This document shows positions 1 to 64,000 of a stretch of DNA of 64,000 bases, in pieces (position 1 is the first letter of the stretch; each line of letters starts with the position of its first letter). The DNA is from Microbacterium enclense (GTDB taxonomy: Bacteria; Actinomycetota; Actinomycetes; Actinomycetales; Microbacteriaceae). The stretch spans positions 31,788 to 95,787 of the forward strand of contig NZ_RBZY01000001.1 in the NCBI RefSeq assembly GCF_004022425.1. Direction: 5' to 3'. Below the pieces are notes generated by a model. That model ran no database searches. It saw only the letters and a program-made list of their open reading frames with translations, and was not told where the DNA came from. Both the position numbers and the translations under genes were made by a program.

Positions 1-6
1 CGATCG

Positions 7-22
7 CCGGAGTTGTGCCCGG
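7..22. repeat. Partial copy of the GGAGTTGTGCCCGG repeat at the window edge
   Basis: The 16 bases CCGGAGTTGTGCCCGG match the repeat unit that recurs in 17841-17940. They lie just downstream of the LacI gene that ends at 41. The other arm, if there is one, falls outside the window. Confidence 0.4.
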
Positions 23-40
23 CGCCGACCCGGCCGCGCC

Positions 41-1009
41 TCAGCGCGGGGCGGCGGTCGACGCCCGCGGCACCAGAACCGGGTCAGCGGGCGGGGCCGC
101 GTCCTCGCCCAGCACCCGCGCCACGGCCTCGGCTGCCTCGCCCTCGACGTCGAGGCGCACCGTGGTGAGAGCGGGCGTGTAGAAGGCGGCATCCGGGTTG
201 TCGTCGAAACCGGCGACCGAGACATCGGCCGGAACCGACAGGCCGCGCGCGGCGAGCCCGGCCACGAGTCCGAGAGCCATCTGGTCGTTGGCGACGGCCA
301 CCGCGGTGGCGCCTTCCCGCACGGCGCGGGCGACGGCGTCCGCAAGGGCGGAACCGGAGGCGGCGCTCCAGTCCCCCTCGACGCGCCCGACCTGCTCGAG
401 GCGCCGACGGTCCACGGCGTCGGCGACACCGCCCGTGCGCGCGAGGGCTTCGCGCCAGTCCGCGGGGCCGGCGACCTCGATGACGCGGCGATGTCCGAGG
501 TCGGCGAGATGATCCACGACGAGGGCGGCCGCGTCGCGTTGGCGGATCCCCGACTCGCCGTACAGCGGCACCAGCGGCACGTCGTACCCCTCGAGAGGAG
601 TGGCTCCGTGAGCGGCGACGAGCACGATCCCGTCGACCCCCTGGTCGAGCAGGTGCCGCACGGCGGCGTCGATGTCGGCGGGGTCGTCCGAGTCCGTGTA
701 CGCGGTCGTGATCCACCGCCCGCGCGTCCGCGCCGCCCGTTCCAGCGCCGCGATGCCCGCCGACGGCCCGTGCAGGACGGCATCGGATGCCACGACCCCG
801 ACAGTCCGGGTGAGGCTAGTGCCGAGGGCCCGCGCGGCGTTGTTGACGCGGTAGTCCAGCGCCGCGACCGCCGCGAGGACGCGCTCGCGGGTGGCATCCC
901 GGATGCCGGGGTAGCCGTTCAGCACGCGCGAGACGGTCTGCGTCGAGACGCCCGCGGCGTCGGCGACATCGCGCATCCCGATGCGTTTGCCCCCGCCGTC
1001 GCCGCTCAT
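41..1009 (-). CDS. LacI/GalR-family transcriptional regulator
   Basis: A 322-residue DNA-binding repressor of sugar genes. The N-terminal helix-turn-helix (VADAAGVSTQTVSRVLN, about residues 14-30) and hinge are typical of LacI. The rest is the periplasmic-binding-protein-like effector domain, with the usual VAGFDD pattern near residue 265. The ATG at 1009 is supported by the HTH position and by a -10-like TACTGT at 1018-1023, eight bases upstream. It diverges from the gene at 1075. Its target is probably to the left of the window or the nearby pentose genes; the sequence does not show which. Confidence 0.9.
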   Translation of the reverse strand: MSGDGGGKRIGMRDVADAAGVSTQTVSRVLNGYPGIRDATRERVLAAVAALDYRVNNAARALGTSLTRTVGVVASDAVLHGPSAGIAALERAARTRGRWITTAYTDSDDPADIDAAVRHLLDQGVDGIVLVAAHGATPLEGYDVPLVPLYGESGIRQRDAAALVVDHLADLGHRRVIEVAGPADWREALARTGGVADAVDRRRLEQVGRVEGDWSAASGSALADAVARAVREGATAVAVANDQMALGLVAGLAARGLSVPADVSVAGFDDNPDAAFYTPALTTVRLDVEGEAAEAVARVLGEDAAPPADPVLVPRASTAAPR

Positions 1010-1017
1010 GGTCCCTC

Positions 1018-1023
1018 ACAGTA
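1018..1023 (-). promoter_or_regulatory. -10-like TACTGT for a leaderless LacI transcript
   Basis: On the minus strand TACTGT fits TANNNT and ends 8 bases before the ATG at 1009. That leaves no room for a Shine-Dalgarno, so a leaderless or nearly leaderless mRNA is inferred. Confidence 0.4.
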
Positions 1024-1074
1024 GCGGCGCGCAACCCCCTCGGCGTGCCCCCGGCGACACGGTGCGATGGCGGC

Positions 1075-1833
1075 ATGACCTCGGCCCCCGGCATCCCGCG
1101 TCCGTCGCGCACGCCCGTCTCCGGAACGATCGGGAGCGTCCTCGGGCTCGCGTTCGCCGCGGCTCAGCGCCTGCGGCACCCGCGGCCGATCCACAGCCGC
1201 GGCGTGGTGCTGAGCGGGACGATCCGGTGGATTCCGGATGCCACACCCGCGGGCATCGCCTTCATCGACGACCCCGCGGAGCCCCGCCCCCTGCTGGCCC
1301 GCGTGTCGAGGTCGGTCGGGCTCCCCGCGCCGCTCCCCGACATCCTGGGGCTCGCGCTGCGGGTCGACGACTCCGACATCGAGTTCGCCTCGGCCGGGTG
1401 GGGCGTGCCGGGACGCTTCGCGCTGCTCCCCCGCCGGCGAGCGGAGCGCGCGAGCTTCGGCATCCTGCTGCCGTATCGCGGGGCGCACGGTCCGGTGATG
1501 CTCGGCGCCCGCACCGTCTCGGGGCGCCCACCCGCCACGGATCCGCGAGCGCTCACGGGTCCTGACGTCGGCGCCGTCTGGACGCTCGAGCTCTCGCACG
1601 CGACGCCGTGGGGGCCGTGGCATCCCTTCGCGCTGGTCGAGCTGCGCCTCGACCCCGATCCGGACGACCGCCGTCTGCGCTTCGACGCCGTGCGACGCCC
1701 CCTGCCGGGTGCCCGGGCCTACGCGTGGGTGCGGGCGGCGCGCCAGCCGTCGTACGTCCGGGTGCAGCACGACGCGCCGCCGCCGCGGGCTGCACCCGAC
1801 GCGGGCGCGCCAGCCGAGACTGCACGCGCCTGA
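1075..1833 (+). CDS. Uncharacterised protein, catalase-like pattern
   Basis: A 252-residue protein of a family common in actinobacteria, often labelled phosphodiesterase without clear basis. The N-terminal part contains RPIHSRGVVLSGTI followed by GLPAPLPDILGLALRV. This resembles the conserved early part of heme catalases (HPKG and a leucine-rich helix), so a catalase-like fold is possible, but I see no catalytic His/Asn pair I could defend. No signal peptide or membrane segments are visible. ATG 1075 is chosen over the frame start at 1045 because the intervening residues look non-coding. The 3' end carries inverted repeats. Convergent with xylB. Confidence 0.65.
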   Translation: MTSAPGIPRPSRTPVSGTIGSVLGLAFAAAQRLRHPRPIHSRGVVLSGTIRWIPDATPAGIAFIDDPAEPRPLLARVSRSVGLPAPLPDILGLALRVDDSDIEFASAGWGVPGRFALLPRRRAERASFGILLPYRGAHGPVMLGARTVSGRPPATDPRALTGPDVGAVWTLELSHATPWGPWHPFALVELRLDPDPDDRRLRFDAVRRPLPGARAYAWVRAARQPSYVRVQHDAPPPRAAPDAGAPAETARA

Positions 1834-1881
1834 CCAACCGGCTGCAGGCTGCAACCACGATGTCAGCCCGCTGCAGTCTCG
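1815..1881. terminator. Inverted repeat between convergent genes
   Basis: CGAGACTGCA (1815-1824) is the exact reverse complement of TGCAGTCTCG (1872-1881). The stop codon of the upstream gene (1831-1833) lies inside the loop. A second pair (1759-1768 with 1789-1798) lies in the coding end just before. The position between convergent genes suggests a bidirectional terminator; there is no U-tract. Confidence 0.45.
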
Positions 1882-1906
1882 CGGCCGGCAACGCCGGAGC
1901 GCGGCC

Positions 1907-3298
1907 TCACTCCCGCGCGCGGAGCGCGGCGATAGCGTCGTAGCGGGCGCGGATTCCGGGGCGGAAGTCCGGGGCGACGGCCCGGGCCGTCGCGACGGTC
2001 CAGTCCACCGGACCACCCGCGAGCACACCCGCGGCCTGGCGCGCGGCGCCCAGCGCAACATACTCGCCCGCGGCGGGCACGACTATCTCGGCGTCGAACA
2101 CCTGCGCGGCGATCCGCGCGACGGCCTCGTTCGCGGCTGCACCGCCGATGAGCAGCACGCGCCGCACCTCGACACCCTGCGCCTGGATCGCTTCGAGCCC
2201 CACGGCCAGACCGCTCAGCATCCCCTCGATCGCCGCGCGGGCGAAATTCGGGCGGGTCGTGGATGCCAGGGTCAAACCCGTCAGCGAGGCCTGAGCGTGC
2301 GGCAGATTGGGCGTTCGCTCGCCCTCGAACCACGGCACGAGCACGACGCCGTCGGCGCCCGGCTCGGCCTGCAGCGCCAGCGCGCCGAGCTCGTCGTGCG
2401 AGACGGCGAGGAGCCCCGCGAACGCGTCGAGCACGCGGGCGGCGTTGAGCGTCGCGACGAGCGGGAGGAACCGGCCCGTGGCGTCCGCGAACCCGGCAAC
2501 CGCGCCGGAGGTGTCGCGGACGACGTGATCGGTCACGGCGAACACCGTCCCGGAGGTGCCGAGCGAGACCACCACGTCGCCGACACCCGCGCCCAGGCCG
2601 AGCGCCGCACCGGCGTTGTCGCCGGCGCCGGGCCCGACGTGGGCACCACCCGGCAGCGTACCGGCGCTCTCCCACGGCTCGAGCACGCGCGGAAGCACGG
2701 CGTCGTGACCGAGCGCCCGCACGAGCAGCTCCCGGTCGTATCCGTCGGCGCCCCAGTACGCGGTGCCGGAGGCGTCCGAGCGGTCGGTCGTCAGCTCGGC
2801 GAAGTCGGCGTTGCCCGGGCCGAAGCCGCGGAGCCGCCACGTGAGCCAATCGTGCGGCAGCGCCACCGCGGCGACGCGCGCCGCGTTCTCCGGCTCGGCA
2901 TCCCACAGCCAGCGGAGTTTCGTGGCGGTGAAGGATGCCACGGGCACGACGCCCGTGCGTTCGGCGTACGCCTCCGCGCCCACCTCGGCGATGAGATCGG
3001 CCGCGGCCTGCGCCGACCGGGTGTCGTTCCACAGCAGAGCGTCCCGGATGACCCGCCCTTCGGCATCGAGGGCGACCATGCCGTGCTGCTGTCCCGCGAT
3101 CGAGACCGCCGCGACGTCGTCGAGTCCGCCCGCCTGCGCGATGGCATCCTGCAGCGCGATCCACCACGCCTCGGGGTCGACCGAGGTTCCCGCCGGATGC
3201 GTCGCGCGCCCCTCGCGGATCACGCGACCGGCCTCGGCGTCGACGACGACGACCTTGCACGACTGCGTCGACGAATCGACGCCCATGACGAGCGCCAT
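1907..3298 (-). CDS. xylB: Xylulokinase
   Basis: A 463-residue FGGY-family kinase that phosphorylates D-xylulose to xylulose 5-phosphate with ATP in the cytoplasm, step two of xylose use. It begins with the conserved [16 protein letters not shown] phosphate-binding strand-turn. [10 protein letters not shown] and the C-terminal [11 protein letters not shown] are family signatures. Start 3298 (ATG) is preceded by AAGGAG at good spacing, so the 38 extra upstream residues of the open frame are discarded. It lies downstream of xylA on the same strand. The 229-base gap holds two strong palindromes, which could uncouple its level from xylA. Confidence 0.93.
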
Positions 3299-3385
3299 GC
3301 TCACTCCTTCTGTTCGCGCCGCCCGGCCCGGGCCCGGCGCCTCGTTCTCCCGCCGCCCCGACGGGTCGGCGCCCCACCACCGTTC

Positions 3386-3438
3386 AGTGTCCAAGACACG
3401 CGGGCCATTCACGACCGCATCCGCGTGTCTTGGACACT
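3386..3438. repeat. Long inverted repeat, family A copy 1
   Basis: Two perfect 18-base arms (3386-3403 and 3421-3438; core GTGTCCAAGACACGCGG) flank a 17-base loop. Nearly the same arms recur at 6383-6433 with another loop of 17 bases. It lies between xylA and xylB. In RNA it would form a long stem. Confidence 0.75.
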
Positions 3439-3452
3439 CAACGCTGAGGAAT

Positions 3453-3482
3453 GGGGCCTGGATGCCATGGCATCCAGGCCCC
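3453..3482. terminator. Perfect 30-base palindrome downstream of xylA
   Basis: Positions 3453-3467 are exactly complementary to 3468-3482 with no loop (centre GATGCCATGGCATC). It combines GGATGCC and GGCATCC back to back. It begins about 45 bases after the xylA stop, so it could act as terminator or attenuator between xylA and xylB. There is no obvious U-run. Confidence 0.6.
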
Positions 3483-3527
3483 GCCCTGCGGGGGTCGGGA
3501 GCGCCCCACGCGCCCCCTCCCGCGGAC

Positions 3528-4715
3528 TCAGCGTGCGCCGAGTAGGTGCTCCGTCGCGAGCTGCTGCAGACGGACGAAGCCGAAGCCCTTGCCGCCGAGG
3601 TACGCGTCGGTGTCGAAGTCCTCGTACGCCGAGCGGTCGGCGAGCAGGTCGTCGTACGACTCGCCCTCGTTCAGCGTCGGCTGGGCGAGCTCGAGGACCT
3701 TGGCGGCCTCCAGGGCCTCCTGCACCTCGGGGTCGGCGCGGAAGGCCGCGGCGCGCTCCTTGAGCAGCAGGTAGGTGTTCATGTTGGCCGAGACGGAGTC
3801 CCAGACGCCCGACTCGTCCTCGGTGCGCGAGGGCTTGTAGTCGAAGTGGCGGGGACCGTCGTAGGCGGGACCGCCGCCGGGGCCGCCGTTCTCCAGCAGG
3901 TCGACGAGCGCGAAGGCGTTGTGCAGGTCGCCATGGCCGAACACGAGGTCCTGGTCGTACTTGATGCCCCGCTGGCCGTTGAGGTCGATGTGGTAGAGCT
4001 TGCCGTGGTAGAGCGCCTGCGCGATGCCGGCGGCGAAGTTCAACCCGGCCATCTGCTCGTGGCCGACCTCGGGGTTGAGCCCGACGAGCTCGGGACGCTC
4101 GAGCGAGTCGATGAACGCCAGGGCGTGACCGAGAGTCGGCAGCAGGATGTCGCCGCGGGGCTCGTTCGGCTTCGGCTCGATGGCGAAGCGGATGTCGTAG
4201 CCCTTGTCGGTGACGTAGTCGCCGAGGAGGTTGACGGCCTCGCGGTAGCGCTCGAGCGCCTGGCGGATGTCCTTCGCGGAGTCGTACTCGGCGCCCTCGC
4301 GGCCACCCCACATGACGAACGTCTTCGCGCCGAGTTCGGCGGCGAGGTCGAGGTTGCGCAGGACCTTGCGCAGGGCGAAGCGACGCACCTGGCGGTCGTT
4401 GGAGGTGAAGCCGCCGTCCTTGAAGACCGGGGCCGAGAAGAGGTTGGTGGTGACCATCGGGGTGATGATGCCCGTGGCATCCATCGCGCCCTTCAGGCGG
4501 TCGATCTGCGTCTGTCGCTCGGCGTCGGTGGAGCCGAAGGCGAACAGGTCGTCGTCGTGGAACGTCAGGCCGTAGGCGCCGAGTTCGGCGAGCTTCTCGA
4601 CGACATGGACGACGTCGAGGGGCTTGCGGGTGGGTCCGCCGAACGGGTCGGTGCCGTTGTAGCCGACGGTCCAGAGGCCGAACGAGAACTTGTCGTCACG
4701 GGTGGGGGTGGGCAT
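3528..4715 (-). CDS. xylA: Xylose isomerase
   Basis: A 395-residue group I (actinobacterial type) xylose isomerase converting D-xylose to D-xylulose with two divalent metal ions. TFHDDDL places catalytic His53 and Asp56; [10 protein letters not shown] gives metal ligand Glu180 and Lys182, matching His54/Lys183 of Streptomyces enzymes. The length is normal. ATG 4715 has GAAGGAG upstream. The 5' region (4716-4793) is unusually AT-rich and holds a candidate ROK operator; it is shared with the divergent toxin-antitoxin pair. The ROK protein at 7086 is the obvious candidate regulator. Confidence 0.96.
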
Positions 4716-4766
4716 TCCTGCTCCTTCGCATGGATGCGCACGGTGGTTCGCCGCCGCACGAGGTTT

Positions 4767-4783
4767 TGTTGGTTCTCACAACA
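4767..4783. promoter_or_regulatory. Candidate XylR/ROK operator upstream of xylA
   Basis: TGTTG (4767-4771) and CAACA (4779-4783) form an inverted repeat with a 7-base spacer, in the AT-rich patch TTTTGTTGGTTCTCACAACA. Bacillus XylR sites have a comparable TTTGTT...AACAAA core. The site lies between xylA and vapB. Assignment to the ROK protein at 7086 is inference. Confidence 0.45.
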
Positions 4784-4793
4784 TATACCCGGG

Positions 4794-4997
4794 ATGCCAC
4801 GGCGTCCAGCCCTCGGCGGCCGACTCATCGAACGCGCGCGCATCCTGACCGGTGAGCCTTCCAACCGCGCGGTGCTCGACCTCGCTCTGCGTCGGCTGAT
4901 CGCCTCGAAGCAGAAGGACGCGATGATCGCCGGAATCGCCGGCCTCACCGACCTCGAGGCCGAACTGGACTCACCCGTCACCGCTCCGGCCCCGTGA
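4794..4997 (+). CDS. VapB-type antitoxin
   Basis: A 67-residue protein whose middle (LIERARILTG...NRAVLDLALRRLIA) matches the actinobacterial VapB antitoxin pattern: an N-terminal beta strand and helix-turn-helix-like DNA-binding part, followed by a toxin-wrapping tail. The first strand is unusual. Family members usually have acidic residues before LIERA, whereas this one has Ala-Leu-Gly-Gly-Arg. ATG 4794 is the only sensible start. The stop overlaps the downstream GTG by four bases (GTGA), so the pair is translationally coupled. It probably autoregulates its promoter and neutralises the PIN nuclease. Confidence 0.75.
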   Translation: MPRRPALGGRLIERARILTGEPSNRAVLDLALRRLIASKQKDAMIAGIAGLTDLEAELDSPVTAPAP

Positions 4998-5407
4998 CGG
5001 ACTACCTGGTCGACAACTCGGTCTGGGCACGCTTGGCTTCGGGCGACCCCGCGATCCGGACGCGGCTCGATAAGGTCGCCCGGTCATCGTCGGACCTCTT
5101 CGTCACGTGCCCTCCCCAGGTGTTGGAGTTCTGCCACAGGGCCCGTTCGCCCGAGGAGCATGCGCACCACCTCGAGCAGATATCGCTCGGCTTCCCGCTC
5201 GAACGCGCACCCGACGAGTCACTCGCCGTCGGCATCCAATCCGCTCTGTGGAATGCCGGACGCGTACGCGCTGCGGGCGCGGTGGACATTCTGATCGCCG
5301 CGTATGCGATAGCCAACGACGCGACCATTCTCAGCGCCGACCACGACTTCGACCACATCGCCTCCGTGAGCGACCTGGCTCACGAGTTCGTCGCCCCGAC
5401 GCCCTGA
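4994..5407 (+). CDS. VapC-type PIN-domain ribonuclease toxin
   Basis: A 137-residue PIN-domain protein. The conserved acidic set is present: Asp7 (YLVDNSVW), Glu45 (QVLEFCH), Asp98 (AVDILIAA) and Asp116 (LSADHDFD). Together they bind the metal used for RNA cleavage. The GTG start overlaps the antitoxin stop. Known VapC toxins cleave tRNA or rRNA and slow growth; the target here is not visible. The pair sits back-to-back with xylA, sharing a 78-base promoter region. Confidence 0.85.
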   Translation: MTDYLVDNSVWARLASGDPAIRTRLDKVARSSSDLFVTCPPQVLEFCHRARSPEEHAHHLEQISLGFPLERAPDESLAVGIQSALWNAGRVRAAGAVDILIAAYAIANDATILSADHDFDHIASVSDLAHEFVAPTP

Positions 5408-5416
5408 CGCCCCGCG

Positions 5417-6313
5417 TCAGAGCCCGAGCGCTGCGTCCACGACCGCGAACACCTCGGGGTCCCACGTCAGCGCCCGCTCCCACGGCAGGCCGAAGCCGTC
5501 CGCGAAGAAAATGCTGTGCACGTGCTCGGGGAACGAGTGCCGCTCGACCTCGGGCAGCACTCCGAGGGGCACCTCGTCCGCGCGCCCGCTCGTCATCGAG
5601 ACGAGGCCGTCGTGCGGCCAGAGCTGGACCGGCGCGGTCGCCGCGGCGAAGTAGCCCGCGCCGATCGCGGTCACCGGGATGCCGTCCAGCACCCCCGCCT
5701 GCGCGTCGTTCCAGCCGCGCAGGAACCGCCGCGACACTTCGGCCGCGGCCCCCTGGGAGTTCGCGTCGGCGTAGGGGCGCGCCTCGGCGAAGATCTGCAG
5801 CGTGGCCGGGTCGCCGTGCGCGTCGTCCTCGGATATCTCGCCGTCGAGGAGGTCGCCGAGCACCGACCCGTCCCACGGGGTGCCGAGCGTCACGAGGCGC
5901 TCGATCCGCGGGCCGTCGCCGCCCAGCTCCCGGATCGCGGCGCGCGAGAACAGCCCGCCCATCGAATGGCCGACGAGCGCGACGCTCTCCACGCCCTCCT
6001 CCGCAGCGAGGTGCCGCAAGAACCCGGCGAGCGCGACGCCGGCGTCGTCGACACGGCCGACGGCGTTGATCGTGAGCTCGGCCGGCAGCACCACCGGCAC
6101 GTCGGAGAAGCCCTGCCATCCGGCATCCTCCCGCACCTCTCCGACACCGATGCGGGCGGGAGCCGTGAAGACCCGGATGCCACGGTCGAGGACGTGCGCG
6201 CGGAGGGCGGTCATCGTGTTGCCCGCCGCGAGGCCGGTCGCCGCGGCGTTCCGCGGGTCGGTGTACGGGGTGACGGCGGCTCCACCGGAGACGAGGACGA
6301 CGGCATCGACCAT
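5417..6313 (-). CDS. Lipase/esterase-like alpha/beta hydrolase
   Basis: A 298-residue cytoplasmic alpha/beta hydrolase without a signal peptide. The nucleophile elbow GHSMGG puts Ser117 in place. The C-terminal HSFPEHVHSIFF offers the catalytic His, and PHDGLVSMTSGR resembles the pattern of lipases and PGAP1-like hydrolases. ATG 6313 follows AAAGGCG. It is convergent with vapC (9 bases between stops). Substrate is unknown. Confidence 0.75.
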   Translation of the reverse strand: MVDAVVLVSGGAAVTPYTDPRNAAATGLAAGNTMTALRAHVLDRGIRVFTAPARIGVGEVREDAGWQGFSDVPVVLPAELTINAVGRVDDAGVALAGFLRHLAAEEGVESVALVGHSMGGLFSRAAIRELGGDGPRIERLVTLGTPWDGSVLGDLLDGEISEDDAHGDPATLQIFAEARPYADANSQGAAAEVSRRFLRGWNDAQAGVLDGIPVTAIGAGYFAAATAPVQLWPHDGLVSMTSGRADEVPLGVLPEVERHSFPEHVHSIFFADGFGLPWERALTWDPEVFAVVDAALGL

Positions 6314-6382
6314 GGGGCGCCTTTCGGGTTCGGGTGCGCGCTCAGACTATCGAGGCGCCGCGCCCGCCGCGGTTGCCGTTCA

Positions 6383-6433
6383 GTGTCCAAGACACGCGGA
6401 TGCCACGGCGTGCGGTCCGCGTGTCTTGGACAC
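6383..6433. repeat. Long inverted repeat, family A copy 2
   Basis: Arms 6383-6399 and 6417-6433 are perfect 17-base complements and share their core with 3386-3438. The 17-base loop contains GGATGCC. It lies downstream of the glutathione peroxidase gene and upstream of the hydrolase, both on the minus strand, so it may terminate the former. Confidence 0.75.
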
Positions 6434-6467
6434 CGAAACCGCGAAGCGGCGTCCACCGCGCCGCGCG

Positions 6468-6953
6468 TCAGTTCGGCAGCGCGTCCTCGATCGCGGCGAC
6501 GACCTCGGGGGCGTCGGGCTGGGTGCGCGGGCTGAAGCGCACGACCCGACCGTCGGGGAACACCACGAACTTCTCGAAGTTCCACGAGATGCGGCCCTTC
6601 TTGCCCTCGGCATCCGCGGTCTGGGTGAGCTCCTGGTAGAGCGGGTGGGCGTGGCGCCCGTTCACCTTGACCTTCTCGGACATCGGGAAGGTCACGCCCC
6701 ACGTCGCCGAGCAGTACTCCGCGATCTTCTCTTCGTCGCTGAGTTCCTGCAGGAACTGGTTGCTGGGGAAGCCGATCACGGTGAAACCGCGGTCGGCGTA
6801 CTTCTTGTGCAGCGCCTCGAGCGCTTCGTACTGCGGCGCGAGGCCGCAGCGCGAGGCGACGTTGACGACGAGCGCGGCCTTGCCCTCGGTGAGGGCACCG
6901 AAGGTGGTCTGTTCGCCACGGATGGTGGTGATCGGGATGCCGGACAGGTCCAT
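6468..6953 (-). CDS. Glutathione peroxidase-family thiol peroxidase
   Basis: A 161-residue GPx-family protein reducing peroxides. The catalytic residues are visible: Cys36 (NVASRCGL), Gln66 (FPSNQF), Trp124 and Asn125 (ISWNFEKF). Cysteine, not selenocysteine, is used. Actinobacteria generally lack glutathione, so thioredoxin or mycothiol is the more likely reductant (family knowledge). The ATG at 6953 has CAGAAT six bases upstream and no Shine-Dalgarno, which suggests a leaderless transcript. Confidence 0.93.
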   Translation of the reverse strand: MDLSGIPITTIRGEQTTFGALTEGKAALVVNVASRCGLAPQYEALEALHKKYADRGFTVIGFPSNQFLQELSDEEKIAEYCSATWGVTFPMSEKVKVNGRHAHPLYQELTQTADAEGKKGRISWNFEKFVVFPDGRVVRFSPRTQPDAPEVVAAIEDALPN

Positions 6954-6959
6954 GCTCCG

Positions 6960-6965
6960 ATTCTG
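6960..6965 (-). promoter_or_regulatory. -10-like CAGAAT for leaderless peroxidase mRNA
   Basis: The hexamer ends six bases before ATG 6953. The position matches other start-proximal hexamers in this window. Confidence 0.35.
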
Positions 6966-6997
6966 GCACCGGGTGCTCTGCGTGGGCTTCGTCCCCC

Positions 6998-7034
6998 CGA
7001 TGAACGCGATCCGCGGCGTGGATCGCGTTCATCG
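6998..7034. repeat. Inverted repeat, family B (short form)
   Basis: Fifteen-base perfect arms (6998-7012, 7020-7034; core GATGAACGCGATCC) with a 7-base loop lie between the divergent peroxidase and ROK genes. The arm nearly matches the element at 23234-23302 (GATAAACGCGATCC). Being between divergent starts, it cannot simply be a terminator; it could be an operator or a transposable palindrome. Confidence 0.7.
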
Positions 7035-7085
7035 CGACGGCGGCGCCGCGCAGCAACGACCCCGACGCCGTGGCACAGTGGTCGG

Positions 7086-8243
7086 ATGGTCACCGCGAGC
7101 AGAGGCGACGGCATGCGCCGCGCCAACCTCGCGCTCGTGCTGCGTACCGTCCATCGCGAGGGACCGCGCTCGCGCGCCGCCCTCACCGAGGCGACGGGCC
7201 TGAACCGCTCGACGATCGCCGATCTGGTGGGCGAGCTCGTCAGCGACGGTCTCGTCGTCGAACGCGCTCCCGACCCCGTGGGACGCGTCGGCCGCCCCTC
7301 GCCGACCGTCGCCCCCGACCCGCGCGTCGTCGCGATCGGCGTCAACCCCGAGGTCGATGCGCTCGACATCGGCGCCTTCGCCCTCGACGGCACCCCGGTG
7401 GCGCGCGAACGGCTCCCCCAGACCGCCCTGCTCACCCCGGAGCGCACGGCCGCACTGGTGGGCGAGCGACTCGCCGCGTGGGACCGCGGCCCCCTCCGCG
7501 GGCGTCGCACGGTGGGCGTGGGCGTCGCGGTGCCCGGCCCCGTCCGCGCCGCCGACGGTCTGGTCCGCATCGCCCCGCACCTGGAGTGGACGGATGCCGC
7601 GATCGGCACCCTCGTCATGGAAGAGACGGGTCTGCCGGCTCGCGTGGGCAACGACGCCGCGCTCGGCGCGCTGGCGGAGTACCTCTTCGGCGCCGCCCGC
7701 GGCGCGCACGACGTCGTCTACCTCAACGGGGGCGCGAGCGGCATCGGCGGAGCGGTCATCGTCGGCGGGGTGCCCCTCGGCGGGGCCGGCGGGTACGCGG
7801 GCGAGTTCGGGCAGAACCGTCCCGGGATCGTGGATGCCGCCGACCGCCGCGCCGCCGACGGTGTGCTCGAGGACGAGGTGAGCCGCGCCCGCCTCCTCGC
7901 CGCCCTGCACCTCGACGCCGTCGACGACACCGCCCTCGCCGAGGCTCTGGCATCCGCGGACGACGCGGGCGTCCGGGCCGAGGTGGCACGCCAGCGGCGC
8001 ATCCTCGCCACGGCGCTCGCGAACGCCGCGAACGTTCTGAACCCCGCCGTCATCGTGCTCGGCGGTTTCCTCGCGACCCTCGCCGCCGTGGATCACGAAG
8101 GTCTCGACGCGGCGGTGCGCGCCCAGACTATGCCCGCGTGCGCCGAGGATCTGCGACTGCGCGTCGCCGAGCTGGGCGAGAACCGTCTGCTCGTGGGGGC
8201 TGCCGAGGCGGTCTTCGAGGCGGAGCTCTTCCCCGCGCCGTGA
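7086..8243 (+). CDS. ROK-family transcriptional repressor (XylR-like)
   Basis: A 385-residue repressor of the ROK family. An N-terminal winged helix (RANLALVLRTVHREGPRSR, then LNRSTIADLVGELV, about residues 10-55) is followed by a sugar-kinase-like fold with GVGVAVPGPV and GASGIGGAVIVGG. The cysteine-rich zinc motif of many ROK proteins is missing at the expected place after GEFGQNRPG. Proximity to xylA/xylB and to the alditol oxidase suggests xylose or xylitol control. ATG 7086 is used; ATG 7113 is an alternative. Confidence 0.85.
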   Translation: MVTASRGDGMRRANLALVLRTVHREGPRSRAALTEATGLNRSTIADLVGELVSDGLVVERAPDPVGRVGRPSPTVAPDPRVVAIGVNPEVDALDIGAFALDGTPVARERLPQTALLTPERTAALVGERLAAWDRGPLRGRRTVGVGVAVPGPVRAADGLVRIAPHLEWTDAAIGTLVMEETGLPARVGNDAALGALAEYLFGAARGAHDVVYLNGGASGIGGAVIVGGVPLGGAGGYAGEFGQNRPGIVDAADRRAADGVLEDEVSRARLLAALHLDAVDDTALAEALASADDAGVRAEVARQRRILATALANAANVLNPAVIVLGGFLATLAAVDHEGLDAAVRAQTMPACAEDLRLRVAELGENRLLVGAAEAVFEAELFPAP

Positions 8244-8286
8244 TCCTCCGGCCCGGGCCGGACCCGCGGCAGGCAGGATGGACCCC

Positions 8287-9540
8287 ATGACCCACACCCG
8301 CTCCTCCGGTACGAACTGGTCGGGAAACCACCGCTACCGCGCCGCCGAGACCCTGCTGCCCGCCGACTTCGACGAGCTCTCGGCCGCCGTCACCGGAGCG
8401 ACGTCGCTCCGCGTCCAGGCGACGCGGCACACGTTCAACGACATCGGCGACACCGACGCGACGCTGCTCTCGCTCGAGGGCATGCCCGTCCGGATCGAGA
8501 TCGACGGCGACCGCGTCCGCGTCGAGGGCCTCGTCACGTTCGCACAGCTCGCGCCCGTGCTCGAAGCCGAGGGCCGCGCGCTCCACAACCTCGGCTCGCT
8601 CCCGCACATCTCGGTCGCGGGGGCGGCCGCGACCGGCACCCACGGCTCCGGCACGGCGAACGGCAACCTCCCCAGCGCCGTGACGGCCCTGGAGATCATG
8701 GATGCCGACGGCCACACGCATCACATCGATCGCGATCACGCGTGGTTCCCGGCGGCCGCTCTCGGCCTCGGCGCCTTCGGTGTGGTCACGGCCGTCGAGC
8801 TGCGGACGGTCCCGACCTACAGCGTGACGGCCGAGGCGTACACGGGCGTCGCGTGGGACGACATCGTGGCCGACCCGCGACGCCTCTTCGCGAGCGCCCG
8901 CAGCGTCAGCGTCTTCACGACGTGGGGCGACCCCGCCCACGACCTCGTGTGGATCAAGTCGACGGATGCCGACGCGGAACCCGGGTACGTGACCGACCTG
9001 GGTGGGCGCCCGATCGGCGACGACCTGCACCTCGGACGCATCCGCACGGTCGGCAACACCACCGAGCGCGGAACGCCCGGGCCGTGGCACACGCGCCTGC
9101 CGCACTTCCGCGCCGAGGCTCTGCCGAGCGACGGCGACGAGATCCAGTCCGAGTACTTCGTCCCCCTGGACGCCGCGACCGAGGCGCTCGCGGCCGTGCG
9201 GGCCGTGGCATCCACGATCGACCCGGTCCTGCTCGTGACGGAGCTGCGGACGGTCGCGGCCGACGACCTGTGGCTGAGCCCGGCGTATCAGCGCGACGTG
9301 CTCGCGATCCACTTCACGTGGCGCAACGACAACGCCGGGGTGGCCCAGGTGCTGCCGACGGTCGAGGCGGCGCTCGCCCCCTTCGACGTTCGTCCGCACT
9401 GGGGCAAGGCGTTCACGATGCCCGGCGAGACGATCCGCGCGACGCTCCCCCACGCCGCCGACTTCGTCGCCGCGGCTCGGGATGCCGATCCGCGCGGCGT
9501 GTTCCGCAACGCGTTCCTCAGCCGCACGCTCGGGCTGTAA
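8287..9540 (+). CDS. aldO: Alditol (xylitol/sorbitol) oxidase
   Basis: A 417-residue FAD-dependent oxidase of the vanillyl-alcohol-oxidase fold. It closely resembles Streptomyces coelicolor AldO by recall: TNWSGN start, LGSLPHISVAGAAATGTHGSG FAD loop (in part), HTRLPHFRAE and RPHWGK. His48 (ATRHTFND) aligns with the histidine that covalently carries FAD in AldO. It oxidises a terminal CH2OH of xylitol or sorbitol to the aldose and makes H2O2. It follows the ROK gene by 43 bases, probably in one transcript. The nearby peroxidase could remove peroxide. Confidence 0.88.
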   Translation: MTHTRSSGTNWSGNHRYRAAETLLPADFDELSAAVTGATSLRVQATRHTFNDIGDTDATLLSLEGMPVRIEIDGDRVRVEGLVTFAQLAPVLEAEGRALHNLGSLPHISVAGAAATGTHGSGTANGNLPSAVTALEIMDADGHTHHIDRDHAWFPAAALGLGAFGVVTAVELRTVPTYSVTAEAYTGVAWDDIVADPRRLFASARSVSVFTTWGDPAHDLVWIKSTDADAEPGYVTDLGGRPIGDDLHLGRIRTVGNTTERGTPGPWHTRLPHFRAEALPSDGDEIQSEYFVPLDAATEALAAVRAVASTIDPVLLVTELRTVAADDLWLSPAYQRDVLAIHFTWRNDNAGVAQVLPTVEAALAPFDVRPHWGKAFTMPGETIRATLPHAADFVAAARDADPRGVFRNAFLSRTLGL

Positions 9541-9692
9541 CCGCCGCACCCGTCGTCGTGAGACGGCGGTCCGCGCGTGGCGACCACCCGGGTGAAGGAA
9601 CGGGGCGCGAACGCGGCGTCGGCGGGCGCACGGTCTGTGCCGCGCGCACGGGAGGCCAGAGTGGTCGGGTTGTTCCTCACCCGAAAGGCCCC

Positions 9693-10841
9693 ATGAGCGC
9701 TACGCCACCTGCCTCGGACGGCTGGGTCGCGATCGCGTTCGGAGCACTGGATGTGTCCGCGTCCGAGACGTTTCCCGACGGCGCCGAGGTGCTCGTCTTG
9801 CCCGCCGAGCCGGCCGAGCCGTTCTGTCTCACCGGCGACGGGGCACGGATGTGGCGGCGACTCGTCACCGCGGGGCCGGTCGCCCCGGCGGACGCCGACG
9901 AACGCGACATGCTCGAGGCGATGACCGCGCTCGCGATCGCCTCTCCCGACCCGGCGCATCCCGCCCGCATCCATCGCCTGCACCCCCCGCGATTGTCGTC
10001 GCCGATGCATGAACTGGCCTACGCGCTCACCGCGCGGCTCGCCTCCGGGCACGGCATCCCCGTCGTGTTCATCAAGGGGCCCGCATTGCACCACCAGGGG
10101 CTGCGCGAGCGCGAGCACTCCGGCGATGTCGATGTGTGGTGCGAGCCGCGTCGGTGGGACGACCTCGCCGCCGCGCTGACCAGCTGGGGGTGGAGCCGCG
10201 AGCCGGATCCGTGGCGCGGCACGTCGGTGCACCACACCGCGACGATGACCCCCGCCGAATGGGGGTGCGAGATCGACGTGCACCGCCGGGTGCCGGGCCT
10301 CACCCTCGACGACGCCGCGGCGTTCGACGCCGTCGCCCGCCGCACCGAGAGCGTGGTCTACGCCGGTGTCGACGTGGCCGTGCCCCGCCCCGAGGTCCAC
10401 GCGGTACTGGCGGCCGTGCACGAGGTCCGACCCGAGATCGGGGCAGGTCCCCGCTCCGCGGCGGCCTCAGCGACCGCCGCGGCGCTGCTGAGCGCGGCGG
10501 CGGGCAGCGGCACGCGGGCCGTCGAGCTCGGTGCCGTGCCCGTCCTCGCGGCAGAGCTCGAGGGGGTGGTGTCCGCCGAACTGATCGCTCGACATCGCGA
10601 CGACGCCCCGCGGGATTGGGCGTGGCGGGCCGAACCGAACCGCGCCCGTGCCTACTGGCGAGCGCTGCGCGGAGAGCCCCTCGTCACACGCGTGCGCGTC
10701 CTGTGGCGCTTCGTGTGGCCGCCGGACGACATCGCTCTGGCATCCGCCCGGCGCGCGGGCGATCCGGATGCGGGCCCCACCGTGGCCCGGTGGCGCCGAC
10801 TCGGCCGGGGTCTTCGCAACCTCCGCACGCCGTCCCCCTGA
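9693..10841 (+). CDS. PqqD-like domain fused to uncharacterised nucleotidyltransferase
   Basis: A 382-residue protein. Residues about 10-90 resemble a PqqD/HPr-rel-A type domain (a beta strand ending in CLTGDGARMWRRLV). From about residue 100 it carries the nucleotidyltransferase pattern of family PF14907: VVFIKGPALHHQGL then SGDVDVW, with Asp145 and Asp147 as likely metal ligands, and an EIDVHRR strand. Relatives occur in polysaccharide and peptide-modification loci, but no reaction is established. It converges with the polymerase gene with only four bases between stop codons. AAAGG lies upstream of ATG 9693. Confidence 0.7.
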   Translation: MSATPPASDGWVAIAFGALDVSASETFPDGAEVLVLPAEPAEPFCLTGDGARMWRRLVTAGPVAPADADERDMLEAMTALAIASPDPAHPARIHRLHPPRLSSPMHELAYALTARLASGHGIPVVFIKGPALHHQGLREREHSGDVDVWCEPRRWDDLAAALTSWGWSREPDPWRGTSVHHTATMTPAEWGCEIDVHRRVPGLTLDDAAAFDAVARRTESVVYAGVDVAVPRPEVHAVLAAVHEVRPEIGAGPRSAAASATAAALLSAAAGSGTRAVELGAVPVLAAELEGVVSAELIARHRDDAPRDWAWRAEPNRARAYWRALRGEPLVTRVRVLWRFVWPPDDIALASARRAGDPDAGPTVARWRRLGRGLRNLRTPSP

Positions 10842-10849
10842 CGCGTCAG
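10838..10849. other. 12-base palindrome spanning two convergent stop codons
   Basis: CTGACGCGTCAG is self-complementary and contains the TGA of the nucleotidyltransferase and the TGA of the minus-strand polymerase. No terminator can fit between the genes, so their transcripts must overlap. Confidence 0.7.
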
Positions 10850-12174
10850 CCCCAGCGACCCCGGCGAGCGGCGCGTGTCGCCGGACCGGTCGGCTCGAGA
10901 GCGCTCCGCTCCCTGTCCAGCTGCCGCCGGGTGGCGAAGACGACCAGGGGGACGAGAGCGGATGCCGAGAGCGGCCCCCATCCCAGCAGCGGGAACGGTG
11001 TCTCGGTCGCGCCGATCGCCAGCAGACCGACGACGAACGCGATCCCCGCGACCGAGGACGACCGGGTCGGGTCCGCCGCGGCACCGAAGAGGGCGAACAC
11101 GACGATGGCGAGCCAGGCCAGCAGGACGATGACGCCGCCCTGCACCAGCGTCGTGAGGACGAGGTTGTGCGCGTGACTGGCCGCGCTGGAGAGCACCTCG
11201 CGCAACACGGGGTAGTTGTCGGCGTACCAGTGAGCGCCGAGACCGAACAGTCCGTGATCGCCGAGAGCCTCGCGGTTGTAGATCCAGATCGCACCGCGGT
11301 ACGTGAACGCCTCCGGGTCGGTCTCGGTGAACGGGATGCGGATCACCGCGACGAGCGCCACCACCGCCCCGACGACGCTGACGGCGACGAATCCGGCCCG
11401 CGGGAGCAGGCGGCTCAGCACCACAACGGCGAGCATGGCGCCCGCTCCCACGAGCGCCGTGCGCGAGGAGCTCAGCGCGAGCGCCCAGCCGACGACCAGC
11501 AGCAGCGGCCACCGGGCGAGGGCACGACGCACCAGGAAGATGCACGGCAGAGAGAGGGCGAGGAACATGCCGAAGGTGTTCGAGTGCGAGAAGATCCCGG
11601 CCAGGAGCGGCGCGCCCGTGAGCGACTTGTCGAACGTCCCCGTCCCGCCCGAGATGGTCACCACCGCGGGAGCGGCGTACATCGCCACGATCGATGCGGC
11701 AGCGACGACACCGCCGGTGTAGCCGAGCACGACGAGATCCTCAGGTTTCACCCGCACGCTCACCAAGAGCGCCCCTGCCGCCGCGGTCAGCAGCAGACCG
11801 AACGTCGGTGTCCGGCCGTGGACGAACTCGTTTGCCGCGAGCACCAGCCCCGGCAGCACGACCAGGAGCAGGCTCGGGCCCGACATCCGGGCGAAGAGCA
11901 GGACGAGCAGGACGGCAGCCGCCGCCACGGCCGGCACGAGGGCACTTCCGAGATCGTCGATCGCCGCCACGACGGGGTTCGTCGTGGTCTTCCCCTCCTT
12001 GTAATGCGATCGATCGGTCAGCACCGTCTCGACGAGCGGCCCGAGCAGCGAGAAGGCGGCGAGCAGCAGGACCGTGAGTCGCCGCGCGAAGAGGGAGTCG
12101 ACTAACCCGGCACGGGGGACGGGCGACGCGACGGCGGGGTCGCGGGGACTGGCTAGCGTGCTCACGGCCGACAC
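10846..12174 (-). CDS. O-antigen ligase/polymerase-like membrane protein
   Basis: A 442-residue, strongly hydrophobic protein with about ten to twelve predicted membrane helices and a large loop near the C-terminal third (YRGAIWIYNREALGDHGLFG...HAHNLVL). That loop pattern, including the HAHN motif, is typical of Wzy/WaaL-type polymerases, which join polysaccharide repeat units or ligate them at the outer face of the membrane. GTG 12174 is chosen because GGGAG lies seven bases upstream. GTG 12165 and GTG 12204 are alternatives. It diverges from the flippase gene with 22 bases between starts. Confidence 0.8.
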   Translation of the reverse strand: MSAVSTLASPRDPAVASPVPRAGLVDSLFARRLTVLLLAAFSLLGPLVETVLTDRSHYKEGKTTTNPVVAAIDDLGSALVPAVAAAAVLLVLLFARMSGPSLLLVVLPGLVLAANEFVHGRTPTFGLLLTAAAGALLVSVRVKPEDLVVLGYTGGVVAAASIVAMYAAPAVVTISGGTGTFDKSLTGAPLLAGIFSHSNTFGMFLALSLPCIFLVRRALARWPLLLVVGWALALSSSRTALVGAGAMLAVVVLSRLLPRAGFVAVSVVGAVVALVAVIRIPFTETDPEAFTYRGAIWIYNREALGDHGLFGLGAHWYADNYPVLREVLSSAASHAHNLVLTTLVQGGVIVLLAWLAIVVFALFGAAADPTRSSSVAGIAFVVGLLAIGATETPFPLLGWGPLSASALVPLVVFATRRQLDRERSALEPTGPATRAARRGRWG

Positions 12175-12181
12175 CGTACAA

Positions 12182-12192
12182 CTCCCGGGGAG
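12182..12192. promoter_or_regulatory. Shared palindromic Shine-Dalgarno for divergent genes
   Basis: CTCCCGGGGAG reads GGGGAG four bases before ATG 12197 (plus) and GGGAG seven bases before GTG 12174 (minus). Both ribosome-binding sites thus occupy one 11-base palindrome. The promoters must lie inside the opposite coding regions. Confidence 0.55.
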
Positions 12193-12196
12193 CGCG

Positions 12197-13633
12197 ATGA
12201 CCACGACCTCTGTCGTCGCCCCTCGGCGTCGCGGTGCCGCACTGCTGCTGGGCGCGCAGTGGATGCGCTACGTGTCGCAGCTGCTCGGCATGGTCGTGCT
12301 GGCCCGGCTCGTCAGCCCCGCCGAGTTCGGCGTGGTGGCGCTCGCCGCCACGCTGGCGGGCTTCGCGGCCGTGCTCGGCGATTTCGGACTCAGCATGGCG
12401 GCGCTGCGCGCCCCGACGCTGTCCGCGGCGCAGCGCACGCTGCTCTTCTGGACCAACACCGCCATCGGCATCCTCGCCACCGTCCTCGTGATCGCCGCGG
12501 CCCCGCCGTTCGCGGCCGTCTACGGCAACCCGTTCCTCGTCCCGGTGCTCGCCCTCCTCGCCCCGGCGTTCGCGCTGCGCTCGATGAGCGCCCAGTTCCG
12601 CGTCGAACTGAACCGCGCGGGACTCCTCGGTCGGCTCGCCGCGGCCGAACTCGCGGGCGATCTGACCGGGCTCGTCGCCGCGATCATTCTGGCCACCCTC
12701 GGCGGTGGCGCGCTCGCCCTCGCGTCGCAGGGAACGATCGCCGCCGGGCTCACGCTCGTGATCACGGCGATCCTGACGCCGTGGCGCCCGGGATGGCCCC
12801 GCCGCGGCGTCGACATGCGGGAGTTGCTGACCTTCGGGGGCCACACGTTCGTGGTGCACGCGCTGAACTACGTCTCCGGCGTCACGGGCACGCTCGCGGT
12901 GGGCAGGGTGGCGAACGAGAGCACCGTCGGTCTTTTCAGCCGGGCGACCCAGCTGGTGAATCTCCCGATCGATCAGCTCATCACGCCGCTCACGCGAGTC
13001 GTGATCCCGTCGCTGGTGGATGCCACCGGCGCACCGCTCCAGCAGCGACTGACCAAGTATCAGACCGTGCTGAGCTACCCCGTGCTGGCGTATCTCAGCC
13101 TCTTCGCCGTGACCGCGGAGCCGGCGATCCACGTCGTGTTCGGCGGGCGCTGGGACGACGCCGCGATCTACGTTCCCGTGCTCGCGGTCGGAGCCGTCTT
13201 CCAGACGCTCGGGTACCCGCAGTACTGGGCGTTCGTCGCCACGGGCCGATCCGACCTGCTGCTGTGGTGCGAGGCCACGGGGCGGATTCTCATGATCGTG
13301 CTCGTCGTGACCGCCGCCGGGCTCGGACCGTTCGCGATCACCGTCGCGATGTCGATCGGGCAGGTCGTCCTCTGGGGCGCCGCCTTCCTCCTGCTCCCGC
13401 GTGCCGGCGTGTCCTCCGTCGCGCTGCTCTCCGCCTCGGGGCGCCCCGTCACCGTCTTCGCGATCGCGGCGGGCGTGGCATCCCTCATCGATCTGTCGTT
13501 CTTCACCCCGCTCGACCCGCTCGCCCAGCTGCTCGCGACCGGTGGCGTGTGGGCGATCGTCGTGAGCGCGGCGCTCGCCCTGGTGGCGCGCCGCGACCTC
13601 CGCTCCCTGTGGGGCGCCGTACGCCGACGGTGA
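12197..13633 (+). CDS. Polysaccharide flippase (Wzx/MATE-like)
   Basis: A 478-residue integral membrane protein with about twelve to fourteen helices in the polysaccharide-transport (MVF/MATE) fold. The start region (LLLGAQWMRYVSQLLGMVVLARLVSPAEFGVV, in part) and VGLFSRATQLVNLPID are typical of lipopolysaccharide-type translocases. It would flip lipid-linked glycan units across the membrane for the polymerase encoded divergently. ATG 12197 follows GGGGAG. It leads the operon that continues with the epimerase and two glycosyltransferases. Confidence 0.85.
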   Translation: MTTTSVVAPRRRGAALLLGAQWMRYVSQLLGMVVLARLVSPAEFGVVALAATLAGFAAVLGDFGLSMAALRAPTLSAAQRTLLFWTNTAIGILATVLVIAAAPPFAAVYGNPFLVPVLALLAPAFALRSMSAQFRVELNRAGLLGRLAAAELAGDLTGLVAAIILATLGGGALALASQGTIAAGLTLVITAILTPWRPGWPRRGVDMRELLTFGGHTFVVHALNYVSGVTGTLAVGRVANESTVGLFSRATQLVNLPIDQLITPLTRVVIPSLVDATGAPLQQRLTKYQTVLSYPVLAYLSLFAVTAEPAIHVVFGGRWDDAAIYVPVLAVGAVFQTLGYPQYWAFVATGRSDLLLWCEATGRILMIVLVVTAAGLGPFAITVAMSIGQVVLWGAAFLLLPRAGVSSVALLSASGRPVTVFAIAAGVASLIDLSFFTPLDPLAQLLATGGVWAIVVSAALALVARRDLRSLWGAVRRR

Positions 13634-13665
13634 GCCGCCCGCCCCCGATCCGACGAGAAGATCCC

Positions 13666-13701
13666 ATGCCGCGCACGCCTCGATCCCCCGGCGGTGACTG
13701 A
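13666..13701 (+). CDS. Possible 11-codon leader peptide before the epimerase
   Basis: An ATG at 13666 opens an 11-codon frame rich in Pro and Arg. Its TGA (13699-13701) overlaps the epimerase ATG at 13701 as TGATG. A weak AGAAG precedes it. The exact stop-start overlap suggests that reading it could feed ribosomes into the epimerase gene, which has no clear Shine-Dalgarno of its own. It could also be chance. Confidence 0.3.
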   Translation: MPRTPRSPGGD

Positions 13702-14621
13702 TGGTGCGATGCCTCGTCATCGGTGCGAACGGCTTCCTCGGCTCGCGGCTCTGCGACGCGCTCGCGGGCGCCGGTCACGACGTCGTCGGATTCGACCGTT
13801 ACAGCCACGGCATCCGTGCGTTCTCATCCCCCGACGTCGTGCCGCTGATCGGCGATTTCCTCGACCCGCGCGACGTCGCGGCGGCGGTCGCGGAGGCCGA
13901 CTACGTGTTCCACTTCCTCTCGACCACGACCCCGGCCAGCGCCGACCGAGAGCCGACCGTCGATCTGCGCACGAACGTCAGCGCCAGCGTCGAACTGCTC
14001 TCGCTGTGCGCGGCGGCCGGGGTGCGGCGGGTGTTCTTCGCTTCGAGCGGCGGTGCCATCTACGGCCCCCAGGCCCGACGGACGTTCGCCGAGGACACGC
14101 CGCTCCTGCCCGTCTCGCCCTACGGGATCGGCAAGCTCACGATCGAGAGATACCTCGACTACTACGCCACCACCGCCGGTCTTGCGTCGGTCAGTCTGCG
14201 CATCTCCAACCCGTACGGCCCGCGTGCGACGCCCGCGAAGGGCCAGGGCATCATCCCGATCACGCTCGACCGGATCCGCCGCGGTGAGCCCGCGGTGCAG
14301 GTCGGCGACGGATCGATGATCCGCGACTACATCCACGTCGAGGATCTGGTCGCCCGGATCCTGCGCATGGTCGAGAGGGTGCCCGAGCACCGGGCTTACA
14401 ACCTCGGCAGCGGGAGGGGCCACTCCGTCGCGGAGGTCTTCTCCACCATCCGCGCCGTCGTCGGGCAGGACTTCGATGTCGTCCGGATGCCGCAACCGGC
14501 CACGTTCGTCGATCACGTGGTGCTCGACGTCGACCGGTTCCACCGCGAGTACGGTCCCGACCGCGATCTGTCCCTCGCCGATGGGATCGCCGACACCTGG
14601 ACGAGGATGACGACCCCATGA
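13701..14621 (+). CDS. NAD-dependent nucleotide-sugar epimerase/dehydratase
   Basis: A 306-residue extended-SDR protein. GANGFLG near residue 8 binds NAD, Tyr141 and Lys145 (YGIGK) form the catalytic pair, and the Ser site is in SSGGAIYG. DYIHVEDLV and NLGSGRGHSV are typical of UDP-glucose 4-epimerase relatives. It likely makes an epimerised or dehydrated nucleotide sugar for the surrounding transferases; the exact substrate is unclear. The stop overlaps the next ATG (ATGA). Confidence 0.85.
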   Translation: MVRCLVIGANGFLGSRLCDALAGAGHDVVGFDRYSHGIRAFSSPDVVPLIGDFLDPRDVAAAVAEADYVFHFLSTTTPASADREPTVDLRTNVSASVELLSLCAAAGVRRVFFASSGGAIYGPQARRTFAEDTPLLPVSPYGIGKLTIERYLDYYATTAGLASVSLRISNPYGPRATPAKGQGIIPITLDRIRRGEPAVQVGDGSMIRDYIHVEDLVARILRMVERVPEHRAYNLGSGRGHSVAEVFSTIRAVVGQDFDVVRMPQPATFVDHVVLDVDRFHREYGPDRDLSLADGIADTWTRMTTP

Positions 14622-15721
14622 CGCGAGTTCTGCACGTGACGGAGTCCATGGGAAGCGGTGTCCTGAGCCTCGTCGACAGCATCAGCCGCCGTCAGGCGGC
14701 GGAGGGCGCCGACGTCGAGGTGGTCTTCGCCGCCCGCCCCGAGACCCCGAGCGACGAGGCGCTGCGTGCGCGCTTCGACGACCGCGTGGTGCTGCGGAGG
14801 GTGTCGACGGGGAGTCGCCTCGGTGATCTTCGCGCGCTGTGGCGCGCCGCCGTCGCCGCGGCGGATCGGGTCGATGCGGTGCACGCGCACTCGAGTATCG
14901 CCGGGGCCGTGGTCCGGCTGGCGCTACGGCGACGACTCGGCGCGGAGCGCGTCTTCTTCTCTCCCCACGGGTTCGCGTTCCTCCGCCTCGACCTTCCCGC
15001 CCCCGCGCGGGGCGGCATCCGTCTGCTCGAGAGGTTCCTGGCTCGACGATCGACCCTCATCCTGACGTCGCCGTCGGAGATCGCGATCGCCGAGCGCGCG
15101 CTGCGCCCCGCTCGCGCCCACCTCGTGCAGACCGGCATCCCCTCCGCATCCGTTTCGAGCGAACCGCGGGTCGCCGACGCGGATCGGCGGCCGGTGGTCG
15201 GGATGATCGGGCGGGTCGTGCACCAGAAGGCGCCGTGGCGCTTCGCCGCTGCCGCGCGGGCTCTCGCCGAGCGCGCCGACTTCGTGTGGATCGGCGGCGG
15301 GTCCGCCGACGACGAGCGCCGCTGGTTCGGCGACGCCCCGGTACGCGTGACCGGGTGGGTGTCGCCGGAGGAGCTGACCGCCCTCATCGACGGCATGGAC
15401 GTGCTGCTGTTCCCCTCGCTGTGGGAAGGGATGTCGCTCTCGCTCATCCAGGCGCAGGCGCAGGGCATCCCGGCCGTCGTGTCCGACGTGGTGGGCAACC
15501 GCGACAGCGTCGAGGACGGCGTCACCGGCTTCGTGTGCACCGACGACGACGCGCTGATCGCCGCGACCGCGCGCCTCCTGGACGACCCGCGACTGCGCGA
15601 GCGGATGTCGGCGGCTGCCCTCGGGTGGGCGCGGCGGGCGCTCACGGACGACGCCCTCGGCCGCGACTCTCTCGCGCTCTACCGCCTCGCGGTCGTCGCG
15701 GAAGCGACGCGGACGCCGTGA
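14618..15721 (+). CDS. Glycosyltransferase family 4
   Basis: A 367-residue GT-B fold glycosyltransferase. The N-terminal half begins MTRVLHVTESMGSGV, similar to WbnK/EPS transferases. The C-terminal half has VGMIGRVVHQKAPWRF and the donor-binding stretch LFPSLWEGMSLSLIQAQAQG, with the EX7E-like glutamates. It adds a sugar from a nucleotide donor to a lipid-linked glycan on the cytoplasmic side of the membrane. It overlaps both neighbours by four bases. Confidence 0.88.
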   Translation: MTRVLHVTESMGSGVLSLVDSISRRQAAEGADVEVVFAARPETPSDEALRARFDDRVVLRRVSTGSRLGDLRALWRAAVAAADRVDAVHAHSSIAGAVVRLALRRRLGAERVFFSPHGFAFLRLDLPAPARGGIRLLERFLARRSTLILTSPSEIAIAERALRPARAHLVQTGIPSASVSSEPRVADADRRPVVGMIGRVVHQKAPWRFAAAARALAERADFVWIGGGSADDERRWFGDAPVRVTGWVSPEELTALIDGMDVLLFPSLWEGMSLSLIQAQAQGIPAVVSDVVGNRDSVEDGVTGFVCTDDDALIAATARLLDDPRLRERMSAAALGWARRALTDDALGRDSLALYRLAVVAEATRTP

Positions 15722-16767
15722 TCGTCGTCAACGCCCGGTTCCTGACGCAGAGCGTCACCGGCATCCAACGTTTCGCGGCCGAGATCACGCGGGAGCTGCT
15801 CGCCCTGCGCTCGGATGTCGTGCTGGCGGCGCCCCGCGATGCCACCGACACGGCGGGGCTGGACCCGCGCCGCATCGTCCGGGTCGGGCGTCTGCGCGGC
15901 CACGCGTGGGAGCAGATCGACCTGCCCCTGTTCGCCCGCGGCCGGGGCGCGGTGCTTCTCGACCTCACGAGCACCGGCCCGATCTGGTACCGACCGCAGG
16001 TGTCGACCCACCACGACATCACGTGGCTCCGGCATCCGGAGAGTTTCAACCGGCGGTTCCGCGCGGTCTACTCCCTCGTCGTCCCGCGGCTGATCGCCCG
16101 GAGCGACCGACTGCTCACCGTCAGCGCCTTCTCGCGGGGCGAGATCGCCGCGCACTTCGCGGCATCGCCCGAGAGATTCACGGTCGTTCCGAACGCCGCC
16201 GCCGCGCACTTCGGGCCCGTCGGCCCCGTGGCATCCGGCCGCTTCCTGCTGGCCGTGTCGTCACCCAACGCGCACAAGAACTTCGCGCGGATGCTGGCGG
16301 CCTTCGCGCGGTTCTCCGCCGCGCACCCCGACGTCGAGTTGCGCGTCGTCGGCAGCCAGACGCGCGCGTTCGCCCGCCAGGAGTACGCGGATGCCGGCGA
16401 GCGCGTCCGCTTCCTCGGGCGGGTCGACGACGACGAACTCGCCGCGCTCTACCGCGGGGCTCTCGCTTTCGTCTTCCCGTCGCTGTACGAGGGCTTCGGC
16501 ATCCCCCCGCTCGAGGCGCAGCAGTGCGGGTGCCCGGTCGTGGCCGCCCGGGCCGCCTCGCTTCCGGAGGTGCTCGGCGACTCCGCGCTGTTCGTCGACC
16601 CGTACGACATCGACGAGATCGCGGGTGCCCTGACGCGGATCGTCGCGGACGATGCTCTCCGCGCGCGGTTGCGCGAGGCGGGGCTCCGCAACGCGCGCCG
16701 GTTCTCGTGGCGGGAGTCGGCCGAGCGGGTGTCGCGCGTGCTCGATTCCCTGGCCGCGGGGCGCTGA
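15718..16767 (+). CDS. Glycosyltransferase family 4 (WbpY/mannosyltransferase-like)
   Basis: A 349-residue GT-B glycosyltransferase. The acceptor half starts [20 protein letters not shown], a signature of the group that recognises TGIxR. The donor half contains [14 protein letters not shown] and [18 protein letters not shown]. The GTG at 15718 overlaps the preceding stop as GTGA. It is the last gene of the flippase operon, before a 63-base gap to the SDR gene. Confidence 0.88.
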
Positions 16768-16817
16768 AGGTTTCGCCCGCTGCCGTCAAGGGAGGGCGCC
16801 CGGAGTGATCGGGTGCC

Positions 16818-16823
16818 TAACGT
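16818..16823 (+). promoter_or_regulatory. -10-like TAACGT for leaderless SDR transcript
   Basis: TAACGT ends seven bases before ATG 16831. An alternative GTG start at 16813 has GGAG at proper distance, so the two readings (leaderless or longer protein) compete. Confidence 0.4.
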
Positions 16824-16830
16824 CGGGCCC

Positions 16831-17730
16831 ATGACCGATCGCGACCAGTTCACCTTCGACAACCCCGTCACGCGCTACTCCCGCGTGGAACCGCCTGTGC
16901 AGCACCAGCCGGAACCCGGCGTGCAGGCCGACATGACACCGGTGCCCGACCTGGGCGAGAAGACCTACCGCGGACTCGGTCGCCTCACCGGCCGCAAGGC
17001 CCTCATCACGGGCGGCGATTCGGGAATCGGCGGAGCGGTGGCGATCGCCTTCGCCCGCGAGGGGGCCGACGTGGTCATCGTGCATCTCCCCGCCGAGCAG
17101 CGCGACGCCGATCACGTGCTGGAGCAGATCCGGGATGCCGGCCGCACCGGCGTCTCGATCGCGACCGACATCACCGACCCCGGCGCGTGCCGCGCCCTCG
17201 TCGCGGAGGCGGTCGAGGCGCTCGGCGGCCTGGACATCGTGGTGAACAACGCCGGCAAGCAGGTGATGGTCGAGAAGGTCGACGACCTGTCTGACGAGCA
17301 GTTCGAACTGACCTTCCGCACCAACGTGTTCGCGCCGTTCTGGATCACGAAGGCCGCTCTCCCGCACCTCCCCGAGGGCGCCGCGATCATCAACACCGCC
17401 TCGCTCGAGGCGTACGTCCCCGCCCCCGACCGGCTGGACTACGCCGCGACGAAGGCCGCGATCAACAACCTGTCCAAGGGACTCGCCCAGCAGCTCGCGT
17501 CGCGCGGCATCCGGGTCAACGTCGTCGCGCCGGGGCCGACGTGGTCGGCGCTGCAGGTGAGCCAGGGCGTCTCGGACGAGCAGATGGAGCAGTTCGACGA
17601 CGAGAGCACCCACCAGCGTGCGGGGCAGCCGGCGGAAATCGCACCGGCGTTCGTGTTCCTCGCCTCGGCGGAGGCCAGCTACGTCTCGGGCGAGACCCTG
17701 AACGTCAACGGCGGCATGGTCACGCCGTAG
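16831..17730 (+). CDS. SDR-family oxidoreductase (YghA/GSP39-like)
   Basis: A 299-residue classical short-chain dehydrogenase with an N-terminal extension of about 50 residues, typical of the stress-linked YghA/YhdF group. GGDSGIGGA binds the nucleotide, NNAGKQ and the Tyr204-Lys208 pair (DYAATKAA) form the active site, and NVNGGMVTP ends the chain. Family members reduce small aldehydes and quinones, but the natural substrate is unknown. ATG 16831 matches relatives; GTG 16813 is possible. Confidence 0.9.
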
Positions 17731-18020
17731 CGCCGTCGCGCGGCATCCGCGGGGACACCGTCGTGTGGCATCCGCCGTCCGGCACGACTCCGGCGGATGC
17801 CGCACGCCCACGCCCCGCGAACGCAGCACCGCGCGATCTGCCGGAGTTGTGTCCGGGCTGACCCAACCGCACAACTCCGGCGGATGCCGCGTTGCACACC
17901 CGCGACCGGGCTGCGCTGCCCGAACTGCAGGAGTTGTGCCCGGCCCGGTGCCGTCTTGCGCAAAACGTCTCGGGGCGCAAGCGGCCCATCGCCGCCACCC
18001 GGGTGAGGGAGCGTGAGGGG
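17731..18020. repeat. Intergenic stretch with several GGAGTTGTG/CACAACTCC repeats
   Basis: This 290-base gap has no convincing gene. It contains three related units around GGAGTTGTG: an inverted pair at 17841-17851 and 17870-17880 (CCGGAGTTGTG/CACAACTCCGG) and a third copy at about 17929-17942. An upstream degenerate copy (CCGGCACGACTCCGGCGG, from about 17773) is also present, and GGCGGATGCCGC appears twice. A further unit lies at the window start. It looks like an accumulation of palindromic intergenic repeats. Confidence 0.55.
17841..17880. repeat. Inverted repeat, family D
   Basis: Eleven-base perfect arms separated by 18 bases, the best-preserved pair of the repeat cluster between the SDR gene and the hydrolase fusion. 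Confidence 0.6.
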
Positions 18021-19400
18021 ATGCCGAGCCCGAACGCCATCCCGACCCTGTACGTGCTGCACGCCCTGGGGGCGAGCGCCGGGTCGTTCCGACGGCTCGG
18101 CGACGCGCTCGCCGGGCAGGTGGACGTGCAGGGGATCGACCTGCCGGGCTTCGGCTCCGAGACCACCGCATCGGACACGTCGCTGGAGGCCACGGTCGCG
18201 CACGTCATCGGCATCCTGAACGAGAAGGCGCGGGGTCGCTGGATCCTGGGCGGTCACAGCATGGGCGGCAAGATCGCGGGGCTCGTCGCGGCGAAGGTCC
18301 TGGGCGGCGAGGCCCCCCTGACCGGGCTCGCCGGGATGGTGCTGCTGGCGCCCTCGCCACCGCGTCCCGAACCGATGGACGAGGAGCGGCGCGCGCTCAT
18401 GCTCTCGTGGGTCGAGGGCGGAGCCATCACGGAGCCGGATGCCGACACCTTCATCGACCAGAACACGGCGCGGCCCCTCGACCCCGGCGCGCAGAGCCTC
18501 GCGCTCACCGACCTCCGCCGCACGTCCCCGACGGCGTGGCGCGCGTGGCTCGAGGATGGGAGCCGGGTCGACGCACGCGCCGAGGTGGGCACGCTCGACC
18601 TGCCGGTGCTCGTGCTCGCGGGCGACGACGATGCCGACCTCGGTGCCGCCGCGCAGCCCGGATTGCTCGCCGACGTGTACCCGCGCGCACGGTTCCACAG
18701 CCTCGCCGATACCGGACACATGATCCCGCTCGAGCGCCCGGCCGAGGCCGCGGAGGTCATCGCCGCGTTCGTCGCCGACGAGGTGCTCGCCGGTCCCGTC
18801 GTGCCCGAGGACTGGGCTCGGCTCATCGCCGGCGACCGGGTGGACGACCGGGTCCGTGGCATCCTGAACCGCCGGGCGGTGCCCGACGACCGCGGATACG
18901 CGCCGCGCGTGCTCGACCTCGCGCAGCTCACGCTCCTTCGCGAGATCGCCGCCGTCGTCGTGCCGCAGGACGGCCCCGCGATCGACGTCGCCGCGCGCGT
19001 CGACGCGCAGTTGGCCCGTGGCGAGGGCGACGGATGGCGTCCCGAGGGCCTGCCGCCGGACCCCGAGGCGTACCGCCGCGGGCTCGACACGCTGGCGCCC
19101 GCGTGGCCCACGGATCCCGTCGAACGCGAAGCGGTGCTGGGTGCGGCGATCGAGGGGCGCGGCCCCGCCGGCGGCCGCTTGGACGTCGACCTCCTCGCCG
19201 CCTGGCTCGAAGACGCCCGCGTCGACCTCGTGCGGCAGTGGCTCGCGCACCCGGCGAGCATGGCGCGCACCGGGTTCGACGGCTTCGCCACGGGCGGCCG
19301 CGCGCCGATCCGAGGCTACGTCGAGGTGACCCTCGGGCGGCGCGAGGACTGGGAGCCCGCCGACGTCGGCGGCACGATCGCGACGGGAGACGCCGCATGA
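18021..19400 (+). CDS. Alpha/beta hydrolase fused to gluconate 2-dehydrogenase subunit 3-like domain
   Basis: A 459-residue two-domain protein. Residues about 8-270 are an alpha/beta hydrolase with nucleophile Ser80 (GHSMGG), an Asp in VLAGDDDADLG and a His in DTGHMIPLE. Residues about 300-455 resemble the small subunit (subunit 3) of FAD-dependent gluconate/sugar dehydrogenases (LREIAAVVVPQDGP, then an all-helical region). Its ATGA overlap with the GMC oxidoreductase gene supports pairing of that C-terminal domain with the oxidoreductase. ATG 18021 is preceded by GAGGG. No Tat signal is visible, unlike many small subunits. Confidence 0.75.
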   Translation: MPSPNAIPTLYVLHALGASAGSFRRLGDALAGQVDVQGIDLPGFGSETTASDTSLEATVAHVIGILNEKARGRWILGGHSMGGKIAGLVAAKVLGGEAPLTGLAGMVLLAPSPPRPEPMDEERRALMLSWVEGGAITEPDADTFIDQNTARPLDPGAQSLALTDLRRTSPTAWRAWLEDGSRVDARAEVGTLDLPVLVLAGDDDADLGAAAQPGLLADVYPRARFHSLADTGHMIPLERPAEAAEVIAAFVADEVLAGPVVPEDWARLIAGDRVDDRVRGILNRRAVPDDRGYAPRVLDLAQLTLLREIAAVVVPQDGPAIDVAARVDAQLARGEGDGWRPEGLPPDPEAYRRGLDTLAPAWPTDPVEREAVLGAAIEGRGPAGGRLDVDLLAAWLEDARVDLVRQWLAHPASMARTGFDGFATGGRAPIRGYVEVTLGRREDWEPADVGGTIATGDAA

Positions 19401-20944
19401 ACCTCGACGGCATGCGCATGCACGGGACCGACGACATCGTCGACGTCGTCGTGGTCGGGACCGGAGCCGGCGGAGCCCCCCTGACGGCCGAGCTCGCGCG
19501 CCGCGGGCTGACGGTCGTGGCCCTCGAAGCCGGCCGGAACTTCGCCCTCGACGACCTCACCCCCGACGAGACCGAGGCCGTCGAGATCAACTGGATGTCC
19601 GAGCGGCTGAGCGGCGGGACGGATGCCACCGCCTTCGGCCCTAACAACAGCGGCCGCGGCGTGGGCGGATCGACCCTGCACTGGGGCGCGTTCACGCCAC
19701 GGCCCGACGCCCGCGACCTGCGGCTGCGCACCGAGACCGGCGAGGGCCGCGACTGGCCGCTCGACCCCGCCGAGCTGCTGTCGTACGTCGCGCGCGTCGA
19801 GGGCGACATCGGCGTTTCGGGCCAGACGCCGTACCCGTGGGATCCCGACCGCGCATACGCCTACGGCCCGGCGGCACGCAATGCGCCCGCGACCCTCGTC
19901 GCGCGCGGGTGCGAGGCGCTCGGCATCCGGTGGGCCGACGCTCCGGCCGCGGTGCTCACCCGCGCCCGCCTGCAGGACCATCACGGCGAACGCCGCGCGT
20001 GCGTCAACTGCGGTGCGTGCCACCAGGGGTGCCGGGTGGATGCCAAGGCCACCACCGCCAACACCTATCTCCCGGTCGCCGTGGCCCACGGCGCGGAGAT
20101 CCGCACCGGCGCGATGGTGCACGACATCGAGCTGGATGCGCGCGGACACGTCGCCGCGGTCGTGTACCGGCAGGACGGCGTCGACGTGCGCCAGCGGTGC
20201 CGGTCGCTCGTCCTCGCGGGAGGCGGCGTGGAGACGCCGCGCCTGCTGCTACACACCGGTGTCGCGAACGGCAGCGGGCAGGTGGGCCGCAACTTCCTGG
20301 CCCACGGCGCGACGCAGGTGTGGGGGCGCTTCGACGAGCCGGTGCGCGGGCACCGCGGCTACCCGTCGTCGCTCATCACCGAGGACATGCTGCGGCCCGA
20401 CGACGCCGACTTCGCCGGCGGCTACCTCGTGCAGAGCCTCGGCGTGATGCCGCTCACCTTCGCCACGACCCTCGCCCGCGGCGGCGGGCTGTGGGGACGC
20501 GAGCTCATGCAGCGTCTCGACCAGGCGCAGCACATGGCGGGCATCGGCATCAACGGCGACTGCCTGCCGTCGGACGGCAACCGGCTGGAGCTCTCCGACG
20601 AGACCGACGAGTTCGGCATCCCGCGTGCCCGGGTGACCTTCACCGCGGGGCCGAACGAGAAGGCCATGACCGCGCACGCCACCGCATTCCTCTTGCGGGT
20701 GATGGAGGCGGCCGGCGCGCGCGAGACGCTCGTGCTCGCGCGGAGCGCCCACACGATCGGCACGGCCCGGATGTCGAGCGACCCCGCCGACGGCGTGGTC
20801 GACGGCGACGGCCGCTCGCACGAGATCCCGAACCTGTGGATCTGCGACAACAGCGTCTTCCCCTCGGCGCTGGCCGCGAACCCCGCGCTGACGATCATGG
20901 CGCTGTCGCTGCGCACCGCGGACCGGTTCCTGGCGGCCGCGTAA
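19397..20944 (+). CDS. GMC-family FAD oxidoreductase (sugar/alcohol dehydrogenase large subunit)
   Basis: A 515-residue glucose-methanol-choline oxidoreductase. GTGAGG near residue 21 binds FAD; VGGSTLHWGAF and the C-terminal NSVFPSALAANPALTIMAL complete the fold. A four-cysteine motif, CVNCGACHQGC (about residues 203-213), resembles the iron-sulfur-binding or structural cysteines of FAD-dependent sugar dehydrogenases. It overlaps the hydrolase-subunit-3 fusion by four bases, so the two products probably form a complex oxidising a sugar or sterol-like alcohol. There is no signal peptide. Confidence 0.85.
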   Translation: MNLDGMRMHGTDDIVDVVVVGTGAGGAPLTAELARRGLTVVALEAGRNFALDDLTPDETEAVEINWMSERLSGGTDATAFGPNNSGRGVGGSTLHWGAFTPRPDARDLRLRTETGEGRDWPLDPAELLSYVARVEGDIGVSGQTPYPWDPDRAYAYGPAARNAPATLVARGCEALGIRWADAPAAVLTRARLQDHHGERRACVNCGACHQGCRVDAKATTANTYLPVAVAHGAEIRTGAMVHDIELDARGHVAAVVYRQDGVDVRQRCRSLVLAGGGVETPRLLLHTGVANGSGQVGRNFLAHGATQVWGRFDEPVRGHRGYPSSLITEDMLRPDDADFAGGYLVQSLGVMPLTFATTLARGGGLWGRELMQRLDQAQHMAGIGINGDCLPSDGNRLELSDETDEFGIPRARVTFTAGPNEKAMTAHATAFLLRVMEAAGARETLVLARSAHTIGTARMSSDPADGVVDGDGRSHEIPNLWICDNSVFPSALAANPALTIMALSLRTADRFLAAA

Positions 20945-20987
20945 CGCCCTGCCTCGCCCCGCCGGCCGCCCCGCCCAGCCGCCGAAA

Positions 20988-21055
20988 GCACACGTTCGGG
21001 TCGAACACACACGCGGGCGCCGTCCCGAAGGTGTGCGCTCGACCCGAACGTGTGC
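20988..21055. repeat. Long inverted repeat, family C
   Basis: Perfect 17-base arms (20988-21004 and 21039-21055; core CACACGTTCGGGTCGA) have further partly complementary CACAC/GTGTG bases inside. It lies between two co-directional genes, after the GMC gene. Confidence 0.7.
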
Positions 21056-21085
21056 GCTGGCGCGGGCCGAGAGCGCGCGACAGGG

Positions 21086-21091
21086 GAGAAT
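21086..21091 (+). promoter_or_regulatory. -10-like GAGAAT before the LysR stub
   Basis: GAGAAT ends seven bases before ATG 21099. The same hexamer precedes the ABC-F start at 23184, also six to seven bases away. Confidence 0.35.
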
Positions 21092-21098
21092 GGATGCC

Positions 21099-21443
21099 AT
21101 GAAGCTCGCGCACCTCGTCCGGTTCGCCGCCCTCGCGGAGGAGCTGCACTTCCCGCGCGCGGCTGAGAAGCTCGGCATCCCCCTCGCGTCGCTGTACACC
21201 ACGATCGACAAGCTCGAGGAGGAAGTCGGACAGCCGCTCGTGTCGCGCACCCCGCCGACGGCGCTGACACCGGCGGGTGTCCTGCTCCTCGATGAGGCCC
21301 ACGCGCGCATCGCCGACGCCCCTCCGCAGATGACCGCGGCCCCGAAGGCTCAGGGCGGGAAGGCCAAGGCATCCAAGGGAACCGGTCGGGCGCCGATCGT
21401 CAAGGGCCAGCCCAAGCCGTACAAGAAGCGCCAGGGGCGCTGA
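21099..21443 (+). CDS. LysR-type HTH-only protein with basic tail
   Basis: A 114-residue protein. Residues 1-70 are a LysR winged helix-turn-helix (LVRFAALAEELHFPRAAEKL, then LASLYTTIDKLEEEVG, then LTPAGVLLLDEA). The effector domain of full LysR regulators (about 200 residues) is absent. It is replaced by a lysine/proline-rich tail that ends KPYKKRQGR. The tail reads cleanly and keeps coding-like composition, so this may be a real small nucleoid- or DNA-binding protein and not a truncation. ATG 21090 is an alternative start. Confidence 0.75.
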   Translation: MKLAHLVRFAALAEELHFPRAAEKLGIPLASLYTTIDKLEEEVGQPLVSRTPPTALTPAGVLLLDEAHARIADAPPQMTAAPKAQGGKAKASKGTGRAPIVKGQPKPYKKRQGR

Positions 21444-21461
21444 CCGCATCGACCCCGCACC

Positions 21462-21528
21462 GATAAACGCTCTTCGTCCCCAGAAACGCCGCGGCGCAGG
21501 GTGTCTCGCGAGGCACAGCGTTTATCGC
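21462..21528. terminator. Inverted repeat between convergent genes, family B-related
   Basis: CGATAAACGCT (21462-21472) and AGCGTTTATCG (21518-21528) are exact complements separated by 45 bases. The GATAAACG core is shared with 23234-23302. It lies between the LysR stub and the ABC-F gene, which converge. Confidence 0.6.
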
Positions 21529-21543
21529 GGCCCCCACCCCGCG

Positions 21544-23184
21544 CTACCGCTCCTCGACCCGCCCGGCGTCGACGCGCCAGTGGCGGTCGGTCTGGACGGC
21601 ATCCAGCATCCGGCGGTCGTGCGTGACGAGCAGCAGCGTGCCGGTGTAGGACTCCAGCGCCTGTTCCAACTGCTCGATCGCGGGCAGGTCGAGGTGGTTC
21701 GTCGGCTCGTCGAGCACCAGAACGTTGACGCCGCGGGCCTGCAGCAACGCCAGTCCGGCGCGCGTGCGCTCGCCCGGTGACAGCCCGTCGACGGGGCGCG
21801 TGACGTGGTCGGCCTTGAGGCCGAACTTCGCCAGCAGCGTGCGCACGTCCGCCGCGGTCATCTCCGGCACGAGCGCCTCGAACGTCTCGGCGAGCGGCCG
21901 CGCCCCGACCAGCAACGACCGGGCCTGGTCGATCTCGCCGATCGCGACGCTGGACCCGAGGGAGGCCGACCCCTCATCGGGCGTCTGACGGCCCAGGATG
22001 CCACGGAGCAGCGTCGTCTTCCCGGCACCGTTCGGGCCGGTGATGCCGATCCGCTCGCCGGCGTTCACCTGCAGAGAGACCGGCCCGAGCGTGAACGCCC
22101 CCTGCCGAAACACCGCACCCGACAGCGTGGAGACGACGGAGCTCGACCGCGGGGCGGAGCCGATCGTGAACTCGAGCTTCCACTCCTTGCGCGGCTCCTC
22201 GACCTCGTCGAGCCGCGCGATGCGGCTCTCCATCTGCCGGACCTTCTGCGCCTGCTTCTCGCTCGACTCCATGGAGGCCTTGCGGCGGATCTTGTCGTTG
22301 TCCGGCGACTTCTTCATCGCGTTGCGCACGCCCTGGCTCGACCACTCGCGCTGGGTCCGCGCGCGGGCGACGAGGTCGGCCTTGGTGTCGGCGAACTCCT
22401 CGTACTTCTCGCGGGCCTGGCGCCGCACGGTCGCCCGCTCCTCGAGGTACGCGTCGTAGCCTCCGCCGTAGAGGCGGTGGGAGTTCTGGGCGAGGTCGAG
22501 TTCGAGGACACGGGTCACCGACCGCGCGAGGAACTCCCGGTCGTGACTCACGAGCACGACCCCGCCGCGGAGGCCGGCGACGAAGGATTCCAGGCGCTCG
22601 AGGCCGTCGAGGTCGAGGTCGTTCGTGGGCTCGTCGAGCAGCGCGATGTCGAAGCGCGACAGCAGGAGCGCCGCGAGGCCCACGCGTGCCGCCTGTCCGC
22701 CCGAGAGTCCCGTCATGAGGGCGTCGGGGCCCAGGTCCAGGCCCAGGTCGGCGAGGACCACCGGCATCCGCTCGTCGAGGTCGGCCGCACCGCTGGCGAG
22801 CCAGCGCTCCAGGGCCGTGGCGTAGGCATCGTCTGCTCCCACGGCGGTGGGGTCGCTGAGGGCGGCGGCCGTGGCATCCATCTCTCTCGTCGCCTCGGCG
22901 CAGCCGGTGCGCCGAGCGATGTACTGCGCGACGGTCTCGCCGCCGACCCGCTCGTGCTCCTGCGGCAGCCAGCCCACGAACGCGTCGGCCGGGGCGAGCG
23001 CGATCGTGCCCGCGAGCGGCTCGTCGACACCCGCGAGAAGCCGCAGCAGCGTCGACTTGCCGGCGCCGTTCGCACCGACGACGCCGATGACGTCCCCCGG
23101 CGCGACGGTGAGGTCGACGGCCTCGAACAGCGTGCGGTGGCCGTAGCCCCCGGCGAGTCCCTGGGCGACGAGCGTGGCGGTCAT
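21544..23184 (-). CDS. ABC-F family ATPase
   Basis: A 546-residue soluble protein with two ATP-binding cassettes and no membrane segment. Walker A motifs GANGAGKST and GPNGAGKTT, signatures LSGGQAARVG and LSPGERTRAG, and Walker B sequences ending in DEPTNDLD and DEPTNHLD are all intact. A charged inter-cassette linker (about residues 235-330) is the part that enters the ribosomal E site in known ABC-F proteins. It acts either as a translation factor or as ribosome protection against antibiotics; sequence alone does not decide. ATG 23184 follows GAGAAT by six bases, suggesting a leaderless start. Confidence 0.92.
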   Translation of the reverse strand: MTATLVAQGLAGGYGHRTLFEAVDLTVAPGDVIGVVGANGAGKSTLLRLLAGVDEPLAGTIALAPADAFVGWLPQEHERVGGETVAQYIARRTGCAEATREMDATAAALSDPTAVGADDAYATALERWLASGAADLDERMPVVLADLGLDLGPDALMTGLSGGQAARVGLAALLLSRFDIALLDEPTNDLDLDGLERLESFVAGLRGGVVLVSHDREFLARSVTRVLELDLAQNSHRLYGGGYDAYLEERATVRRQAREKYEEFADTKADLVARARTQREWSSQGVRNAMKKSPDNDKIRRKASMESSEKQAQKVRQMESRIARLDEVEEPRKEWKLEFTIGSAPRSSSVVSTLSGAVFRQGAFTLGPVSLQVNAGERIGITGPNGAGKTTLLRGILGRQTPDEGSASLGSSVAIGEIDQARSLLVGARPLAETFEALVPEMTAADVRTLLAKFGLKADHVTRPVDGLSPGERTRAGLALLQARGVNVLVLDEPTNHLDLPAIEQLEQALESYTGTLLLVTHDRRMLDAVQTDRHWRVDAGRVEER

Positions 23185-23190
23185 CCCCCG

Positions 23191-23196
23191 ATTCTC
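23191..23196 (-). promoter_or_regulatory. -10-like GAGAAT for leaderless ABC-F mRNA
   Basis: Minus-strand GAGAAT ends six bases before ATG 23184. A GGGAG just upstream is too far from the start for a normal Shine-Dalgarno. Confidence 0.35.
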
Positions 23197-23233
23197 CCAG
23201 GGCTCCGTCGTCCGGCGCTGCCGCGGCCCGTCA

Positions 23234-23302
23234 CCGATAAACGCGATCCCTCTCGAAACACGCGGTGCCACGGCGTTTCTCGTAACGGATCGCGTTTATC
23301 GG
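23234..23302. repeat. Long inverted repeat, family B (long form)
   Basis: Perfect 16-base arms (23234-23249, 23287-23302; core GATAAACGCGATCC). Within the 37-base centre, a second small stem (CGAAAC with GTTTC) is visible. It lies between the glycosyltransferase end and the ABC-F start, both minus strand, so it may terminate the glycosyltransferase transcript. Confidence 0.7.
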
Positions 23303-23319
23303 ACCGGCTGGACACCGCG

Positions 23320-25641
23320 TCACACGAAGCGGTCGCGCCCGCCCCAGCCGCCCACCCACGCTTCGAGGTGCGGCTCGTCGCGGAGGACGTGAACACCGGA
23401 TGCCACGATCTCGCCGGTCTCGAACCCGCCCTCGACGCCCCACCGCTCGGCGCGGCGACGGGCCCGACGGGCGACGGCGGTGCCCAGGGGCGTCCCGTCG
23501 GCGGCCCTGACCCGCAGCCGCCCCTCCGCGCCCTGGCCGAGGGCCGCAAGGCGGGTGGCCAAGGGCTCGGCATCCCCCACCAGCACCGGCCGGTCCACTC
23601 GCCACACCACCCGTGCGTCGGGGATCTCCCCCGACCGCACGCGCGGATCCGCGGCGAGCGCGGCCGCAGACGGGGGCGCATCGAGGACGACGAGCGCCCG
23701 CGGGAACGCCGCGAGCACGGCATCCACGCAGAGGAAGACGGCGCCCTCGGGATGTTCCCCGGCGAGGTGCACGAGGAGGTCGGGCGTCGCGGGGAGGAGC
23801 CCTCGCCCGGCGGATCCGGTGACGGAGATGTCGGCGGCGAGACGCAGCGTCTGGCGATTGCCCTCGCGGACGCGATCGAGGTCGCGGCCCGACCAGTCGG
23901 GGCCGTCATGCCAGGCGACGGCCTCCGGCACGTGGGCGAGCACCGCCCCCGCCTGCCAGGCGCGGTGCGTCCACTCCCAGTCCTCCCCGCCGTACGCGCT
24001 GAACGTCTCGTCGAAGCCGCCGACGTCGGCGAAGAACGCACGGGAGCACGCCATGACCGCCCCGATGACGAACCGGTAGGACCGGTCGTCGGACTGCAGC
24101 AGGTTCCCGGTGCGGGCGTACTGCTCGCGCAACCACGCCGGCTCGGGCAGTTCGTGGGCCGGCCCCGCCTCGACGATCGGGACGCCGGGGTCGACGTCCG
24201 CGAGGTCGGCGTGCCGACGTCGCCCCACCGTCACGGCCTCGGACAGAAGCGCGGGCAGGCGCGTGAGGGCGCGGACGTACCCGGGTTCAGGGGTCGTATC
24301 GGCATCCAGGAAGCACAGGACGTCGCCCGTGCTCGCCGCCACACCCAGGTTGCGGGCGGCCGCGGCGCGGAATCCACGGTCCTCCTGGCGCACGAGCGTC
24401 ACGCCCTCCGGCACGACCGGCGCCTCGGGAGAGCCGTCGTCGGCGACCACGATCTCGAGGCGGTCGGCCGGGTGATCCTGCTGAGCGAGCGCAGCGAGGG
24501 TGCGGGCGAGCTCCGCGGGCTGGTCGTAGTGCGTGACGATCACGCTCACCCGCGGGGGTTCGGGATCGCGCCCGGCGACGTGGTCCCAGCGGTTCCCGAC
24601 GACCCACCGGGCGTCTGAGTCGCCCGCGGGCGCGGCGGCGGCGGGCGCGGGACCGGCCGCGGCAGCAGGCGCGGGCAGCGCGGCCCACCACGCCAGGTAC
24701 GCGCGGGCGACGTCGGCGGGGCCGACGGGAACGGGATGGATGCCGTGCCAGGTGGCATCCGGATCCTCCGCCGCCGCGCGCACCGCGGCCGCCAACCCCG
24801 ACAGCTCGACGGGCAGCAGGGTGCCGGGCCGGAGCGCGGCCATCTCGTCGACGTACCGATTGCGGAGGGCGAGGGGCCGACGGCCCCACCCGATCCACGA
24901 GGTGAGGGACGCCGACGCCGACACGTGCTGGTGCGCGATCACGGGGACCGACACCGCGCGGGCACGCTCGGCCATCTCGGCGTCGTCGAGCCAGCCGGTC
25001 ACCTCGACGGCGACGCCGGCATCGGCGGCGCGGCGCACGAAGGCGTCGAGGTCCGCGGCGTGACCGTCCGACGCCCGGCCCAGGATCGTCACGCGACCGA
25101 CGCCCGCCGCTGCGGCGGCGGCGAGCGCCTCGTCGTGCCCCTTGCCCGGGTAGAAGTAGCCGAGCACCCCCACGGTGCCGTCGGGTCGGGGACGCGGACC
25201 CGGGGTGAGGGCGGGCACCGGAAGGGGGACGACCTCGACGGGCCCGTCCCACACGCCCTCCTCGGCGAGCAGGGCGCGCTCGTGCGCGCTGTTCACGGCC
25301 ACGGCGTGGGCGGCGCGGGTCACGGCGGCGTAGAACGCGCGGCGGCGGGGGCGGTTTCGCTCCCCGTCCGAGGCCTGGGGCGCGTCATGGAGCGTGACGG
25401 TGAGGGGATGCCGTCGCGCCAGGGTCGCGAGCCGCTCGGTCGCCTCCTCCGGCGAGGCTCCCCACAGGCGTTCGGTCACGTGCACGTGCACGGGCGTCCC
25501 GGCGGCCAGCGCCGGGAGGTCGTCGGACGTCACCACGGCGACCGAGGGGTCGAGGGCGCGCACCTCCTCCGCCACGGCGCGCGCGTAGGCGGCCACGCCG
25601 TGAGGACCCGCGGGCGTCAGCAGGACGGGGTGCACGCTCAC
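23320..25641 (-). CDS. Two-domain glycosyltransferase (GT-B plus GT2)
   Basis: A 773-residue protein combining two transferases. Residues about 1-330 look like a GT4-type GT-B domain (HPVLLTPAGPHGVAAYARAV start, VGVLGYFYPGKGHDEAL donor half). Residues about 362-640 are a GT2 GT-A domain with VSVIVTHYDQP, ADDGS and the metal-binding CFLDADTTP. The C-terminal 110 residues are of unknown role. It probably adds two consecutive sugars to one acceptor. GTG 25641 overlaps the upstream stop (GTGA), so it is coupled to the WcbI gene. Confidence 0.82.
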   Translation of the reverse strand: MSVHPVLLTPAGPHGVAAYARAVAEEVRALDPSVAVVTSDDLPALAAGTPVHVHVTERLWGASPEEATERLATLARRHPLTVTLHDAPQASDGERNRPRRRAFYAAVTRAAHAVAVNSAHERALLAEEGVWDGPVEVVPLPVPALTPGPRPRPDGTVGVLGYFYPGKGHDEALAAAAAAGVGRVTILGRASDGHAADLDAFVRRAADAGVAVEVTGWLDDAEMAERARAVSVPVIAHQHVSASASLTSWIGWGRRPLALRNRYVDEMAALRPGTLLPVELSGLAAAVRAAAEDPDATWHGIHPVPVGPADVARAYLAWWAALPAPAAAAGPAPAAAAPAGDSDARWVVGNRWDHVAGRDPEPPRVSVIVTHYDQPAELARTLAALAQQDHPADRLEIVVADDGSPEAPVVPEGVTLVRQEDRGFRAAAARNLGVAASTGDVLCFLDADTTPEPGYVRALTRLPALLSEAVTVGRRRHADLADVDPGVPIVEAGPAHELPEPAWLREQYARTGNLLQSDDRSYRFVIGAVMACSRAFFADVGGFDETFSAYGGEDWEWTHRAWQAGAVLAHVPEAVAWHDGPDWSGRDLDRVREGNRQTLRLAADISVTGSAGRGLLPATPDLLVHLAGEHPEGAVFLCVDAVLAAFPRALVVLDAPPSAAALAADPRVRSGEIPDARVVWRVDRPVLVGDAEPLATRLAALGQGAEGRLRVRAADGTPLGTAVARRARRRAERWGVEGGFETGEIVASGVHVLRDEPHLEAWVGGWGGRDRFV

Positions 25642-26576
25642 GCGGCCCGCCACCGGCCGAGCAGCGGGGCGAGTCGCTCCACAGCCGCCGTGACGAACGC
25701 CGGGTGCGCGGCGTACCACCGGCGGTGCTCTTCGGCGACGGCGTCGACGTCGAGCACCTCGCCCCCGACGATCCAGTCGCGCCGGGGCTCGGCATCCAGG
25801 TTCCAGGCCTCGACGACCCACGGCTCGAGCGGTGCCTGCACGCCCGCGAGGATCGGGCGTCCGGGGTCGACCGCGGTGCCGGGGGCACCGAGGGCGGCGA
25901 CGATGCGCTCCCCCAGCGGGAGGAACACGGCGTTGCCCGGATGATTGACGGTTCGCGCGAGGTCGGCCACGACCGGGGCGTAGAGATCGGATGCCACGAC
26001 GTCGACGCCCAGGTCCTCGCGGCGACGCAGCTCGGCGACGGAGTCCTCCCCCACGGCGCGCACGGCGGCGGACGGAAGGGTGGATGCCACCGGGAGGCCC
26101 GCGGCTTCGGCGAGCAGCCGGACGTCGTGGTAGGCCACCAGCGGTGGGTCCTCATCGATCCCGGGGACGCGGATGGCGGCCTGGAACGGATGGAGCCCGC
26201 CGTACCGGAGCGAGGGGACCACCACGGTCCGGGCGCCGGGGGGCAGCGCGGCCCGCAGCTGGGCGGTGCCGAGCGGCAGCCCGCGGTAGTCGTCGCGGAT
26301 GGGCTGAACGACGAGGAAGGACGCGCCCGCGAGCAGGCGGTGAAGGCGCGCGGCGTCCTCGGCATCCATCTCGTGGACCGCGGGGATCCGCACACCCGGG
26401 TGGGCGTCGGTCGAGACGACCAGTCGGATCGATTCGGCCTGACAGTTGCCCACCACGACGCCGTAGCCGTCGGGCGCGGGAGTGTCACCGAAGAACTCGG
26501 CGTAGTGGCGTCGGCGCGCTAGCACCGCCGCGTCATCGTCCGCAAGGCTTCCAGAACCGCTCTCACTGCCACGCAT
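25638..26576 (-). CDS. WcbI-domain polysaccharide biosynthesis protein
   Basis: A 312-residue protein of the WcbI family (VVVGNCQAESIRLVV near residue 45, then VVVPSLRYGGLHPF). WcbI of Burkholderia is needed for capsule and binds coenzyme A, so a role as glycan acetyltransferase is the working view. ATG 26576 has TACCTT six bases upstream and no Shine-Dalgarno, suggesting a leaderless transcript. It diverges from the glycosyltransferase cluster that begins at 26688. Confidence 0.75.
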   Translation of the reverse strand: MRGSESGSGSLADDDAAVLARRRHYAEFFGDTPAPDGYGVVVGNCQAESIRLVVSTDAHPGVRIPAVHEMDAEDAARLHRLLAGASFLVVQPIRDDYRGLPLGTAQLRAALPPGARTVVVPSLRYGGLHPFQAAIRVPGIDEDPPLVAYHDVRLLAEAAGLPVASTLPSAAVRAVGEDSVAELRRREDLGVDVVASDLYAPVVADLARTVNHPGNAVFLPLGERIVAALGAPGTAVDPGRPILAGVQAPLEPWVVEAWNLDAEPRRDWIVGGEVLDVDAVAEEHRRWYAAHPAFVTAAVERLAPLLGRWRAA

Positions 26577-26582
26577 GATGTG

Positions 26583-26588
26583 AAGGTA
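26583..26588 (-). promoter_or_regulatory. -10 TACCTT for leaderless WcbI transcript
   Basis: TACCTT fits TANNNT and ends six bases before ATG 26576 on the minus strand. Confidence 0.45.
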
Positions 26589-26674
26589 CGCCGTCGGTGC
26601 CGTCGCCTTCGCAACGGGACCGTTGCCTTGCGACCGACCTCCCGATGCGGTACGCGCCCTCGCCGTCGTAACCC

Positions 26675-26690
26675 AGGAGGACCCCCGATC
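26675..26690 (+). promoter_or_regulatory. Perfect Shine-Dalgarno followed by an ATC codon
   Basis: AGGAGG (26675-26680) is seven bases before ATC at 26688-26690, in frame with the glycosyltransferase. No ATG or TTG is present nearby. The next GTG, at 26727, falls inside the first beta strand of the protein, so ATC is the best-placed start. Confidence 0.5.
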
Positions 26691-27779
26691 AACGCCGCAA
26701 CACCTCGCCGGATCCGGATCGCCGCCGTGCCCGCCGGGCATCCTTACACCCGCGCGGTGACCGACGAGCGCGTGGTCGATCTGCTCGCCGATCCGCCGCC
26801 GCCCGGAGCCGCTCCGGGGCAGTGGTGGCCGCCGCAGGTGCTGCTTCCCGAGTGGCTCGACGCGCACGCCGCGACCATCGACCTCGTGCACGTGCACTTC
26901 GGCAGCGAGTCGTACACCGCCGACGAGCTCTCGACCACGGTCGCGGCGGTCCGGCGGCTCGGCATCCCCCTGGTGTACACCGTGCACGACCTCGAGAACC
27001 CGCAACTGACCGATCAGGACGCGCACCGCGCGGCGCTGTCGGTTCTGATCACCGGCGCCGACGAGGTGACGACCCTCACGGCCGCAACGGCCGCCGAGGT
27101 GGAGCGCGACTTCGGTCGTGTGAGCGAGGTCATCCCCCACCCCACGCTGGTCGACGGGGGCGCCCTGCCCGCGGGACGTTCGCACACCACCACCCGCGTG
27201 GGCGTCCACCTGCGCGACCTCCGTCCCAATATCGACGGCGTGGGGACCACGGCGACGCTGGTCCGCGCCGTCGCGGATCTCCGCGCCGGCGGCGCCGACG
27301 TCGAGGCGGTGGTGCGACTGAACGAGAACGTGCGCGACGCCGAGGCCGCGGCATCCATCGACGCGCTCGTCGCCACCACCGACGGCGTGACACTGGAGCG
27401 GTCGGCGCGGCTCGACGACGACGCCCTCGCGGCGTGGATCGCCGACCTCGACGCGTGCCTGCTGCCGTATTCGCACGGCACGCACTCGGGGTGGGCCGAG
27501 CTCTGCTACGACCTCGCCGTGCCCGTCGTCGGCACCCGCGTCGGTCACATCGCCGCGCAGCACCCCGCGGACTTCCACGCGTTCCACGTGGGCGACCCCG
27601 TGTCGCTGGAACGGGCGATCGTGGATGCCACGACCCCCGGCTGGTCGGTGGCGGGATCCGACGCTCGGGCGGCCGAGGTGGCGCGCCGCCGGGCGGAACG
27701 ACTCGACGAACGCGACCGGGTGCGGCAGGCGCACGTCGCCCTGTACCGCCGTTCGCTCGAGAAGGAGCACGCGGCGTGA
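26688..27779 (+). CDS. Glycosyltransferase, GT-B type, probable ATC start
   Basis: A protein of about 363 residues with a glycosyltransferase fold: RIRIAAVPAGHPYTRAV, VHVHFGSESYTADEL, LVYTVHDLENPQLTD and the C-terminal CLLPYSHGTHSGWAELCYDL in a donor-binding position. The start is unusual: a perfect AGGAGG precedes ATC 26688, whereas upstream in-frame codons (from GTG 26580) read as arginine-rich non-coding sequence. It is the first of four genes linked by GTGA overlaps and probably builds part of a surface glycan. Confidence 0.78.
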   Translation: MNAATPRRIRIAAVPAGHPYTRAVTDERVVDLLADPPPPGAAPGQWWPPQVLLPEWLDAHAATIDLVHVHFGSESYTADELSTTVAAVRRLGIPLVYTVHDLENPQLTDQDAHRAALSVLITGADEVTTLTAATAAEVERDFGRVSEVIPHPTLVDGGALPAGRSHTTTRVGVHLRDLRPNIDGVGTTATLVRAVADLRAGGADVEAVVRLNENVRDAEAAASIDALVATTDGVTLERSARLDDDALAAWIADLDACLLPYSHGTHSGWAELCYDLAVPVVGTRVGHIAAQHPADFHAFHVGDPVSLERAIVDATTPGWSVAGSDARAAEVARRRAERLDERDRVRQAHVALYRRSLEKEHAA

Positions 27780-28912
27780 CCCGGGCGCTGAAGCCGATGC
27801 GGGTGCTCGTGGTCGCACCCTCCCGCTACCCGCTGCGCCAGCCGCACGCCGGTGGGCTGGAGGCGGCGGTGTGGGATCGCGTCCGGTGGCTGCGCGATCG
27901 CGGGCACGAGGTGACCCTGTGCGCGGCGGAGGGCTCGGACTTCCTGGACGATTCGCTCGAGTTCGCTCTCCCGGCACCCGCGTGGTCGCGCGTCGAGGAC
28001 GCCTCCGACACCGACTACCCCGACGGGTACGCCGCGGCAACGGACGCGGCGCACGACGTGCTCCTGGATCGACTGCGGGCCGAGCACCACCGGTTCGACG
28101 TCATCGACAACCACAGCCTGCACCCCGCCCCGGTCCGCTGGAGCCGGGATACCGGCATCCCCGTCGTGACGACCCTGCACACGCCTCCGCTCGAGCCCAT
28201 GCTCGAGGCGGCGGTGTACGCCCGCGGCAGCGCCCACCGCTTCGTCGCCGTGAGCCAGGCCACCGCACGGGCGTGGTCGGTGGAGGGCGTCGACGCGTTC
28301 GTCTTCCCCAACGGCATCGACACCGCGCGCTGGACCCCCGGTTCCGGTGGTTCGCGGTGGGTGTGGTCGGGGCGGATCGTCCCCGAGAAGGCACCGCACC
28401 TCGCGATCGAGGCGGCCCGGGCGGTAGACGCCGAGATCGTCGTCGCCGGGCGCATCGGCGACGTGGACTACTTCCAGCAGGAGGTCGCGCCGCGCCTCGG
28501 TGGGCACGCCCGCTACGTCGGTGCGCTGCACCAGCCCGACCTGTGCCGTCTCGTGGGCGCGTCAGCGGTGGCGCTCGTCACGCCCATGTGGGAAGAGCCG
28601 TTCGGTCTCGTGATCGCGGAAGCCCTCGTCACCGGCACGCCGGTGGCCGCCTTCGATATCGGCGGGGTGTCCGAGGTCCTGGCGGGGATGCCGGGGACGG
28701 CCGCCGTCATGCCCGGCGATGTCACCGCTCTGGCCCACGCGGCTCGCGACCTCGCCCTCCAGGGCGAACGGGAACCGCTCACCCGTGTGTGGACCCGCCG
28801 TGCCGCAGTCCGCGAGCACGCCCTGAGCCGGCGTTATCGCGACATCGAGCGGGTGCTCGCGCACACGGCCCAGCCGGCGGCGGAACGGCGCGTGCCGGCG
28901 GTGTCGTGGTGA
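27776..28912 (+). CDS. Glycosyltransferase family 4
   Basis: A 378-residue GT-B enzyme. The acceptor half opens MRVLVVAPSRYPLRQPHAGG, as in UDP-glucose/GlcNAc tetraheme-type GT4 transferases. SRWVWSGRIVPEKAPHLAIE and LVTPMWEEPFGLVIAEAL form the donor site with its conserved glutamates. GTG 27776 has GAAGGAG upstream and overlaps the preceding stop. Confidence 0.88.
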   Translation: MTRALKPMRVLVVAPSRYPLRQPHAGGLEAAVWDRVRWLRDRGHEVTLCAAEGSDFLDDSLEFALPAPAWSRVEDASDTDYPDGYAAATDAAHDVLLDRLRAEHHRFDVIDNHSLHPAPVRWSRDTGIPVVTTLHTPPLEPMLEAAVYARGSAHRFVAVSQATARAWSVEGVDAFVFPNGIDTARWTPGSGGSRWVWSGRIVPEKAPHLAIEAARAVDAEIVVAGRIGDVDYFQQEVAPRLGGHARYVGALHQPDLCRLVGASAVALVTPMWEEPFGLVIAEALVTGTPVAAFDIGGVSEVLAGMPGTAAVMPGDVTALAHAARDLALQGEREPLTRVWTRRAAVREHALSRRYRDIERVLAHTAQPAAERRVPAVSW

Positions 28913-29907
28913 TCGGCTGGTACGTCCACCACCACGGCTACGGGCACGTCGCCCGCTTCCTCGCCGTCCACCCGCACCTGCGTCAGCCCGTGCGGGCCTT
29001 CTCGTCGTTGCCGCGGCCCACTGGCCTCGGCGATGCCGTCGAGTGGATCGTGCTGCCGGACGACGCCGACGCGATCGAGCGCGAGGACGGCACGGTGTTC
29101 GATCCGCGCGAGGCGGACCCGACCGTCCGCGGCGCTCTGCACTGGGCACCGCACGACCACCCCGGGCACCGCGCGCGGCTCGCGCGTATCGCCGCCGGGG
29201 CCGCGGATCTTCGCGCGATGGTCGTCGATGTCAGCGCCGAGGTCGTGGCGTTCGCGCGGCTGCTGGGCCTGCGAACCGTCGCGGTGACGCAGCCCGGCGA
29301 GCGGACCGACGAGGCCCACGCGCTCGCCTACGACCTGGCCGACCGCATCCTCGCGCCGTGGGCGCACGGAGCGGTCCCGGCCGGAGCCCTGGCGACTCGG
29401 ACCGACCGGGTCGTGTGGACCGGCGGGATCTCCCGCTACGACGGCCGCGCGGCCGCCTCGCCCGACATCGAGCGGTCGGTGCTCTTCCTCGGTCGCGTGC
29501 TCGACGACGACGTCCGCCGGGATGCCGAGGCGCTCCTGGCCTCGCTCGGATGGCGCACGCGTGCGGTGGGGCATGACGCGGCCTCGCGCATCGACGACCC
29601 GTGGCCGCTGCTGACCTCCCACACCGTCGTCGTCAGCGCGGCGGGGCAGAACAGCATCGCCGACCTCGCCGCCGCGACCGCGCGTGCGGTCGTCGTCGCG
29701 CAGGACCGCCCCTTCGACGAACAGCGCCACACCGCGTGCGCGCTGCACCGCTGGAACCTCGCCCGGGTCGCCCCCGAGGACGTCGACGCCGAAGGGGTCG
29801 CGGCGCTGATCGAGGCCGCGGCCACCGACGTCCCCGACTGGTCGCGGTGGCAGGTGGCCGGCGCCGCCCAGCGCGCCGCCGAGGCCATCGAGGCGATGCT
29901 CCCGTGA
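28909..29907 (+). CDS. MurG/PseG-like glycosyltransferase
   Basis: A 332-residue protein. It begins WYVHHHGYGHVARFLAV, the glycine-rich GHxxR loop of GT28-type transferases, and has SAAGQNSIADLAAA in the C-terminal half, matching the donor-binding loop of MurG-like enzymes. It is coupled to both neighbours by GTGA overlaps. Substrate is unknown; the setting indicates surface-glycan assembly. Confidence 0.75.
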   Translation: MIGWYVHHHGYGHVARFLAVHPHLRQPVRAFSSLPRPTGLGDAVEWIVLPDDADAIEREDGTVFDPREADPTVRGALHWAPHDHPGHRARLARIAAGAADLRAMVVDVSAEVVAFARLLGLRTVAVTQPGERTDEAHALAYDLADRILAPWAHGAVPAGALATRTDRVVWTGGISRYDGRAAASPDIERSVLFLGRVLDDDVRRDAEALLASLGWRTRAVGHDAASRIDDPWPLLTSHTVVVSAAGQNSIADLAAATARAVVVAQDRPFDEQRHTACALHRWNLARVAPEDVDAEGVAALIEAAATDVPDWSRWQVAGAAQRAAEAIEAMLP

Positions 29908-30719
29908 GGATCGCGGTCCTCACCGTCGCCTCGGCCGCCCGCCGCGCGCACCTCGAACGACAGCGCGAGGTGCTCGCCGCCGTGGCTCCGGGCGTCGTGC
30001 GGGTGGAGGTCCTCCTCGACGCGGCGGTGCCGGATGGCATACGGGATGCCGAGGTACACACGCTGCACGTGCCGCCCGGCCCGCACGGACTCCGCGTGGG
30101 CGCGGGACGCAACGCCGCCGCCGCGGCCGCGATCGCGGAGGGTGCCGAGCTGCTGGTGTTCCTCGACGTCGATTGCCTCCCGGGATCCGAGCTCATCGAG
30201 CGGTACACCGACGCCGCAGCCGCCCACCCCGACGCGCTGCTCGCCGGACCCGTCACCTACCTCGCGAGCGTGCAGCGTCCCGGCGTCGCGGACCTGCCGT
30301 TCGTGACCCGCCCGCACCGGGCGCGTCCGGCGCTGCCCGCCGGGGCGACGCGCGTCGCCGAGCCCGGCGAGTACGACCTGTTCTGGTCGCTGTCCTTCGC
30401 CGCCACCCCGGCGACGTGGGAACGACTCGGCGGTTTCCACGACGCGTACGAGGGATACGGGGCCGAGGACACCGACCTCGCGTGGACGGCGCGGACGCGG
30501 GGCGTCCCGCTGGTGTGGACGGGCGGAGCGGATGCCTATCACCAGTGGCATCCGGTGTCCTCGCCGCCGTGGCAGCATCTGGACGACATCCTCCGCAACG
30601 GCGCCGCGTTCCACCGCCGCTGGGGCGTCTGGCCGATGGCGGGGTGGCTCGAGGCGTTCGCCGCCGCCGGCGCGATCGAGCGCCGCGGCGACGCCTGGGT
30701 GCGGGCTCCGCGCGCGTGA
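29904..30719 (+). CDS. Glycosyltransferase family 2
   Basis: A 271-residue GT-A fold enzyme. GRNAAAAAAIAEGAELLVFLDVDC contains (in part) the DxD metal site, and GYGAEDTDLAWTA carries the GxxxEDxD catalytic pattern of family 2/27 galactosyl- and GalNAc-like transferases. It is the last gene of the four-transferase operon. Its TGA is the first three bases of a large inverted repeat. Confidence 0.85.
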   Translation: MRIAVLTVASAARRAHLERQREVLAAVAPGVVRVEVLLDAAVPDGIRDAEVHTLHVPPGPHGLRVGAGRNAAAAAAIAEGAELLVFLDVDCLPGSELIERYTDAAAAHPDALLAGPVTYLASVQRPGVADLPFVTRPHRARPALPAGATRVAEPGEYDLFWSLSFAATPATWERLGGFHDAYEGYGAEDTDLAWTARTRGVPLVWTGGADAYHQWHPVSSPPWQHLDDILRNGAAFHRRWGVWPMAGWLEAFAAAGAIERRGDAWVRAPRA

Positions 30720-30773
30720 GGGGTCGAAAACTGTCGCCACACGTCCGCCGAAGCGACAGTTCCTGACCCCTCA
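30717..30773. terminator. Stop-codon-anchored inverted repeat, family E copy 1
   Basis: Twenty-one-base arms (30717-30737 and 30753-30773) around a 15-base loop. The left arm starts with the stop codon TGA and reads TGAGGGGTC...TGTCGC. Arms pair except for three bases in the middle (arm positions 10-12). It lies between convergent genes and likely ends both transcripts. Confidence 0.75.
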
Positions 30774-30832
30774 CGCGCCGGCTCAGCCGCGCTCACGCGA
30801 AGCGCCGAGCACGGCGGCCGGGATGACGCGTG

Positions 30833-32512
30833 CTATGCGCTCCGGATCCAGGCCGTCGCCTCGCCGGGCAGCGCACCCCCCGCGACCTCGGCGCTCGACA
30901 GCAGCACCTCGCCCGCGGGAAGCTCCACCGGCTCGGTGCCGAAGTTCGTCACGACGATCCAGCCGCCTGGGCGCGCGAAAGCCACCACGTCGGCGCGACC
31001 GAGGTCGAGCCACTCCAGCTCCTCGGCGGTCTGCAGCTCATGCCGCAGGTCGAGGGCGCGGCGGTACAGCGACAGCGTCGACGCGGGGTCGCCGTCCTGG
31101 CGATCGACCGCGTACGCGCCGAACCACTCCGGCTGAGGCAGGTGCGCTCCCGCTCCGAAGCCGAACCCGGCGCCGGAGGCCGTCCACGGCAGGGGTACCC
31201 GGCATCCATCCCGTCCGATGTCCACGCCGGGGCTGCGGAAGAACGTCGGGTCCTGGCGAGCGGCGTCGGGGATGTCGGCGACCTCGTGCAGCCCGAGCTC
31301 TTCGCCCTGGTACAGGTACGCCGAGCCCGGGAGCGCCAGGACGAACAGCGCCGCGGCGCGGGCACGGCGCTCCCCCCGCTCGGCGTCGAGCGTCGGCTCG
31401 GTGCCGCCGGAGAGCAACCACTCGTTGCCGTGCTTGAGCGTCGGGCGACCGTCGGCACCGCGCTCGGCGTCGGGCAGGCCGTAGCGCGTGGCGTGACGGA
31501 CGACGTCGTGGTTCGACAGCACCCACGTCGTGGACGAGCCCGACTCCGCGGCGAGCGCGAGGTTGTCGGTCACGATGCGGCGGAACTGGCCCGCGTCGAA
31601 ATCGGCCTCGAGCAGGTCGAAGTTGAACGACTGCCCCAGGCTCTCGATGCTCGCGTACAGCGGCACGCGCGAGGGGTGCACCCACGCCTCGGCGACGGCG
31701 GTACGGGGCGGGTCGTAGGAGTTGAACACCGCGCGCCATTCGGCGTACACCTCGTGCACGTCGTCACGGTCGAGCAGGGGGTGGGTGCCGTCCACGGGCA
31801 TCGCCGCGAGCTCCGCGGCGGACGGCAGCGGCTCGCTCAGGTCCTTCGTCAGCATGTGCGCGACGTCGATGCGGAAGCCGTCGACTCCACGGTCGCTCCA
31901 GAAGCGCAGGGTCTTCACGAAGTCGGCGCGCACCTCGGGGTTCGCCCAGTTCAGGTCGGGCTGCGAGACGTCGAAGTTGTGAAAGTACCACTGGCCGTCG
32001 GCGACGCGCTCCCACGCGGAGCCGCCAAACACGGACTGCCAGTCCGTCGGCGGCTCGGAGCCGTCGGGCCCGGTGCCCTCGCGGAAGATGTACCGGTCGC
32101 GCTCCGCGGATCCGCGGCCGGCGGCGAGCGCCTCCTGGAACCAGACGTGATCGTTCGAGGTGTGGTTCGGCACGATATCGACGACGACCCGGATGCCATG
32201 CGCGTGCAGCTGAGCGATGAGCGCGTCCATGTCGGCGAGGGTCCCGAGGCGCGGATCCACGTCGCGGTAGTCGGCGACGTCGTACCCTCCGTCGGCGAGC
32301 GCCGAAGGATAGAACGGGCTGAGCCAGATGGCATCCACCCCCAGCTCGGCGAGGTACGCGACCCGCGAGGTGATGCCGGGGATGTCGCCGAGGCCGTCGC
32401 CGTTGCTGTCGGCGAAGCTGCGAGGATACACCTGGTACACCACGGCCTGGCGCCACCAGTCGGGGGCGTCGGAGAGCTCGCGGGCGTGCACGGACGGTGC
32501 GGCGGTGGTCAC
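30833..32512 (-). CDS. GH13 alpha-glucosidase (oligo-1,6-glucosidase type)
   Basis: A 559-residue glycoside hydrolase of family 13 without signal peptide, thus cytoplasmic. WWRQAVVYQVYPRSF at the start, nucleophile Asp216 (GFRIDVAH), acid/base Glu275 (AVAEAWV) and Asp336 (LSNHD) form the catalytic triad; DIVPNHTS is region I. It would cleave imported maltose, isomaltose or sucrose-like glucosides to glucose. GTG 32512 follows GAAAGGA, 29 bases after the permease gene, completing the operon. Confidence 0.92.
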   Translation of the reverse strand: MTTAAPSVHARELSDAPDWWRQAVVYQVYPRSFADSNGDGLGDIPGITSRVAYLAELGVDAIWLSPFYPSALADGGYDVADYRDVDPRLGTLADMDALIAQLHAHGIRVVVDIVPNHTSNDHVWFQEALAAGRGSAERDRYIFREGTGPDGSEPPTDWQSVFGGSAWERVADGQWYFHNFDVSQPDLNWANPEVRADFVKTLRFWSDRGVDGFRIDVAHMLTKDLSEPLPSAAELAAMPVDGTHPLLDRDDVHEVYAEWRAVFNSYDPPRTAVAEAWVHPSRVPLYASIESLGQSFNFDLLEADFDAGQFRRIVTDNLALAAESGSSTTWVLSNHDVVRHATRYGLPDAERGADGRPTLKHGNEWLLSGGTEPTLDAERGERRARAAALFVLALPGSAYLYQGEELGLHEVADIPDAARQDPTFFRSPGVDIGRDGCRVPLPWTASGAGFGFGAGAHLPQPEWFGAYAVDRQDGDPASTLSLYRRALDLRHELQTAEELEWLDLGRADVVAFARPGGWIVVTNFGTEPVELPAGEVLLSSAEVAGGALPGEATAWIRSA

Positions 32513-32541
32513 GAAGGGGTCCTTTCGAGGGGTGGGGTCGG

Positions 32542-33459
32542 TCAGCCCTTGACGGCGCCCTGCGTGACGCCGGCCATCACCCATCGCTGGGTGAAGAGGT
32601 AGGCGACGATCGCGGGGGCCATGGCCATGAGGTACGAGGCGAAGGCGACGTTGTAGTTGTTGCTGAACTGCGTCTGGAACAGGTTCTGCCGCACGGGCAG
32701 GGTCTGCAAGGCCGGATCGCTGATGATGAGCGAGGGCATCATGAAGTCGTTCCACGCGTACAGGAACGCGAAGATGCCGACCGTGGCGCTCATCGGCGCG
32801 AGGAGCGGGAAGATGAGCCGCCAGAAGGTCTGCCACGTCGTCGCGCCGTCGATGCGGGCGCTCTCCTCGAGCTCGAGCGGGATGGAGCGGAGGAACGCCG
32901 TGAACAGCAGCACGCTGAAGCTGAGCTGGAACATCGTGGCGAGGATGATCACGCCGAACGGGTTGTCGAGACCGACCCGGCCGGTCAGCTGGATCTGCGG
33001 CAGCGCGACGACCGGGAACGGGATGAACATCGCCGCGAGCAGATAGAAGAACGAGTACCGGAAGAGCTTGCGGTCCCAGTTGCGGGCGATCGCGTAGGAG
33101 GCGAAGGCCGCGAGCACGATCGTCGCCGCGACCGTTCCGGCGGTGACCAGGAGGGAGATCGCGAGGCCGACGGGGAATCTCGTCAGCGTCCATGCCTGCG
33201 CGAACCCGTCGAAGCTGATGGGCGACGGGAACGAGAACGCGTTGCCGTCGACGACCTGGGCACCGCTCTTGAGGGCCATCGTGACCGTGACGTAGAGCGG
33301 GAGCAGCACGGTGACCGAGCACAGGACGAGGATCGTCGTGGCCGACCAGTTGACGCGTTCTGCGCCGACGCGGCGGGTGCGACGGCGCGCGCGCCGCTGA
33401 TCGGGAAGAGCGAGGTCGGCCTGCTCGAACGCGAGCGCGGGCTGATTCAGGGCGGTCAT
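32542..33459 (-). CDS. Carbohydrate ABC transporter permease (MalG type)
   Basis: A 305-residue inner-membrane permease with six predicted helices. The EAA loop reads LEESARIDGATTWQTFWRLI, the contact for the ATPase. The N-terminal 35 residues are charged and cytoplasmic. It overlaps the upstream permease stop as ATGA. No ATPase gene is in the operon, so a shared MsiK-type ATPase encoded elsewhere is expected. Confidence 0.92.
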   Translation of the reverse strand: MTALNQPALAFEQADLALPDQRRARRRTRRVGAERVNWSATTILVLCSVTVLLPLYVTVTMALKSGAQVVDGNAFSFPSPISFDGFAQAWTLTRFPVGLAISLLVTAGTVAATIVLAAFASYAIARNWDRKLFRYSFFYLLAAMFIPFPVVALPQIQLTGRVGLDNPFGVIILATMFQLSFSVLLFTAFLRSIPLELEESARIDGATTWQTFWRLIFPLLAPMSATVGIFAFLYAWNDFMMPSLIISDPALQTLPVRQNLFQTQFSNNYNVAFASYLMAMAPAIVAYLFTQRWVMAGVTQGAVKG

Positions 33460-34370
33460 GAGAGCGTGTTCCTTCCCCGCGTGAGCGAGAGCTGCAGCAG
33501 CGAGATGGCGACGGCGACGATGAAGAAGAGGGCGGCGTTGGCCATCTGGTAGGCGTAGTCGCCGCCGTTGAAGCCGAAGATGATCGACATCGCGACGCTG
33601 CGGGTGGCTGTGCCGGGGCCGCCGCCGGTGAGACCGACGATGATGTCGTACGCGTTCAGGAATCCCTTGAACCCGAGGATGACGTTGATGAGGACGTAGC
33701 CGGCGACCAGCGGCAGGGTGATGCGCAGGAGCTGCTGCACCTTGCCGGCGCCGTCGAGCCCCGCTGCCTCGTAGACGTCGCCCGGGACCGAGAGGAGCCC
33801 GGCGATGTAGATCAGGAGCGTGCCGGGGATCGCCTGCCACGCCGTCACGATCACGATCGCGAGCCACGCGAGGTCGGGGTTGGCGAGGAGACTCGATTCG
33901 AGCCACGGGATGCCGAGCGCCGCCCCGGCCTGCGGCATCGAGTTGCTGAACAGGAAGTTGAAGACGTAGGCGATGATGATGCCGGAGATCACCATCGGGA
34001 TGACGAAGACCGTGCGCAGCGCCTTCGTGAACCGGATCCGCGCGGTGAGCCCGACGGCCAGCAGGAACGCGGCGACGTTGACGACGATCACCGTCGCGAT
34101 CGAGAAGCCGAACGTGAACAGGTACGACTGCAGGATCGCGGGGTCGCTGAAGATCGCGATGTAGTTCGTCAGTCCGACGAAGTTCCATTCGCCGATGCCG
34201 ATGGAGTCGGTGAAGCTGAAGAAGATGCCGATGAGGCCCGGCACCGTGATCGCCAGCGTGAACAGCACGAGCGTGGGGATCAGGAAGAGGTAGTAGATCG
34301 GCTCGACGCGGCGGGCGCTGCGGCGGGCGGCCGCCTTTCCCCCCGTGACGATGGTCGTGGTGGTGGTCAT
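33456..34370 (-). CDS. Carbohydrate ABC transporter permease (MalF type)
   Basis: A 304-residue permease with six predicted membrane helices and the EAA motif YEAAGLDGAGKVQQLLRI. It pairs with the MalG-type subunit. It is overlapped by four bases on both sides (ATGA with the binding-protein gene and with the next permease), so the three are translated together. Confidence 0.92.
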   Translation of the reverse strand: MTTTTTIVTGGKAAARRSARRVEPIYYLFLIPTLVLFTLAITVPGLIGIFFSFTDSIGIGEWNFVGLTNYIAIFSDPAILQSYLFTFGFSIATVIVVNVAAFLLAVGLTARIRFTKALRTVFVIPMVISGIIIAYVFNFLFSNSMPQAGAALGIPWLESSLLANPDLAWLAIVIVTAWQAIPGTLLIYIAGLLSVPGDVYEAAGLDGAGKVQQLLRITLPLVAGYVLINVILGFKGFLNAYDIIVGLTGGGPGTATRSVAMSIIFGFNGGDYAYQMANAALFFIVAVAISLLQLSLTRGRNTLS

Positions 34371-35686
34371 CGCTGGTCTCCTTCGACGGCGGCGGAGGCA
34401 TCGGCGGTCGAGGTGACAGGCTGCCGGAAGGCGAGCCGCGCCCAGTCCTGGTCCATCGTGCGCAGGGTGCTCTCGGGCGAGGCGCCGAGGATCATCGCCT
34501 GCGCGTAGTTGAAGACCGGGATCGCTTTCGGCACGAGCACGGAGGCCCCCTGGTAGATGCGACCGTCGTCGTAGAACGGGATCATTCCGGCCACGCGCGG
34601 GTCGCTCGGCGCGGGGGCGTCCGTCGTCGGGGCGAAGCCGAGCTGCGACTCGTTGTAGGCCTCGATGATCTCGGGCTGGTAGAGGTATTCGAGGAAGTCG
34701 CGCGCGGCCTCCTGGTGGCGCGACCCCTCGGGGATGATCGCGGCGAGGTCCATGTTGACGCGGACGGCGAGGTCGTCGGGGTCGTCCGTCATCGGCAGGG
34801 GGAAGGTCCCCACCGGCAGGTCGGGCGCGGTCTTGGCGATCTCGCCGAGGGCCCACGGTCCCTGCAGATACATCGCGGCCTGGCCCTGCGCGAACGCGAG
34901 GTTGCCGTCGCCGTACGCCCGGCTGTCGGCATCCGGATTCGTGTAGGTCGTCGCCAGCTGGGTCATGCGGTCCATCGGCACGGCGAAGTCCTTCTGGAAC
35001 GACACGGTCGAATCGGACCCGACCCGATCGCCTTCGGCGGCGAGCGAGTCGAAGAAGTCGATGACGTCCACCGAGCCGCCCACGGCGTAGTCGTACCAGC
35101 CCTGGCCGACGGTCCAGTCGTCCTTGAAGGTGCCGTAGAACGGGGTGACACCGTTCGCCGTGAGGGTCTCGGCCGTCTGGATCAGCTCGTCCCAGGTCGT
35201 CGGCACCTCGAGGCCGAGGTCGTCGAAGATCTGCTGGTTGTAGATGACCGACGACGCCATCACCGAATACGGCAGAGCGCTCGTGCGCCCGGCGCAGACG
35301 CCGTACTGGTCCATGAGCGGCTGCAGGTCCTCGCGGACCGTTGCGGCCGCGGCGGTGCCCGAGAGGTCGGTGAGCGCGCACCGCTGCACGAACCGGGCCA
35401 CCTCGTAGTTGTAGTTGGCGAGCATGATGTCGGGCGGGTTGCCGCGCACGAAGCTCGCCGAGACGACGTCCACGCCCGAGCTGTCCATTTCGACACGCAC
35501 CCGATCCTGCGAGGCGTTGTAGTCCGCGACCACCTGGGTCATGAACGCGAGCGCTTCGCGTTTGCTGAAGGTGAATCGGATGGTCTCGCGACCGTCGGCG
35601 GAGCATCCGGCGAGCATCGCCACCCCCAGCGCCGTCACCGCCAGCGCCGCGACACCCCGTCGCGCGGTTGTCGTCTTCGTCGACAC
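34367..35686 (-). CDS. Sugar-binding lipoprotein of ABC importer (MalE type)
   Basis: A 439-residue extracellular binding protein. A lipoprotein signal ends in LAGC with Cys28 as lipid anchor. Family 1 solute-binding pattern follows: VIYNQQIFDDLGLEVPTTWDEL and AMYLQGPWALGEI. GTG 35686 has GAGGAGG just upstream. Operon partners include a GH13 glucosidase, so the ligand is probably an alpha-glucoside such as maltose or isomaltose. It diverges from a ROK gene across an AT-rich control region. Confidence 0.9.
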   Translation of the reverse strand: MSTKTTTARRGVAALAVTALGVAMLAGCSADGRETIRFTFSKREALAFMTQVVADYNASQDRVRVEMDSSGVDVVSASFVRGNPPDIMLANYNYEVARFVQRCALTDLSGTAAAATVREDLQPLMDQYGVCAGRTSALPYSVMASSVIYNQQIFDDLGLEVPTTWDELIQTAETLTANGVTPFYGTFKDDWTVGQGWYDYAVGGSVDVIDFFDSLAAEGDRVGSDSTVSFQKDFAVPMDRMTQLATTYTNPDADSRAYGDGNLAFAQGQAAMYLQGPWALGEIAKTAPDLPVGTFPLPMTDDPDDLAVRVNMDLAAIIPEGSRHQEAARDFLEYLYQPEIIEAYNESQLGFAPTTDAPAPSDPRVAGMIPFYDDGRIYQGASVLVPKAIPVFNYAQAMILGASPESTLRTMDQDWARLAFRQPVTSTADASAAVEGDQR

Positions 35687-35703
35687 GTTTCCTCCTCGCA
35701 TCC

Positions 35704-35752
35704 TTGCGATTTTGAATCGGTTATTAAATCTACTCGCCAAATTAATGCGGTG
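35704..35752. promoter_or_regulatory. AT-rich divergent control region with ROK-like operator
   Basis: About 50 bases of clearly lower GC lie between the binding-protein and ROK genes. ATTAA (35723-35727) and TTAAT (35742-35746) form an inverted repeat with a 14-base spacer. GATTTTGAATC precedes it. This is the most likely operator for the ROK repressor and the promoter of the alpha-glucoside operon. Confidence 0.5.
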
Positions 35753-35792
35753 ACGGCAGTATTGCAGGAGACACGAAGGGGGTCAAGATCCG

Positions 35793-37028
35793 ATGACGGA
35801 TGCCACACCCTCGGTGCCCTCGCTCCGCCGCCACAGCCTCGACGCCGTGCTCGCCTACGCGTGGGACGCCGAGGCGTTCACCGCGAGCGACGTGATGGCC
35901 GCGGTCGCCCTGACCCGCTCCACGACGATCGACGTGCTGGATGAGCTCGTCGTCCGGGGGCTGCTGATCGAGATGCCGAACGCCCGGGCCGTGGGCGAGT
36001 ACTCGAAGGGGCGCCCCGCGCGTCGCTTCGCGCTCCGCGCCGATGCCGGGCTCGTCGTCGGGGTGGACGCGGGGCGAGGACACATCACGGCGACGGTCGC
36101 CGACCTGCGCGGCGTGCCCGTCGCGACCTCGCGCCTGTCGATCGACCCCGAACGCGACTCCCCCGAACGCCGTCGCCGCGCCGCCGAGAAGGTCGTCGAC
36201 GCCACGCTCACCCGGGCTCGCGCCACCCGCGACGACCTCGTCGCCGTGTGCGTGGGGGTGCCCGCACCGGTCGATCGCTCGGGCCGCTCCCCGATCCACC
36301 ACGACGGCTTCTGGCAGCGCATGAACCCCGACTTCGTCGACACCTTCGCCCCCTGGGCGCCGGTGGTCCGAGTCGAGAACGACGCGTCGCTCGCCGCCGT
36401 CGCCGAGCACGCGGAGGGGGCCGCCGTCGGCTACGACGACTTCGTGGCCCTGCTCGCGGGCGAGCGCTTCGGCGCGGGACTCTGGCTCGACGGGCGGCTC
36501 CTGCGCGGAGCGCACGGCGGAGCGGGCGAGACCGTCGCGTTCGACCGGGTCGAGGGCGTGGGCAGCGCCTACGGACTCGCACCGCGCTGCGTCGACGCCG
36601 CACGCGCGGCCATCGCCGCGGAGACGCTCCCCGGCAGCACGCTGGCGGAGGTGCCCCCGGACGACCTGGATGCCAAGCGCGTGCTCGACCTCGCCGCTTC
36701 CGGCGACCCGGGAGCGCTGGCCGTCGCGGCCGAGGTCGGCGGGCAGCTCGCGATCGTGACGGGGCTCCTCGGCAGCCTCTTCGATGTGCGCCGGGTCGTG
36801 ATCTCGGGCGCGATCGCCGCCGGCGCGGGGCCGATCATCGCCGCCGCGGCCGAGGCGCTCCCCGCCGCGCTGCACCTGCCGCCGCCCGAGATCGTTGCAT
36901 CCCCGCTCGGCGCGGACATCGTCTCGATCGGCGCGGTCGCCGCGGCCCTCGAATCGGCGCGCGCCCGTGCGATCGACCTCGAGGCGTTCCGCCTCCCCGC
37001 CGAGCGCGCCCGGGCATCCGGCGCGTGA
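35793..37028 (+). CDS. ROK-family transcriptional regulator
   Basis: A 411-residue ROK repressor. The winged helix is at about residues 15-65 (FTASDVMAAVALTRSTTIDV), followed by the kinase-like domain with GVDAGRGHITATV and VCVGVPAPVDRSG. The usual zinc cysteine cluster is not evident. It is divergent from the alpha-glucoside importer operon and lies before a second GH13 gene, so it likely senses glucose or a glucoside and represses both. Its stop codon begins an inverted repeat. Confidence 0.88.
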   Translation: MTDATPSVPSLRRHSLDAVLAYAWDAEAFTASDVMAAVALTRSTTIDVLDELVVRGLLIEMPNARAVGEYSKGRPARRFALRADAGLVVGVDAGRGHITATVADLRGVPVATSRLSIDPERDSPERRRRAAEKVVDATLTRARATRDDLVAVCVGVPAPVDRSGRSPIHHDGFWQRMNPDFVDTFAPWAPVVRVENDASLAAVAEHAEGAAVGYDDFVALLAGERFGAGLWLDGRLLRGAHGGAGETVAFDRVEGVGSAYGLAPRCVDAARAAIAAETLPGSTLAEVPPDDLDAKRVLDLAASGDPGALAVAAEVGGQLAIVTGLLGSLFDVRRVVISGAIAAGAGPIIAAAAEALPAALHLPPPEIVASPLGADIVSIGAVAAALESARARAIDLEAFRLPAERARASGA

Positions 37029-37082
37029 GGGGTCAGAATTCGTCGCTTCGGGCCCGCCGAGGCGACGAATTCCGACACCTCA
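37026..37082. terminator. Stop-codon-anchored inverted repeat, family E copy 2
   Basis: Arms 37026-37046 and 37062-37082 (21 bases each, 15-base loop) begin with the TGA of the ROK gene and read TGAGGGGTC...CGTCGC. Two mismatches lie at arm positions 6 and 10. The same geometry as 30717-30773 but with changed, mostly still complementary arms. Confidence 0.72.
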
Positions 37083-37132
37083 CGCACACGGGCTCGGGGC
37101 GCAACCCGTCGGTCCGACGGAGCCTCGGCGGA

Positions 37133-37138
37133 TAGCCT
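37133..37138 (+). promoter_or_regulatory. -10 TAGCCT for leaderless GH13 transcript
   Basis: TAGCCT fits TANNNT and ends six bases before ATG 37145. The inverted repeat just upstream would end the ROK transcript, so this gene probably has its own start. Confidence 0.5.
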
Positions 37139-37144
37139 CGGCCC

Positions 37145-38434
37145 ATGCCGAACTGGCCCGAACACGCCCTCTGGTGGCACCTGTACCCCCTGGGGTTCGT
37201 CGGTGCACCGATCCGCGACGGCGTCGATCCCGACGCTGAACCCGCCCACCGACTCGACCGCATCGACGCCTGGCTCGATCACGTCATCGAGCTCGGCCTG
37301 AACGGGCTGCTGTTGGGGCCGATCTTCGCGTCCGAGACCCACGGGTACGACACCGTCGATCACTTCCGCGTCGATCCGCGGCTCGGCGACGACGCCGACG
37401 TCGACCGGCTGCTGGCAGCGTCCCGGGAGCGCGGCATCCGCGTCCTCTTCGACGGCGTGTTCAATCACGTGGGACGCGGGCATCCGGCCTTCCGGGCCGT
37501 GCGCGACGGCGGTGACGCGACCCTCTTCCGGGGCGCGTGGGTCGACGGGCGGTTCGAGCCCGAGGTGTTCGAGGGGCACGGCGCCCTGGTCGCGCTCGAC
37601 CACTCCTCGGATGCGACCGTCGAGCTCGTCGTCGACGTCATGTGTCACTGGCTCGCGCGCGGCATCGACGGCTGGAGACTGGATGCCGCGTACGCGGTGC
37701 CGCCGGAGTTCTGGGCGCGGGTGCTCCCGCGCGTGCGCGAACGCTTCCCCGAGTCGTGGTTCCTGGGCGAGGTCATCCACGGCGACGGTCCCGCGATCGT
37801 GAACGCGTCCACGATGGACGCCCTCACGCAGTACGAGCTGTGGCAGGGGATCTGGCATGGCATCTCGGACGGCAACTTCTTCGAGCTCAGCCACGCGATC
37901 GAGCGTCACGGCGAGCTGCTCGCGACCTACGTCCCCCAGACCTTCGTCGGAAACCACGACGTGACGCGCATCGCGTCGGCGGTAGGACCCGACCTCGTTC
38001 CGCACGCCCTCGCCGTGCTGTTCACCGTGGGCGGCACGCCGTCGGTCTACGCCGGCGACGAGTTCGGCTGGACCGCGGTGAAGGAGGAGCGCGAGGGCGG
38101 CGACGACGCGGTGCGGCCCGCGTTCCCCGCGACGCCGGCGGACATCGCGGACGCCGACGAACGCATTCTCGCCGCGCATCGCGCGCTCATCGCCCTGCGC
38201 CGGCGGCATCCCTGGCTCTGGCGCGCCCGCACCGACGTCGTCGAGGTCACGAACTCGACCCTCGTGCTGCGCACGGGCGTGGATGCCGAGGCGGTGATCG
38301 TCGCGCTGAACCTCGCCGACTCCCCCGCGTCGCTGCCCGCCGCCGACGCCCGGGCCCTGTCCGCCGGCGACGCGACGCTCCGGGATGCCCGGGCCGAACT
38401 CCCGCCCCGCGGCTGGGGGGTCTTCGAGGCCTGA
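37145..38434 (+). CDS. GH13 alpha-amylase-family enzyme (cyclomaltodextrinase-like)
   Basis: A 429-residue cytoplasmic GH13 hydrolase, shorter than most because it lacks N-terminal starch-binding domains. Region I is FDGVFNHVG. Catalytic residues are nucleophile Asp180 (GWRLDAAYA), acid/base Glu209 (FLGEVIHG) and Asp272 (VGNHD). The short beta-alpha barrel plus small C-terminal domain resembles cyclomaltodextrinase/neopullulanase relatives. It probably cuts longer imported malto-oligosaccharides. Confidence 0.88.
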   Translation: MPNWPEHALWWHLYPLGFVGAPIRDGVDPDAEPAHRLDRIDAWLDHVIELGLNGLLLGPIFASETHGYDTVDHFRVDPRLGDDADVDRLLAASRERGIRVLFDGVFNHVGRGHPAFRAVRDGGDATLFRGAWVDGRFEPEVFEGHGALVALDHSSDATVELVVDVMCHWLARGIDGWRLDAAYAVPPEFWARVLPRVRERFPESWFLGEVIHGDGPAIVNASTMDALTQYELWQGIWHGISDGNFFELSHAIERHGELLATYVPQTFVGNHDVTRIASAVGPDLVPHALAVLFTVGGTPSVYAGDEFGWTAVKEEREGGDDAVRPAFPATPADIADADERILAAHRALIALRRRHPWLWRARTDVVEVTNSTLVLRTGVDAEAVIVALNLADSPASLPAADARALSAGDATLRDARAELPPRGWGVFEA

Positions 38435-38489
38435 GTCGCCGGGATTCGTCGCCGCCCGACGCCGGCGAGCGTCGCGATCCGGCGACTCA
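38432..38489. terminator. Stop-codon-anchored inverted repeat, family E copy 3
   Basis: Arms 38432-38452 and 38469-38489 with a 16-base loop begin with the TGA of the GH13 gene. The first eleven bases of the arm (TGAGTCGCCGG) pair perfectly, then mismatches occur. It lies between convergent GH13 and LacI genes. Confidence 0.65.
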
Positions 38490-38506
38490 CGCCCCCGTGC
38501 GCGCCG

Positions 38507-39520
38507 TCAGGCGCGCAGCGGTGCCGAGTCGCGCACGATGAGGCGCGTGGGCAGCGGGGTGCTCTCGCTCACCATGTCGGGTTCCTCGACCATCAACAGC
38601 ACCTTCTGCATCAGGATCTCGCCCAGCGCGGCGAAGTCCTGACGCACGGTCGTCAGCGACGGGAACAGGAACGGCGCCTCGGGGACGTCGTCGAAACCGA
38701 CCACGCCGATGTCGTCCGGCACCCGCAAGCCGCGCTCGCGCAGGGCCGAGAGCACACCGATCGCCATGTGGTCGTTGGCGACGAAGATGCCCTCGCCCGG
38801 AGCGAGGTCGGTCTCGGTCGCGATGCGGTAGCCACTCGCCGCCGACCAATCCCCGTGCACGGGTGGAGTGGACTGCGCGCGGGCCGCAGCGACCTCTTCG
38901 CGCCACCCGCGCAGGCGCTCGACCGCGTCGGGATTGCGTGCCGGCCCGGCGATGTGGCGGACAGTGCCGTACCCCGACTCCAGCAGGTGTCGCACCGCCG
39001 CCCGCGCGCCCCGGTACTGGTCGATCGCGACGAGCCGCGGGTGCGGCCGGCTGGTCGTCGCCGCGGCCACGATGGGAACGTCGATCTCGAGCGCCTGCAC
39101 CGCCGCGAGGACCTCGACATCGACGACGATGAGCACGATGGCATCCACGCGCTGCTTGAGGAGACCGTCGATCGCCGCACGGACCGCGGCCACATCGTTC
39201 TGGGGCGAGCTGATCGCATCGACGTTGTAACGGGCGGCGCGGGCGGCGAAATTGAAGTTCGTCGCGATCGACGACGGCCCGTAGTCGACGGTTCCGGGGG
39301 TCACGAGACCGATCGTGCGGGTGCGGCGCGTGACGAGGGCGCGCGCGGCGGGAGACGGGCTGTACCGCAACTGCGCGATCGCCTGCTCGACGCGAGCCCG
39401 GGTGGCCGGGCGGACGTTGGGCATGTCGTTCAGCACGCGCGACACCGTCTGATGCGAGACGCCCGCGAGGCGGGCGACGTCGAAGATGTTGGCGGTGCGG
39501 GATGCCTTGTCGTCAGCCAT
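38507..39520 (-). CDS. LacI-family repressor of the galactofuranose-type operon
   Basis: A 337-residue LacI protein. The HTH DVARLAGVSHQTVSRVLN is at about residues 14-31; the effector domain has VVGFDDVPEAPF near residue 278. ATG 39520 overlaps the stop of the upstream ATPase gene by eight bases, so it is the last gene of the ytf-type operon and is translated with it. It probably binds the operator at 45859-45872 and gives negative feedback on its own operon. Confidence 0.88.
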   Translation of the reverse strand: MADDKASRTANIFDVARLAGVSHQTVSRVLNDMPNVRPATRARVEQAIAQLRYSPSPAARALVTRRTRTIGLVTPGTVDYGPSSIATNFNFAARAARYNVDAISSPQNDVAAVRAAIDGLLKQRVDAIVLIVVDVEVLAAVQALEIDVPIVAAATTSRPHPRLVAIDQYRGARAAVRHLLESGYGTVRHIAGPARNPDAVERLRGWREEVAAARAQSTPPVHGDWSAASGYRIATETDLAPGEGIFVANDHMAIGVLSALRERGLRVPDDIGVVGFDDVPEAPFLFPSLTTVRQDFAALGEILMQKVLLMVEEPDMVSESTPLPTRLIVRDSAPLRA

Positions 39521-41048
39521 CCACGACCCCCTCCTCCTCCGTCGCGGGCTTGGCGACGAGGGCGAGGAGGGCGTCGGAGGTCAGCTCGGCGGCGGGCAGG
39601 ATCTGGGCCAGCACCCCGTCGCGCATGACCGCGACCAGGTGCGCGACGCGCAGCACTTCGTCGAGCTCGGCCGAGATGTAGACGATCGAGAGTCCGTTGT
39701 CGGAGAGCTCGCCCACGAGCCGTTGGATCTCGGCTTTCGCCCCGACGTCGATGCCCCGCGTCGGCTCGTCGAGCACGATGACGCGGGGGGAGAGCGCGAG
39801 GAGCCGGGCGAGGAGGACCTTTTGCTGGTTGCCGCCGGAAAGGGTCGACACGGGCCGGTCGATGTCGGCGGGACGGATGTGCAGCGCCTCCACCCAGCTC
39901 GTCGCCAGCTCCCGGCGCCGCGCGGTGCTCAGTCGGTGGAAGATCCCGCGCTGCGCCTGCAGGGCGAGGGTGATGTTGTCCAGCACGCTGAGGTCGCCGA
40001 TGATCCCCTCGGTGCGACGGTTCTCGGACGAGTAGGCGACGCGGCGGCGGATCGCGTCGCGCGGCGAGCCCAGCCGCACCGGTTCTCCGTCGATGCGCAG
40101 TTCACCGCCGTCCGGGTGGTCGACTCCCGTGAGCGCGCGTGCCAGTTCGCTGCGCCCGGAACCGAGCAGTCCCGCGACCCCGATCACCTCCCCCTCGGCG
40201 ATGTCGACGTCGGCGTCGCGCAGTCGGGATCCGGATGCCAGCCCCCGCGCGCTCACGATCGTCGGGCCGTCCGCGGGTTCGGAGGAGCGCTGGCCGAGCG
40301 GCGCCAGGGCGTCGGCGGCAGCACCGAGCATCTTCTCGACGAGATCGATGCGCAGGAGCTCTCGCGTGCCGTACTCCCCCACGAGCCGCCCGCCGCGGAG
40401 CACCGTCACCCGGTCGCAGATCTCGTACACCTGGTCGAGGAAATGCGAGACGAAGACGATGGCGATGCCCTGGGTCTTCAGGTCGCGGATCACGCGGAAG
40501 AGTTCGGCGACCTCGTCGGCATCCAGGCTCGAGGTCGGTTCGTCGAGCACGAGGACTTTCACGTCGATGGAGACCGCCCGGGCGATCGCGACGAGCTGCT
40601 GGATGGCGAGCGGGTGCGTCGAGAGGACCGACGACGGATCGACGTCGACCCCGAGGGACGACAGCGCCTCGGTCGCGCGCTCGCGCATCGCGCGATGGTC
40701 GATCATCCCGAACCGGCGCGGCTCGCGTCCGAGGGAGATGTTCTCGGCGACGGTGAGGTTCGGAAGGAGATCGATCTCCTGGTACACGGTCGAGATCCCG
40801 AGCGCCTGCGCCTCGGCCGGGGTCGAGAAATCCACCGGACGGCCGTCGAGGAGGATCTCGCCCCTGTCGAGTCGCAGCGCACCGGTGATCGCCTTGATCA
40901 ACGTCGATTTGCCGGCGCCGTTCTCGCCCATGAGCGAATGCACCTCGCCGGGGCGGAGGAGGAAATCGACGTCGGCGAGGGCGGATTCGACACCGAAACG
41001 CACCGTCGCCCCACGCACCTCGAGGAGGGGTGGGGCGTCGGTGGACAT
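39513..41048 (-). CDS. Second sugar ABC transporter ATPase of the operon (YtfR/RbsA-like)
   Basis: A 511-residue double-cassette ATPase. Cassette 1 has an intact Walker A (GENGAGKST) and DEPTSSLD; cassette 2 has LLGSGRSELAR, LSGGNQQKV and DEPTRGID, the usual RbsA-type degeneration of the second Walker A. It duplicates the function of the ATPase at 43156-44706 within one operon, 54 bases after the YjfF-type permease. Either one may serve another permease set, or the two have different regulation. ATG 41060 is an alternative start. Confidence 0.9.
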   Translation of the reverse strand: MSTDAPPLLEVRGATVRFGVESALADVDFLLRPGEVHSLMGENGAGKSTLIKAITGALRLDRGEILLDGRPVDFSTPAEAQALGISTVYQEIDLLPNLTVAENISLGREPRRFGMIDHRAMRERATEALSSLGVDVDPSSVLSTHPLAIQQLVAIARAVSIDVKVLVLDEPTSSLDADEVAELFRVIRDLKTQGIAIVFVSHFLDQVYEICDRVTVLRGGRLVGEYGTRELLRIDLVEKMLGAAADALAPLGQRSSEPADGPTIVSARGLASGSRLRDADVDIAEGEVIGVAGLLGSGRSELARALTGVDHPDGGELRIDGEPVRLGSPRDAIRRRVAYSSENRRTEGIIGDLSVLDNITLALQAQRGIFHRLSTARRRELATSWVEALHIRPADIDRPVSTLSGGNQQKVLLARLLALSPRVIVLDEPTRGIDVGAKAEIQRLVGELSDNGLSIVYISAELDEVLRVAHLVAVMRDGVLAQILPAAELTSDALLALVAKPATEEEGVVDG

Positions 41049-41102
41049 GGGGTCAATCATGCCCGCGCGGTGACGGCGCAGCGAACATCCCGTGCGGGCG
41101 CG

Positions 41103-42116
41103 TCACCTGCTGAGCGCCGACCGGGAGACGATGATCCGTTGCACCACGACGAACAGCAGCAGCAGCGCACCGACCGTGATGCGCGTCCAGGACTGCTCGG
41201 CACCCGAGAACGAGATGATCGTGCGGATCAGGCCGTAGACGAAGACGCCGATCATCGAGCCGAGCACGAATCCGCTCCCGCCCGTGAGCAACGTCCCTCC
41301 GATGACGACGGCCGCGATGGTGTCGAGCTCGGTCCCGACGCCGTTCAGGGGGTAGCCGGCCCCGGAGTAGGCGGTCAGCACGATCCCGGCGAGGCCCGCG
41401 CACACGCCGCTGATGACGTACACCGAGAGCTTGGCGCGCACGACGGGCAGTCCCATGAGTCGCGCGGACTGCTCGTTGCCGCCGACGGCGTAGACGGTGC
41501 GACCGAACCGCGTGAAGCGGAGCACGAATGCCGCGAGCGCCACCGTGAGCAGGGCGATGATGCCGGTGGGCGTGATGTACCACCCGGCGAGGGAGAACCG
41601 GGTGGACTGCAGCCAGAGCAGACCCTCGTCGTCGACCTTGATCGACTGCAGGCTGACGACGAATGCGAGGCCGCGGGCAAGGAACATACCGATGAGCGAA
41701 GCGATGAACGGTTGGACGTCGAAGAACTGCACGAGCACACCGATCAGCAGCCCGATCGCCGCGCCGATCAGGATCATCGCGGGTATCGCGACGGCGACCG
41801 GGACCCCCTGCGAGAGAAGACTGGCGCACAGGATGCCGGTGAACGCCATGACCGCGCCGACCGAGAGGTCGATGCCCCCGGTGAGGATGACGAAGGTCAT
41901 GCCGACCGCGAGGACGAGCAGGTAGGCGTTGTCGAGCAGGATCGACGACAGGATCCGCGGGAGCTGGAAGTTGGGGAAGTACGCCATCGACCCCGCGATC
42001 ATGATGACGAGGATCGCGATCGCGGCGAACACCGGGATCCACGAGACGTGGCGGCTCAGGAATCGGCGGTAGGTCGTGGGAGCGGCGGAGCCGCGCTCGG
42101 CGGTGAGAGTGACCAT
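41103..42116 (-). CDS. yjfF: Sugar ABC transporter permease, YjfF type
   Basis: A 337-residue permease with about eight to ten membrane helices of the RbsC family. ILLDNAYLLVLAVGMTFVIL, GGIDLSVGAVMAFTG and GVGTELDTIAAVVIGGTLLTGG closely follow E. coli YjfF by recall. It shares one base with the upstream stop (TGATG). It forms the channel together with the YtfT-type subunit. Confidence 0.88.
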   Translation of the reverse strand: MVTLTAERGSAAPTTYRRFLSRHVSWIPVFAAIAILVIMIAGSMAYFPNFQLPRILSSILLDNAYLLVLAVGMTFVILTGGIDLSVGAVMAFTGILCASLLSQGVPVAVAIPAMILIGAAIGLLIGVLVQFFDVQPFIASLIGMFLARGLAFVVSLQSIKVDDEGLLWLQSTRFSLAGWYITPTGIIALLTVALAAFVLRFTRFGRTVYAVGGNEQSARLMGLPVVRAKLSVYVISGVCAGLAGIVLTAYSGAGYPLNGVGTELDTIAAVVIGGTLLTGGSGFVLGSMIGVFVYGLIRTIISFSGAEQSWTRITVGALLLLFVVVQRIIVSRSALSR

Positions 42117-43159
42117 CAGGACAGCACCTTTGCGTCGGGACGTCGGGTGAGGGGGCGCAGGGCCGAGCGGCCCGCGGTCTGGAAGAACGCGCGGAAGCGG
42201 CGCGACTGCAGCAGGACCACGATCAGCACGGCCGCGGCCATGAAGACGGGACTGACGGCGGGCGGGACGCCCAGGAAGGTGATGGTGCTCTTCAGCGTCT
42301 GGATCGTGAACACACCGACCACCGTTCCGGCGAGGCTGAACTTGCCGCCGGCGAGGGAGGTGCCGCCGAGGACCACCGCGAGGATGGCATCCAGTTCGAT
42401 GTAGAGGCCGGCGGCGTTGGCGTCGGCCGCCATGATGTTCGAGCTGTAGAGGACACCGGCCATCCCCGCGAGCGTGCCGCTGGCGATGTACGCGCCCCAG
42501 ATGATGCCGCGCGAGCGCACACCTGCGAGCCGGCTGGCCTCGGGGTTGATGCCCACCGCCTCGGTCAGCATGCCCAGCGCCGTGCGACGCTCCACGATGC
42601 CGACGACGATCACCGCGGCGATCGAGACGTAGAAGGCGAACGGCAGTCCCAGCACGTATCCCTGCGCCATGAACTGATACGGATCGCTGTTGATCGTCGT
42701 GATGAAGCCCTTGGTGATGAGCAGGGCGACACCACGGCCGGCGAGCATCAGCACGAGCGTGGCGATGATGGGTTGGATACCGAGCACGGAGACGAGGAAG
42801 CCGTTCCAGACGCCCAGCAGCAGAGCGCTGCCGACCGCGGCCGCGATCGCGACCATGACGACCCCGAGGTTGCCCGGCTCGGGCGACGCCTCGATGATCG
42901 TCAGCGCGACAGCACCCGAGACGGCCATGATCGCGCCGACCGACAGATCGATGCCGCGCGTCGCGATGACGAGCGTCATGCCGAGGGCGACCAGCATGAG
43001 CGGCGCGCTGTTGCGCAGGATGTCGATCAGCGACCCGTAGAGCTGACCGTTCTGCACCGTGATGCTGAGGAACGACGGCCGCGAGATCGTGTTGACGGCG
43101 ATGAGCGCGACCAGAGCGGCGATCGGCCACACGAGGCGGTGCGAAAGGAACTTCTTCAT
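42116..43159 (-). CDS. ytfT: Sugar ABC transporter permease, YtfT type
   Basis: A 347-residue RbsC-family permease. NGQLYGSLIDILRNSAPLML and GMTLVIATRGIDLSVGAIMA parallel E. coli YtfT by recall, part of the galactofuranose importer. ATG 43159 overlaps the ATPase stop as ATGA. The heterodimer with the YjfF-type permease is the expected arrangement. Confidence 0.88.
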   Translation of the reverse strand: MKKFLSHRLVWPIAALVALIAVNTISRPSFLSITVQNGQLYGSLIDILRNSAPLMLVALGMTLVIATRGIDLSVGAIMAVSGAVALTIIEASPEPGNLGVVMVAIAAAVGSALLLGVWNGFLVSVLGIQPIIATLVLMLAGRGVALLITKGFITTINSDPYQFMAQGYVLGLPFAFYVSIAAVIVVGIVERRTALGMLTEAVGINPEASRLAGVRSRGIIWGAYIASGTLAGMAGVLYSSNIMAADANAAGLYIELDAILAVVLGGTSLAGGKFSLAGTVVGVFTIQTLKSTITFLGVPPAVSPVFMAAAVLIVVLLQSRRFRAFFQTAGRSALRPLTRRPDAKVLS

Positions 43160-44706
43160 GCGATCTTCTCCCGATCGGACGACGTTGTCTCGGGCTGCCC
43201 CTCGGCGATGTAGGCCACGAGGGCGTCGAGGTCGACGTCTCGGGTGGCCAGCTCGCCGATCTTACGACGGTCGCGCAGCACGGCCACGCGCTGAGCGATG
43301 CGGAGCACCTCTTCCAGCTCGGACGAGATGAACACGACGGACAGGCCCTTCTCGGCGAGCTCGGCGACCTTCCGCTGGATGTCCGCCTTCGCGCCGACAT
43401 CGATACCGCGGGTGGGCTCGTCGAGGATCAGCAGTTCGGGGGCCGTGGCGAGCCAGCGCGCCAGCAGGACCTTCTGCTGGTTGCCCCCGGAGAGGTTGCG
43501 GATGAGCGCGTTCGGGTTCGCGGGGCGCACCCCCAGCGCCGTGATGTAGTCGTCGACGATGGCCTGCACCTCGGTGGAACCGAGCTTGCGCAGCGCACCG
43601 CGACGGGCCTGGATGCCGAGGATGATGTTCTCGGCGACGGTGAGGTCGCCGACGATGCCCTCGGCGCGGCGGTCCTCGGACGAGAACGCGATGCCGCGGT
43701 CGAGGGCGTGGCGCGGTGAACCGAGGCGCGACGGGGAGCCGCCGACCTCGACCTGGCCCTGGTCGGCGCGGTCCGCGCCGGCGATGAGGCGGGCGAGTTC
43801 GGTGCGCCCCGAGCCGAGGAGACCCGCCAGGCCGACGATCTCTCCGGGGAAGACCTCGAGGTCGATCGGCTCGAGGGCGTTCTTGCGGGCCAGAGAGACG
43901 GCTTTCAGCGCGGGCGTGCCGGAGCGATCGATCGGACGCTCGGCGCTGGCCGAGATGGCATCCAGTTCGCCGAGCTCGCGGCCGATCATCTTCGCCACCA
44001 GTTGCTCGCGCCCGAGCTCGGCGATCGGGTACTCCCCCACGAGAGTGCCGTTGCGCAGGACCGTGAGGCGGTCGGAGATCTCGTAGATCTGGTCGAGGAA
44101 GTGCGAGACGAACAGGATCGCGACGCCGCGGTCGCGGAGATCCCGGATGACGCCGAAGAGCTGCTCGACCTCGCCGCGGTCGAGGCTGGACGTGGGCTCA
44201 TCGAGCACGAGAACGGTGGTGTCCACGACCATGGCCCGACTGATCGCGACGAGTTGCTGCACCGCGATCGAGTGGCTCGCCAGGATGGAGCGGGTGTCGA
44301 TGTCCAGGCCGAGTTCGGCGAGCGCTGTCGCTGCGGCGGCGTGGGTGGCGCGCCAGTCGACCATCCCCGCGCGCCGGATCTCGTTGCCGAGCATCACGTT
44401 CTCGCCGACGGACAGGTTCTGGCAGAGGTTGACCTCTTGGTAGACGGTCGCGATTCCCGACGCCTGAGCGTCGGCGGTGGAGCGGAACGACCGCTCCTCG
44501 CCCTGGACGCGGATGGTGCCGGAGTCGATCCCGTACACGCCGGTGAGCGCCTTGATGAGGGTGGACTTGCCGGCGCCGTTCTCTCCCATGAGGGAGTGGA
44601 CCTCACCGGGATACAGGGTGAAGTCCACGCCGTCGAGCGCCTTCACTCCGGGGAAGGAGATGCTGATACCGCGCATCGCGACGACGGCAGCGCGTTCGGA
44701 TGTCAT
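43156..44706 (-). CDS. ytfR: Sugar ABC transporter ATPase, YtfR type
   Basis: A 516-residue protein with two nucleotide-binding cassettes. Cassette 1: GENGAGKST, VLDEPTSSLD. Cassette 2: LLGSGRTELAR, LSGGNQQKVLLARW, ILDEPTRGID. Phrases such as ISFPGVKALDGVDF and ASGIATVYQEVNL are close to YtfR by recall. It follows the binding-protein gene after a strong hairpin and directly precedes the two permeases. ATG 44706 is chosen over the longer frame from 44766, which runs through the hairpin. Confidence 0.92.
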   Translation of the reverse strand: MTSERAAVVAMRGISISFPGVKALDGVDFTLYPGEVHSLMGENGAGKSTLIKALTGVYGIDSGTIRVQGEERSFRSTADAQASGIATVYQEVNLCQNLSVGENVMLGNEIRRAGMVDWRATHAAAATALAELGLDIDTRSILASHSIAVQQLVAISRAMVVDTTVLVLDEPTSSLDRGEVEQLFGVIRDLRDRGVAILFVSHFLDQIYEISDRLTVLRNGTLVGEYPIAELGREQLVAKMIGRELGELDAISASAERPIDRSGTPALKAVSLARKNALEPIDLEVFPGEIVGLAGLLGSGRTELARLIAGADRADQGQVEVGGSPSRLGSPRHALDRGIAFSSEDRRAEGIVGDLTVAENIILGIQARRGALRKLGSTEVQAIVDDYITALGVRPANPNALIRNLSGGNQQKVLLARWLATAPELLILDEPTRGIDVGAKADIQRKVAELAEKGLSVVFISSELEEVLRIAQRVAVLRDRRKIGELATRDVDLDALVAYIAEGQPETTSSDREKIA

Positions 44707-44736
44707 GCTCGATCGCTTTCTCAGGGGGTCAGTGGA

Positions 44737-44770
44737 GGGTGTGCGGGGCCGGAGTCGGCCCCGCACACCC
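44737..44770. terminator. Strong hairpin between binding-protein and ATPase genes
   Basis: Perfect 15-base arms (44737-44751, 44756-44770; GGGTGTGCGGGGCCG) with a 4-base loop. In such operons a hairpin after the binding-protein gene stabilises its mRNA or partly terminates, giving more binding protein than membrane subunits. No U-run follows, so stabilisation or pausing is as likely as termination. Confidence 0.75.
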
Positions 44771-44804
44771 GAGGGGTGCGGACGCGGAGGCGTCCGCGGG
44801 TGGA

Positions 44805-45782
44805 TCAGTACTTGCGGTCGGGCAGAGCGGCCTTGGCCTGCTCCTGGTCGAATGCCTGGTCTTCGACGATGTACTGCTTGTCGACCGACTCGCCGTCGAC
44901 GACCTTCTTGACGACCTCGGCGACCTTCTCACCGAGCAGCGGGTTGCACTCCACGATGTAGTTGAACTCACCGTCGGCCAGAGCCGTCATGCCGTCCTTG
45001 ACCGCGTCGATCGTGACGATCTTGATGTCGGTGCCGGGCGTGAGGCCGGCGGCCTTGATCGCGTCCAGGGCTCCGAGACCCATGTCGTCGTTGTGGGCGA
45101 ACAGCAGGTTGATCTGCGAGCCGTACTTCTGGAGGAAGCCCTCCATGACCGTCTTGCCCTCGGCGCGGGTGAAGTTGCCGGTCTGCGAGTCGAGCACCGT
45201 GATGTCGGTGCCCTCGATGGCCGTGGCGAATCCGGTCGCGCGGTCGGTCGCGGCGGACGACCCCGTGGTGCCCTCGAGGATGACAAGGTTGGTCGGCGTG
45301 GAACCGAAGTTCTCGGCGACCCATTCGCCGGCCGTCTCGCCCTCCTTCTCGAAGTCGAGACCGATCCAGCTGGCGTACAGGTCCTCGGAGGCCGACACGG
45401 TGCGATCCTCGAGGATGACGGGGATGCCGGCGTCCTTCGCCTCCTGCAGCACGTCGTCCCACCCGTCGGTGACGATCGGGGCGAGCACGATGGCATCCAC
45501 GCCCTGGTTGATGAAGCTGCGGACGGCCGCGATCTGCGCCTCGGGCTTGTTGTCGGCCGCGTTGAAGATGAGGTTGAAGCCGTTCGCCTCCGAGAACGCC
45601 TCCTTCATCGACTCGGTGTTGGCGCTGCGCCACCCGCTCTCGGAGCCGGTCTGCGCGAAGCCGACGGTGATGACGTCGTCGCCCCCACCCCCGGCCGGGG
45701 TGCCGCCGCCGGCGCAGCCGGATGCGGTGAGAGCGATCGCGCCCACGAGCGCGAGTCCAGCGAGGGTCTTCTTCGCCTTCAT
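44805..45782 (-). CDS. ytfQ: Galactofuranose-type sugar-binding lipoprotein
   Basis: A 325-residue family 2 periplasmic-binding-like protein. A lipoprotein signal has Cys23 as anchor (TASGC), followed by a glycine-rich linker. VGFAQTGSESGWRSANTESM is the ligand-loop signature of YtfQ, which binds galactofuranose in E. coli. DAIVLAPIVTDGWDD and FAHNDDMGLGAL are further family marks. It is the first gene of its operon, under a LacI-operator promoter. The ligand could be galactofuranose or another furanose. Confidence 0.9.
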   Translation of the reverse strand: MKAKKTLAGLALVGAIALTASGCAGGGTPAGGGGDDVITVGFAQTGSESGWRSANTESMKEAFSEANGFNLIFNAADNKPEAQIAAVRSFINQGVDAIVLAPIVTDGWDDVLQEAKDAGIPVILEDRTVSASEDLYASWIGLDFEKEGETAGEWVAENFGSTPTNLVILEGTTGSSAATDRATGFATAIEGTDITVLDSQTGNFTRAEGKTVMEGFLQKYGSQINLLFAHNDDMGLGALDAIKAAGLTPGTDIKIVTIDAVKDGMTALADGEFNYIVECNPLLGEKVAEVVKKVVDGESVDKQYIVEDQAFDQEQAKAALPDRKY

Positions 45783-45857
45783 GTTGAAACCTCCTCGTTT
45801 CGCCGGCTGCGTCGCCGGTTCATGTGATGCAGCCCCCTCGGGCGGGCTGACTCCTGA

Positions 45858-45888
45858 ATGTTAGCGCTCACACTCTGTGCCGTGTCAA
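45858..45888 (-). promoter_or_regulatory. Promoter of the ytfQ-type operon
   Basis: Minus strand: TTGACA (45888-45883) and TAACAT (45863-45858) with a 19-base spacer, about 75 bases before ATG 45782. The -35 is a perfect consensus. The -10 lies inside the LacI-type operator, so repressor binding would block RNA polymerase. Confidence 0.7.
45859..45872. promoter_or_regulatory. LacI-family operator
   Basis: TGTTAGCGCTCACA is a near-perfect palindrome (one mismatch) centred on the CG step typical of LacI/GalR sites. The gene for the likely binding repressor is the last of the same operon (38507-39520). Confidence 0.75.
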
Positions 45889-46009
45889 GAATCTTTCGAG
45901 CGGGAAATATCGCAGAGGCGGCGATGTGAAGCCTCACATTGCGGCGCCGACGGCCCGCCGCGTGTGTCGCATCGTGTCGACGTGCGGTGCCGCACGCGCC
46001 GACGGGGGT

Positions 46010-46015
46010 TACCGT
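46010..46015 (+). promoter_or_regulatory. -10 TACCGT for leaderless flavin reductase
   Basis: TACCGT ends six bases before ATG 46022 with no Shine-Dalgarno between. Confidence 0.45.
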
Positions 46016-46021
46016 CGAGGT

Positions 46022-46582
46022 ATGACTTCCCTTCCGCAGGAGCGGCCCGAGAGCACGCCGACCATCGGCACGTCCGTGACGGCGGACGACTTCAAGCGCG
46101 CGTTCCGTGGTCATCCCGGTGGCATCGCGGTGATCACCGCCTACGGCGAGCACGGCCCCGTGGCCCTCACCGCCTCGTCGGTGTCGTCGGTGTCGGCCGA
46201 CCCGCCGCTGCTCATCTTCTCGGTCTCGAGCCTGTCGTCGGCGACCCCGACGATCGTGGCGGCGTCGACGATCGTGGTGCACCTGCTCGACGCCGAGGAC
46301 ATCGGCCTCGCCCGCGCCGGCGCGACGAGCGGGCTCGACCGCTTCGCCGACACCTCCGCCTGGTCACGCCTTCCGACGGGAGAGCCCGTCTATCACGGGG
46401 TCCGCGCGTGGCTGCGCTGCGCCGTGGTGAGCCGGATGGATGCCGGCGGCTCGACCGTCATCGCCGCCCAGGCCCTGCAGGTCGACGTCGAGCGCGACCT
46501 CGAGCCGGGCGAGCCCGGCGCGGCCCTGGTGTACCACAACCGCACGTGGCACCGCCTGGGCGAGCACTCGCGGCTGGACTGA
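46022..46582 (+). CDS. Flavin reductase-family protein
   Basis: A 186-residue FMN-binding split-barrel protein. FKRAFRGHPGGIAVITAYG, LTASSVSSVSADPPLLIFSV and a C-terminal YHNRTWHRL are typical of flavin:NAD(P)H reductases that supply reduced flavin to two-component monooxygenases. No partner monooxygenase lies nearby, so it may serve a distant enzyme or act as a quinone/flavin reductase. It converges with the DUF808 gene, six bases between stops. Confidence 0.85.
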   Translation: MTSLPQERPESTPTIGTSVTADDFKRAFRGHPGGIAVITAYGEHGPVALTASSVSSVSADPPLLIFSVSSLSSATPTIVAASTIVVHLLDAEDIGLARAGATSGLDRFADTSAWSRLPTGEPVYHGVRAWLRCAVVSRMDAGGSTVIAAQALQVDVERDLEPGEPGAALVYHNRTWHRLGEHSRLD

Positions 46583-46588
46583 CCGCCC

Positions 46589-47482
46589 TCAGTGCGCCGC
46601 GTCGGTCTTCTCGCCGCGGCGGAACACGCGGCCGACGACCGTCACCACGGCGACGATGACGAGCCCCAGGATCAGGCCGAACACCGCCGAGATCGCGGTG
46701 TCGACGATCCACACCACCACCGGGCCGGCGGCCTCGACGAGGTGGGTCACGGCGTGCACGAGATCGAGCGGCCCGTGCCATAGGGTCTCGGCGAGGTTGG
46801 CGACGACGAGGTGCCCACCCACCCACAGCATGGCGACGGTCCCGATCACACTGATGACGCGGAAGACGGCGGGCATGGATGCCACGACCCGTGCCCCGAA
46901 GCGACGGACTGCACGCGTCGGACTCTTCATGAACCGCAGTCCGATGTCGTCGATCTTCACCAGCAGCGCGACGGCGCCGTAGACCAGCACCGTCATTCCG
47001 AGCCCGATGACCAGCAACGCGCCGAGGGTCATCCAGATGCCGAAGCCCGGGTCGAGGCTCGACAGCGCGATGAGCATGATCTCGGTGCTGAGGATCAGGT
47101 CGGTGCGCACCGCCCCGAGCACGAGCTTGCGCTCGTCGCGCGGACCATCATCGGCGTGCCCGTGGGAGACGCCGAACCACTCGAGCACCTTCTCCGCACC
47201 CTCGAAGCAGAGGAATCCCCCGCCGATGATGAGCAGGAACGGCAGCACTCCCGGGGCGAAAGCCGTCAGGAGCAGGGCGATGGGGATGATGACGACGTAC
47301 TTGTTGATGATGCTGCCGAGCGCGATCTTCCAGACGACCGGAAGCTCACGCGCCGGGGTGATGCCCTGCACGTACTGCGGCGTCACGGCGGCGTCGTCGA
47401 TGACGACGCCCGCCGTCTTCGCGCTGGCTTTCAGCGCGGCGCTGAGGATGTCATCGACCACGGCGAGCAGACCGACGGACAT
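46589..47482 (-). CDS. DUF808 (YedI-like) membrane protein
   Basis: A 297-residue integral membrane protein of the DUF808/YedI family (VDDILSAALKASAKTAGVVIDDAAVTP in part at the N-terminus, and GGGFLCFEGAEKVLEW). Six to eight hydrophobic segments are visible. Function is not established. A TAGGGT at 47549-47554 on the minus strand, 66 bases upstream, could be its -10. Confidence 0.88.
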   Translation of the reverse strand: MSVGLLAVVDDILSAALKASAKTAGVVIDDAAVTPQYVQGITPARELPVVWKIALGSIINKYVVIIPIALLLTAFAPGVLPFLLIIGGGFLCFEGAEKVLEWFGVSHGHADDGPRDERKLVLGAVRTDLILSTEIMLIALSSLDPGFGIWMTLGALLVIGLGMTVLVYGAVALLVKIDDIGLRFMKSPTRAVRRFGARVVASMPAVFRVISVIGTVAMLWVGGHLVVANLAETLWHGPLDLVHAVTHLVEAAGPVVVWIVDTAISAVFGLILGLVIVAVVTVVGRVFRRGEKTDAAH

Positions 47483-47548
47483 ACGCGATTCCCCCTGGGT
47501 GAATGGCTGCCGCGGGAGCCGCGCGCAGGTGACGGTGTCGTCACTGCG

Positions 47549-47554
47549 ACCCTA
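47549..47554 (-). promoter_or_regulatory. -10-like TAGGGT upstream of the DUF808 gene
   Basis: The hexamer fits TANNNT on the minus strand, leaving a leader of about 60 bases before ATG 47482. Confidence 0.35.
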
Positions 47555-47652
47555 GCGGCCCGGCGTGGGGACGGGCGCGGGCACGGGTTCACCCCTACGG
47601 ACCCGGCTCGGGTCGCGACGCGTGCCACACCGCAGCGCGGCACCCTGGAGGG

Positions 47653-48636
47653 ATGCTCGGGCCGTTCACCCTCTCCGCCTTCGTCGTCGCCACCGTCCTC
47701 GTCCTCAGCGGGGTCGGGAAGATGCTCGCCCTCGATGCCGCACCCTCGACCTTGCGCGCCCTCCGCCTTTCGGGACTCCCGACCCGCGGCGTGGTCGCCG
47801 CCGTGGCCGTCGCCGAGCTCTCCGTGGCCGGCGGGCTCCTCCTCGGTTCCGGTGCCCTCGCGGTTGCCGCGGCCGGTGCCGCCCTCGCCCTCTCGACCGT
47901 CTTCCTCGCCGTCGGCCTGCGCGCTCAGGCCCTCTCCTCGACGGACGATTGCGGCTGCTTCGGCCGTCTGGCATCCACCCGGATCGGTCCGGCGATGACG
48001 GTCCGCAACACGGCGATCACCGTGCTGGCAGCTCTTGCGCTGGTCGGAGCCTCGATCGATCCTCTCGCGCCGTCGGTGGCGGAGCGCCTGTGGGTTTCGC
48101 CGCTCACGGCCGCGGCGCTGGTCGCCGTCGTCGCCGCGATTGCCGTGATCGGAGGGACGCTGCGTGCGTCCGTCCGCCCCACGGCGAAGCAGGCGGGAGA
48201 GGTTCCCGACGCCGCCCTCATCACGCCGGACGGGGGTGTCGTCGTTCCGCGGCAGCGCGCTTTGCGCGGACGCGCGCAGCTGCTGCTGTTCGTCCGACGC
48301 GGATGCAGTTCGTGCGAGAACCTCATCGACCGGATGACGTGGGACCGTGCTCTCCTCGAGACTCTCGTCGACGTGCGGCTGATCGTGCCCGTGGGCGACG
48401 ATTCCGCGTTGAGCACGGCCGGCGAGGGGCTGCACGCGGACCCCTCCGGGGAGTTCGCGGTGGCGCTCGGCATCCCCGGCGACCGTCCGGTCGGGGTGCT
48501 GCTGACCACGAGGGGCGAGGTGCTGGAGCCGGTCGCCATCGGGGGCGAGGAGACGGCGTCGCTCGTCGACAGCGTGCTGGCGGCGGCCGCCGACGCCCGC
48601 GGTCCGCGCGCCGACGAGGGCCTGTCCACGACCTGA
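47653..48636 (+). CDS. MauE-like membrane domain fused to a thioredoxin-like domain
   Basis: A 327-residue protein. Residues about 1-175 hold four predicted membrane helices and the MauE signature DDCGCFG. Residues about 190-315 look thioredoxin-like, with the dithiol Cys218-Cys221 (RRGCSSCENL). MauE and MauD make disulfides in methylamine dehydrogenase maturation; here both functions seem joined, without any methylamine dehydrogenase gene in view. It may be a general extracytoplasmic thiol oxidoreductase with built-in electron supply. GGAGG precedes ATG 47653. Confidence 0.78.
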   Translation: MLGPFTLSAFVVATVLVLSGVGKMLALDAAPSTLRALRLSGLPTRGVVAAVAVAELSVAGGLLLGSGALAVAAAGAALALSTVFLAVGLRAQALSSTDDCGCFGRLASTRIGPAMTVRNTAITVLAALALVGASIDPLAPSVAERLWVSPLTAAALVAVVAAIAVIGGTLRASVRPTAKQAGEVPDAALITPDGGVVVPRQRALRGRAQLLLFVRRGCSSCENLIDRMTWDRALLETLVDVRLIVPVGDDSALSTAGEGLHADPSGEFAVALGIPGDRPVGVLLTTRGEVLEPVAIGGEETASLVDSVLAAAADARGPRADEGLSTT

Positions 48637-48670
48637 CCGTCCGCCGACCCGGGCGTCCGACGATCGTCCC

Positions 48671-48699
48671 TGTCGCGGCCCCGCCGACGTGGCTAGGGT
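48671..48699 (+). promoter_or_regulatory. Promoter of the sulfite-oxidase-like trio
   Basis: TAGGGT at 48694-48699 with a weak TGTCGC at 48671-48676 (17-base spacer). A GGGAGGAAAG Shine-Dalgarno follows before ATG 48735, so this one has a normal leader. Confidence 0.45.
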
Positions 48700-48734
48700 G
48701 AAACTCGTCCGCTCGCGGGAGGAAAGAGGCATCC

Positions 48735-49325
48735 ATGTCGTTCATCACTCGAGGCTTCTCCGGACGCCGCGCCGAGCGCGATCCGCGCCTTCCCCCCGGC
48801 CAGACCCTGGTGGGCGACTGGCCGGTGCTCTCGGCCGGGCCCACCCCCGAGATCGACGCGGACGACTGGGAGTTCGTCGTCCGCACCGAGAACGGCGACC
48901 ACCGCTGGAACATCGCACAGCTGCAGGCGCTGGGCATGGAGGACATCACGGTCGACATCCACTGCGTGACGCACTGGACGAAGCTCGACATGCCGTGGCG
49001 CGGGGTGTCGCTCGACCGCATCTTCGACGAGGTCGAAACGGCGCACGATTATGTCATGGCCCACTCGTACGGCGGGTACACCACGAACGTGCCGCTCGAG
49101 GACCTCCTCGACGGCAAGAGCTGGATCGCCTTCGAGGCCGATGGTGAGCCGTTGACGCCCGAGCACGGCGGCCCCGCGCGCCTCCTCGTTCCGCACCTGT
49201 ACTTCTGGAAGAGCGCGAAGTGGGTGCGTGGCCTCGTGACCATGCCCGACGACGATCCCGGGTTCTGGGAGCAGAACGGTTACCACCTCCACGGCGATCC
49301 GTGGCAGGAGGAGCGGTACTGGTGA
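48735..49325 (+). CDS. Sulfite oxidase-like molybdopterin oxidoreductase
   Basis: A 196-residue protein consisting only of the molybdopterin-binding oxidoreductase domain. Cys77 in DIHCVTHWTKLDMPWRGV is the expected molybdenum ligand; HSYGGYTTNVPLED and GGPARLLVPHLYFWKSAKW are family motifs. There is no Tat signal or dimerisation domain, unlike YedY or full sulfite oxidases, so it acts in the cytoplasm. It is coupled by a GTGA overlap to an FAD reductase, its likely electron partner. Confidence 0.88.
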   Translation: MSFITRGFSGRRAERDPRLPPGQTLVGDWPVLSAGPTPEIDADDWEFVVRTENGDHRWNIAQLQALGMEDITVDIHCVTHWTKLDMPWRGVSLDRIFDEVETAHDYVMAHSYGGYTTNVPLEDLLDGKSWIAFEADGEPLTPEHGGPARLLVPHLYFWKSAKWVRGLVTMPDDDPGFWEQNGYHLHGDPWQEERYW

Positions 49326-50062
49326 CGCGCCGCCCGACCGCCTGGCACACCGCGACGGTGGTCGACGTGCGGCCCGAGACGCCGACGGCGAAACGCCTCT
49401 ACCTCGACGTGCCGACGTGGCCGGGCAACGACGCCGGGGCGCACCTCGATCTGCGCCTCACCGCACCCGACGGCTACCAGGCCTCTCGGTCGTACTCGAT
49501 CGCCTCGTCGGGCGACGGCACGCGGGTCGTCCTCGCCGTGGACGAGGTGCCGGACGGCGAGGTCTCCCCTTTCCTCGTCCACGATCTGCGGGTCGGCGAC
49601 GAGATCGAGGTGCACGGCCCGCTCGGCGCATTCTTCGTGTGGACGCCGCCCACGGACGACGACCCGCGACCGGTGCAGCTGATCGCCGGCGGCTCCGGCG
49701 TCGTGCCGCTGTACGCCATGGCCCAGGCGCACGCGGTCGCCGGTGACGCGAGCGAGTTCCGCCTGCTGTACTCGGTGCGAACCCCGGACGACGTGTTCTT
49801 CCGCGACGAGATCGCGGCGCTGGCGGAGTCGCGCGCCGTCGACCTCGATCTCGTCTTCACGCGCAGCTCCCCGCCCGAGGCGTCCGTTCCCCCCGCCCGA
49901 CTCACGGCCGAGCGCCTGCGCGACGCGGTCGTCCCGGCCGCGCACAACCCCCGCGTGTACGTGTGCGGTCCGACCCCGTTCGTCGAGGCCGTGTCGCGCT
50001 GGCTCCTCGACGCCGGGCACCGGCCCGGCGACATCCGCACCGAGCGATTCGGAGGCTCGTGA
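49322..50062 (+). CDS. Ferredoxin-reductase-type FAD/NAD(P) oxidoreductase
   Basis: A 246-residue flavoprotein. The FAD-binding barrel has SRSYSIASS; the NAD(P) domain has LIAGGSGVVPLYAMAQ and the terminal VYVCGPTPFVEAVSRWLL. There is no iron-sulfur domain, so it needs another partner, most plausibly the adjacent molybdoenzyme. GTG start at 49322 overlaps the preceding stop; its own stop overlaps the next ATG (TGATG). Confidence 0.9.
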   Translation: MTRRPTAWHTATVVDVRPETPTAKRLYLDVPTWPGNDAGAHLDLRLTAPDGYQASRSYSIASSGDGTRVVLAVDEVPDGEVSPFLVHDLRVGDEIEVHGPLGAFFVWTPPTDDDPRPVQLIAGGSGVVPLYAMAQAHAVAGDASEFRLLYSVRTPDDVFFRDEIAALAESRAVDLDLVFTRSSPPEASVPPARLTAERLRDAVVPAAHNPRVYVCGPTPFVEAVSRWLLDAGHRPGDIRTERFGGS

Positions 50063-50322
50063 TGGACGTTCTCGACGGCAACGCGCTGGCCGGCCGGCTG
50101 GCCGACCTCCTCGGGTGGGATGCCACCGGCTCCCTGATCCGCTGCCGATCCTGCGGCGACGGCGGGGCGGTCGCCCGGGTCGCGGTGTACGTGAGCGCGA
50201 TGGGCGCCGTCGCACGGTGTCGCTCGTGCGACGCGGTACTCCTGACGGTCGTCGATGCCGTCGGCGGCCGGTCGTGGTTCGGGATGCCGGGCATCGACGC
50301 CCTGGAGGTGCGGAAGGCCTAG
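50062..50322 (+). CDS. DUF6510-type zinc-ribbon protein
   Basis: An 86-residue protein with two CRSC pairs about 25 residues apart (RCRSCGDGG and RCRSCDAVL), forming a four-cysteine zinc ribbon. It is the third gene of a tight trio with the molybdoenzyme and flavoprotein. The role is unknown; the coupling suggests a redox or assembly partner. Confidence 0.75.
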   Translation: MDVLDGNALAGRLADLLGWDATGSLIRCRSCGDGGAVARVAVYVSAMGAVARCRSCDAVLLTVVDAVGGRSWFGMPGIDALEVRKA

Positions 50323-50365
50323 ACCACCTCGCGCTGGAGGGGACACGACCGGTCGGATGGGCACG

Positions 50366-50408
50366 GGGTCGGGCCGCCGGCCGAGAGGCTCGGTGGACGG
50401 CCCGACCC
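50366..50408. terminator. Hairpin between convergent genes
   Basis: GGGTCGGGCCG (50366-50376) pairs exactly with 50398-50408, with a further small CCGAG/CTCGG stem inside. It separates the DUF6510 gene from the convergent beta-helix gene and probably terminates both. Confidence 0.65.
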
Positions 50409-50420
50409 GCGCGTGTCGAC

Positions 50421-52259
50421 CTACAACTGCTGCAGCCAGACGTCGTCGATCTGCTCCCACGTTCCGCCGCCCGCGCCGTACAGGCCCGCGTGGAGTCGGA
50501 CCGTGGTGTTCGGTCCGCTATCGAAGGAGACGACGTACCGGGTGTAGTCGACGGCCCGACCGTGTCGGAGTTCGCCGATGACGGCGTCCGTCGTCGTCTT
50601 GGCCCCCACCCACGCGTTGTTCACTCCCCCGGAGCTGCGCACCCACACCGTGAGCCGATAGGTGGTGTTCGGGGTGACAGCGACCGTCTGACGCAACGCG
50701 CCCCAGCCGGTCCCCGACGTTGCGATCCACCCGTTGTCGAGCCCGGAGTGCGATTTCCCGGCGTTGACGTCCAAGCCGTACGTGAGGCTGCCTTGACTCC
50801 ACCAGGGCGTCGTGCCGGCCGCGATGGCGGTCTGCGACTCGAAACCGCCATCGCTGACGAGGTTCGTTCCGAGCCCGGCGGGCGAGGACTGCAGTTCGTG
50901 TGCGCCGATGTCGGTTCCGAGACCGACGCCACGGGGATTGCCGGCCACATCCGTCGCCGAAGCGGTGGTCGTTCCGTTGTCCACCGCCGGGCTGGTCTGC
51001 ACCGGCCGATAGTCGCGCGCCGCGGCGTCCACGAAAGCGGGCGGCGCGATGATGTCGCCCGCGCCCAGGGCGTAGCTCATCCTCACGGACGGGGCGAACA
51101 GATTGTGGTCGTGCGGGAAGTTGAAGACGCTGAACCTGCCCGACGTCTGGAACACGTTGTTCTGGATGGTGGCCCAGCCTGCGCTCGGCGAGGGCCCGGA
51201 CTCGCGGTAGTAGTACCAGTCGAACAGCGTCGCCGAGTCGAGCGATCGGATCACGGTGTTGTTCTGGACGAGGTATCCGCTGGGCGTCGTCGTAGTGTTC
51301 CACGCGATGAACTGTTGATAATCGTCACTGACGTTCTCGGTCAGTGTCACGTTCGACGTGGTCGTCTCGGTGACCTCGAGGAAGCCCTGCGACCCGCGTG
51401 AATAGTTGTGGTGGATGGTGATGTCGTCCTTGGAGTAGAGGAATCCCTCGATCTCCACAGCCCCTCCGTCCGCGCCGTAGGGGCTGTTGGTCGACCGGCA
51501 GCCGAGAAAGTCGTTGTACGCGAGTTCCACGCCGCTGTTGTTGACCGAGACGCCGATGGCCCCGTACGAGGTCTGGATGCCGGAGTCCGGTCCGCGATAG
51601 GCGATGCGGAGGTTCTGGAATGTGTTGTGCAGCACCTTCGAGTCCGCGCCGTAGGTCTTCACCCCGACGCCGACATCGGTGAAGGTACTGTCCTGCACCA
51701 ACACTCCGGTGCCGTTCCCCGTGATCGCGACAGCGCCGCTGCGTTCGTACTTCGGACCCCGGATCCCCACGCCGTCGGCGTTGTCGAACACCGCCCCGTT
51801 GGTGAAGGACAGGTCATCGACGGCGACGTAGGGGGCGTCGACGAGCAGCATGTTCCAGCCACCCGGATTGGTCAGCAGGGGTTGCGGACCCGAACCGTAC
51901 GCCGTCACGGTGACGGGGCTGGCGCTCGTTCCCCCACCGGAGATCGTCGCCGAGCCGCTGAAGGTGTCTCCACGTTCGAACGCGACGACGTCCCCCGGCG
52001 CGAACGTGTGCGCGGTGACTCTGGCCAACGTCCGCCACGCGGACGTCGAGGAGGTTCCGACATTGCCGTCGTCGCCCGCGGTGGCGTCGACGTAGTACAC
52101 CGTGCCGCCCGCCCCGGCGGAGGGAGTGCCGGAGGTGGATGGCCGCGCACCCGTGGCGGGCGAGAGCGGATCGGCGTTCGCCGGTGACGCGACGATGATC
52201 GCGCTCGCCAGGAGGACAAGGGTGGCCGCGTACACGGCACCGGCTCGGATGGTCGTCAT
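50421..52259 (-). CDS. Secreted right-handed beta-helix protein with C-terminal carbohydrate-binding-like domain
   Basis: A 612-residue exported protein. A signal peptide (cut after about residue 29, SPANA) is followed by a Ser/Thr/Gly linker. A parallel beta-helix (about 50-440) has many short NTF/NNTVI-type repeats, as in pectate lyase and polysaccharide-lyase folds. The last 150 residues (NLVSDGGFESQ..., TPNTTYRLTVWVRS) resemble CBM4/9-type carbohydrate-binding modules. It is the last gene of the ribosyl-type operon and may attack an extracellular polymer carrying the imported sugar. GAAGGAG precedes ATG 52259. Confidence 0.8.
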   Translation of the reverse strand: MTTIRAGAVYAATLVLLASAIIVASPANADPLSPATGARPSTSGTPSAGAGGTVYYVDATAGDDGNVGTSSTSAWRTLARVTAHTFAPGDVVAFERGDTFSGSATISGGGTSASPVTVTAYGSGPQPLLTNPGGWNMLLVDAPYVAVDDLSFTNGAVFDNADGVGIRGPKYERSGAVAITGNGTGVLVQDSTFTDVGVGVKTYGADSKVLHNTFQNLRIAYRGPDSGIQTSYGAIGVSVNNSGVELAYNDFLGCRSTNSPYGADGGAVEIEGFLYSKDDITIHHNYSRGSQGFLEVTETTTSNVTLTENVSDDYQQFIAWNTTTTPSGYLVQNNTVIRSLDSATLFDWYYYRESGPSPSAGWATIQNNVFQTSGRFSVFNFPHDHNLFAPSVRMSYALGAGDIIAPPAFVDAAARDYRPVQTSPAVDNGTTTASATDVAGNPRGVGLGTDIGAHELQSSPAGLGTNLVSDGGFESQTAIAAGTTPWWSQGSLTYGLDVNAGKSHSGLDNGWIATSGTGWGALRQTVAVTPNTTYRLTVWVRSSGGVNNAWVGAKTTTDAVIGELRHGRAVDYTRYVVSFDSGPNTTVRLHAGLYGAGGGTWEQIDDVWLQQL

Positions 52260-52295
52260 TGCTGCTCCTTCGCAGAGAGGGATGCCGGCGGGTCT

Positions 52296-53171
52296 TCAGC
52301 GCTCGGATCGCGCCAGCTGAACGATCCGAGAAGCGGTGGCGACGGCGTGGGCGGTGGCATGCACCAGCGACTCGCCCCGCGCGAGTCGCCCGGCGAGCGC
52401 ACCCGCGAACGCGTCCCCCGCGCCCGTGGTGTCGACAGCGGCGACGTTCGGAGCGGGAAGGAGCTCGACCGAGGCCCGCGCGGCGACGTAGGCCCCCCGG
52501 CCGCCGTCGGTGACGACGACCGAACGACAGACCAGGGAGAGTTCCTCCGCGAGCTCTCGAGCGCTCGCGCCGAGACGGGCGGTGAGGAGCTCCGCCTCGT
52601 GCCGATTGACCAGCAGCGGATCGGCGAGAGCGATCAGTCGGTGGTCGAAGTCGATCAGCGGGCTCGGGTTGAAGAGGAACCGTGCGCCGCGGACGGCGCA
52701 CCAATCGGCGGCGGACGACACGGCCTCTAGCGGAACCTCCAGCTGACTGAGGACGACGACCGGCCGGAGTCGGTCCAGCGACGCGGAGACGTGATCGCCG
52801 GTCAGGCCTGCGTTGGCCAGCGGGACCACGATGATGCTGTTCTCCCCGTCCGGGGTGAGGGTGATGAACGCACGCCCCGTCGGACGCGATGAATCGCTCA
52901 CGGCGTCGATGATGACCCCGGCCCGATCGAGCGCTCCGCGCGCGGCGCGCCCGGCGGCGTCCGATCCCACAGCGGCCACGAGCGCTGTCCGCACCTCCCG
53001 TGCTGCCGCCATAGCCTGATTCGCCCCCTTTCCCCCGACGACCTCGAAGATCTCGCGTCCCGGGACGGTCTCGCCGGCCTTCGCACGTCGGTCGGCCGTG
53101 ACCACGACGTCGAGGTTCACCGACCCGACGACCGTGACGCCGCCGTCGGATCCGGCGGAGATCGACGTCAC
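52296..53171 (-). CDS. rbsK: Ribokinase (PfkB family)
   Basis: A 291-residue PfkB-family kinase. VVGSVNLDVVV and VVGGKGANQAMAAAR are the N-terminal sugar-binding motifs of ribokinase; DTTGAGDAFAGALA holds the catalytic Asp and anion hole. It would convert ribose to ribose 5-phosphate. GTG 53171 overlaps the permease stop (GTGA). Lying in an operon with nucleoside hydrolase and an ADP-ribosylglycohydrolase homologue, it is the logical last catabolic step. Confidence 0.88.
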   Translation of the reverse strand: MTSISAGSDGGVTVVGSVNLDVVVTADRRAKAGETVPGREIFEVVGGKGANQAMAAAREVRTALVAAVGSDAAGRAARGALDRAGVIIDAVSDSSRPTGRAFITLTPDGENSIIVVPLANAGLTGDHVSASLDRLRPVVVLSQLEVPLEAVSSAADWCAVRGARFLFNPSPLIDFDHRLIALADPLLVNRHEAELLTARLGASARELAEELSLVCRSVVVTDGGRGAYVAARASVELLPAPNVAAVDTTGAGDAFAGALAGRLARGESLVHATAHAVATASRIVQLARSER

Positions 53172-54010
53172 TCCTTGCTCCCGGTGCTCGCGACCGACGT
53201 GACGAAGTAGCGCTGCAGACCGAGGAGGATCACGGCGGGGATGACGGCGAGAATGGCCGTTTCGGCGAAGACCCGACCGTAGTCGGTGGAGAAGGCTCCG
53301 AACGACTTGGCGATCGCCACCGGAGCGAGGTCCATCGCCTGCGTCGAGGTGATCAGGATCGGCCAGAGGTAGGCCTGCCACTGGAACAGGAACAGGATGA
53401 GTCCGGCACCGATGAGCGCTGGCCGGGTGAGTGGCAGGTAGAGGGACCAATAGATCCGGAACCAGCCGGCCCCGTCGAGGTGCGCTGCTTCCGAGAGCGA
53501 ACGGGGGATGCCGAGGAAGAACTGCCGCAATGTGAAGACGGCCAGACCGTTTCCGAGTCCCGGCAGAATGAGCGCTACGAGGGTGTTGGCGAGACCCCAA
53601 TCCGAGATCGTGCGCGACAGAGGAATCGCGATGGCCTCGAACGGGATCAGGAAGCTCAGCACGACAACCGTGAAGACGGCGCCACGACCGCGGAACGGGA
53701 TCACCGCGAGGGCGAATGCCGCCGCGGAACTGATCAGGAGTCCCACGCCCACCGTGGCGGCGGCGACGACGAGGCTGTTGCTGAGGGCGGTGAGGAATCC
53801 GCTGTCGAGCGCGGACCGAAGATTGTCGAGCGTCCACTCCTGGGGCCACAGCACATGCCAGCTCAGGGGGGAGCTCGACGCGAAGGTCTCGGTGGCGGAC
53901 CGGAAGGTGCTGGCGAGGAGCCAGAGGACGGGGACCAGGAAAGCGAGCGAGATCACCACGGCGAGCGCGGTCAGAAGTGCCCGCGACAGCAGGCGGGGAC
54001 GGGCGTTCAT
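53168..54010 (-). CDS. ABC transporter permease (MalG type)
   Basis: A 280-residue membrane permease with six helices. The EAA loop reads LSEAAHLDGAGWFRIYW. It is coupled to the MalF-type subunit upstream (ATGA) and to ribokinase downstream (GTGA). No ATPase gene is present in the operon; a shared MsiK-like ATPase is likely. Confidence 0.92.
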   Translation of the reverse strand: MNARPRLLSRALLTALAVVISLAFLVPVLWLLASTFRSATETFASSSPLSWHVLWPQEWTLDNLRSALDSGFLTALSNSLVVAAATVGVGLLISSAAAFALAVIPFRGRGAVFTVVVLSFLIPFEAIAIPLSRTISDWGLANTLVALILPGLGNGLAVFTLRQFFLGIPRSLSEAAHLDGAGWFRIYWSLYLPLTRPALIGAGLILFLFQWQAYLWPILITSTQAMDLAPVAIAKSFGAFSTDYGRVFAETAILAVIPAVILLGLQRYFVTSVASTGSKE

Positions 54011-54969
54011 TCTTCGTTCGCTCCACTTCCCAGCAGGCGGAACTGTATCGCCACGATGACGATCATCAGGGCGAGGAGAACGACCAGCTGAGCCGACGCC
54101 TGGTAGGGATCGCTGAGTTCGAAGCTGCGGTGGAAGATGTCGTACATCAGGAAGTTGCTGCGGCCTTCCGGCCCGCCACCGGTGAGAATCTGCACCGGCG
54201 CGAACAGGACGAAGTTGGAGACGGTGTCGGCGACCAGCACGAACAGAAGCGGACGCCTGAGCATGGGCAGAGTGACCGAGAAGAAGGTGCGGAGGGGACC
54301 TGCTCCGTCGAGGCGGGCCGCCTCGTAGTACACCGGGGGAATGTCGTTGAGGCCCGCGATCAGGAACATCATCCAGTACCCGATGCCGATCCAACTGGCG
54401 AGCACGATGATCGACGTCATGACCTGGTCCGGGCTGGTGAACCACGGCTGCGCGGGCACCCCGAACACCTGCAGGAGGCCGTTGACCGGGCCGTCCGGGC
54501 GCAGGGCGATGCCCCAGACGATCGTGCTGCCGGCCAGCGGAACAGCCGCGGGCAGGAAGATGAGCGTACGCCACAGGCCGCGCCCCGGGAGGTTCTGGGA
54601 GAGAAGGACCGCGAGCAGGAGCGCGAGCAGGATCTGCAACGGATTGACGATCACGTTGAACACCAGTGTCTGGGTGACGCTGTTCCAGAATGCCGGGCTG
54701 GAGAACATCTCACCGAACAGGTCGAGCCCGACGAACTCCGGCTCGGCGAGACTGCCGGGAAGACCGCTGCGCGTGGCGTTCACAACCGCGACGACCGTGG
54801 GCCAGATCCGCAGCACCAGGATGAGAAGGACGGTCGGGAGGAGGAAGCACGCGGCGGCGATGAGGTCGCGTCGCGTGACGCTCCGACGCCTGCGTCTCAC
54901 ATCGACGGGCGGCAGCCCGGGGTCGTCGACGCGATCGGCGCGATCGAGTTCGTGTGTTGCCGAAGTCAT
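54007..54969 (-). CDS. ABC transporter permease (MalF type)
   Basis: A 320-residue permease with six predicted helices after a 45-residue charged cytoplasmic start. The EAA loop is YYEAARLDGAGPLRTFFSV. ATG 54969 follows GGAAGAGAG. It comes after the binding-protein gene and a hairpin. Confidence 0.92.
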   Translation of the reverse strand: MTSATHELDRADRVDDPGLPPVDVRRRRRSVTRRDLIAAACFLLPTVLLILVLRIWPTVVAVVNATRSGLPGSLAEPEFVGLDLFGEMFSSPAFWNSVTQTLVFNVIVNPLQILLALLLAVLLSQNLPGRGLWRTLIFLPAAVPLAGSTIVWGIALRPDGPVNGLLQVFGVPAQPWFTSPDQVMTSIIVLASWIGIGYWMMFLIAGLNDIPPVYYEAARLDGAGPLRTFFSVTLPMLRRPLLFVLVADTVSNFVLFAPVQILTGGGPEGRSNFLMYDIFHRSFELSDPYQASAQLVVLLALMIVIVAIQFRLLGSGANEE

Positions 54970-54986
54970 CGTCTCTCTTCCTGATC

Positions 54987-55018
54987 GCCGGTACCGGGGC
55001 ACGCACCCCGGTACCGGC
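54987..55018. terminator. Hairpin between binding-protein and permease genes
   Basis: Perfect 13-base arms (54987-54999, 55006-55018; GCCGGTACCGGGG) with a 6-base loop, nine bases after the binding-protein stop. It occupies the same place as the hairpin at 44737-44770 and likely keeps binding-protein mRNA abundant relative to downstream genes. Confidence 0.7.
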
Positions 55019-55026
55019 GGCTGGTC

Positions 55027-56373
55027 TCACTGGCGGTACTTCGACCAGGCGTCGTCGAGTTGGGTCGACGCCGAGTCGAGGGCCGACGTGACATCCGTGC
55101 CGTTGATGATGTCGCTGAAGGTCTTCGTCATGATGTCCTCGAACTCCACGTAGCCCACGGTCTGCAGGCGGATCGTGGCGGTGGTGGCCAACTCGCTCTT
55201 CATCAGGTCGACCACCCCGGTGAACCGCGGGTCCGTGAACACCTCCGAGTCGTAGAACTTCGCCGAGCCCTCGAGGTTCGACGGGGGGACCGCCAACGCC
55301 GAGAGGTACTGCGCGTAGCCGCCGTCGTCGATGCCCATGAACTTCAGGAAGATCGCGCTCGCGTTGGCCTTCTCCACGGTCGCCTGGGGATTCATCCCGA
55401 GGGACCAGCCACCCGTGGGCGTCGCCGCCTCACCACCGGCGAAGGCCGGGAAGGGGGCGATGCCGAAGTCGAGACCCTGCTCGCCGACGAACTGGGTCCC
55501 CCACCAGGGACCGCCGACGTAGTAGGCGACCTTGCCCGCCGCGAAGAGACTGGGCGTGTCCGCCACCGCGACGCCACGGGGCGAGAGTCCGTCGGCGAAG
55601 AGGGACCCGTACCACCCGAAGGCCTTCTCCCACCCCTCGTTCGTCACGTCCGGCGTGAGGTTGCCGTCTCCGGTTCCGCCGGGACCTCCGCCCGCACTCT
55701 CGGCGAGCGGCTGCAGCTGGTAGTACCGGTCGATCTGGTCGAACACCAGTCCGTACTGCGCACCCGCGGCCTGAGCTTTCTCGGCATCCTCGGTCAGCTG
55801 TTCCCACGTCTCTCGAGCGTCCGGAGCCGCGCCGGGTGCGGCGATCCCGGCCGCCGCGAGGAGGGTCTTGTTGTAGTACATGATGTTCGTCGACGTCTGA
55901 TACGGCATCGCGACGAGCTTCCCGTCCACGGTGGATGCCTGCAGGCTCGACGGATCCACCGCAGAAGCCAGATCGGGAAACGTGCCGCTCATGTCGGTCA
56001 GCCACCCGCGCGCCGCGTACGCGGCGGTCCGCGGCATGTCGACGTCGAAGACGTCGATGGCATCCTGCGACGAGGTCAGTCGCGCCGCCAGGACACTGTT
56101 GAAGTCATCGAAGGGCACCGCCTCATAGCTGACGGTGATGTTCGGGTGCGCCGCGTGGAAGGCGTCCAGCACGGGTTGGATCTGCTTCGCGTCGTACGCG
56201 GCGCCCGCGTAGGTGAGGGTGATGGGCTCGGTCGGCTCCGTCAGGCTGGACGGTGCGACGCCGTCGATGGTTCCCGACCCTCCCGAGCCGGCGCACCCGG
56301 CGAGAGCGGTGAGGGCGAGCGCTGTTCCTGTGCCGGCGGCAAGCCAGCGGGTCACGCCATTGTGAGATCGCAT
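55027..56373 (-). CDS. Sugar/nucleoside-type binding lipoprotein of ABC importer
   Basis: A 448-residue extracellular binding protein of family 1. A lipoprotein signal carries Cys27 (LAGC). LTYAGAAYDAKQIQPVLDAFHAAHP in part and MYYNKTLLAAAG are typical. The fold is that of oligosaccharide- or glycerophosphodiester-binding proteins. Operon partners suggest a ribose-containing ligand instead of a plain oligosaccharide. AAGGAG precedes ATG 56373. Confidence 0.9.
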   Translation of the reverse strand: MRSHNGVTRWLAAGTGTALALTALAGCAGSGGSGTIDGVAPSSLTEPTEPITLTYAGAAYDAKQIQPVLDAFHAAHPNITVSYEAVPFDDFNSVLAARLTSSQDAIDVFDVDMPRTAAYAARGWLTDMSGTFPDLASAVDPSSLQASTVDGKLVAMPYQTSTNIMYYNKTLLAAAGIAAPGAAPDARETWEQLTEDAEKAQAAGAQYGLVFDQIDRYYQLQPLAESAGGGPGGTGDGNLTPDVTNEGWEKAFGWYGSLFADGLSPRGVAVADTPSLFAAGKVAYYVGGPWWGTQFVGEQGLDFGIAPFPAFAGGEAATPTGGWSLGMNPQATVEKANASAIFLKFMGIDDGGYAQYLSALAVPPSNLEGSAKFYDSEVFTDPRFTGVVDLMKSELATTATIRLQTVGYVEFEDIMTKTFSDIINGTDVTSALDSASTQLDDAWSKYRQ

Positions 56374-56400
56374 TTCGGGTTACTCCTTCTGCTGTGGTGG

Positions 56401-57408
56401 TCAGACGTGCGGGTCGGGCGTCGGGGAAAGGTCGATACGAGAGAAGAAGAGTCGACGGAACGCGTCGACATCGGTGTTCGTGGCAACCGTCGCGTTCGGG
56501 GTTCCGGGCACGGTGAGCGAGAGCCCCCGGTCGGCCACCACGAGGCCACGGGCCAGATCGCTGACCACCTCGACTTCCACGTGCGCGGCCTCCCATTCGC
56601 AGATGCCGGGGTCGAGGTGGGCCGCAATGACCAAGGGGTCGTGGAGGAAGCATCCGTCGGCGTGTTCCGGACGTCTCGGAAACGCGCGGGCGAGGTAATC
56701 GATCCACGCGTGCGTGCACTCCCCCGCCCAGAGGGAGAACGGGTCCGCCGACGCGAGCATGCGGTCCGCGTCCGCCCGCGTCAGCAGCACCCGGGAAGTC
56801 TGGTCGAGCCCGACCATGGTGAGGCGGCCGCCGCTGCGAACGACCTCGTCCAGCGCTTCGGGGTCGACGTACGTGTTGAAGTCCCCGACGACCGAGATGT
56901 TCTGCGCGTAGCCCGTCGCGCTCCCCGCCATCAGCACGAACTCACGCACGTTCGCCGCGAAGGTGGGAGAACGCTGGATCGCGAGCGCGAGGTTCGTCAT
57001 CGGACCGATGGCCAGGACGGTGATCTCGCCGGGGAAACGCTCGACCTGTTCGATCATCCAGTCCGCCGCGTGAACCGAGGAGCTCGGGGCCCGCATCTCC
57101 TGGTCCTCGGGTCGGCCGCGGTGGCCGGGTACGGCCTCGAAAAGAGCGCGCACGGGTTCCATGTCGCGCGACAAGGGCGCCTCGGCGCCCGCGAGGACGG
57201 GGAGGTCGGGAACGCCGAGTCGGTCGGCGAGGTTCCGGGCGACGTGCACACCGGTCTCGAGAGTGACGTTGCCGTTGACGATGGTGAGGCCCAGCACCTC
57301 CACCCGGGGATCGCGCACGGCGAGGGCGATCGCGAGCCCGTCGTCGATGTCACTGCCGGGCTCGCCGAGGCCCGGGTCGGTGTCGATGATGACTTTGCGG
57401 GGGGCCAT
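56401..57408 (-). CDS. Nucleoside hydrolase (IunH family)
   Basis: A 335-residue calcium-dependent N-ribohydrolase. The metal-binding start IIDTDPGLGEPGSDIDDG (Asp9, Asp11, Asp22, Asp23) includes a small insertion seen in a subgroup of the family. VLMAGSATGYAQNISVVGDFN and HDPLVIAAHLDP complete the active site. It splits ribosides to ribose and base or aglycone. ATG 57408 shares one base with the upstream stop (TGATG), so it is coupled to the glycohydrolase. Confidence 0.88.
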   Translation of the reverse strand: MAPRKVIIDTDPGLGEPGSDIDDGLAIALAVRDPRVEVLGLTIVNGNVTLETGVHVARNLADRLGVPDLPVLAGAEAPLSRDMEPVRALFEAVPGHRGRPEDQEMRAPSSSVHAADWMIEQVERFPGEITVLAIGPMTNLALAIQRSPTFAANVREFVLMAGSATGYAQNISVVGDFNTYVDPEALDEVVRSGGRLTMVGLDQTSRVLLTRADADRMLASADPFSLWAGECTHAWIDYLARAFPRRPEHADGCFLHDPLVIAAHLDPGICEWEAAHVEVEVVSDLARGLVVADRGLSLTVPGTPNATVATNTDVDAFRRLFFSRIDLSPTPDPHV

Positions 57409-58730
57409 CACAGCACCGCCTCCGACTCCGCCGCGACGGCGATGCGAGCAACGGCCACGGTGCGCGCCGCGAGTTCGTCGATGGTGACGCGGTCGAAGTC
57501 GCGGATGCTGCTGCGCACGCGATGGTGCGTCGACCCCACGAGTTCCGCCGGGATGGCGTCGTCGCCGTGGAGCGCGCCGAAGACGCTCCCCGTCGTCGCG
57601 GCGGAAGAATCCGTGTCGCGACCGGCGGCGATGGTCAGAGCGACGGACTCGGTGAATCCGCTCCCCCAGAGGAGCCCGGCGGCGATCGCGGCAGCGTTGT
57701 GGATGGTGTGCACCCAGTTGTAGTGCCCGAGTTCGCGGTCGATCCAGTCGAGCCCGTCGACGGCGCTCGCCCCGCTGCGGTGGACATCGAGGATGCCGTC
57801 GAGCGCGGCGGCGAGGCGAGAACGGTCCGGCACGAATCGACGGGCGACGACGAGCGCTTCCTCGGCACTTTCGGTGGAGAACGCTCCGGCCACGAGTGCC
57901 GCCGCCCACGTCTCGCCGTAGATGCCGTTCTGCACATGGGTGAGTCGGGCGTCGACGAGTGCCATCGCGGCGGCGGCGGCTGGATCGCCGGGGTGGACGT
58001 AGCCGAAGATGTCGGCGCGGATGAGCGCCCCGATCCATTCCCGGTAGGGATTGTCGCGGGTTGCCGTGTCTGGAGCGTGGACACCGTGGACGAGATTCCG
58101 GTACGCCGCTCGCTCGGCGGTAAACGTCTGCGTGAACGGGATGCGGTCCAGCCACTCGTTGGCGATGTCCTCCGTGGTGAGCCGTCCGCCGTAGCGCTCC
58201 ACGAGGTGCAGGCCGAGGATGGTCCAGTCGAGGTCGTCGTCTCTGGGCACGTCCGTGAATCGACCCGCGGCAGAGTACGGGGCGGATTCATGCAGGTGGG
58301 AGACCCCCTCGGGCAGCGGCTCGAGGAGTTCGACGTATCCGATTTGCGGCCACTGGCCAGCGGCGCGCAGGTAGGTCTCCACTTCGGTCCTCGACAGTCC
58401 CTCGATGGGCTTGCCGAGCGTGTTCCCGACGGCGCGACCGAGCCAGGCGCCCCTCACCCGTCGCGGGAAGTCGTCGCGATCGACCGGCCGGGGCTCGACG
58501 CCGGCGCCGAGGAGCTGCAGCGTCGTCGGGTCGCTGGGTTCGTCGTAGGGCCAGTCCGGTCGCAGTGGCGCGGCCGCGAGTTGCTCCCGGACACGGGCGA
58601 GGGCGTGAAGGTCGGACGCCGCCGCGGCGAGGCGCGCACGCGTCTGCAGATCACCGACGAGGTACCCGGAGTGGGCGAGCTGCTCCGCCTCGTCGGGGAC
58701 GAGGTCGCGGGGGTCGAGGGCAGAGTGCAC
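57408..58730 (-). CDS. ADP-ribosylglycohydrolase (DraG)-family protein
   Basis: A 440-residue protein. An N-terminal extension of about 90 residues precedes the DraG core (RGAWLGRAVGNTLGKPIEG). The two metal-binding clusters are DDDLDWT near residue 165 and GRDTDSSAATTGS near residue 370, matching the two-magnesium site of the family. The family removes ADP-ribose or hydrolyses other ribosides. Next to nucleoside hydrolase and ribokinase, a catabolic ribosidase role is more likely than protein de-ADP-ribosylation. GTG 58730 follows GAAGGAAG. Confidence 0.85.
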   Translation of the reverse strand: MHSALDPRDLVPDEAEQLAHSGYLVGDLQTRARLAAAASDLHALARVREQLAAAPLRPDWPYDEPSDPTTLQLLGAGVEPRPVDRDDFPRRVRGAWLGRAVGNTLGKPIEGLSRTEVETYLRAAGQWPQIGYVELLEPLPEGVSHLHESAPYSAAGRFTDVPRDDDLDWTILGLHLVERYGGRLTTEDIANEWLDRIPFTQTFTAERAAYRNLVHGVHAPDTATRDNPYREWIGALIRADIFGYVHPGDPAAAAAMALVDARLTHVQNGIYGETWAAALVAGAFSTESAEEALVVARRFVPDRSRLAAALDGILDVHRSGASAVDGLDWIDRELGHYNWVHTIHNAAAIAAGLLWGSGFTESVALTIAAGRDTDSSAATTGSVFGALHGDDAIPAELVGSTHHRVRSSIRDFDRVTIDELAARTVAVARIAVAAESEAVL

Positions 58731-58778
58731 GACTGCTTCCTTCTGTGTCGAGGGACGTTCTGTGGGCGCCGGGACGGA

Positions 58779-59828
58779 TCAGGTCGATTCGCGGGTCTGC
58801 AGCGTGTGCTGGACACGCACGTGCCGGTGCGTCGTCGTGATGCCCTCCGCGATGCGATGGAGGAGCAGCTCTCCAGCTGCCCGGCCGATCTCCTCCGCGG
58901 GGATCCGAACGGTGGTGAGCGCGGGCCGCACGAGGGCGGCGGCGTCGATGTCATCGACGCCGATGATCGCGATATCGTCCGGCACGGCCAGCCCCTGCCG
59001 CTGCGCGGCGTCGAGCGCGCCGATCGCCATCAGGTCGTTGGCACAGAAGACCGCGCTGGGACGTTCGCGCAGCGCCAACAGGCTGTTCATGCCGTCGAAT
59101 CCGCTTTCGCGCGTCCAGTCACCGCGCTCGATCATCTGCGGATCCACCGGCAGGTCGAGATCCTGCATCGCGCGCAGGTATCCGAGGTGGCGGGGCTTGC
59201 CGGGCGTCTGATTCACCGGACCCGTGATGGTGGCGATACGGCGATGACCCAGGAGGTGCAGATGCACCACGGCATCCGCCGCGATCCTCTCGTCGTCGGC
59301 TGTCACCCAATCGATGGGAAGCGTGGAGGCGCCTGCCCCGACCGTGACGACGGGAATGCCGGCGTCGCGCAGGCGGGAGATGTCGTCGTCGACGTCGCTC
59401 ACTGCGATCACGACACCGTCCGCGCGCCGCTGGATCGCGTCCGTGACGAAGGCCTCGGTGAGCGCACCCTCGCCCGCCCCGGCGTCGAACAGGATCACTA
59501 CCTGGTTCTGGCTGGAGACCGCTGCCTGCAGGCCGCGCGCCAGAGACGGGTAGAACGGGTTCGTGATGTCCTGAGCGATCAGGGCGATGGTGTTGCTCCG
59601 GTTGCGGTTGAGCGCCTGCGCGAAGAAGTTCGGACTGAACCCGAGCTCGTCCATCACCTTCTCGACACGTCGACGCGTCTCCGCGGACACCGGACGGTTC
59701 CCCGAGAGCACGTGCGACACCGTCGTCTTGCTCACTCCCGCAGCAGCCGCGACAGCCTGAATGGTGACCGCCGTGGCGACGTCGCGCCGAGCGTTCGGGG
59801 AGTCCAAACTGGTTTTACGATCGGACAC
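58779..59828 (-). CDS. LacI-family regulator of the ribosyl operon
   Basis: A 349-residue LacI protein. The HTH TIQAVAAAAGVSKTTVSHVL covers residues about 22-41; NRSNTIALIAQDITNPFYP opens the effector domain. GTG 59828 fits the position of the operators just upstream, which suggests autoregulation. It is the first gene of the 9.4-kb operon; the next gene starts 48 bases after its stop. Confidence 0.9.
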   Translation of the reverse strand: MSDRKTSLDSPNARRDVATAVTIQAVAAAAGVSKTTVSHVLSGNRPVSAETRRRVEKVMDELGFSPNFFAQALNRNRSNTIALIAQDITNPFYPSLARGLQAAVSSQNQVVILFDAGAGEGALTEAFVTDAIQRRADGVVIAVSDVDDDISRLRDAGIPVVTVGAGASTLPIDWVTADDERIAADAVVHLHLLGHRRIATITGPVNQTPGKPRHLGYLRAMQDLDLPVDPQMIERGDWTRESGFDGMNSLLALRERPSAVFCANDLMAIGALDAAQRQGLAVPDDIAIIGVDDIDAAALVRPALTTVRIPAEEIGRAAGELLLHRIAEGITTTHRHVRVQHTLQTREST

Positions 59829-59854
59829 CGTCGAGCCTCCATTGGTCCGGATAA

Positions 59855-59870
59855 AGCCTCATTTGAGGCT
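59855..59870. promoter_or_regulatory. Short palindrome in the LacI promoter
   Basis: AGCCTCA and TGAGGCT pair around TT, directly adjacent to the two operators. It may be part of the spacer between a -35-like TTTGCA and a -10-like TATCCG on the minus strand. Confidence 0.35.
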
Positions 59871-59895
59871 GCAAACTGTTTGCAAACTAGTTTGC
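59871..59895. promoter_or_regulatory. Tandem LacI-type operators
   Basis: GCAAACTGTTTGC (59871-59883) and GCAAACTAGTTTGC (59882-59895) are both perfect palindromes, overlapping by two bases. A related CCAAACTGGTTTTA occurs inside the start of the LacI gene (about 59814-59827). This is a strong signature of LacI-family control of this operon. Confidence 0.8.
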
Positions 59896-60101
59896 GTATG
59901 TTGAGAGTACCCCCGCCCACCCGGGAGGTCAATGGACGATTTCGAACGCGTCGCCCCGGTCTGCCTCACCGAGCACCGCGCGTACACCGAAGCGTCACTG
60001 GACAGAGCGCGCGAGCGGGTGTGAACTTCCCGTGTGAGCGCTCCCGCGATTCACGGAGCGTTCGCGTCACCCCCATTGGATGTCACACGAGAGGTTCGAT
60101 C

Positions 60102-60938
60102 ATGGGATTCGTCACCACAGAAGACGGCGCAGAGATCTACTTCAAGGACTGGGGTCCGAAGGACGCCCAGCCGATCATGTTCCATCACGGCTGGCCGCTG
60201 TCGTCGGACGACTGGGATGCGCAACTGCTGTACTTCCTCGACAAGGGCTACCGCGTGATCGCGAGCGACCGCCGCGGCCACGGCCGTTCGTCGCAGATCA
60301 GCACCGGTCACGACATGGACCACTACGCCAGCGACGCCTCAGCCGTCGTCGAGCACCTCGACCTGCACGACGCGATCCACATCGGTCACTCGACCGGCGG
60401 TGGCCAGGTCGCCCGCTACGTCGCGCAGTACGGCGAGCCGCAGGGGCGCGTGGCCAAGGCCGTCCTCGTCGCCGCTGTCCCCCCGCTCATGCTGCAGACC
60501 GACGCCAACCCGGACGGGCTGCCCCTGTCGGTGTTCGACGGCTTCCGCGAGGCCCTCGCTGGCAACCGCGCGGAGTTCTTCGAGGCCGTGGCATCCGGCC
60601 CGTTCTACGGCTTCAACCGCGACGGCGTCGAGACCCAGCAGCGCGTGGTCGACAACTGGTGGCGCCAGGGGATGACCGGCAGCGCCCTCGCCCACTACCT
60701 CGGGATCGCCGCGTTCTCGGAGACCGATCAGACCGAGGATCTGAAGGCCATCACGGTTCCGGTGCTGGTGCTCCAGGGCGACGACGATCAGGTGGTGCCG
60801 TATCGCAACGCCGCGCTGAAGCAGCACGAACTGCTGCAGAACTCGACCCTCAAGATCTACGAGGGCTTCCCCCACGGCATGCTGACCACGCACGCGGACG
60901 TGATCAACCCCGACATCCTGGCGTTCATCCAGGGATGA
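60102..60938 (+). CDS. Alpha/beta hydrolase (non-heme chloroperoxidase type)
   Basis: A 278-residue cytoplasmic hydrolase. MGFVTTEDGAEIYFKDWG at the start and GHSTGGGQVARYVAQYG with nucleophile Ser97 are typical of bromo/chloroperoxidase-like esterases. LQGDDDQVVP gives the Asp and GFPHGMLTTH the His. The family shows esterase and perhydrolase activity. GAGAGG precedes ATG 60102. It converges with the lactonase gene. Confidence 0.93.
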   Translation: MGFVTTEDGAEIYFKDWGPKDAQPIMFHHGWPLSSDDWDAQLLYFLDKGYRVIASDRRGHGRSSQISTGHDMDHYASDASAVVEHLDLHDAIHIGHSTGGGQVARYVAQYGEPQGRVAKAVLVAAVPPLMLQTDANPDGLPLSVFDGFREALAGNRAEFFEAVASGPFYGFNRDGVETQQRVVDNWWRQGMTGSALAHYLGIAAFSETDQTEDLKAITVPVLVLQGDDDQVVPYRNAALKQHELLQNSTLKIYEGFPHGMLTTHADVINPDILAFIQG

Positions 60939-60950
60939 CGCTCACCCGTG

Positions 60951-60984
60951 CGGTGGCGCACTCGGGGGTCCGGGTGCGCCGCCG
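60951..60984. terminator. Hairpin between convergent genes
   Basis: CGGTGGCGCAC (60951-60961) pairs with GTGCGCCGCCG (60974-60984), one mismatch that is a G-U pair in one direction, with a 12-base loop. It separates the hydrolase from the lactonase operon end. Confidence 0.6.
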
Positions 60985-60987
60985 TCC

Positions 60988-61857
60988 TCACCTTCCGAAC
61001 GAGTGGACCTCCGCGCCCCGCACTCCGACGGGCACCATCAGGACGCGTCCCGCGAGGGGCTCCTCCCCCGCCGCGACTCCCTGACGCGAGGTCGTCACGT
61101 ACAGGAGCGGAGTGCCGTCACCGCCGAACGCGCATGACGTAGGGTTCGTGACCGGCAGGGGCATCACGTGGTCGAGCCGCCCCGCGGCGTCGTAACGGTG
61201 GACGGCGCCGCCGCCCCACATCGCGACCCACAGGCCACCCTCGGCGTCGAGAGCCATCCCGTCGGGAGACCCCGGAGCGTCGTCCTCCATCCGCACGAAC
61301 ACTCGCGAGGCGCCGAACGTGCCGCGATCGGGGTCGTAGTCGTAGGCCCTGATCTCGCGGGACAGCGTGTCGGCGTGGAGCGCCGTGGTCCCGGCATCCG
61401 CCCACACCAGTCCGTTCGGGATCGACACCCCCTCCAGGGCGACGTGGACGCTCAGATCGGGGTCGAGGCGGTACACCCGCCCACCGCCCGGGCGCATGTC
61501 GTACGCCATCGAACCGCAGAACAAGCGCCCCGCCGCGTCGCACGCGCCCTCGTTCATGCGCACCGCGGGGTCGTCGAACACGGGGATCCTCCGCACGACG
61601 GCGAGGTCGTCGTCGAGCAGCGCGAAGCCGCGCTCGACCGCGGCGACGAACCCGCCGTCACGACGACGCCGGATCACGCTCAAGACGTCCGCGATGTGCG
61701 TGCGATCGACGGATGCCACCTCGCCGGCGACGGTGATCAGGTCGCCGGCGAGCATGTCGACGTGACGCAGCGTGCCGGTCGCGGCATCCCAGAAGGCGCC
61801 CTCGCCGTGGTCGACCTCGGGATCGCCGATCCATCGGGCCGCGGCCGCATCGGTCAC
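60988..61857 (-). CDS. SMP-30/gluconolactonase-family sugar lactonase
   Basis: A 289-residue six-bladed beta-propeller lactonase. Metal-site marks are GEGAFW (Glu), VSIPNGLVW (Asn) and SPDGMALD (Asp). Following a xylose dehydrogenase homologue, it would open an aldonolactone to the acid. GTG 61857 starts two bases after the upstream stop; GTG 61872, overlapping the SDR gene, is an alternative. Confidence 0.88.
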   Translation of the reverse strand: MTDAAAARWIGDPEVDHGEGAFWDAATGTLRHVDMLAGDLITVAGEVASVDRTHIADVLSVIRRRRDGGFVAAVERGFALLDDDLAVVRRIPVFDDPAVRMNEGACDAAGRLFCGSMAYDMRPGGGRVYRLDPDLSVHVALEGVSIPNGLVWADAGTTALHADTLSREIRAYDYDPDRGTFGASRVFVRMEDDAPGSPDGMALDAEGGLWVAMWGGGAVHRYDAAGRLDHVMPLPVTNPTSCAFGGDGTPLLYVTTSRQGVAAGEEPLAGRVLMVPVGVRGAEVHSFGR

Positions 61858-61858
61858 G

Positions 61859-62611
61859 TTAGAGCCAGCCACCGTCGACCACCCACTTCTGCGCCGTGCA
61901 CATCGCGGAGTCGTCGGCGGCCAGCCACAGAACCATGCGTGCCACGTCCGCGGGGTACACCTTGTCTTCCAGGCTTTGGTTGCGGCGGATGTGCTCTTCG
62001 GCCTCGGGCGTCACCCAGTCGCGCATCTGCCGCGCCGTCATGACCCACCCGGGAATGACGCAGTTGACGCGGATGCGATCGGGGCCGAGTTCGCGCGCCA
62101 GCGTGCGGGTCAGTCCCTCGATGCCGGCTTTGGCGGTGATGTACCCGACGAGGTCCGGGAGGTCGATGTGCGCACTGATCGACCCCATGTTGATGATCGA
62201 GCCGCCGCCCGTCGCCCGCATCATCGGGGCGACGGCCCGCGCGGCGAAGAAATGGTGGCGGAGGTTCACGGCCTGCCGGTCGTCCCAGTACGCCACGTCG
62301 AGCTCGTCGATCGTGTGGCGCAGGTCGTGCGCGGCGTTGTTGACGAGGATCTGCACGGGGCCGAGATCGGCGGCGAAACGCGCGATCGCGTCCTCGAGGG
62401 CGGGGATGTCCCGCACGTCGCACCGCAGGAACCGCGCGGCCCCGCCGAGCTCCGCGGCGAGCGCCTCCGCCGCGGCGACGTCGATGTCGACGAACCCGAC
62501 GCGCGCGCCCTGCGCGACGAGGTGGCGGACGATCTCCTCGCCGAGCCCGGTCGCCCCGCCGCTGACGACGGCGACGCGTCCGGCCAGGCTGGGGTAGCTC
62601 GCATAGGTCAT
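61859..62611 (-). CDS. SDR sugar dehydrogenase, Caulobacter xylose dehydrogenase-like
   Basis: A 250-residue classical SDR. GGATGLGEE binds NAD; Tyr157 and Lys161 (GYITAK) are catalytic. YPSLAGR, VNLRHHFFAARAVAPMM, IINMGSIS and GIEGLTRTLARELGPD follow Caulobacter D-xylose 1-dehydrogenase closely by recall. It would oxidise an aldopentose (xylose or arabinose) or related sugar to the lactone. ATG 62611 overlaps the upstream stop (ATGA). Neighbours complete an oxidative pathway. Confidence 0.88.
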   Translation of the reverse strand: MTYASYPSLAGRVAVVSGGATGLGEEIVRHLVAQGARVGFVDIDVAAAEALAAELGGAARFLRCDVRDIPALEDAIARFAADLGPVQILVNNAAHDLRHTIDELDVAYWDDRQAVNLRHHFFAARAVAPMMRATGGGSIINMGSISAHIDLPDLVGYITAKAGIEGLTRTLARELGPDRIRVNCVIPGWVMTARQMRDWVTPEAEEHIRRNQSLEDKVYPADVARMVLWLAADDSAMCTAQKWVVDGGWL

Positions 62612-63729
62612 GCCGGAACACCCCCCGGCAGGATCACCGCACGTCCCACCGCACCTGCGGCGAGAGCGGCGAACGCCTCGTTCACCCCGTCCAGCGGGTA
62701 GCGGGTCCCGATGAGCTCGTCGAGGGGAAGGAGTCCCGCGCGGTACAGCTCGAAGATCGCGGGGAGATCCAGCGCCGGCACCGAAGAGCCGTACAGCGAA
62801 CCGACGATCTTCTTCTGCCGCTGCACCAGCTCGTTGATCGGCACCTCGAACGTCTGCCCGACGGCGCCGAGCCCGACCGCGACCGCCGTGCCGAGCGGCC
62901 GGAGCATCCGCACCGCGGTCGCGAGGGTCTGCGGGCGGCCGACGGCCTCGATGGCCCACGCCACCCCGCCCGGGGCGATCGCGAGCACGTCATCGACCGG
63001 GTCGCCCTCTCCCACGAGCACCGTGTGCGTCGCCCCGAGGCGGCGGGCGAGCGCGAGCTTGTCCTCGTCGACATCGACGGCGATCAGCGGATACGCGCCG
63101 GAGAGCTTCGCCCCCATGATCGCGGCGAGCCCCACACCGCCCGCACCGATCACGACGACCGGGTCGCCCAGGCACCGCCCGATGACGTTGCGCGCGACCC
63201 CGACACCGGTGATCACGGCGCACCCCGCGATCGCGGCGATCTCGGCGGGGATGTCGTCGGGCACGGGCACGACGCTGCGCTCGTGCACGACGACTCGCTC
63301 GGCGAAGCTCGACGCACCGAGCAGGTGATGAACGGGTCCGTCGGTGTCGCGCATCCGCGTCGTCCCGTCGAGGAGCCCCCCGGACTGCGCCTGGACGGCG
63401 CCCATCTCGCACATGATCGGAGCGCCGACCATGCACTGGCGGCACCGCCCGCAGTTGGGACGCCACAGCAGAGCGACCCGATCGCCGACGCGGATCGCAC
63501 CGCTCGTGCGCTCGCCGACCGCCCGCACGCGGCCGGCGCCCTCGTGCCCCGGCACGACCGGGAGCGGACACCGCAGCTCTCCCCGGAGGTAGTGCAGGTC
63601 GGAGTGGCAGACGCCCGCCGCCTCGATCTCGACGAGGATCTCCTCGGGGCCGGGGTCGGCGAGTTCGATCTGTTCGATCCGCGGGGGTTCGCCGGGCTCT
63701 CGCAGCACGGCGGCCTGGATCAGAGGCAT
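62608..63729 (-). CDS. Zinc-dependent alcohol dehydrogenase
   Basis: A 373-residue medium-chain dehydrogenase. Catalytic zinc ligands are Cys41, His62 and Glu63 (GHE); structural zinc ligands are Cys93, Cys96, Cys99 and Cys107. VVVIGAGGVGLAAI binds NAD(P). It may oxidise a sugar alcohol or reduce a glycolaldehyde-type product of the adjoining pathway. AAGGAG precedes ATG 63729, 16 bases after the dehydratase gene. Confidence 0.92.
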   Translation of the reverse strand: MPLIQAAVLREPGEPPRIEQIELADPGPEEILVEIEAAGVCHSDLHYLRGELRCPLPVVPGHEGAGRVRAVGERTSGAIRVGDRVALLWRPNCGRCRQCMVGAPIMCEMGAVQAQSGGLLDGTTRMRDTDGPVHHLLGASSFAERVVVHERSVVPVPDDIPAEIAAIAGCAVITGVGVARNVIGRCLGDPVVVIGAGGVGLAAIMGAKLSGAYPLIAVDVDEDKLALARRLGATHTVLVGEGDPVDDVLAIAPGGVAWAIEAVGRPQTLATAVRMLRPLGTAVAVGLGAVGQTFEVPINELVQRQKKIVGSLYGSSVPALDLPAIFELYRAGLLPLDELIGTRYPLDGVNEAFAALAAGAVGRAVILPGGVPA

Positions 63730-63745
63730 CGGGACTCCTTCGGGG

Positions 63746-64000
63746 TCAGTGGGACTCGCGCATGACGGCCGGCCCGGTCGCCCCGACGAGGAAGTCGAGG
63801 TCGGCACCGGTATCGGCCTGCTGGACATGGTCGACGTAGAGCTGCTCCCACCCGCGCCGCGGCGAGGCATACGCCCCCGACGCGGGTTCGCGCGTCCGCA
63901 GCTCCTCGTCCGAGACCAGCATCCGCAGGCTCCGTGCGGCCACATCGAGGTCGATCAGGTCGCCGTCGCGGACGAGGGCGAGGGGGCCACCGGCCGCGGC
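63746..64000 (-). CDS. IlvD/Edd-family dehydratase, C-terminal part (cut by window end)
   Basis: The last 84 residues of a dehydratase whose start lies beyond 64000. LALVRDGDLIDLDVAARSL, EELRTR and RGWEQLYVDHVQQADTGADLDFLVG are the C-terminal signature of the IlvD/Edd family, which includes xylonate, arabonate and dihydroxyacid dehydratases. In front of a xylose dehydrogenase homologue and a lactonase, a pentonate dehydratase is most likely. Confidence 0.88.
   Translation of the reverse strand, partial: AAAGGPLALVRDGDLIDLDVAARSLRMLVSDEELRTREPASGAYASPRRGWEQLYVDHVQQADTGADLDFLVGATGPAVMRESH

Follow-up and report, generated by a model that had tools for sequence, protein, structure and literature searches.

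The stretch of DNA analysed here (the window) comprises 64,000 nucleotides of the Microbacterium enclense genome. It contains three hairpins of a family that we designate F1, whose arms are of two types, A and B. Element 1 (type A; 30717-30773, or 63 nt at 30714-30776 when its GCG and CGC ends are included) and element 3 (type B; 38432-38489) lie in convergent gaps, and element 2 (type A; 37026-37082) lies in a tandem gap; none of the hairpins described here is assigned to a strand. The three elements are 57, 57, and 58 nt long and share a layout of two 21-nt arms around loops of 15, 15, and 16 nt. In each case, the opening TGA is the stop codon of a plus-strand gene, with gene ends taken from our own hexamer gene caller. 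The gene ending on element 1 (29904-30719) has a weak glycosyltransferase match far under the family cut-off, the gene ending on element 2 (35793-37028) belongs to the ROK-type regulator/kinase family, and the gene ending on element 3 (37145-38434) belongs to the alpha-amylase family. All three elements close with TCA, followed by CGC. The original prediction had given these coordinates, the TGA start, the 21-nt arms, the 15- to 16-nt loops, and the trailing CGC, and each of these was confirmed for all three elements. Its placement of arm mismatches around positions 10-12 was only roughly right: element 1 is mismatched at positions 10-12, but element 2 is mismatched at positions 6 and 10, and element 3 at positions 12-15 and 18.

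Two other hairpin families, F2 and F3, are likewise dispersed behind genes in the window and the rest of the genome. F2 hairpins, a related kind outside F1, are found at 3381-3443 (63 nt, containing ..AGTGTCCAAGACACGCGG..) and 6379-6437, and additional ones lie behind genes at L071:8316-8368 and L059:1759-1812. Two F3 hairpins (ATAAACGC..GCGTTTAT), each 63 nt, are found at 21463-21525 (G000:C1:53250-53312, where G000 is the genome to which the window belongs) and 23237-23299 (G000:C1:55024-55086). The F3 plan consists of ATAAACGC ends and a RAAACGC inner box. Across 320,744 bases of G000 sequence, we counted 58 strong inverted repeats, none inside called genes and three in divergent gaps. The window also holds a perfect 15-nt inverted repeat (CGATGAACGCGATCC) at 6998-7034 between two divergent genes, which is perhaps an operator. 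No Rfam family matched the 64-kb window at its gathering score.

We searched G000 (3.41 Mb in 149 contigs) for further copies of F1. The pattern TGAGGGGTN{30,60}ACCCCTCA, whose outer part can also be written TGAGGGGT..ACCCCTCA, occurs at 12 places and its reversed control at none; therefore, the window hairpins are not chance. A covariance model built from 13 type A copies (R1) found 34 places at E values up to 1, with 150 of 4,315 first-look candidates scored. A second model built from 14 copies so as to include element 3 (R2) found the same 34 places, element 3, and one weak place. We count 35 F1 places in total, i.e., the 34 plus element 3, leaving aside a weak match on contig C63, where the hairpin is shorter but has identical ends, as well as the half copies found where contigs stop. 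At G000:C63:38495-38540 (L205), the ends are related to those of F1 and the inside differs (GCGTGAGGCGCC..GGCGCCTCACGC). Seven of the 35 places fall on contig C59 (59,582 bases), a far higher density than in the rest of the genome. The ends of contigs C34 and C136 carry halves of at least one further copy, and contigs C34, C83, C107, and C136 of G000, as well as contig C38 of the related genome G009, start or stop in an F1 copy or a few bases from one. The hairpins thus probably interrupt the assembly of these draft genomes, so that F1 copies are probably undercounted.

The family has a well-defined architecture. Copies are 57-58 nt long, or 63-64 nt when counted from GCG to CGC, and 146 of 148 distinct copies, drawn from fetched loci and selected on GTCGC/GCGAC, are 57 or 58 nt. 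Each arm has a conserved outer box (GCGTGAG..), a covarying spacer, and a conserved inner box (GTCGC), and the loop is variable. Both types have GCGTGAG..CTCACGC ends and a GTCGC..GCGAC inner box; between these parts they diverge, the type A arm being TGAGGGGTCA-nnnnn-TGTCGC and the type B arm TGAGTCGCCAGGATTTGTCGC. Element ends read TGAG or CGAG in 283 of 296 cases, with CGAG in place of TGAG in 53 of the 296. R1 matched 10 of 38 genomes including our own, all Microbacterium, and R2 matched 31 of 119 Microbacterium genomes, again including our own. Eleven of these 31 have at least 35 matches; one copy was usually matched on both strands, no more than 42 candidates were scored, and the counts are to be read as "at least." F1 copies lie in the Microbacterium testaceum group. 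Exact searches of viral contigs with two F1 arm patterns and a search of plasmids with one type A copy gave no matches, and carriage of F1 by phages or plasmids is thus unsupported. The literature that we searched, mostly other than subscription papers, contained no description of such elements in Microbacterium.

We then asked where F1 copies lie relative to genes, using gene ends from the simple hexamer caller throughout. Ten of the 35 G000 copies supply a stop codon. In terms of gene ends, 47 point at the 35 copies: 10 fall exactly on the TGA, none elsewhere inside an element, 27 stop 4-20 nt before it, and 10 lie farther away. Of 201 gene ends around the 148-copy set, 38 fall on the element's TGA and 1 at another point within the element; 99 stop 4-20 nt before it, 60 are more distant, and 3 lie beyond it. 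These neighbour counts exclude six edge elements and five "coding" elements, the latter being three copies in a helicase gene described below and those at L215 and L271, which probably reflect over-long gene calls. A genome-wide search for further copies starting at stop codons had been set beforehand as the test that could refute the original prediction, and it did find such copies. Exact anchoring is nevertheless not the rule, and the three window elements merely happen to be all anchored. Indeed, the G009 counterparts of elements 1 and 3 are stop-anchored, and that of element 2 (type A) sits 13 nt behind the stop.

The original prediction had also suggested that the elements, being fused to the stop codon, are linked to translation termination. 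In addition to the gene ends that use the TGA or stop just before it, such a device could draw on lowered translation in E. coli with REPs less than 16 nt from the stop, as cited in PMC12306157. The counts speak against it, since most copies are unanchored and lie mostly at least 4 nt behind a native stop, 53 of 296 element ends carry CGAG rather than TGAG, and a copy inside the helicase gene is read through in frame. We consider a termination device highly improbable. Stop-codon fusion is instead a by-product of the TGA carried at the palindrome end. Each F1 end has a TGA behind CGCG, and where a gene meets the element with no gap and a fitting frame, this TGA serves as its stop codon. The usual CGCG before the TGA also explains the gap in stop-to-element distances, as it bars stop ends from -2 to +3. 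Genes in the other two frames would run into the element, and their scarcity suggests selection against tails rather than a role for the stop codon.

The gap preferences bring in another reading, in which F1 copies are bidirectional 3'-end hairpins, i.e., U-less terminators or exonuclease stops kept via the RNA stem on both sides. Of the 33 G000 copies with both neighbours, convergent and tandem gaps contain 15 each and divergent gaps 3, compared with 6.5 convergent, 17.7 tandem, and 8.8 divergent copies expected from intergenic length (p 0.0005). Furthermore, 53 of 57 tandem copies in the 148-copy set are closer to the upstream stop, the stems are strong, and U-lacking structured 3' ends occur in Streptomyces clavuligerus (PMC8269248). 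On the other side, 8 of the 148 copies lie in divergent gaps, the stem sequence is conserved beyond what a fold alone would ask for, and the 35 G000 copies have no T-run behind the stem, where CGC is followed by mixed GC-rich sequence. We regard this reading as unlikely, although precise mRNA 3' ends at F1 copies are possible.

Covariation in the stems, which the original prediction had taken to imply selection for a fold, was examined at a single site and within each arm type. Behind the hrpA gene, an alignment of 12 sequences including that of G000 (A3) has 33 paired double-change cells compared with 11.8 +/- 2.6 in shuffled alignments, and 0 of 500 shuffles reached this value. Nine remnants ("rem") were omitted from A3, several of which are without part of the inner box; L137, which duplicates a remnant, and L127, which is too short, were dropped as well, and the A3 row of L109 begins six bases late. 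By the same measure, 0 of 500 shuffles reached the value for the type A copies of G000. Covariation of the type B copies alone did not rise above shuffles (110 of 500; 110 to 251 of 500 on four measures and 169 on a fifth). The stem is thus kept at the hrpA site and among the type A copies but not demonstrably among the type B copies by themselves.

If an RNA fold were under selection, the sense strand of tandem copies should carry more G-U than A-C mismatches. This excess is missing in F1, with 43 GT to 39 AC (stricter cut, all loci). Other hairpins in tandem gaps at the same loci gave 44 GT to 22 AC (p 0.005), in a set that also counts the same hairpin from relatives and a few hairpins that resemble F1 but have no GTCGC; those in convergent gaps showed no excess (47:41), as expected. 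The direct contrast between F1 and the other hairpins has a p value of 0.094 and is therefore a lean rather than proof. A first look had given 64 GT to 35 AC for all tandem-gap hairpins and 34:22 (p 0.07) for F1, but this hint of RNA-level selection through G-U tolerance failed to repeat in 80 newly fetched regions (26:29), and all loci at a loose cut gave 51:47. Selection on RNA by this measure was given up for F1 and retained for the other hairpins; the missing asymmetry counts against 3'-end hairpins. Arm-to-arm copying during replication is a known process at imperfect palindromes, and such copying could keep the arms matched without selection.

Next, we compared the same genomic sites across species. 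G009 and G000 are mostly 83-96% identical in aligned stretches, and 13 of 16 G009 regions, chosen for their G009 copies, are orthologous to copy-bearing G000 regions. Old insertions and a retained function would explain such conserved positions equally well. In 11 ortholog pairs with type A in both species, arm identity is 95% at positions 1-9, 66% at positions 10-16, and 100% at positions 17-21. The middle region shows 10 double changes that keep pairing versus 14 single changes that unpair one species. The loop is 57% identical in these pairs, and the near flanks, ungapped, are 38-55% identical. At four sites, including that of window element 3, G000 has type B and G009 has type A. Two gaps hold F1 in one species and an F3 hairpin in the other, once in each direction (L053/L081; L076:4894 versus L072:9155-9235), and this substitution of one hairpin for another in the same gap favors both a dispersed repeat swapped in place and 3'-end hairpins. 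We saw gain of an element alone at a single gap; the empty allele there contains CGCGTGAGGG, so the apparent gain might be a loss.

Two genes illustrate the range of outcomes at one site. Behind hrpA, we found a recognisable F1 copy in 11 named genomes, type A in two and type B in nine, and the hrpA tree requires at least three changes between A and B (a minimum number). The copy lies 20-30 nt behind the stop in L106 and L109, and other genomes have decayed pieces starting TGA(G)TCGC or no element. In L153, L156, L159, L160, L161, and L169, all relatives of M. oxydans / hydrocarbonoxydans, the hrpA stop is located within or next to another kind of dispersed repeat, GTTGAGCGAGCGAAGCGAGACGAAACGC or pieces of this sequence, which seems likewise to lend a TGA. 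Behind a sulfite-oxidase-like gene, the same TGA belongs to a type B copy in G000 and to a type A copy in G009, the copies of L178, L180, L181, and L184 follow the native stop at a distance of about 10-25 nt, and L175 has a different stop-anchored hairpin (TGAGACGCG..); the other rows read contain no F1 copy. Depending on the species, a single site can therefore be occupied by F1 of either arm type, by a hairpin of another family, or by a remnant, or it can be empty.

F1 also occurs inside a protein-coding sequence. Of 18 M. testaceum group genomes, eight carry a copy in frame in a DEAD-box/DUF3516 helicase gene, of type A in G016, G098, and G087 and of type B in G072, G039, G006, G042, and G107. 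The copies occupy a linker of variable length in a reading frame that avoids the TGA. G000, G009, G020, G084, G007, G118, G059, G086, G069, and G077 have a five-codon linker and no copy. Helicase ORFs with a copy encode 867-873 aa (longer in G107) and those without encode 847 aa; the difference between typical ORFs (868 versus 847 aa) is 21 codons, or 63 nt. The left linker varies too, so the exact border of the copy is not fixed, and no target duplication is visible at this site, where the left flanks of filled and empty alleles differ. These copies were located by GTCGC/GCGAC, so the inner box is present by selection, and 12-20 of the 21 arm positions are paired. This is the only gene in which we found in-frame F1 copies. 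A strong terminator at this position would cut the gene unless translation masks it, and the in-frame copies argue to that extent against 3'-end hairpins. Outside the group, some genomes have long helicase linkers without a clear F1 copy. The linker of the G062 helicase (L304), also outside the group, is long, contains GTCGC..GCGAC, and has 12 of 21 arm pairs; it is perhaps a decayed F1 copy or chance.

The two-box architecture raises the further alternative that F1 copies are immobile sites of a DNA-binding protein, e.g., a roadblock or chromosome-organising factor that reads both boxes at fixed spacing. Such a protein would suit the near-constant distance between the conserved boxes and the freedom of the spacer and loop, as well as the lack of RNA-type asymmetry and the similar 63-nt plan of F3. 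Yet closely related species differ in which sites are present and in the arm type found there, one site lies within a coding sequence, and the spacer arms covary though they would not be read. We therefore judge this alternative to be quite improbable.

We also looked for gene stretches between copies and for a mover. At three loci, two copies flank genes in one species and a single copy is present in the other: six genes (6.5 kb) at the window element 1 locus in G009, two genes (1.4 kb) at the hrpA locus in G009, and four genes (5.7 kb) at the L065 locus in G000. Other length differences adjoin a copy at one end (L054:9864-11956, L078:2468-4073, and L089:4166-4975), and one touches no copy (L054:4385-7772); the compared regions were picked for carrying elements. 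Simple recombination between repeats could explain the three two-copy loci. The RAYT family (PF01797, Y1 transposase) has no match in G000 and one among 119 genus genomes (G056), with the control matched in 5 of 14; G056 has no F1 match with R2. The absence of PF01797 from G000 leaves RAYT-driven REPs unsupported. Type A arms in G000 (15+17) and G009 (32+32) all lie in hairpins or at contig ends and do not mark the ends of an autonomous transposon in these genomes. Integron cassettes are likewise unsupported, as no integrase exceeded the TIGR02249 cut-off in any of 118 genomes; partial TIGR02249 matches occurred everywhere including the controls, as for other tyrosine recombinases.

Taken together, the family, its geometry and positions, the type swaps, the in-frame copies, the covariation, the lack of a GT over AC excess, and the gene stretches between copies lead us to favor, with moderate confidence, the reading that F1 is a dispersed, REP/RPE-like palindrome of the M. 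testaceum group, non-autonomous, with symmetry at the DNA level and a TGA that genes have recruited as a stop. Several results run against it: none of the mover searches above found a candidate, no target duplication is visible at the helicase site with its differing left flanks, gain of an element alone was seen at a single gap, the preference of copies for convergent gaps and for the upstream stop resembles that of a terminator, the GT/AC contrast with other hairpins is just a lean, and the positions shared by G000 and G009 would equally suit a retained function. As a non-autonomous REP/RPE-like element, F1 would be mobile, and it may be copied or moved by an enzyme that recognises both DNA boxes, or one copy may convert another. 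The symmetry would be kept at the DNA level, either because two half-sites are recognised or because one arm corrects the other. Copies may survive mostly just behind stops because a hairpin there would be harmless and may help to end or protect mRNAs. Some copies may thus end or protect transcripts as a secondary use; we rank this role second because of the sequence conservation, the swaps, the in-gene copies, and the lack of RNA-type asymmetry.

A broader version of the REP/RPE-like reading would include the other families. F3 occurs in 18 of 118 Microbacterium genomes including G000, at 1-39 copies each, and 17 of the 18 also match R2. Its length is 63 nt in all 76 listed of 304 counted places, where the pattern allowed 51-81 nt. 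The same 63 nt is found for type A (GCG to CGC) and for F2 at 3381-3443 (one F2 copy), an equality that may reflect chance or one shared machinery. Tentatively, and with rather low confidence, we propose that F1, F2, and F3 could be subfamilies of one unrecognised class of mobile palindromes of 63-64 bp (about six helical turns), with an outer and an inner recognition box at fixed spacing in each arm, that would be moved and exchanged in place by an enzyme of the M. testaceum group, bound excisable gene stretches, and donate stops or in-frame peptides to host genes.

One short repeat thus links stop codons, an in-frame protein insert, and differences in gene stretches. F1 gives many natural replicas in which the arms have changed at the same genomic site, and these allow one to ask whether near-perfect hairpins owe their persistence to selection on RNA, to a protein that binds or recombines DNA, or to copying from one arm to the other. 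They also serve as a warning, in that covariation and a position behind stop codons do not alone prove a terminator.

F1 has features in common with several known systems. Integron attC sites are palindromes behind genes with outer and inner boxes, a spacer, and a loop. F1 resembles them in lying behind genes, in its two boxes with spacer and loop, and in the gene stretches bounded by copies, but its arms are near-symmetric and no integron integrase exceeded the cut-off. With MITEs and with terminator-like repeats, of which SPRITE of Streptococcus pneumoniae is an example, F1 shares short repeats that have inverted ends and no gene of their own, and hairpins at gene ends; unlike for MITEs, a search of G000 and G009 found no autonomous element ending in type A arms. 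Canonical intrinsic terminators have a T-run after the stem, which F1 is without. The U-less (I-shaped) terminators of GC-rich bacteria share with F1 a strong GC-rich stem, the missing U-tract, and the location at gene ends, whereas in F1 the sequence and size of the stem are conserved from one dispersed copy to the next, and copies occur inside a gene as well. REPs associated with RAYTs are extragenic palindromes behind genes, many near a stop codon (PMC12306157), and are 20-40 bp long with a GTAG tag (PMC3733652). F1 is similar in lying behind genes with many copies near the stop but differs in its greater length (57-58 nt), in having neither a GTAG nor a CGTC end tag, and in the lack of PF01797 in G000. 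PMC10969869 and PMC3733652 describe RPEs and CGTC REPs as dispersed palindromes of several families with in-frame copies inside genes, the CGTC REPs having no dedicated transposase. CGTC-tagged REPs end in their tag, whereas F1 has two boxes per arm over 63-64 nt. F1 is like the Rickettsia palindromic elements (RPEs) in being a dispersed palindrome with in-frame copies in a protein gene; RPEs are about 150 bp long, often intragenic, and found in Rickettsia, whereas F1 is a 63-64 nt palindrome of an actinobacterium that has two boxes per arm and lies mostly behind genes.
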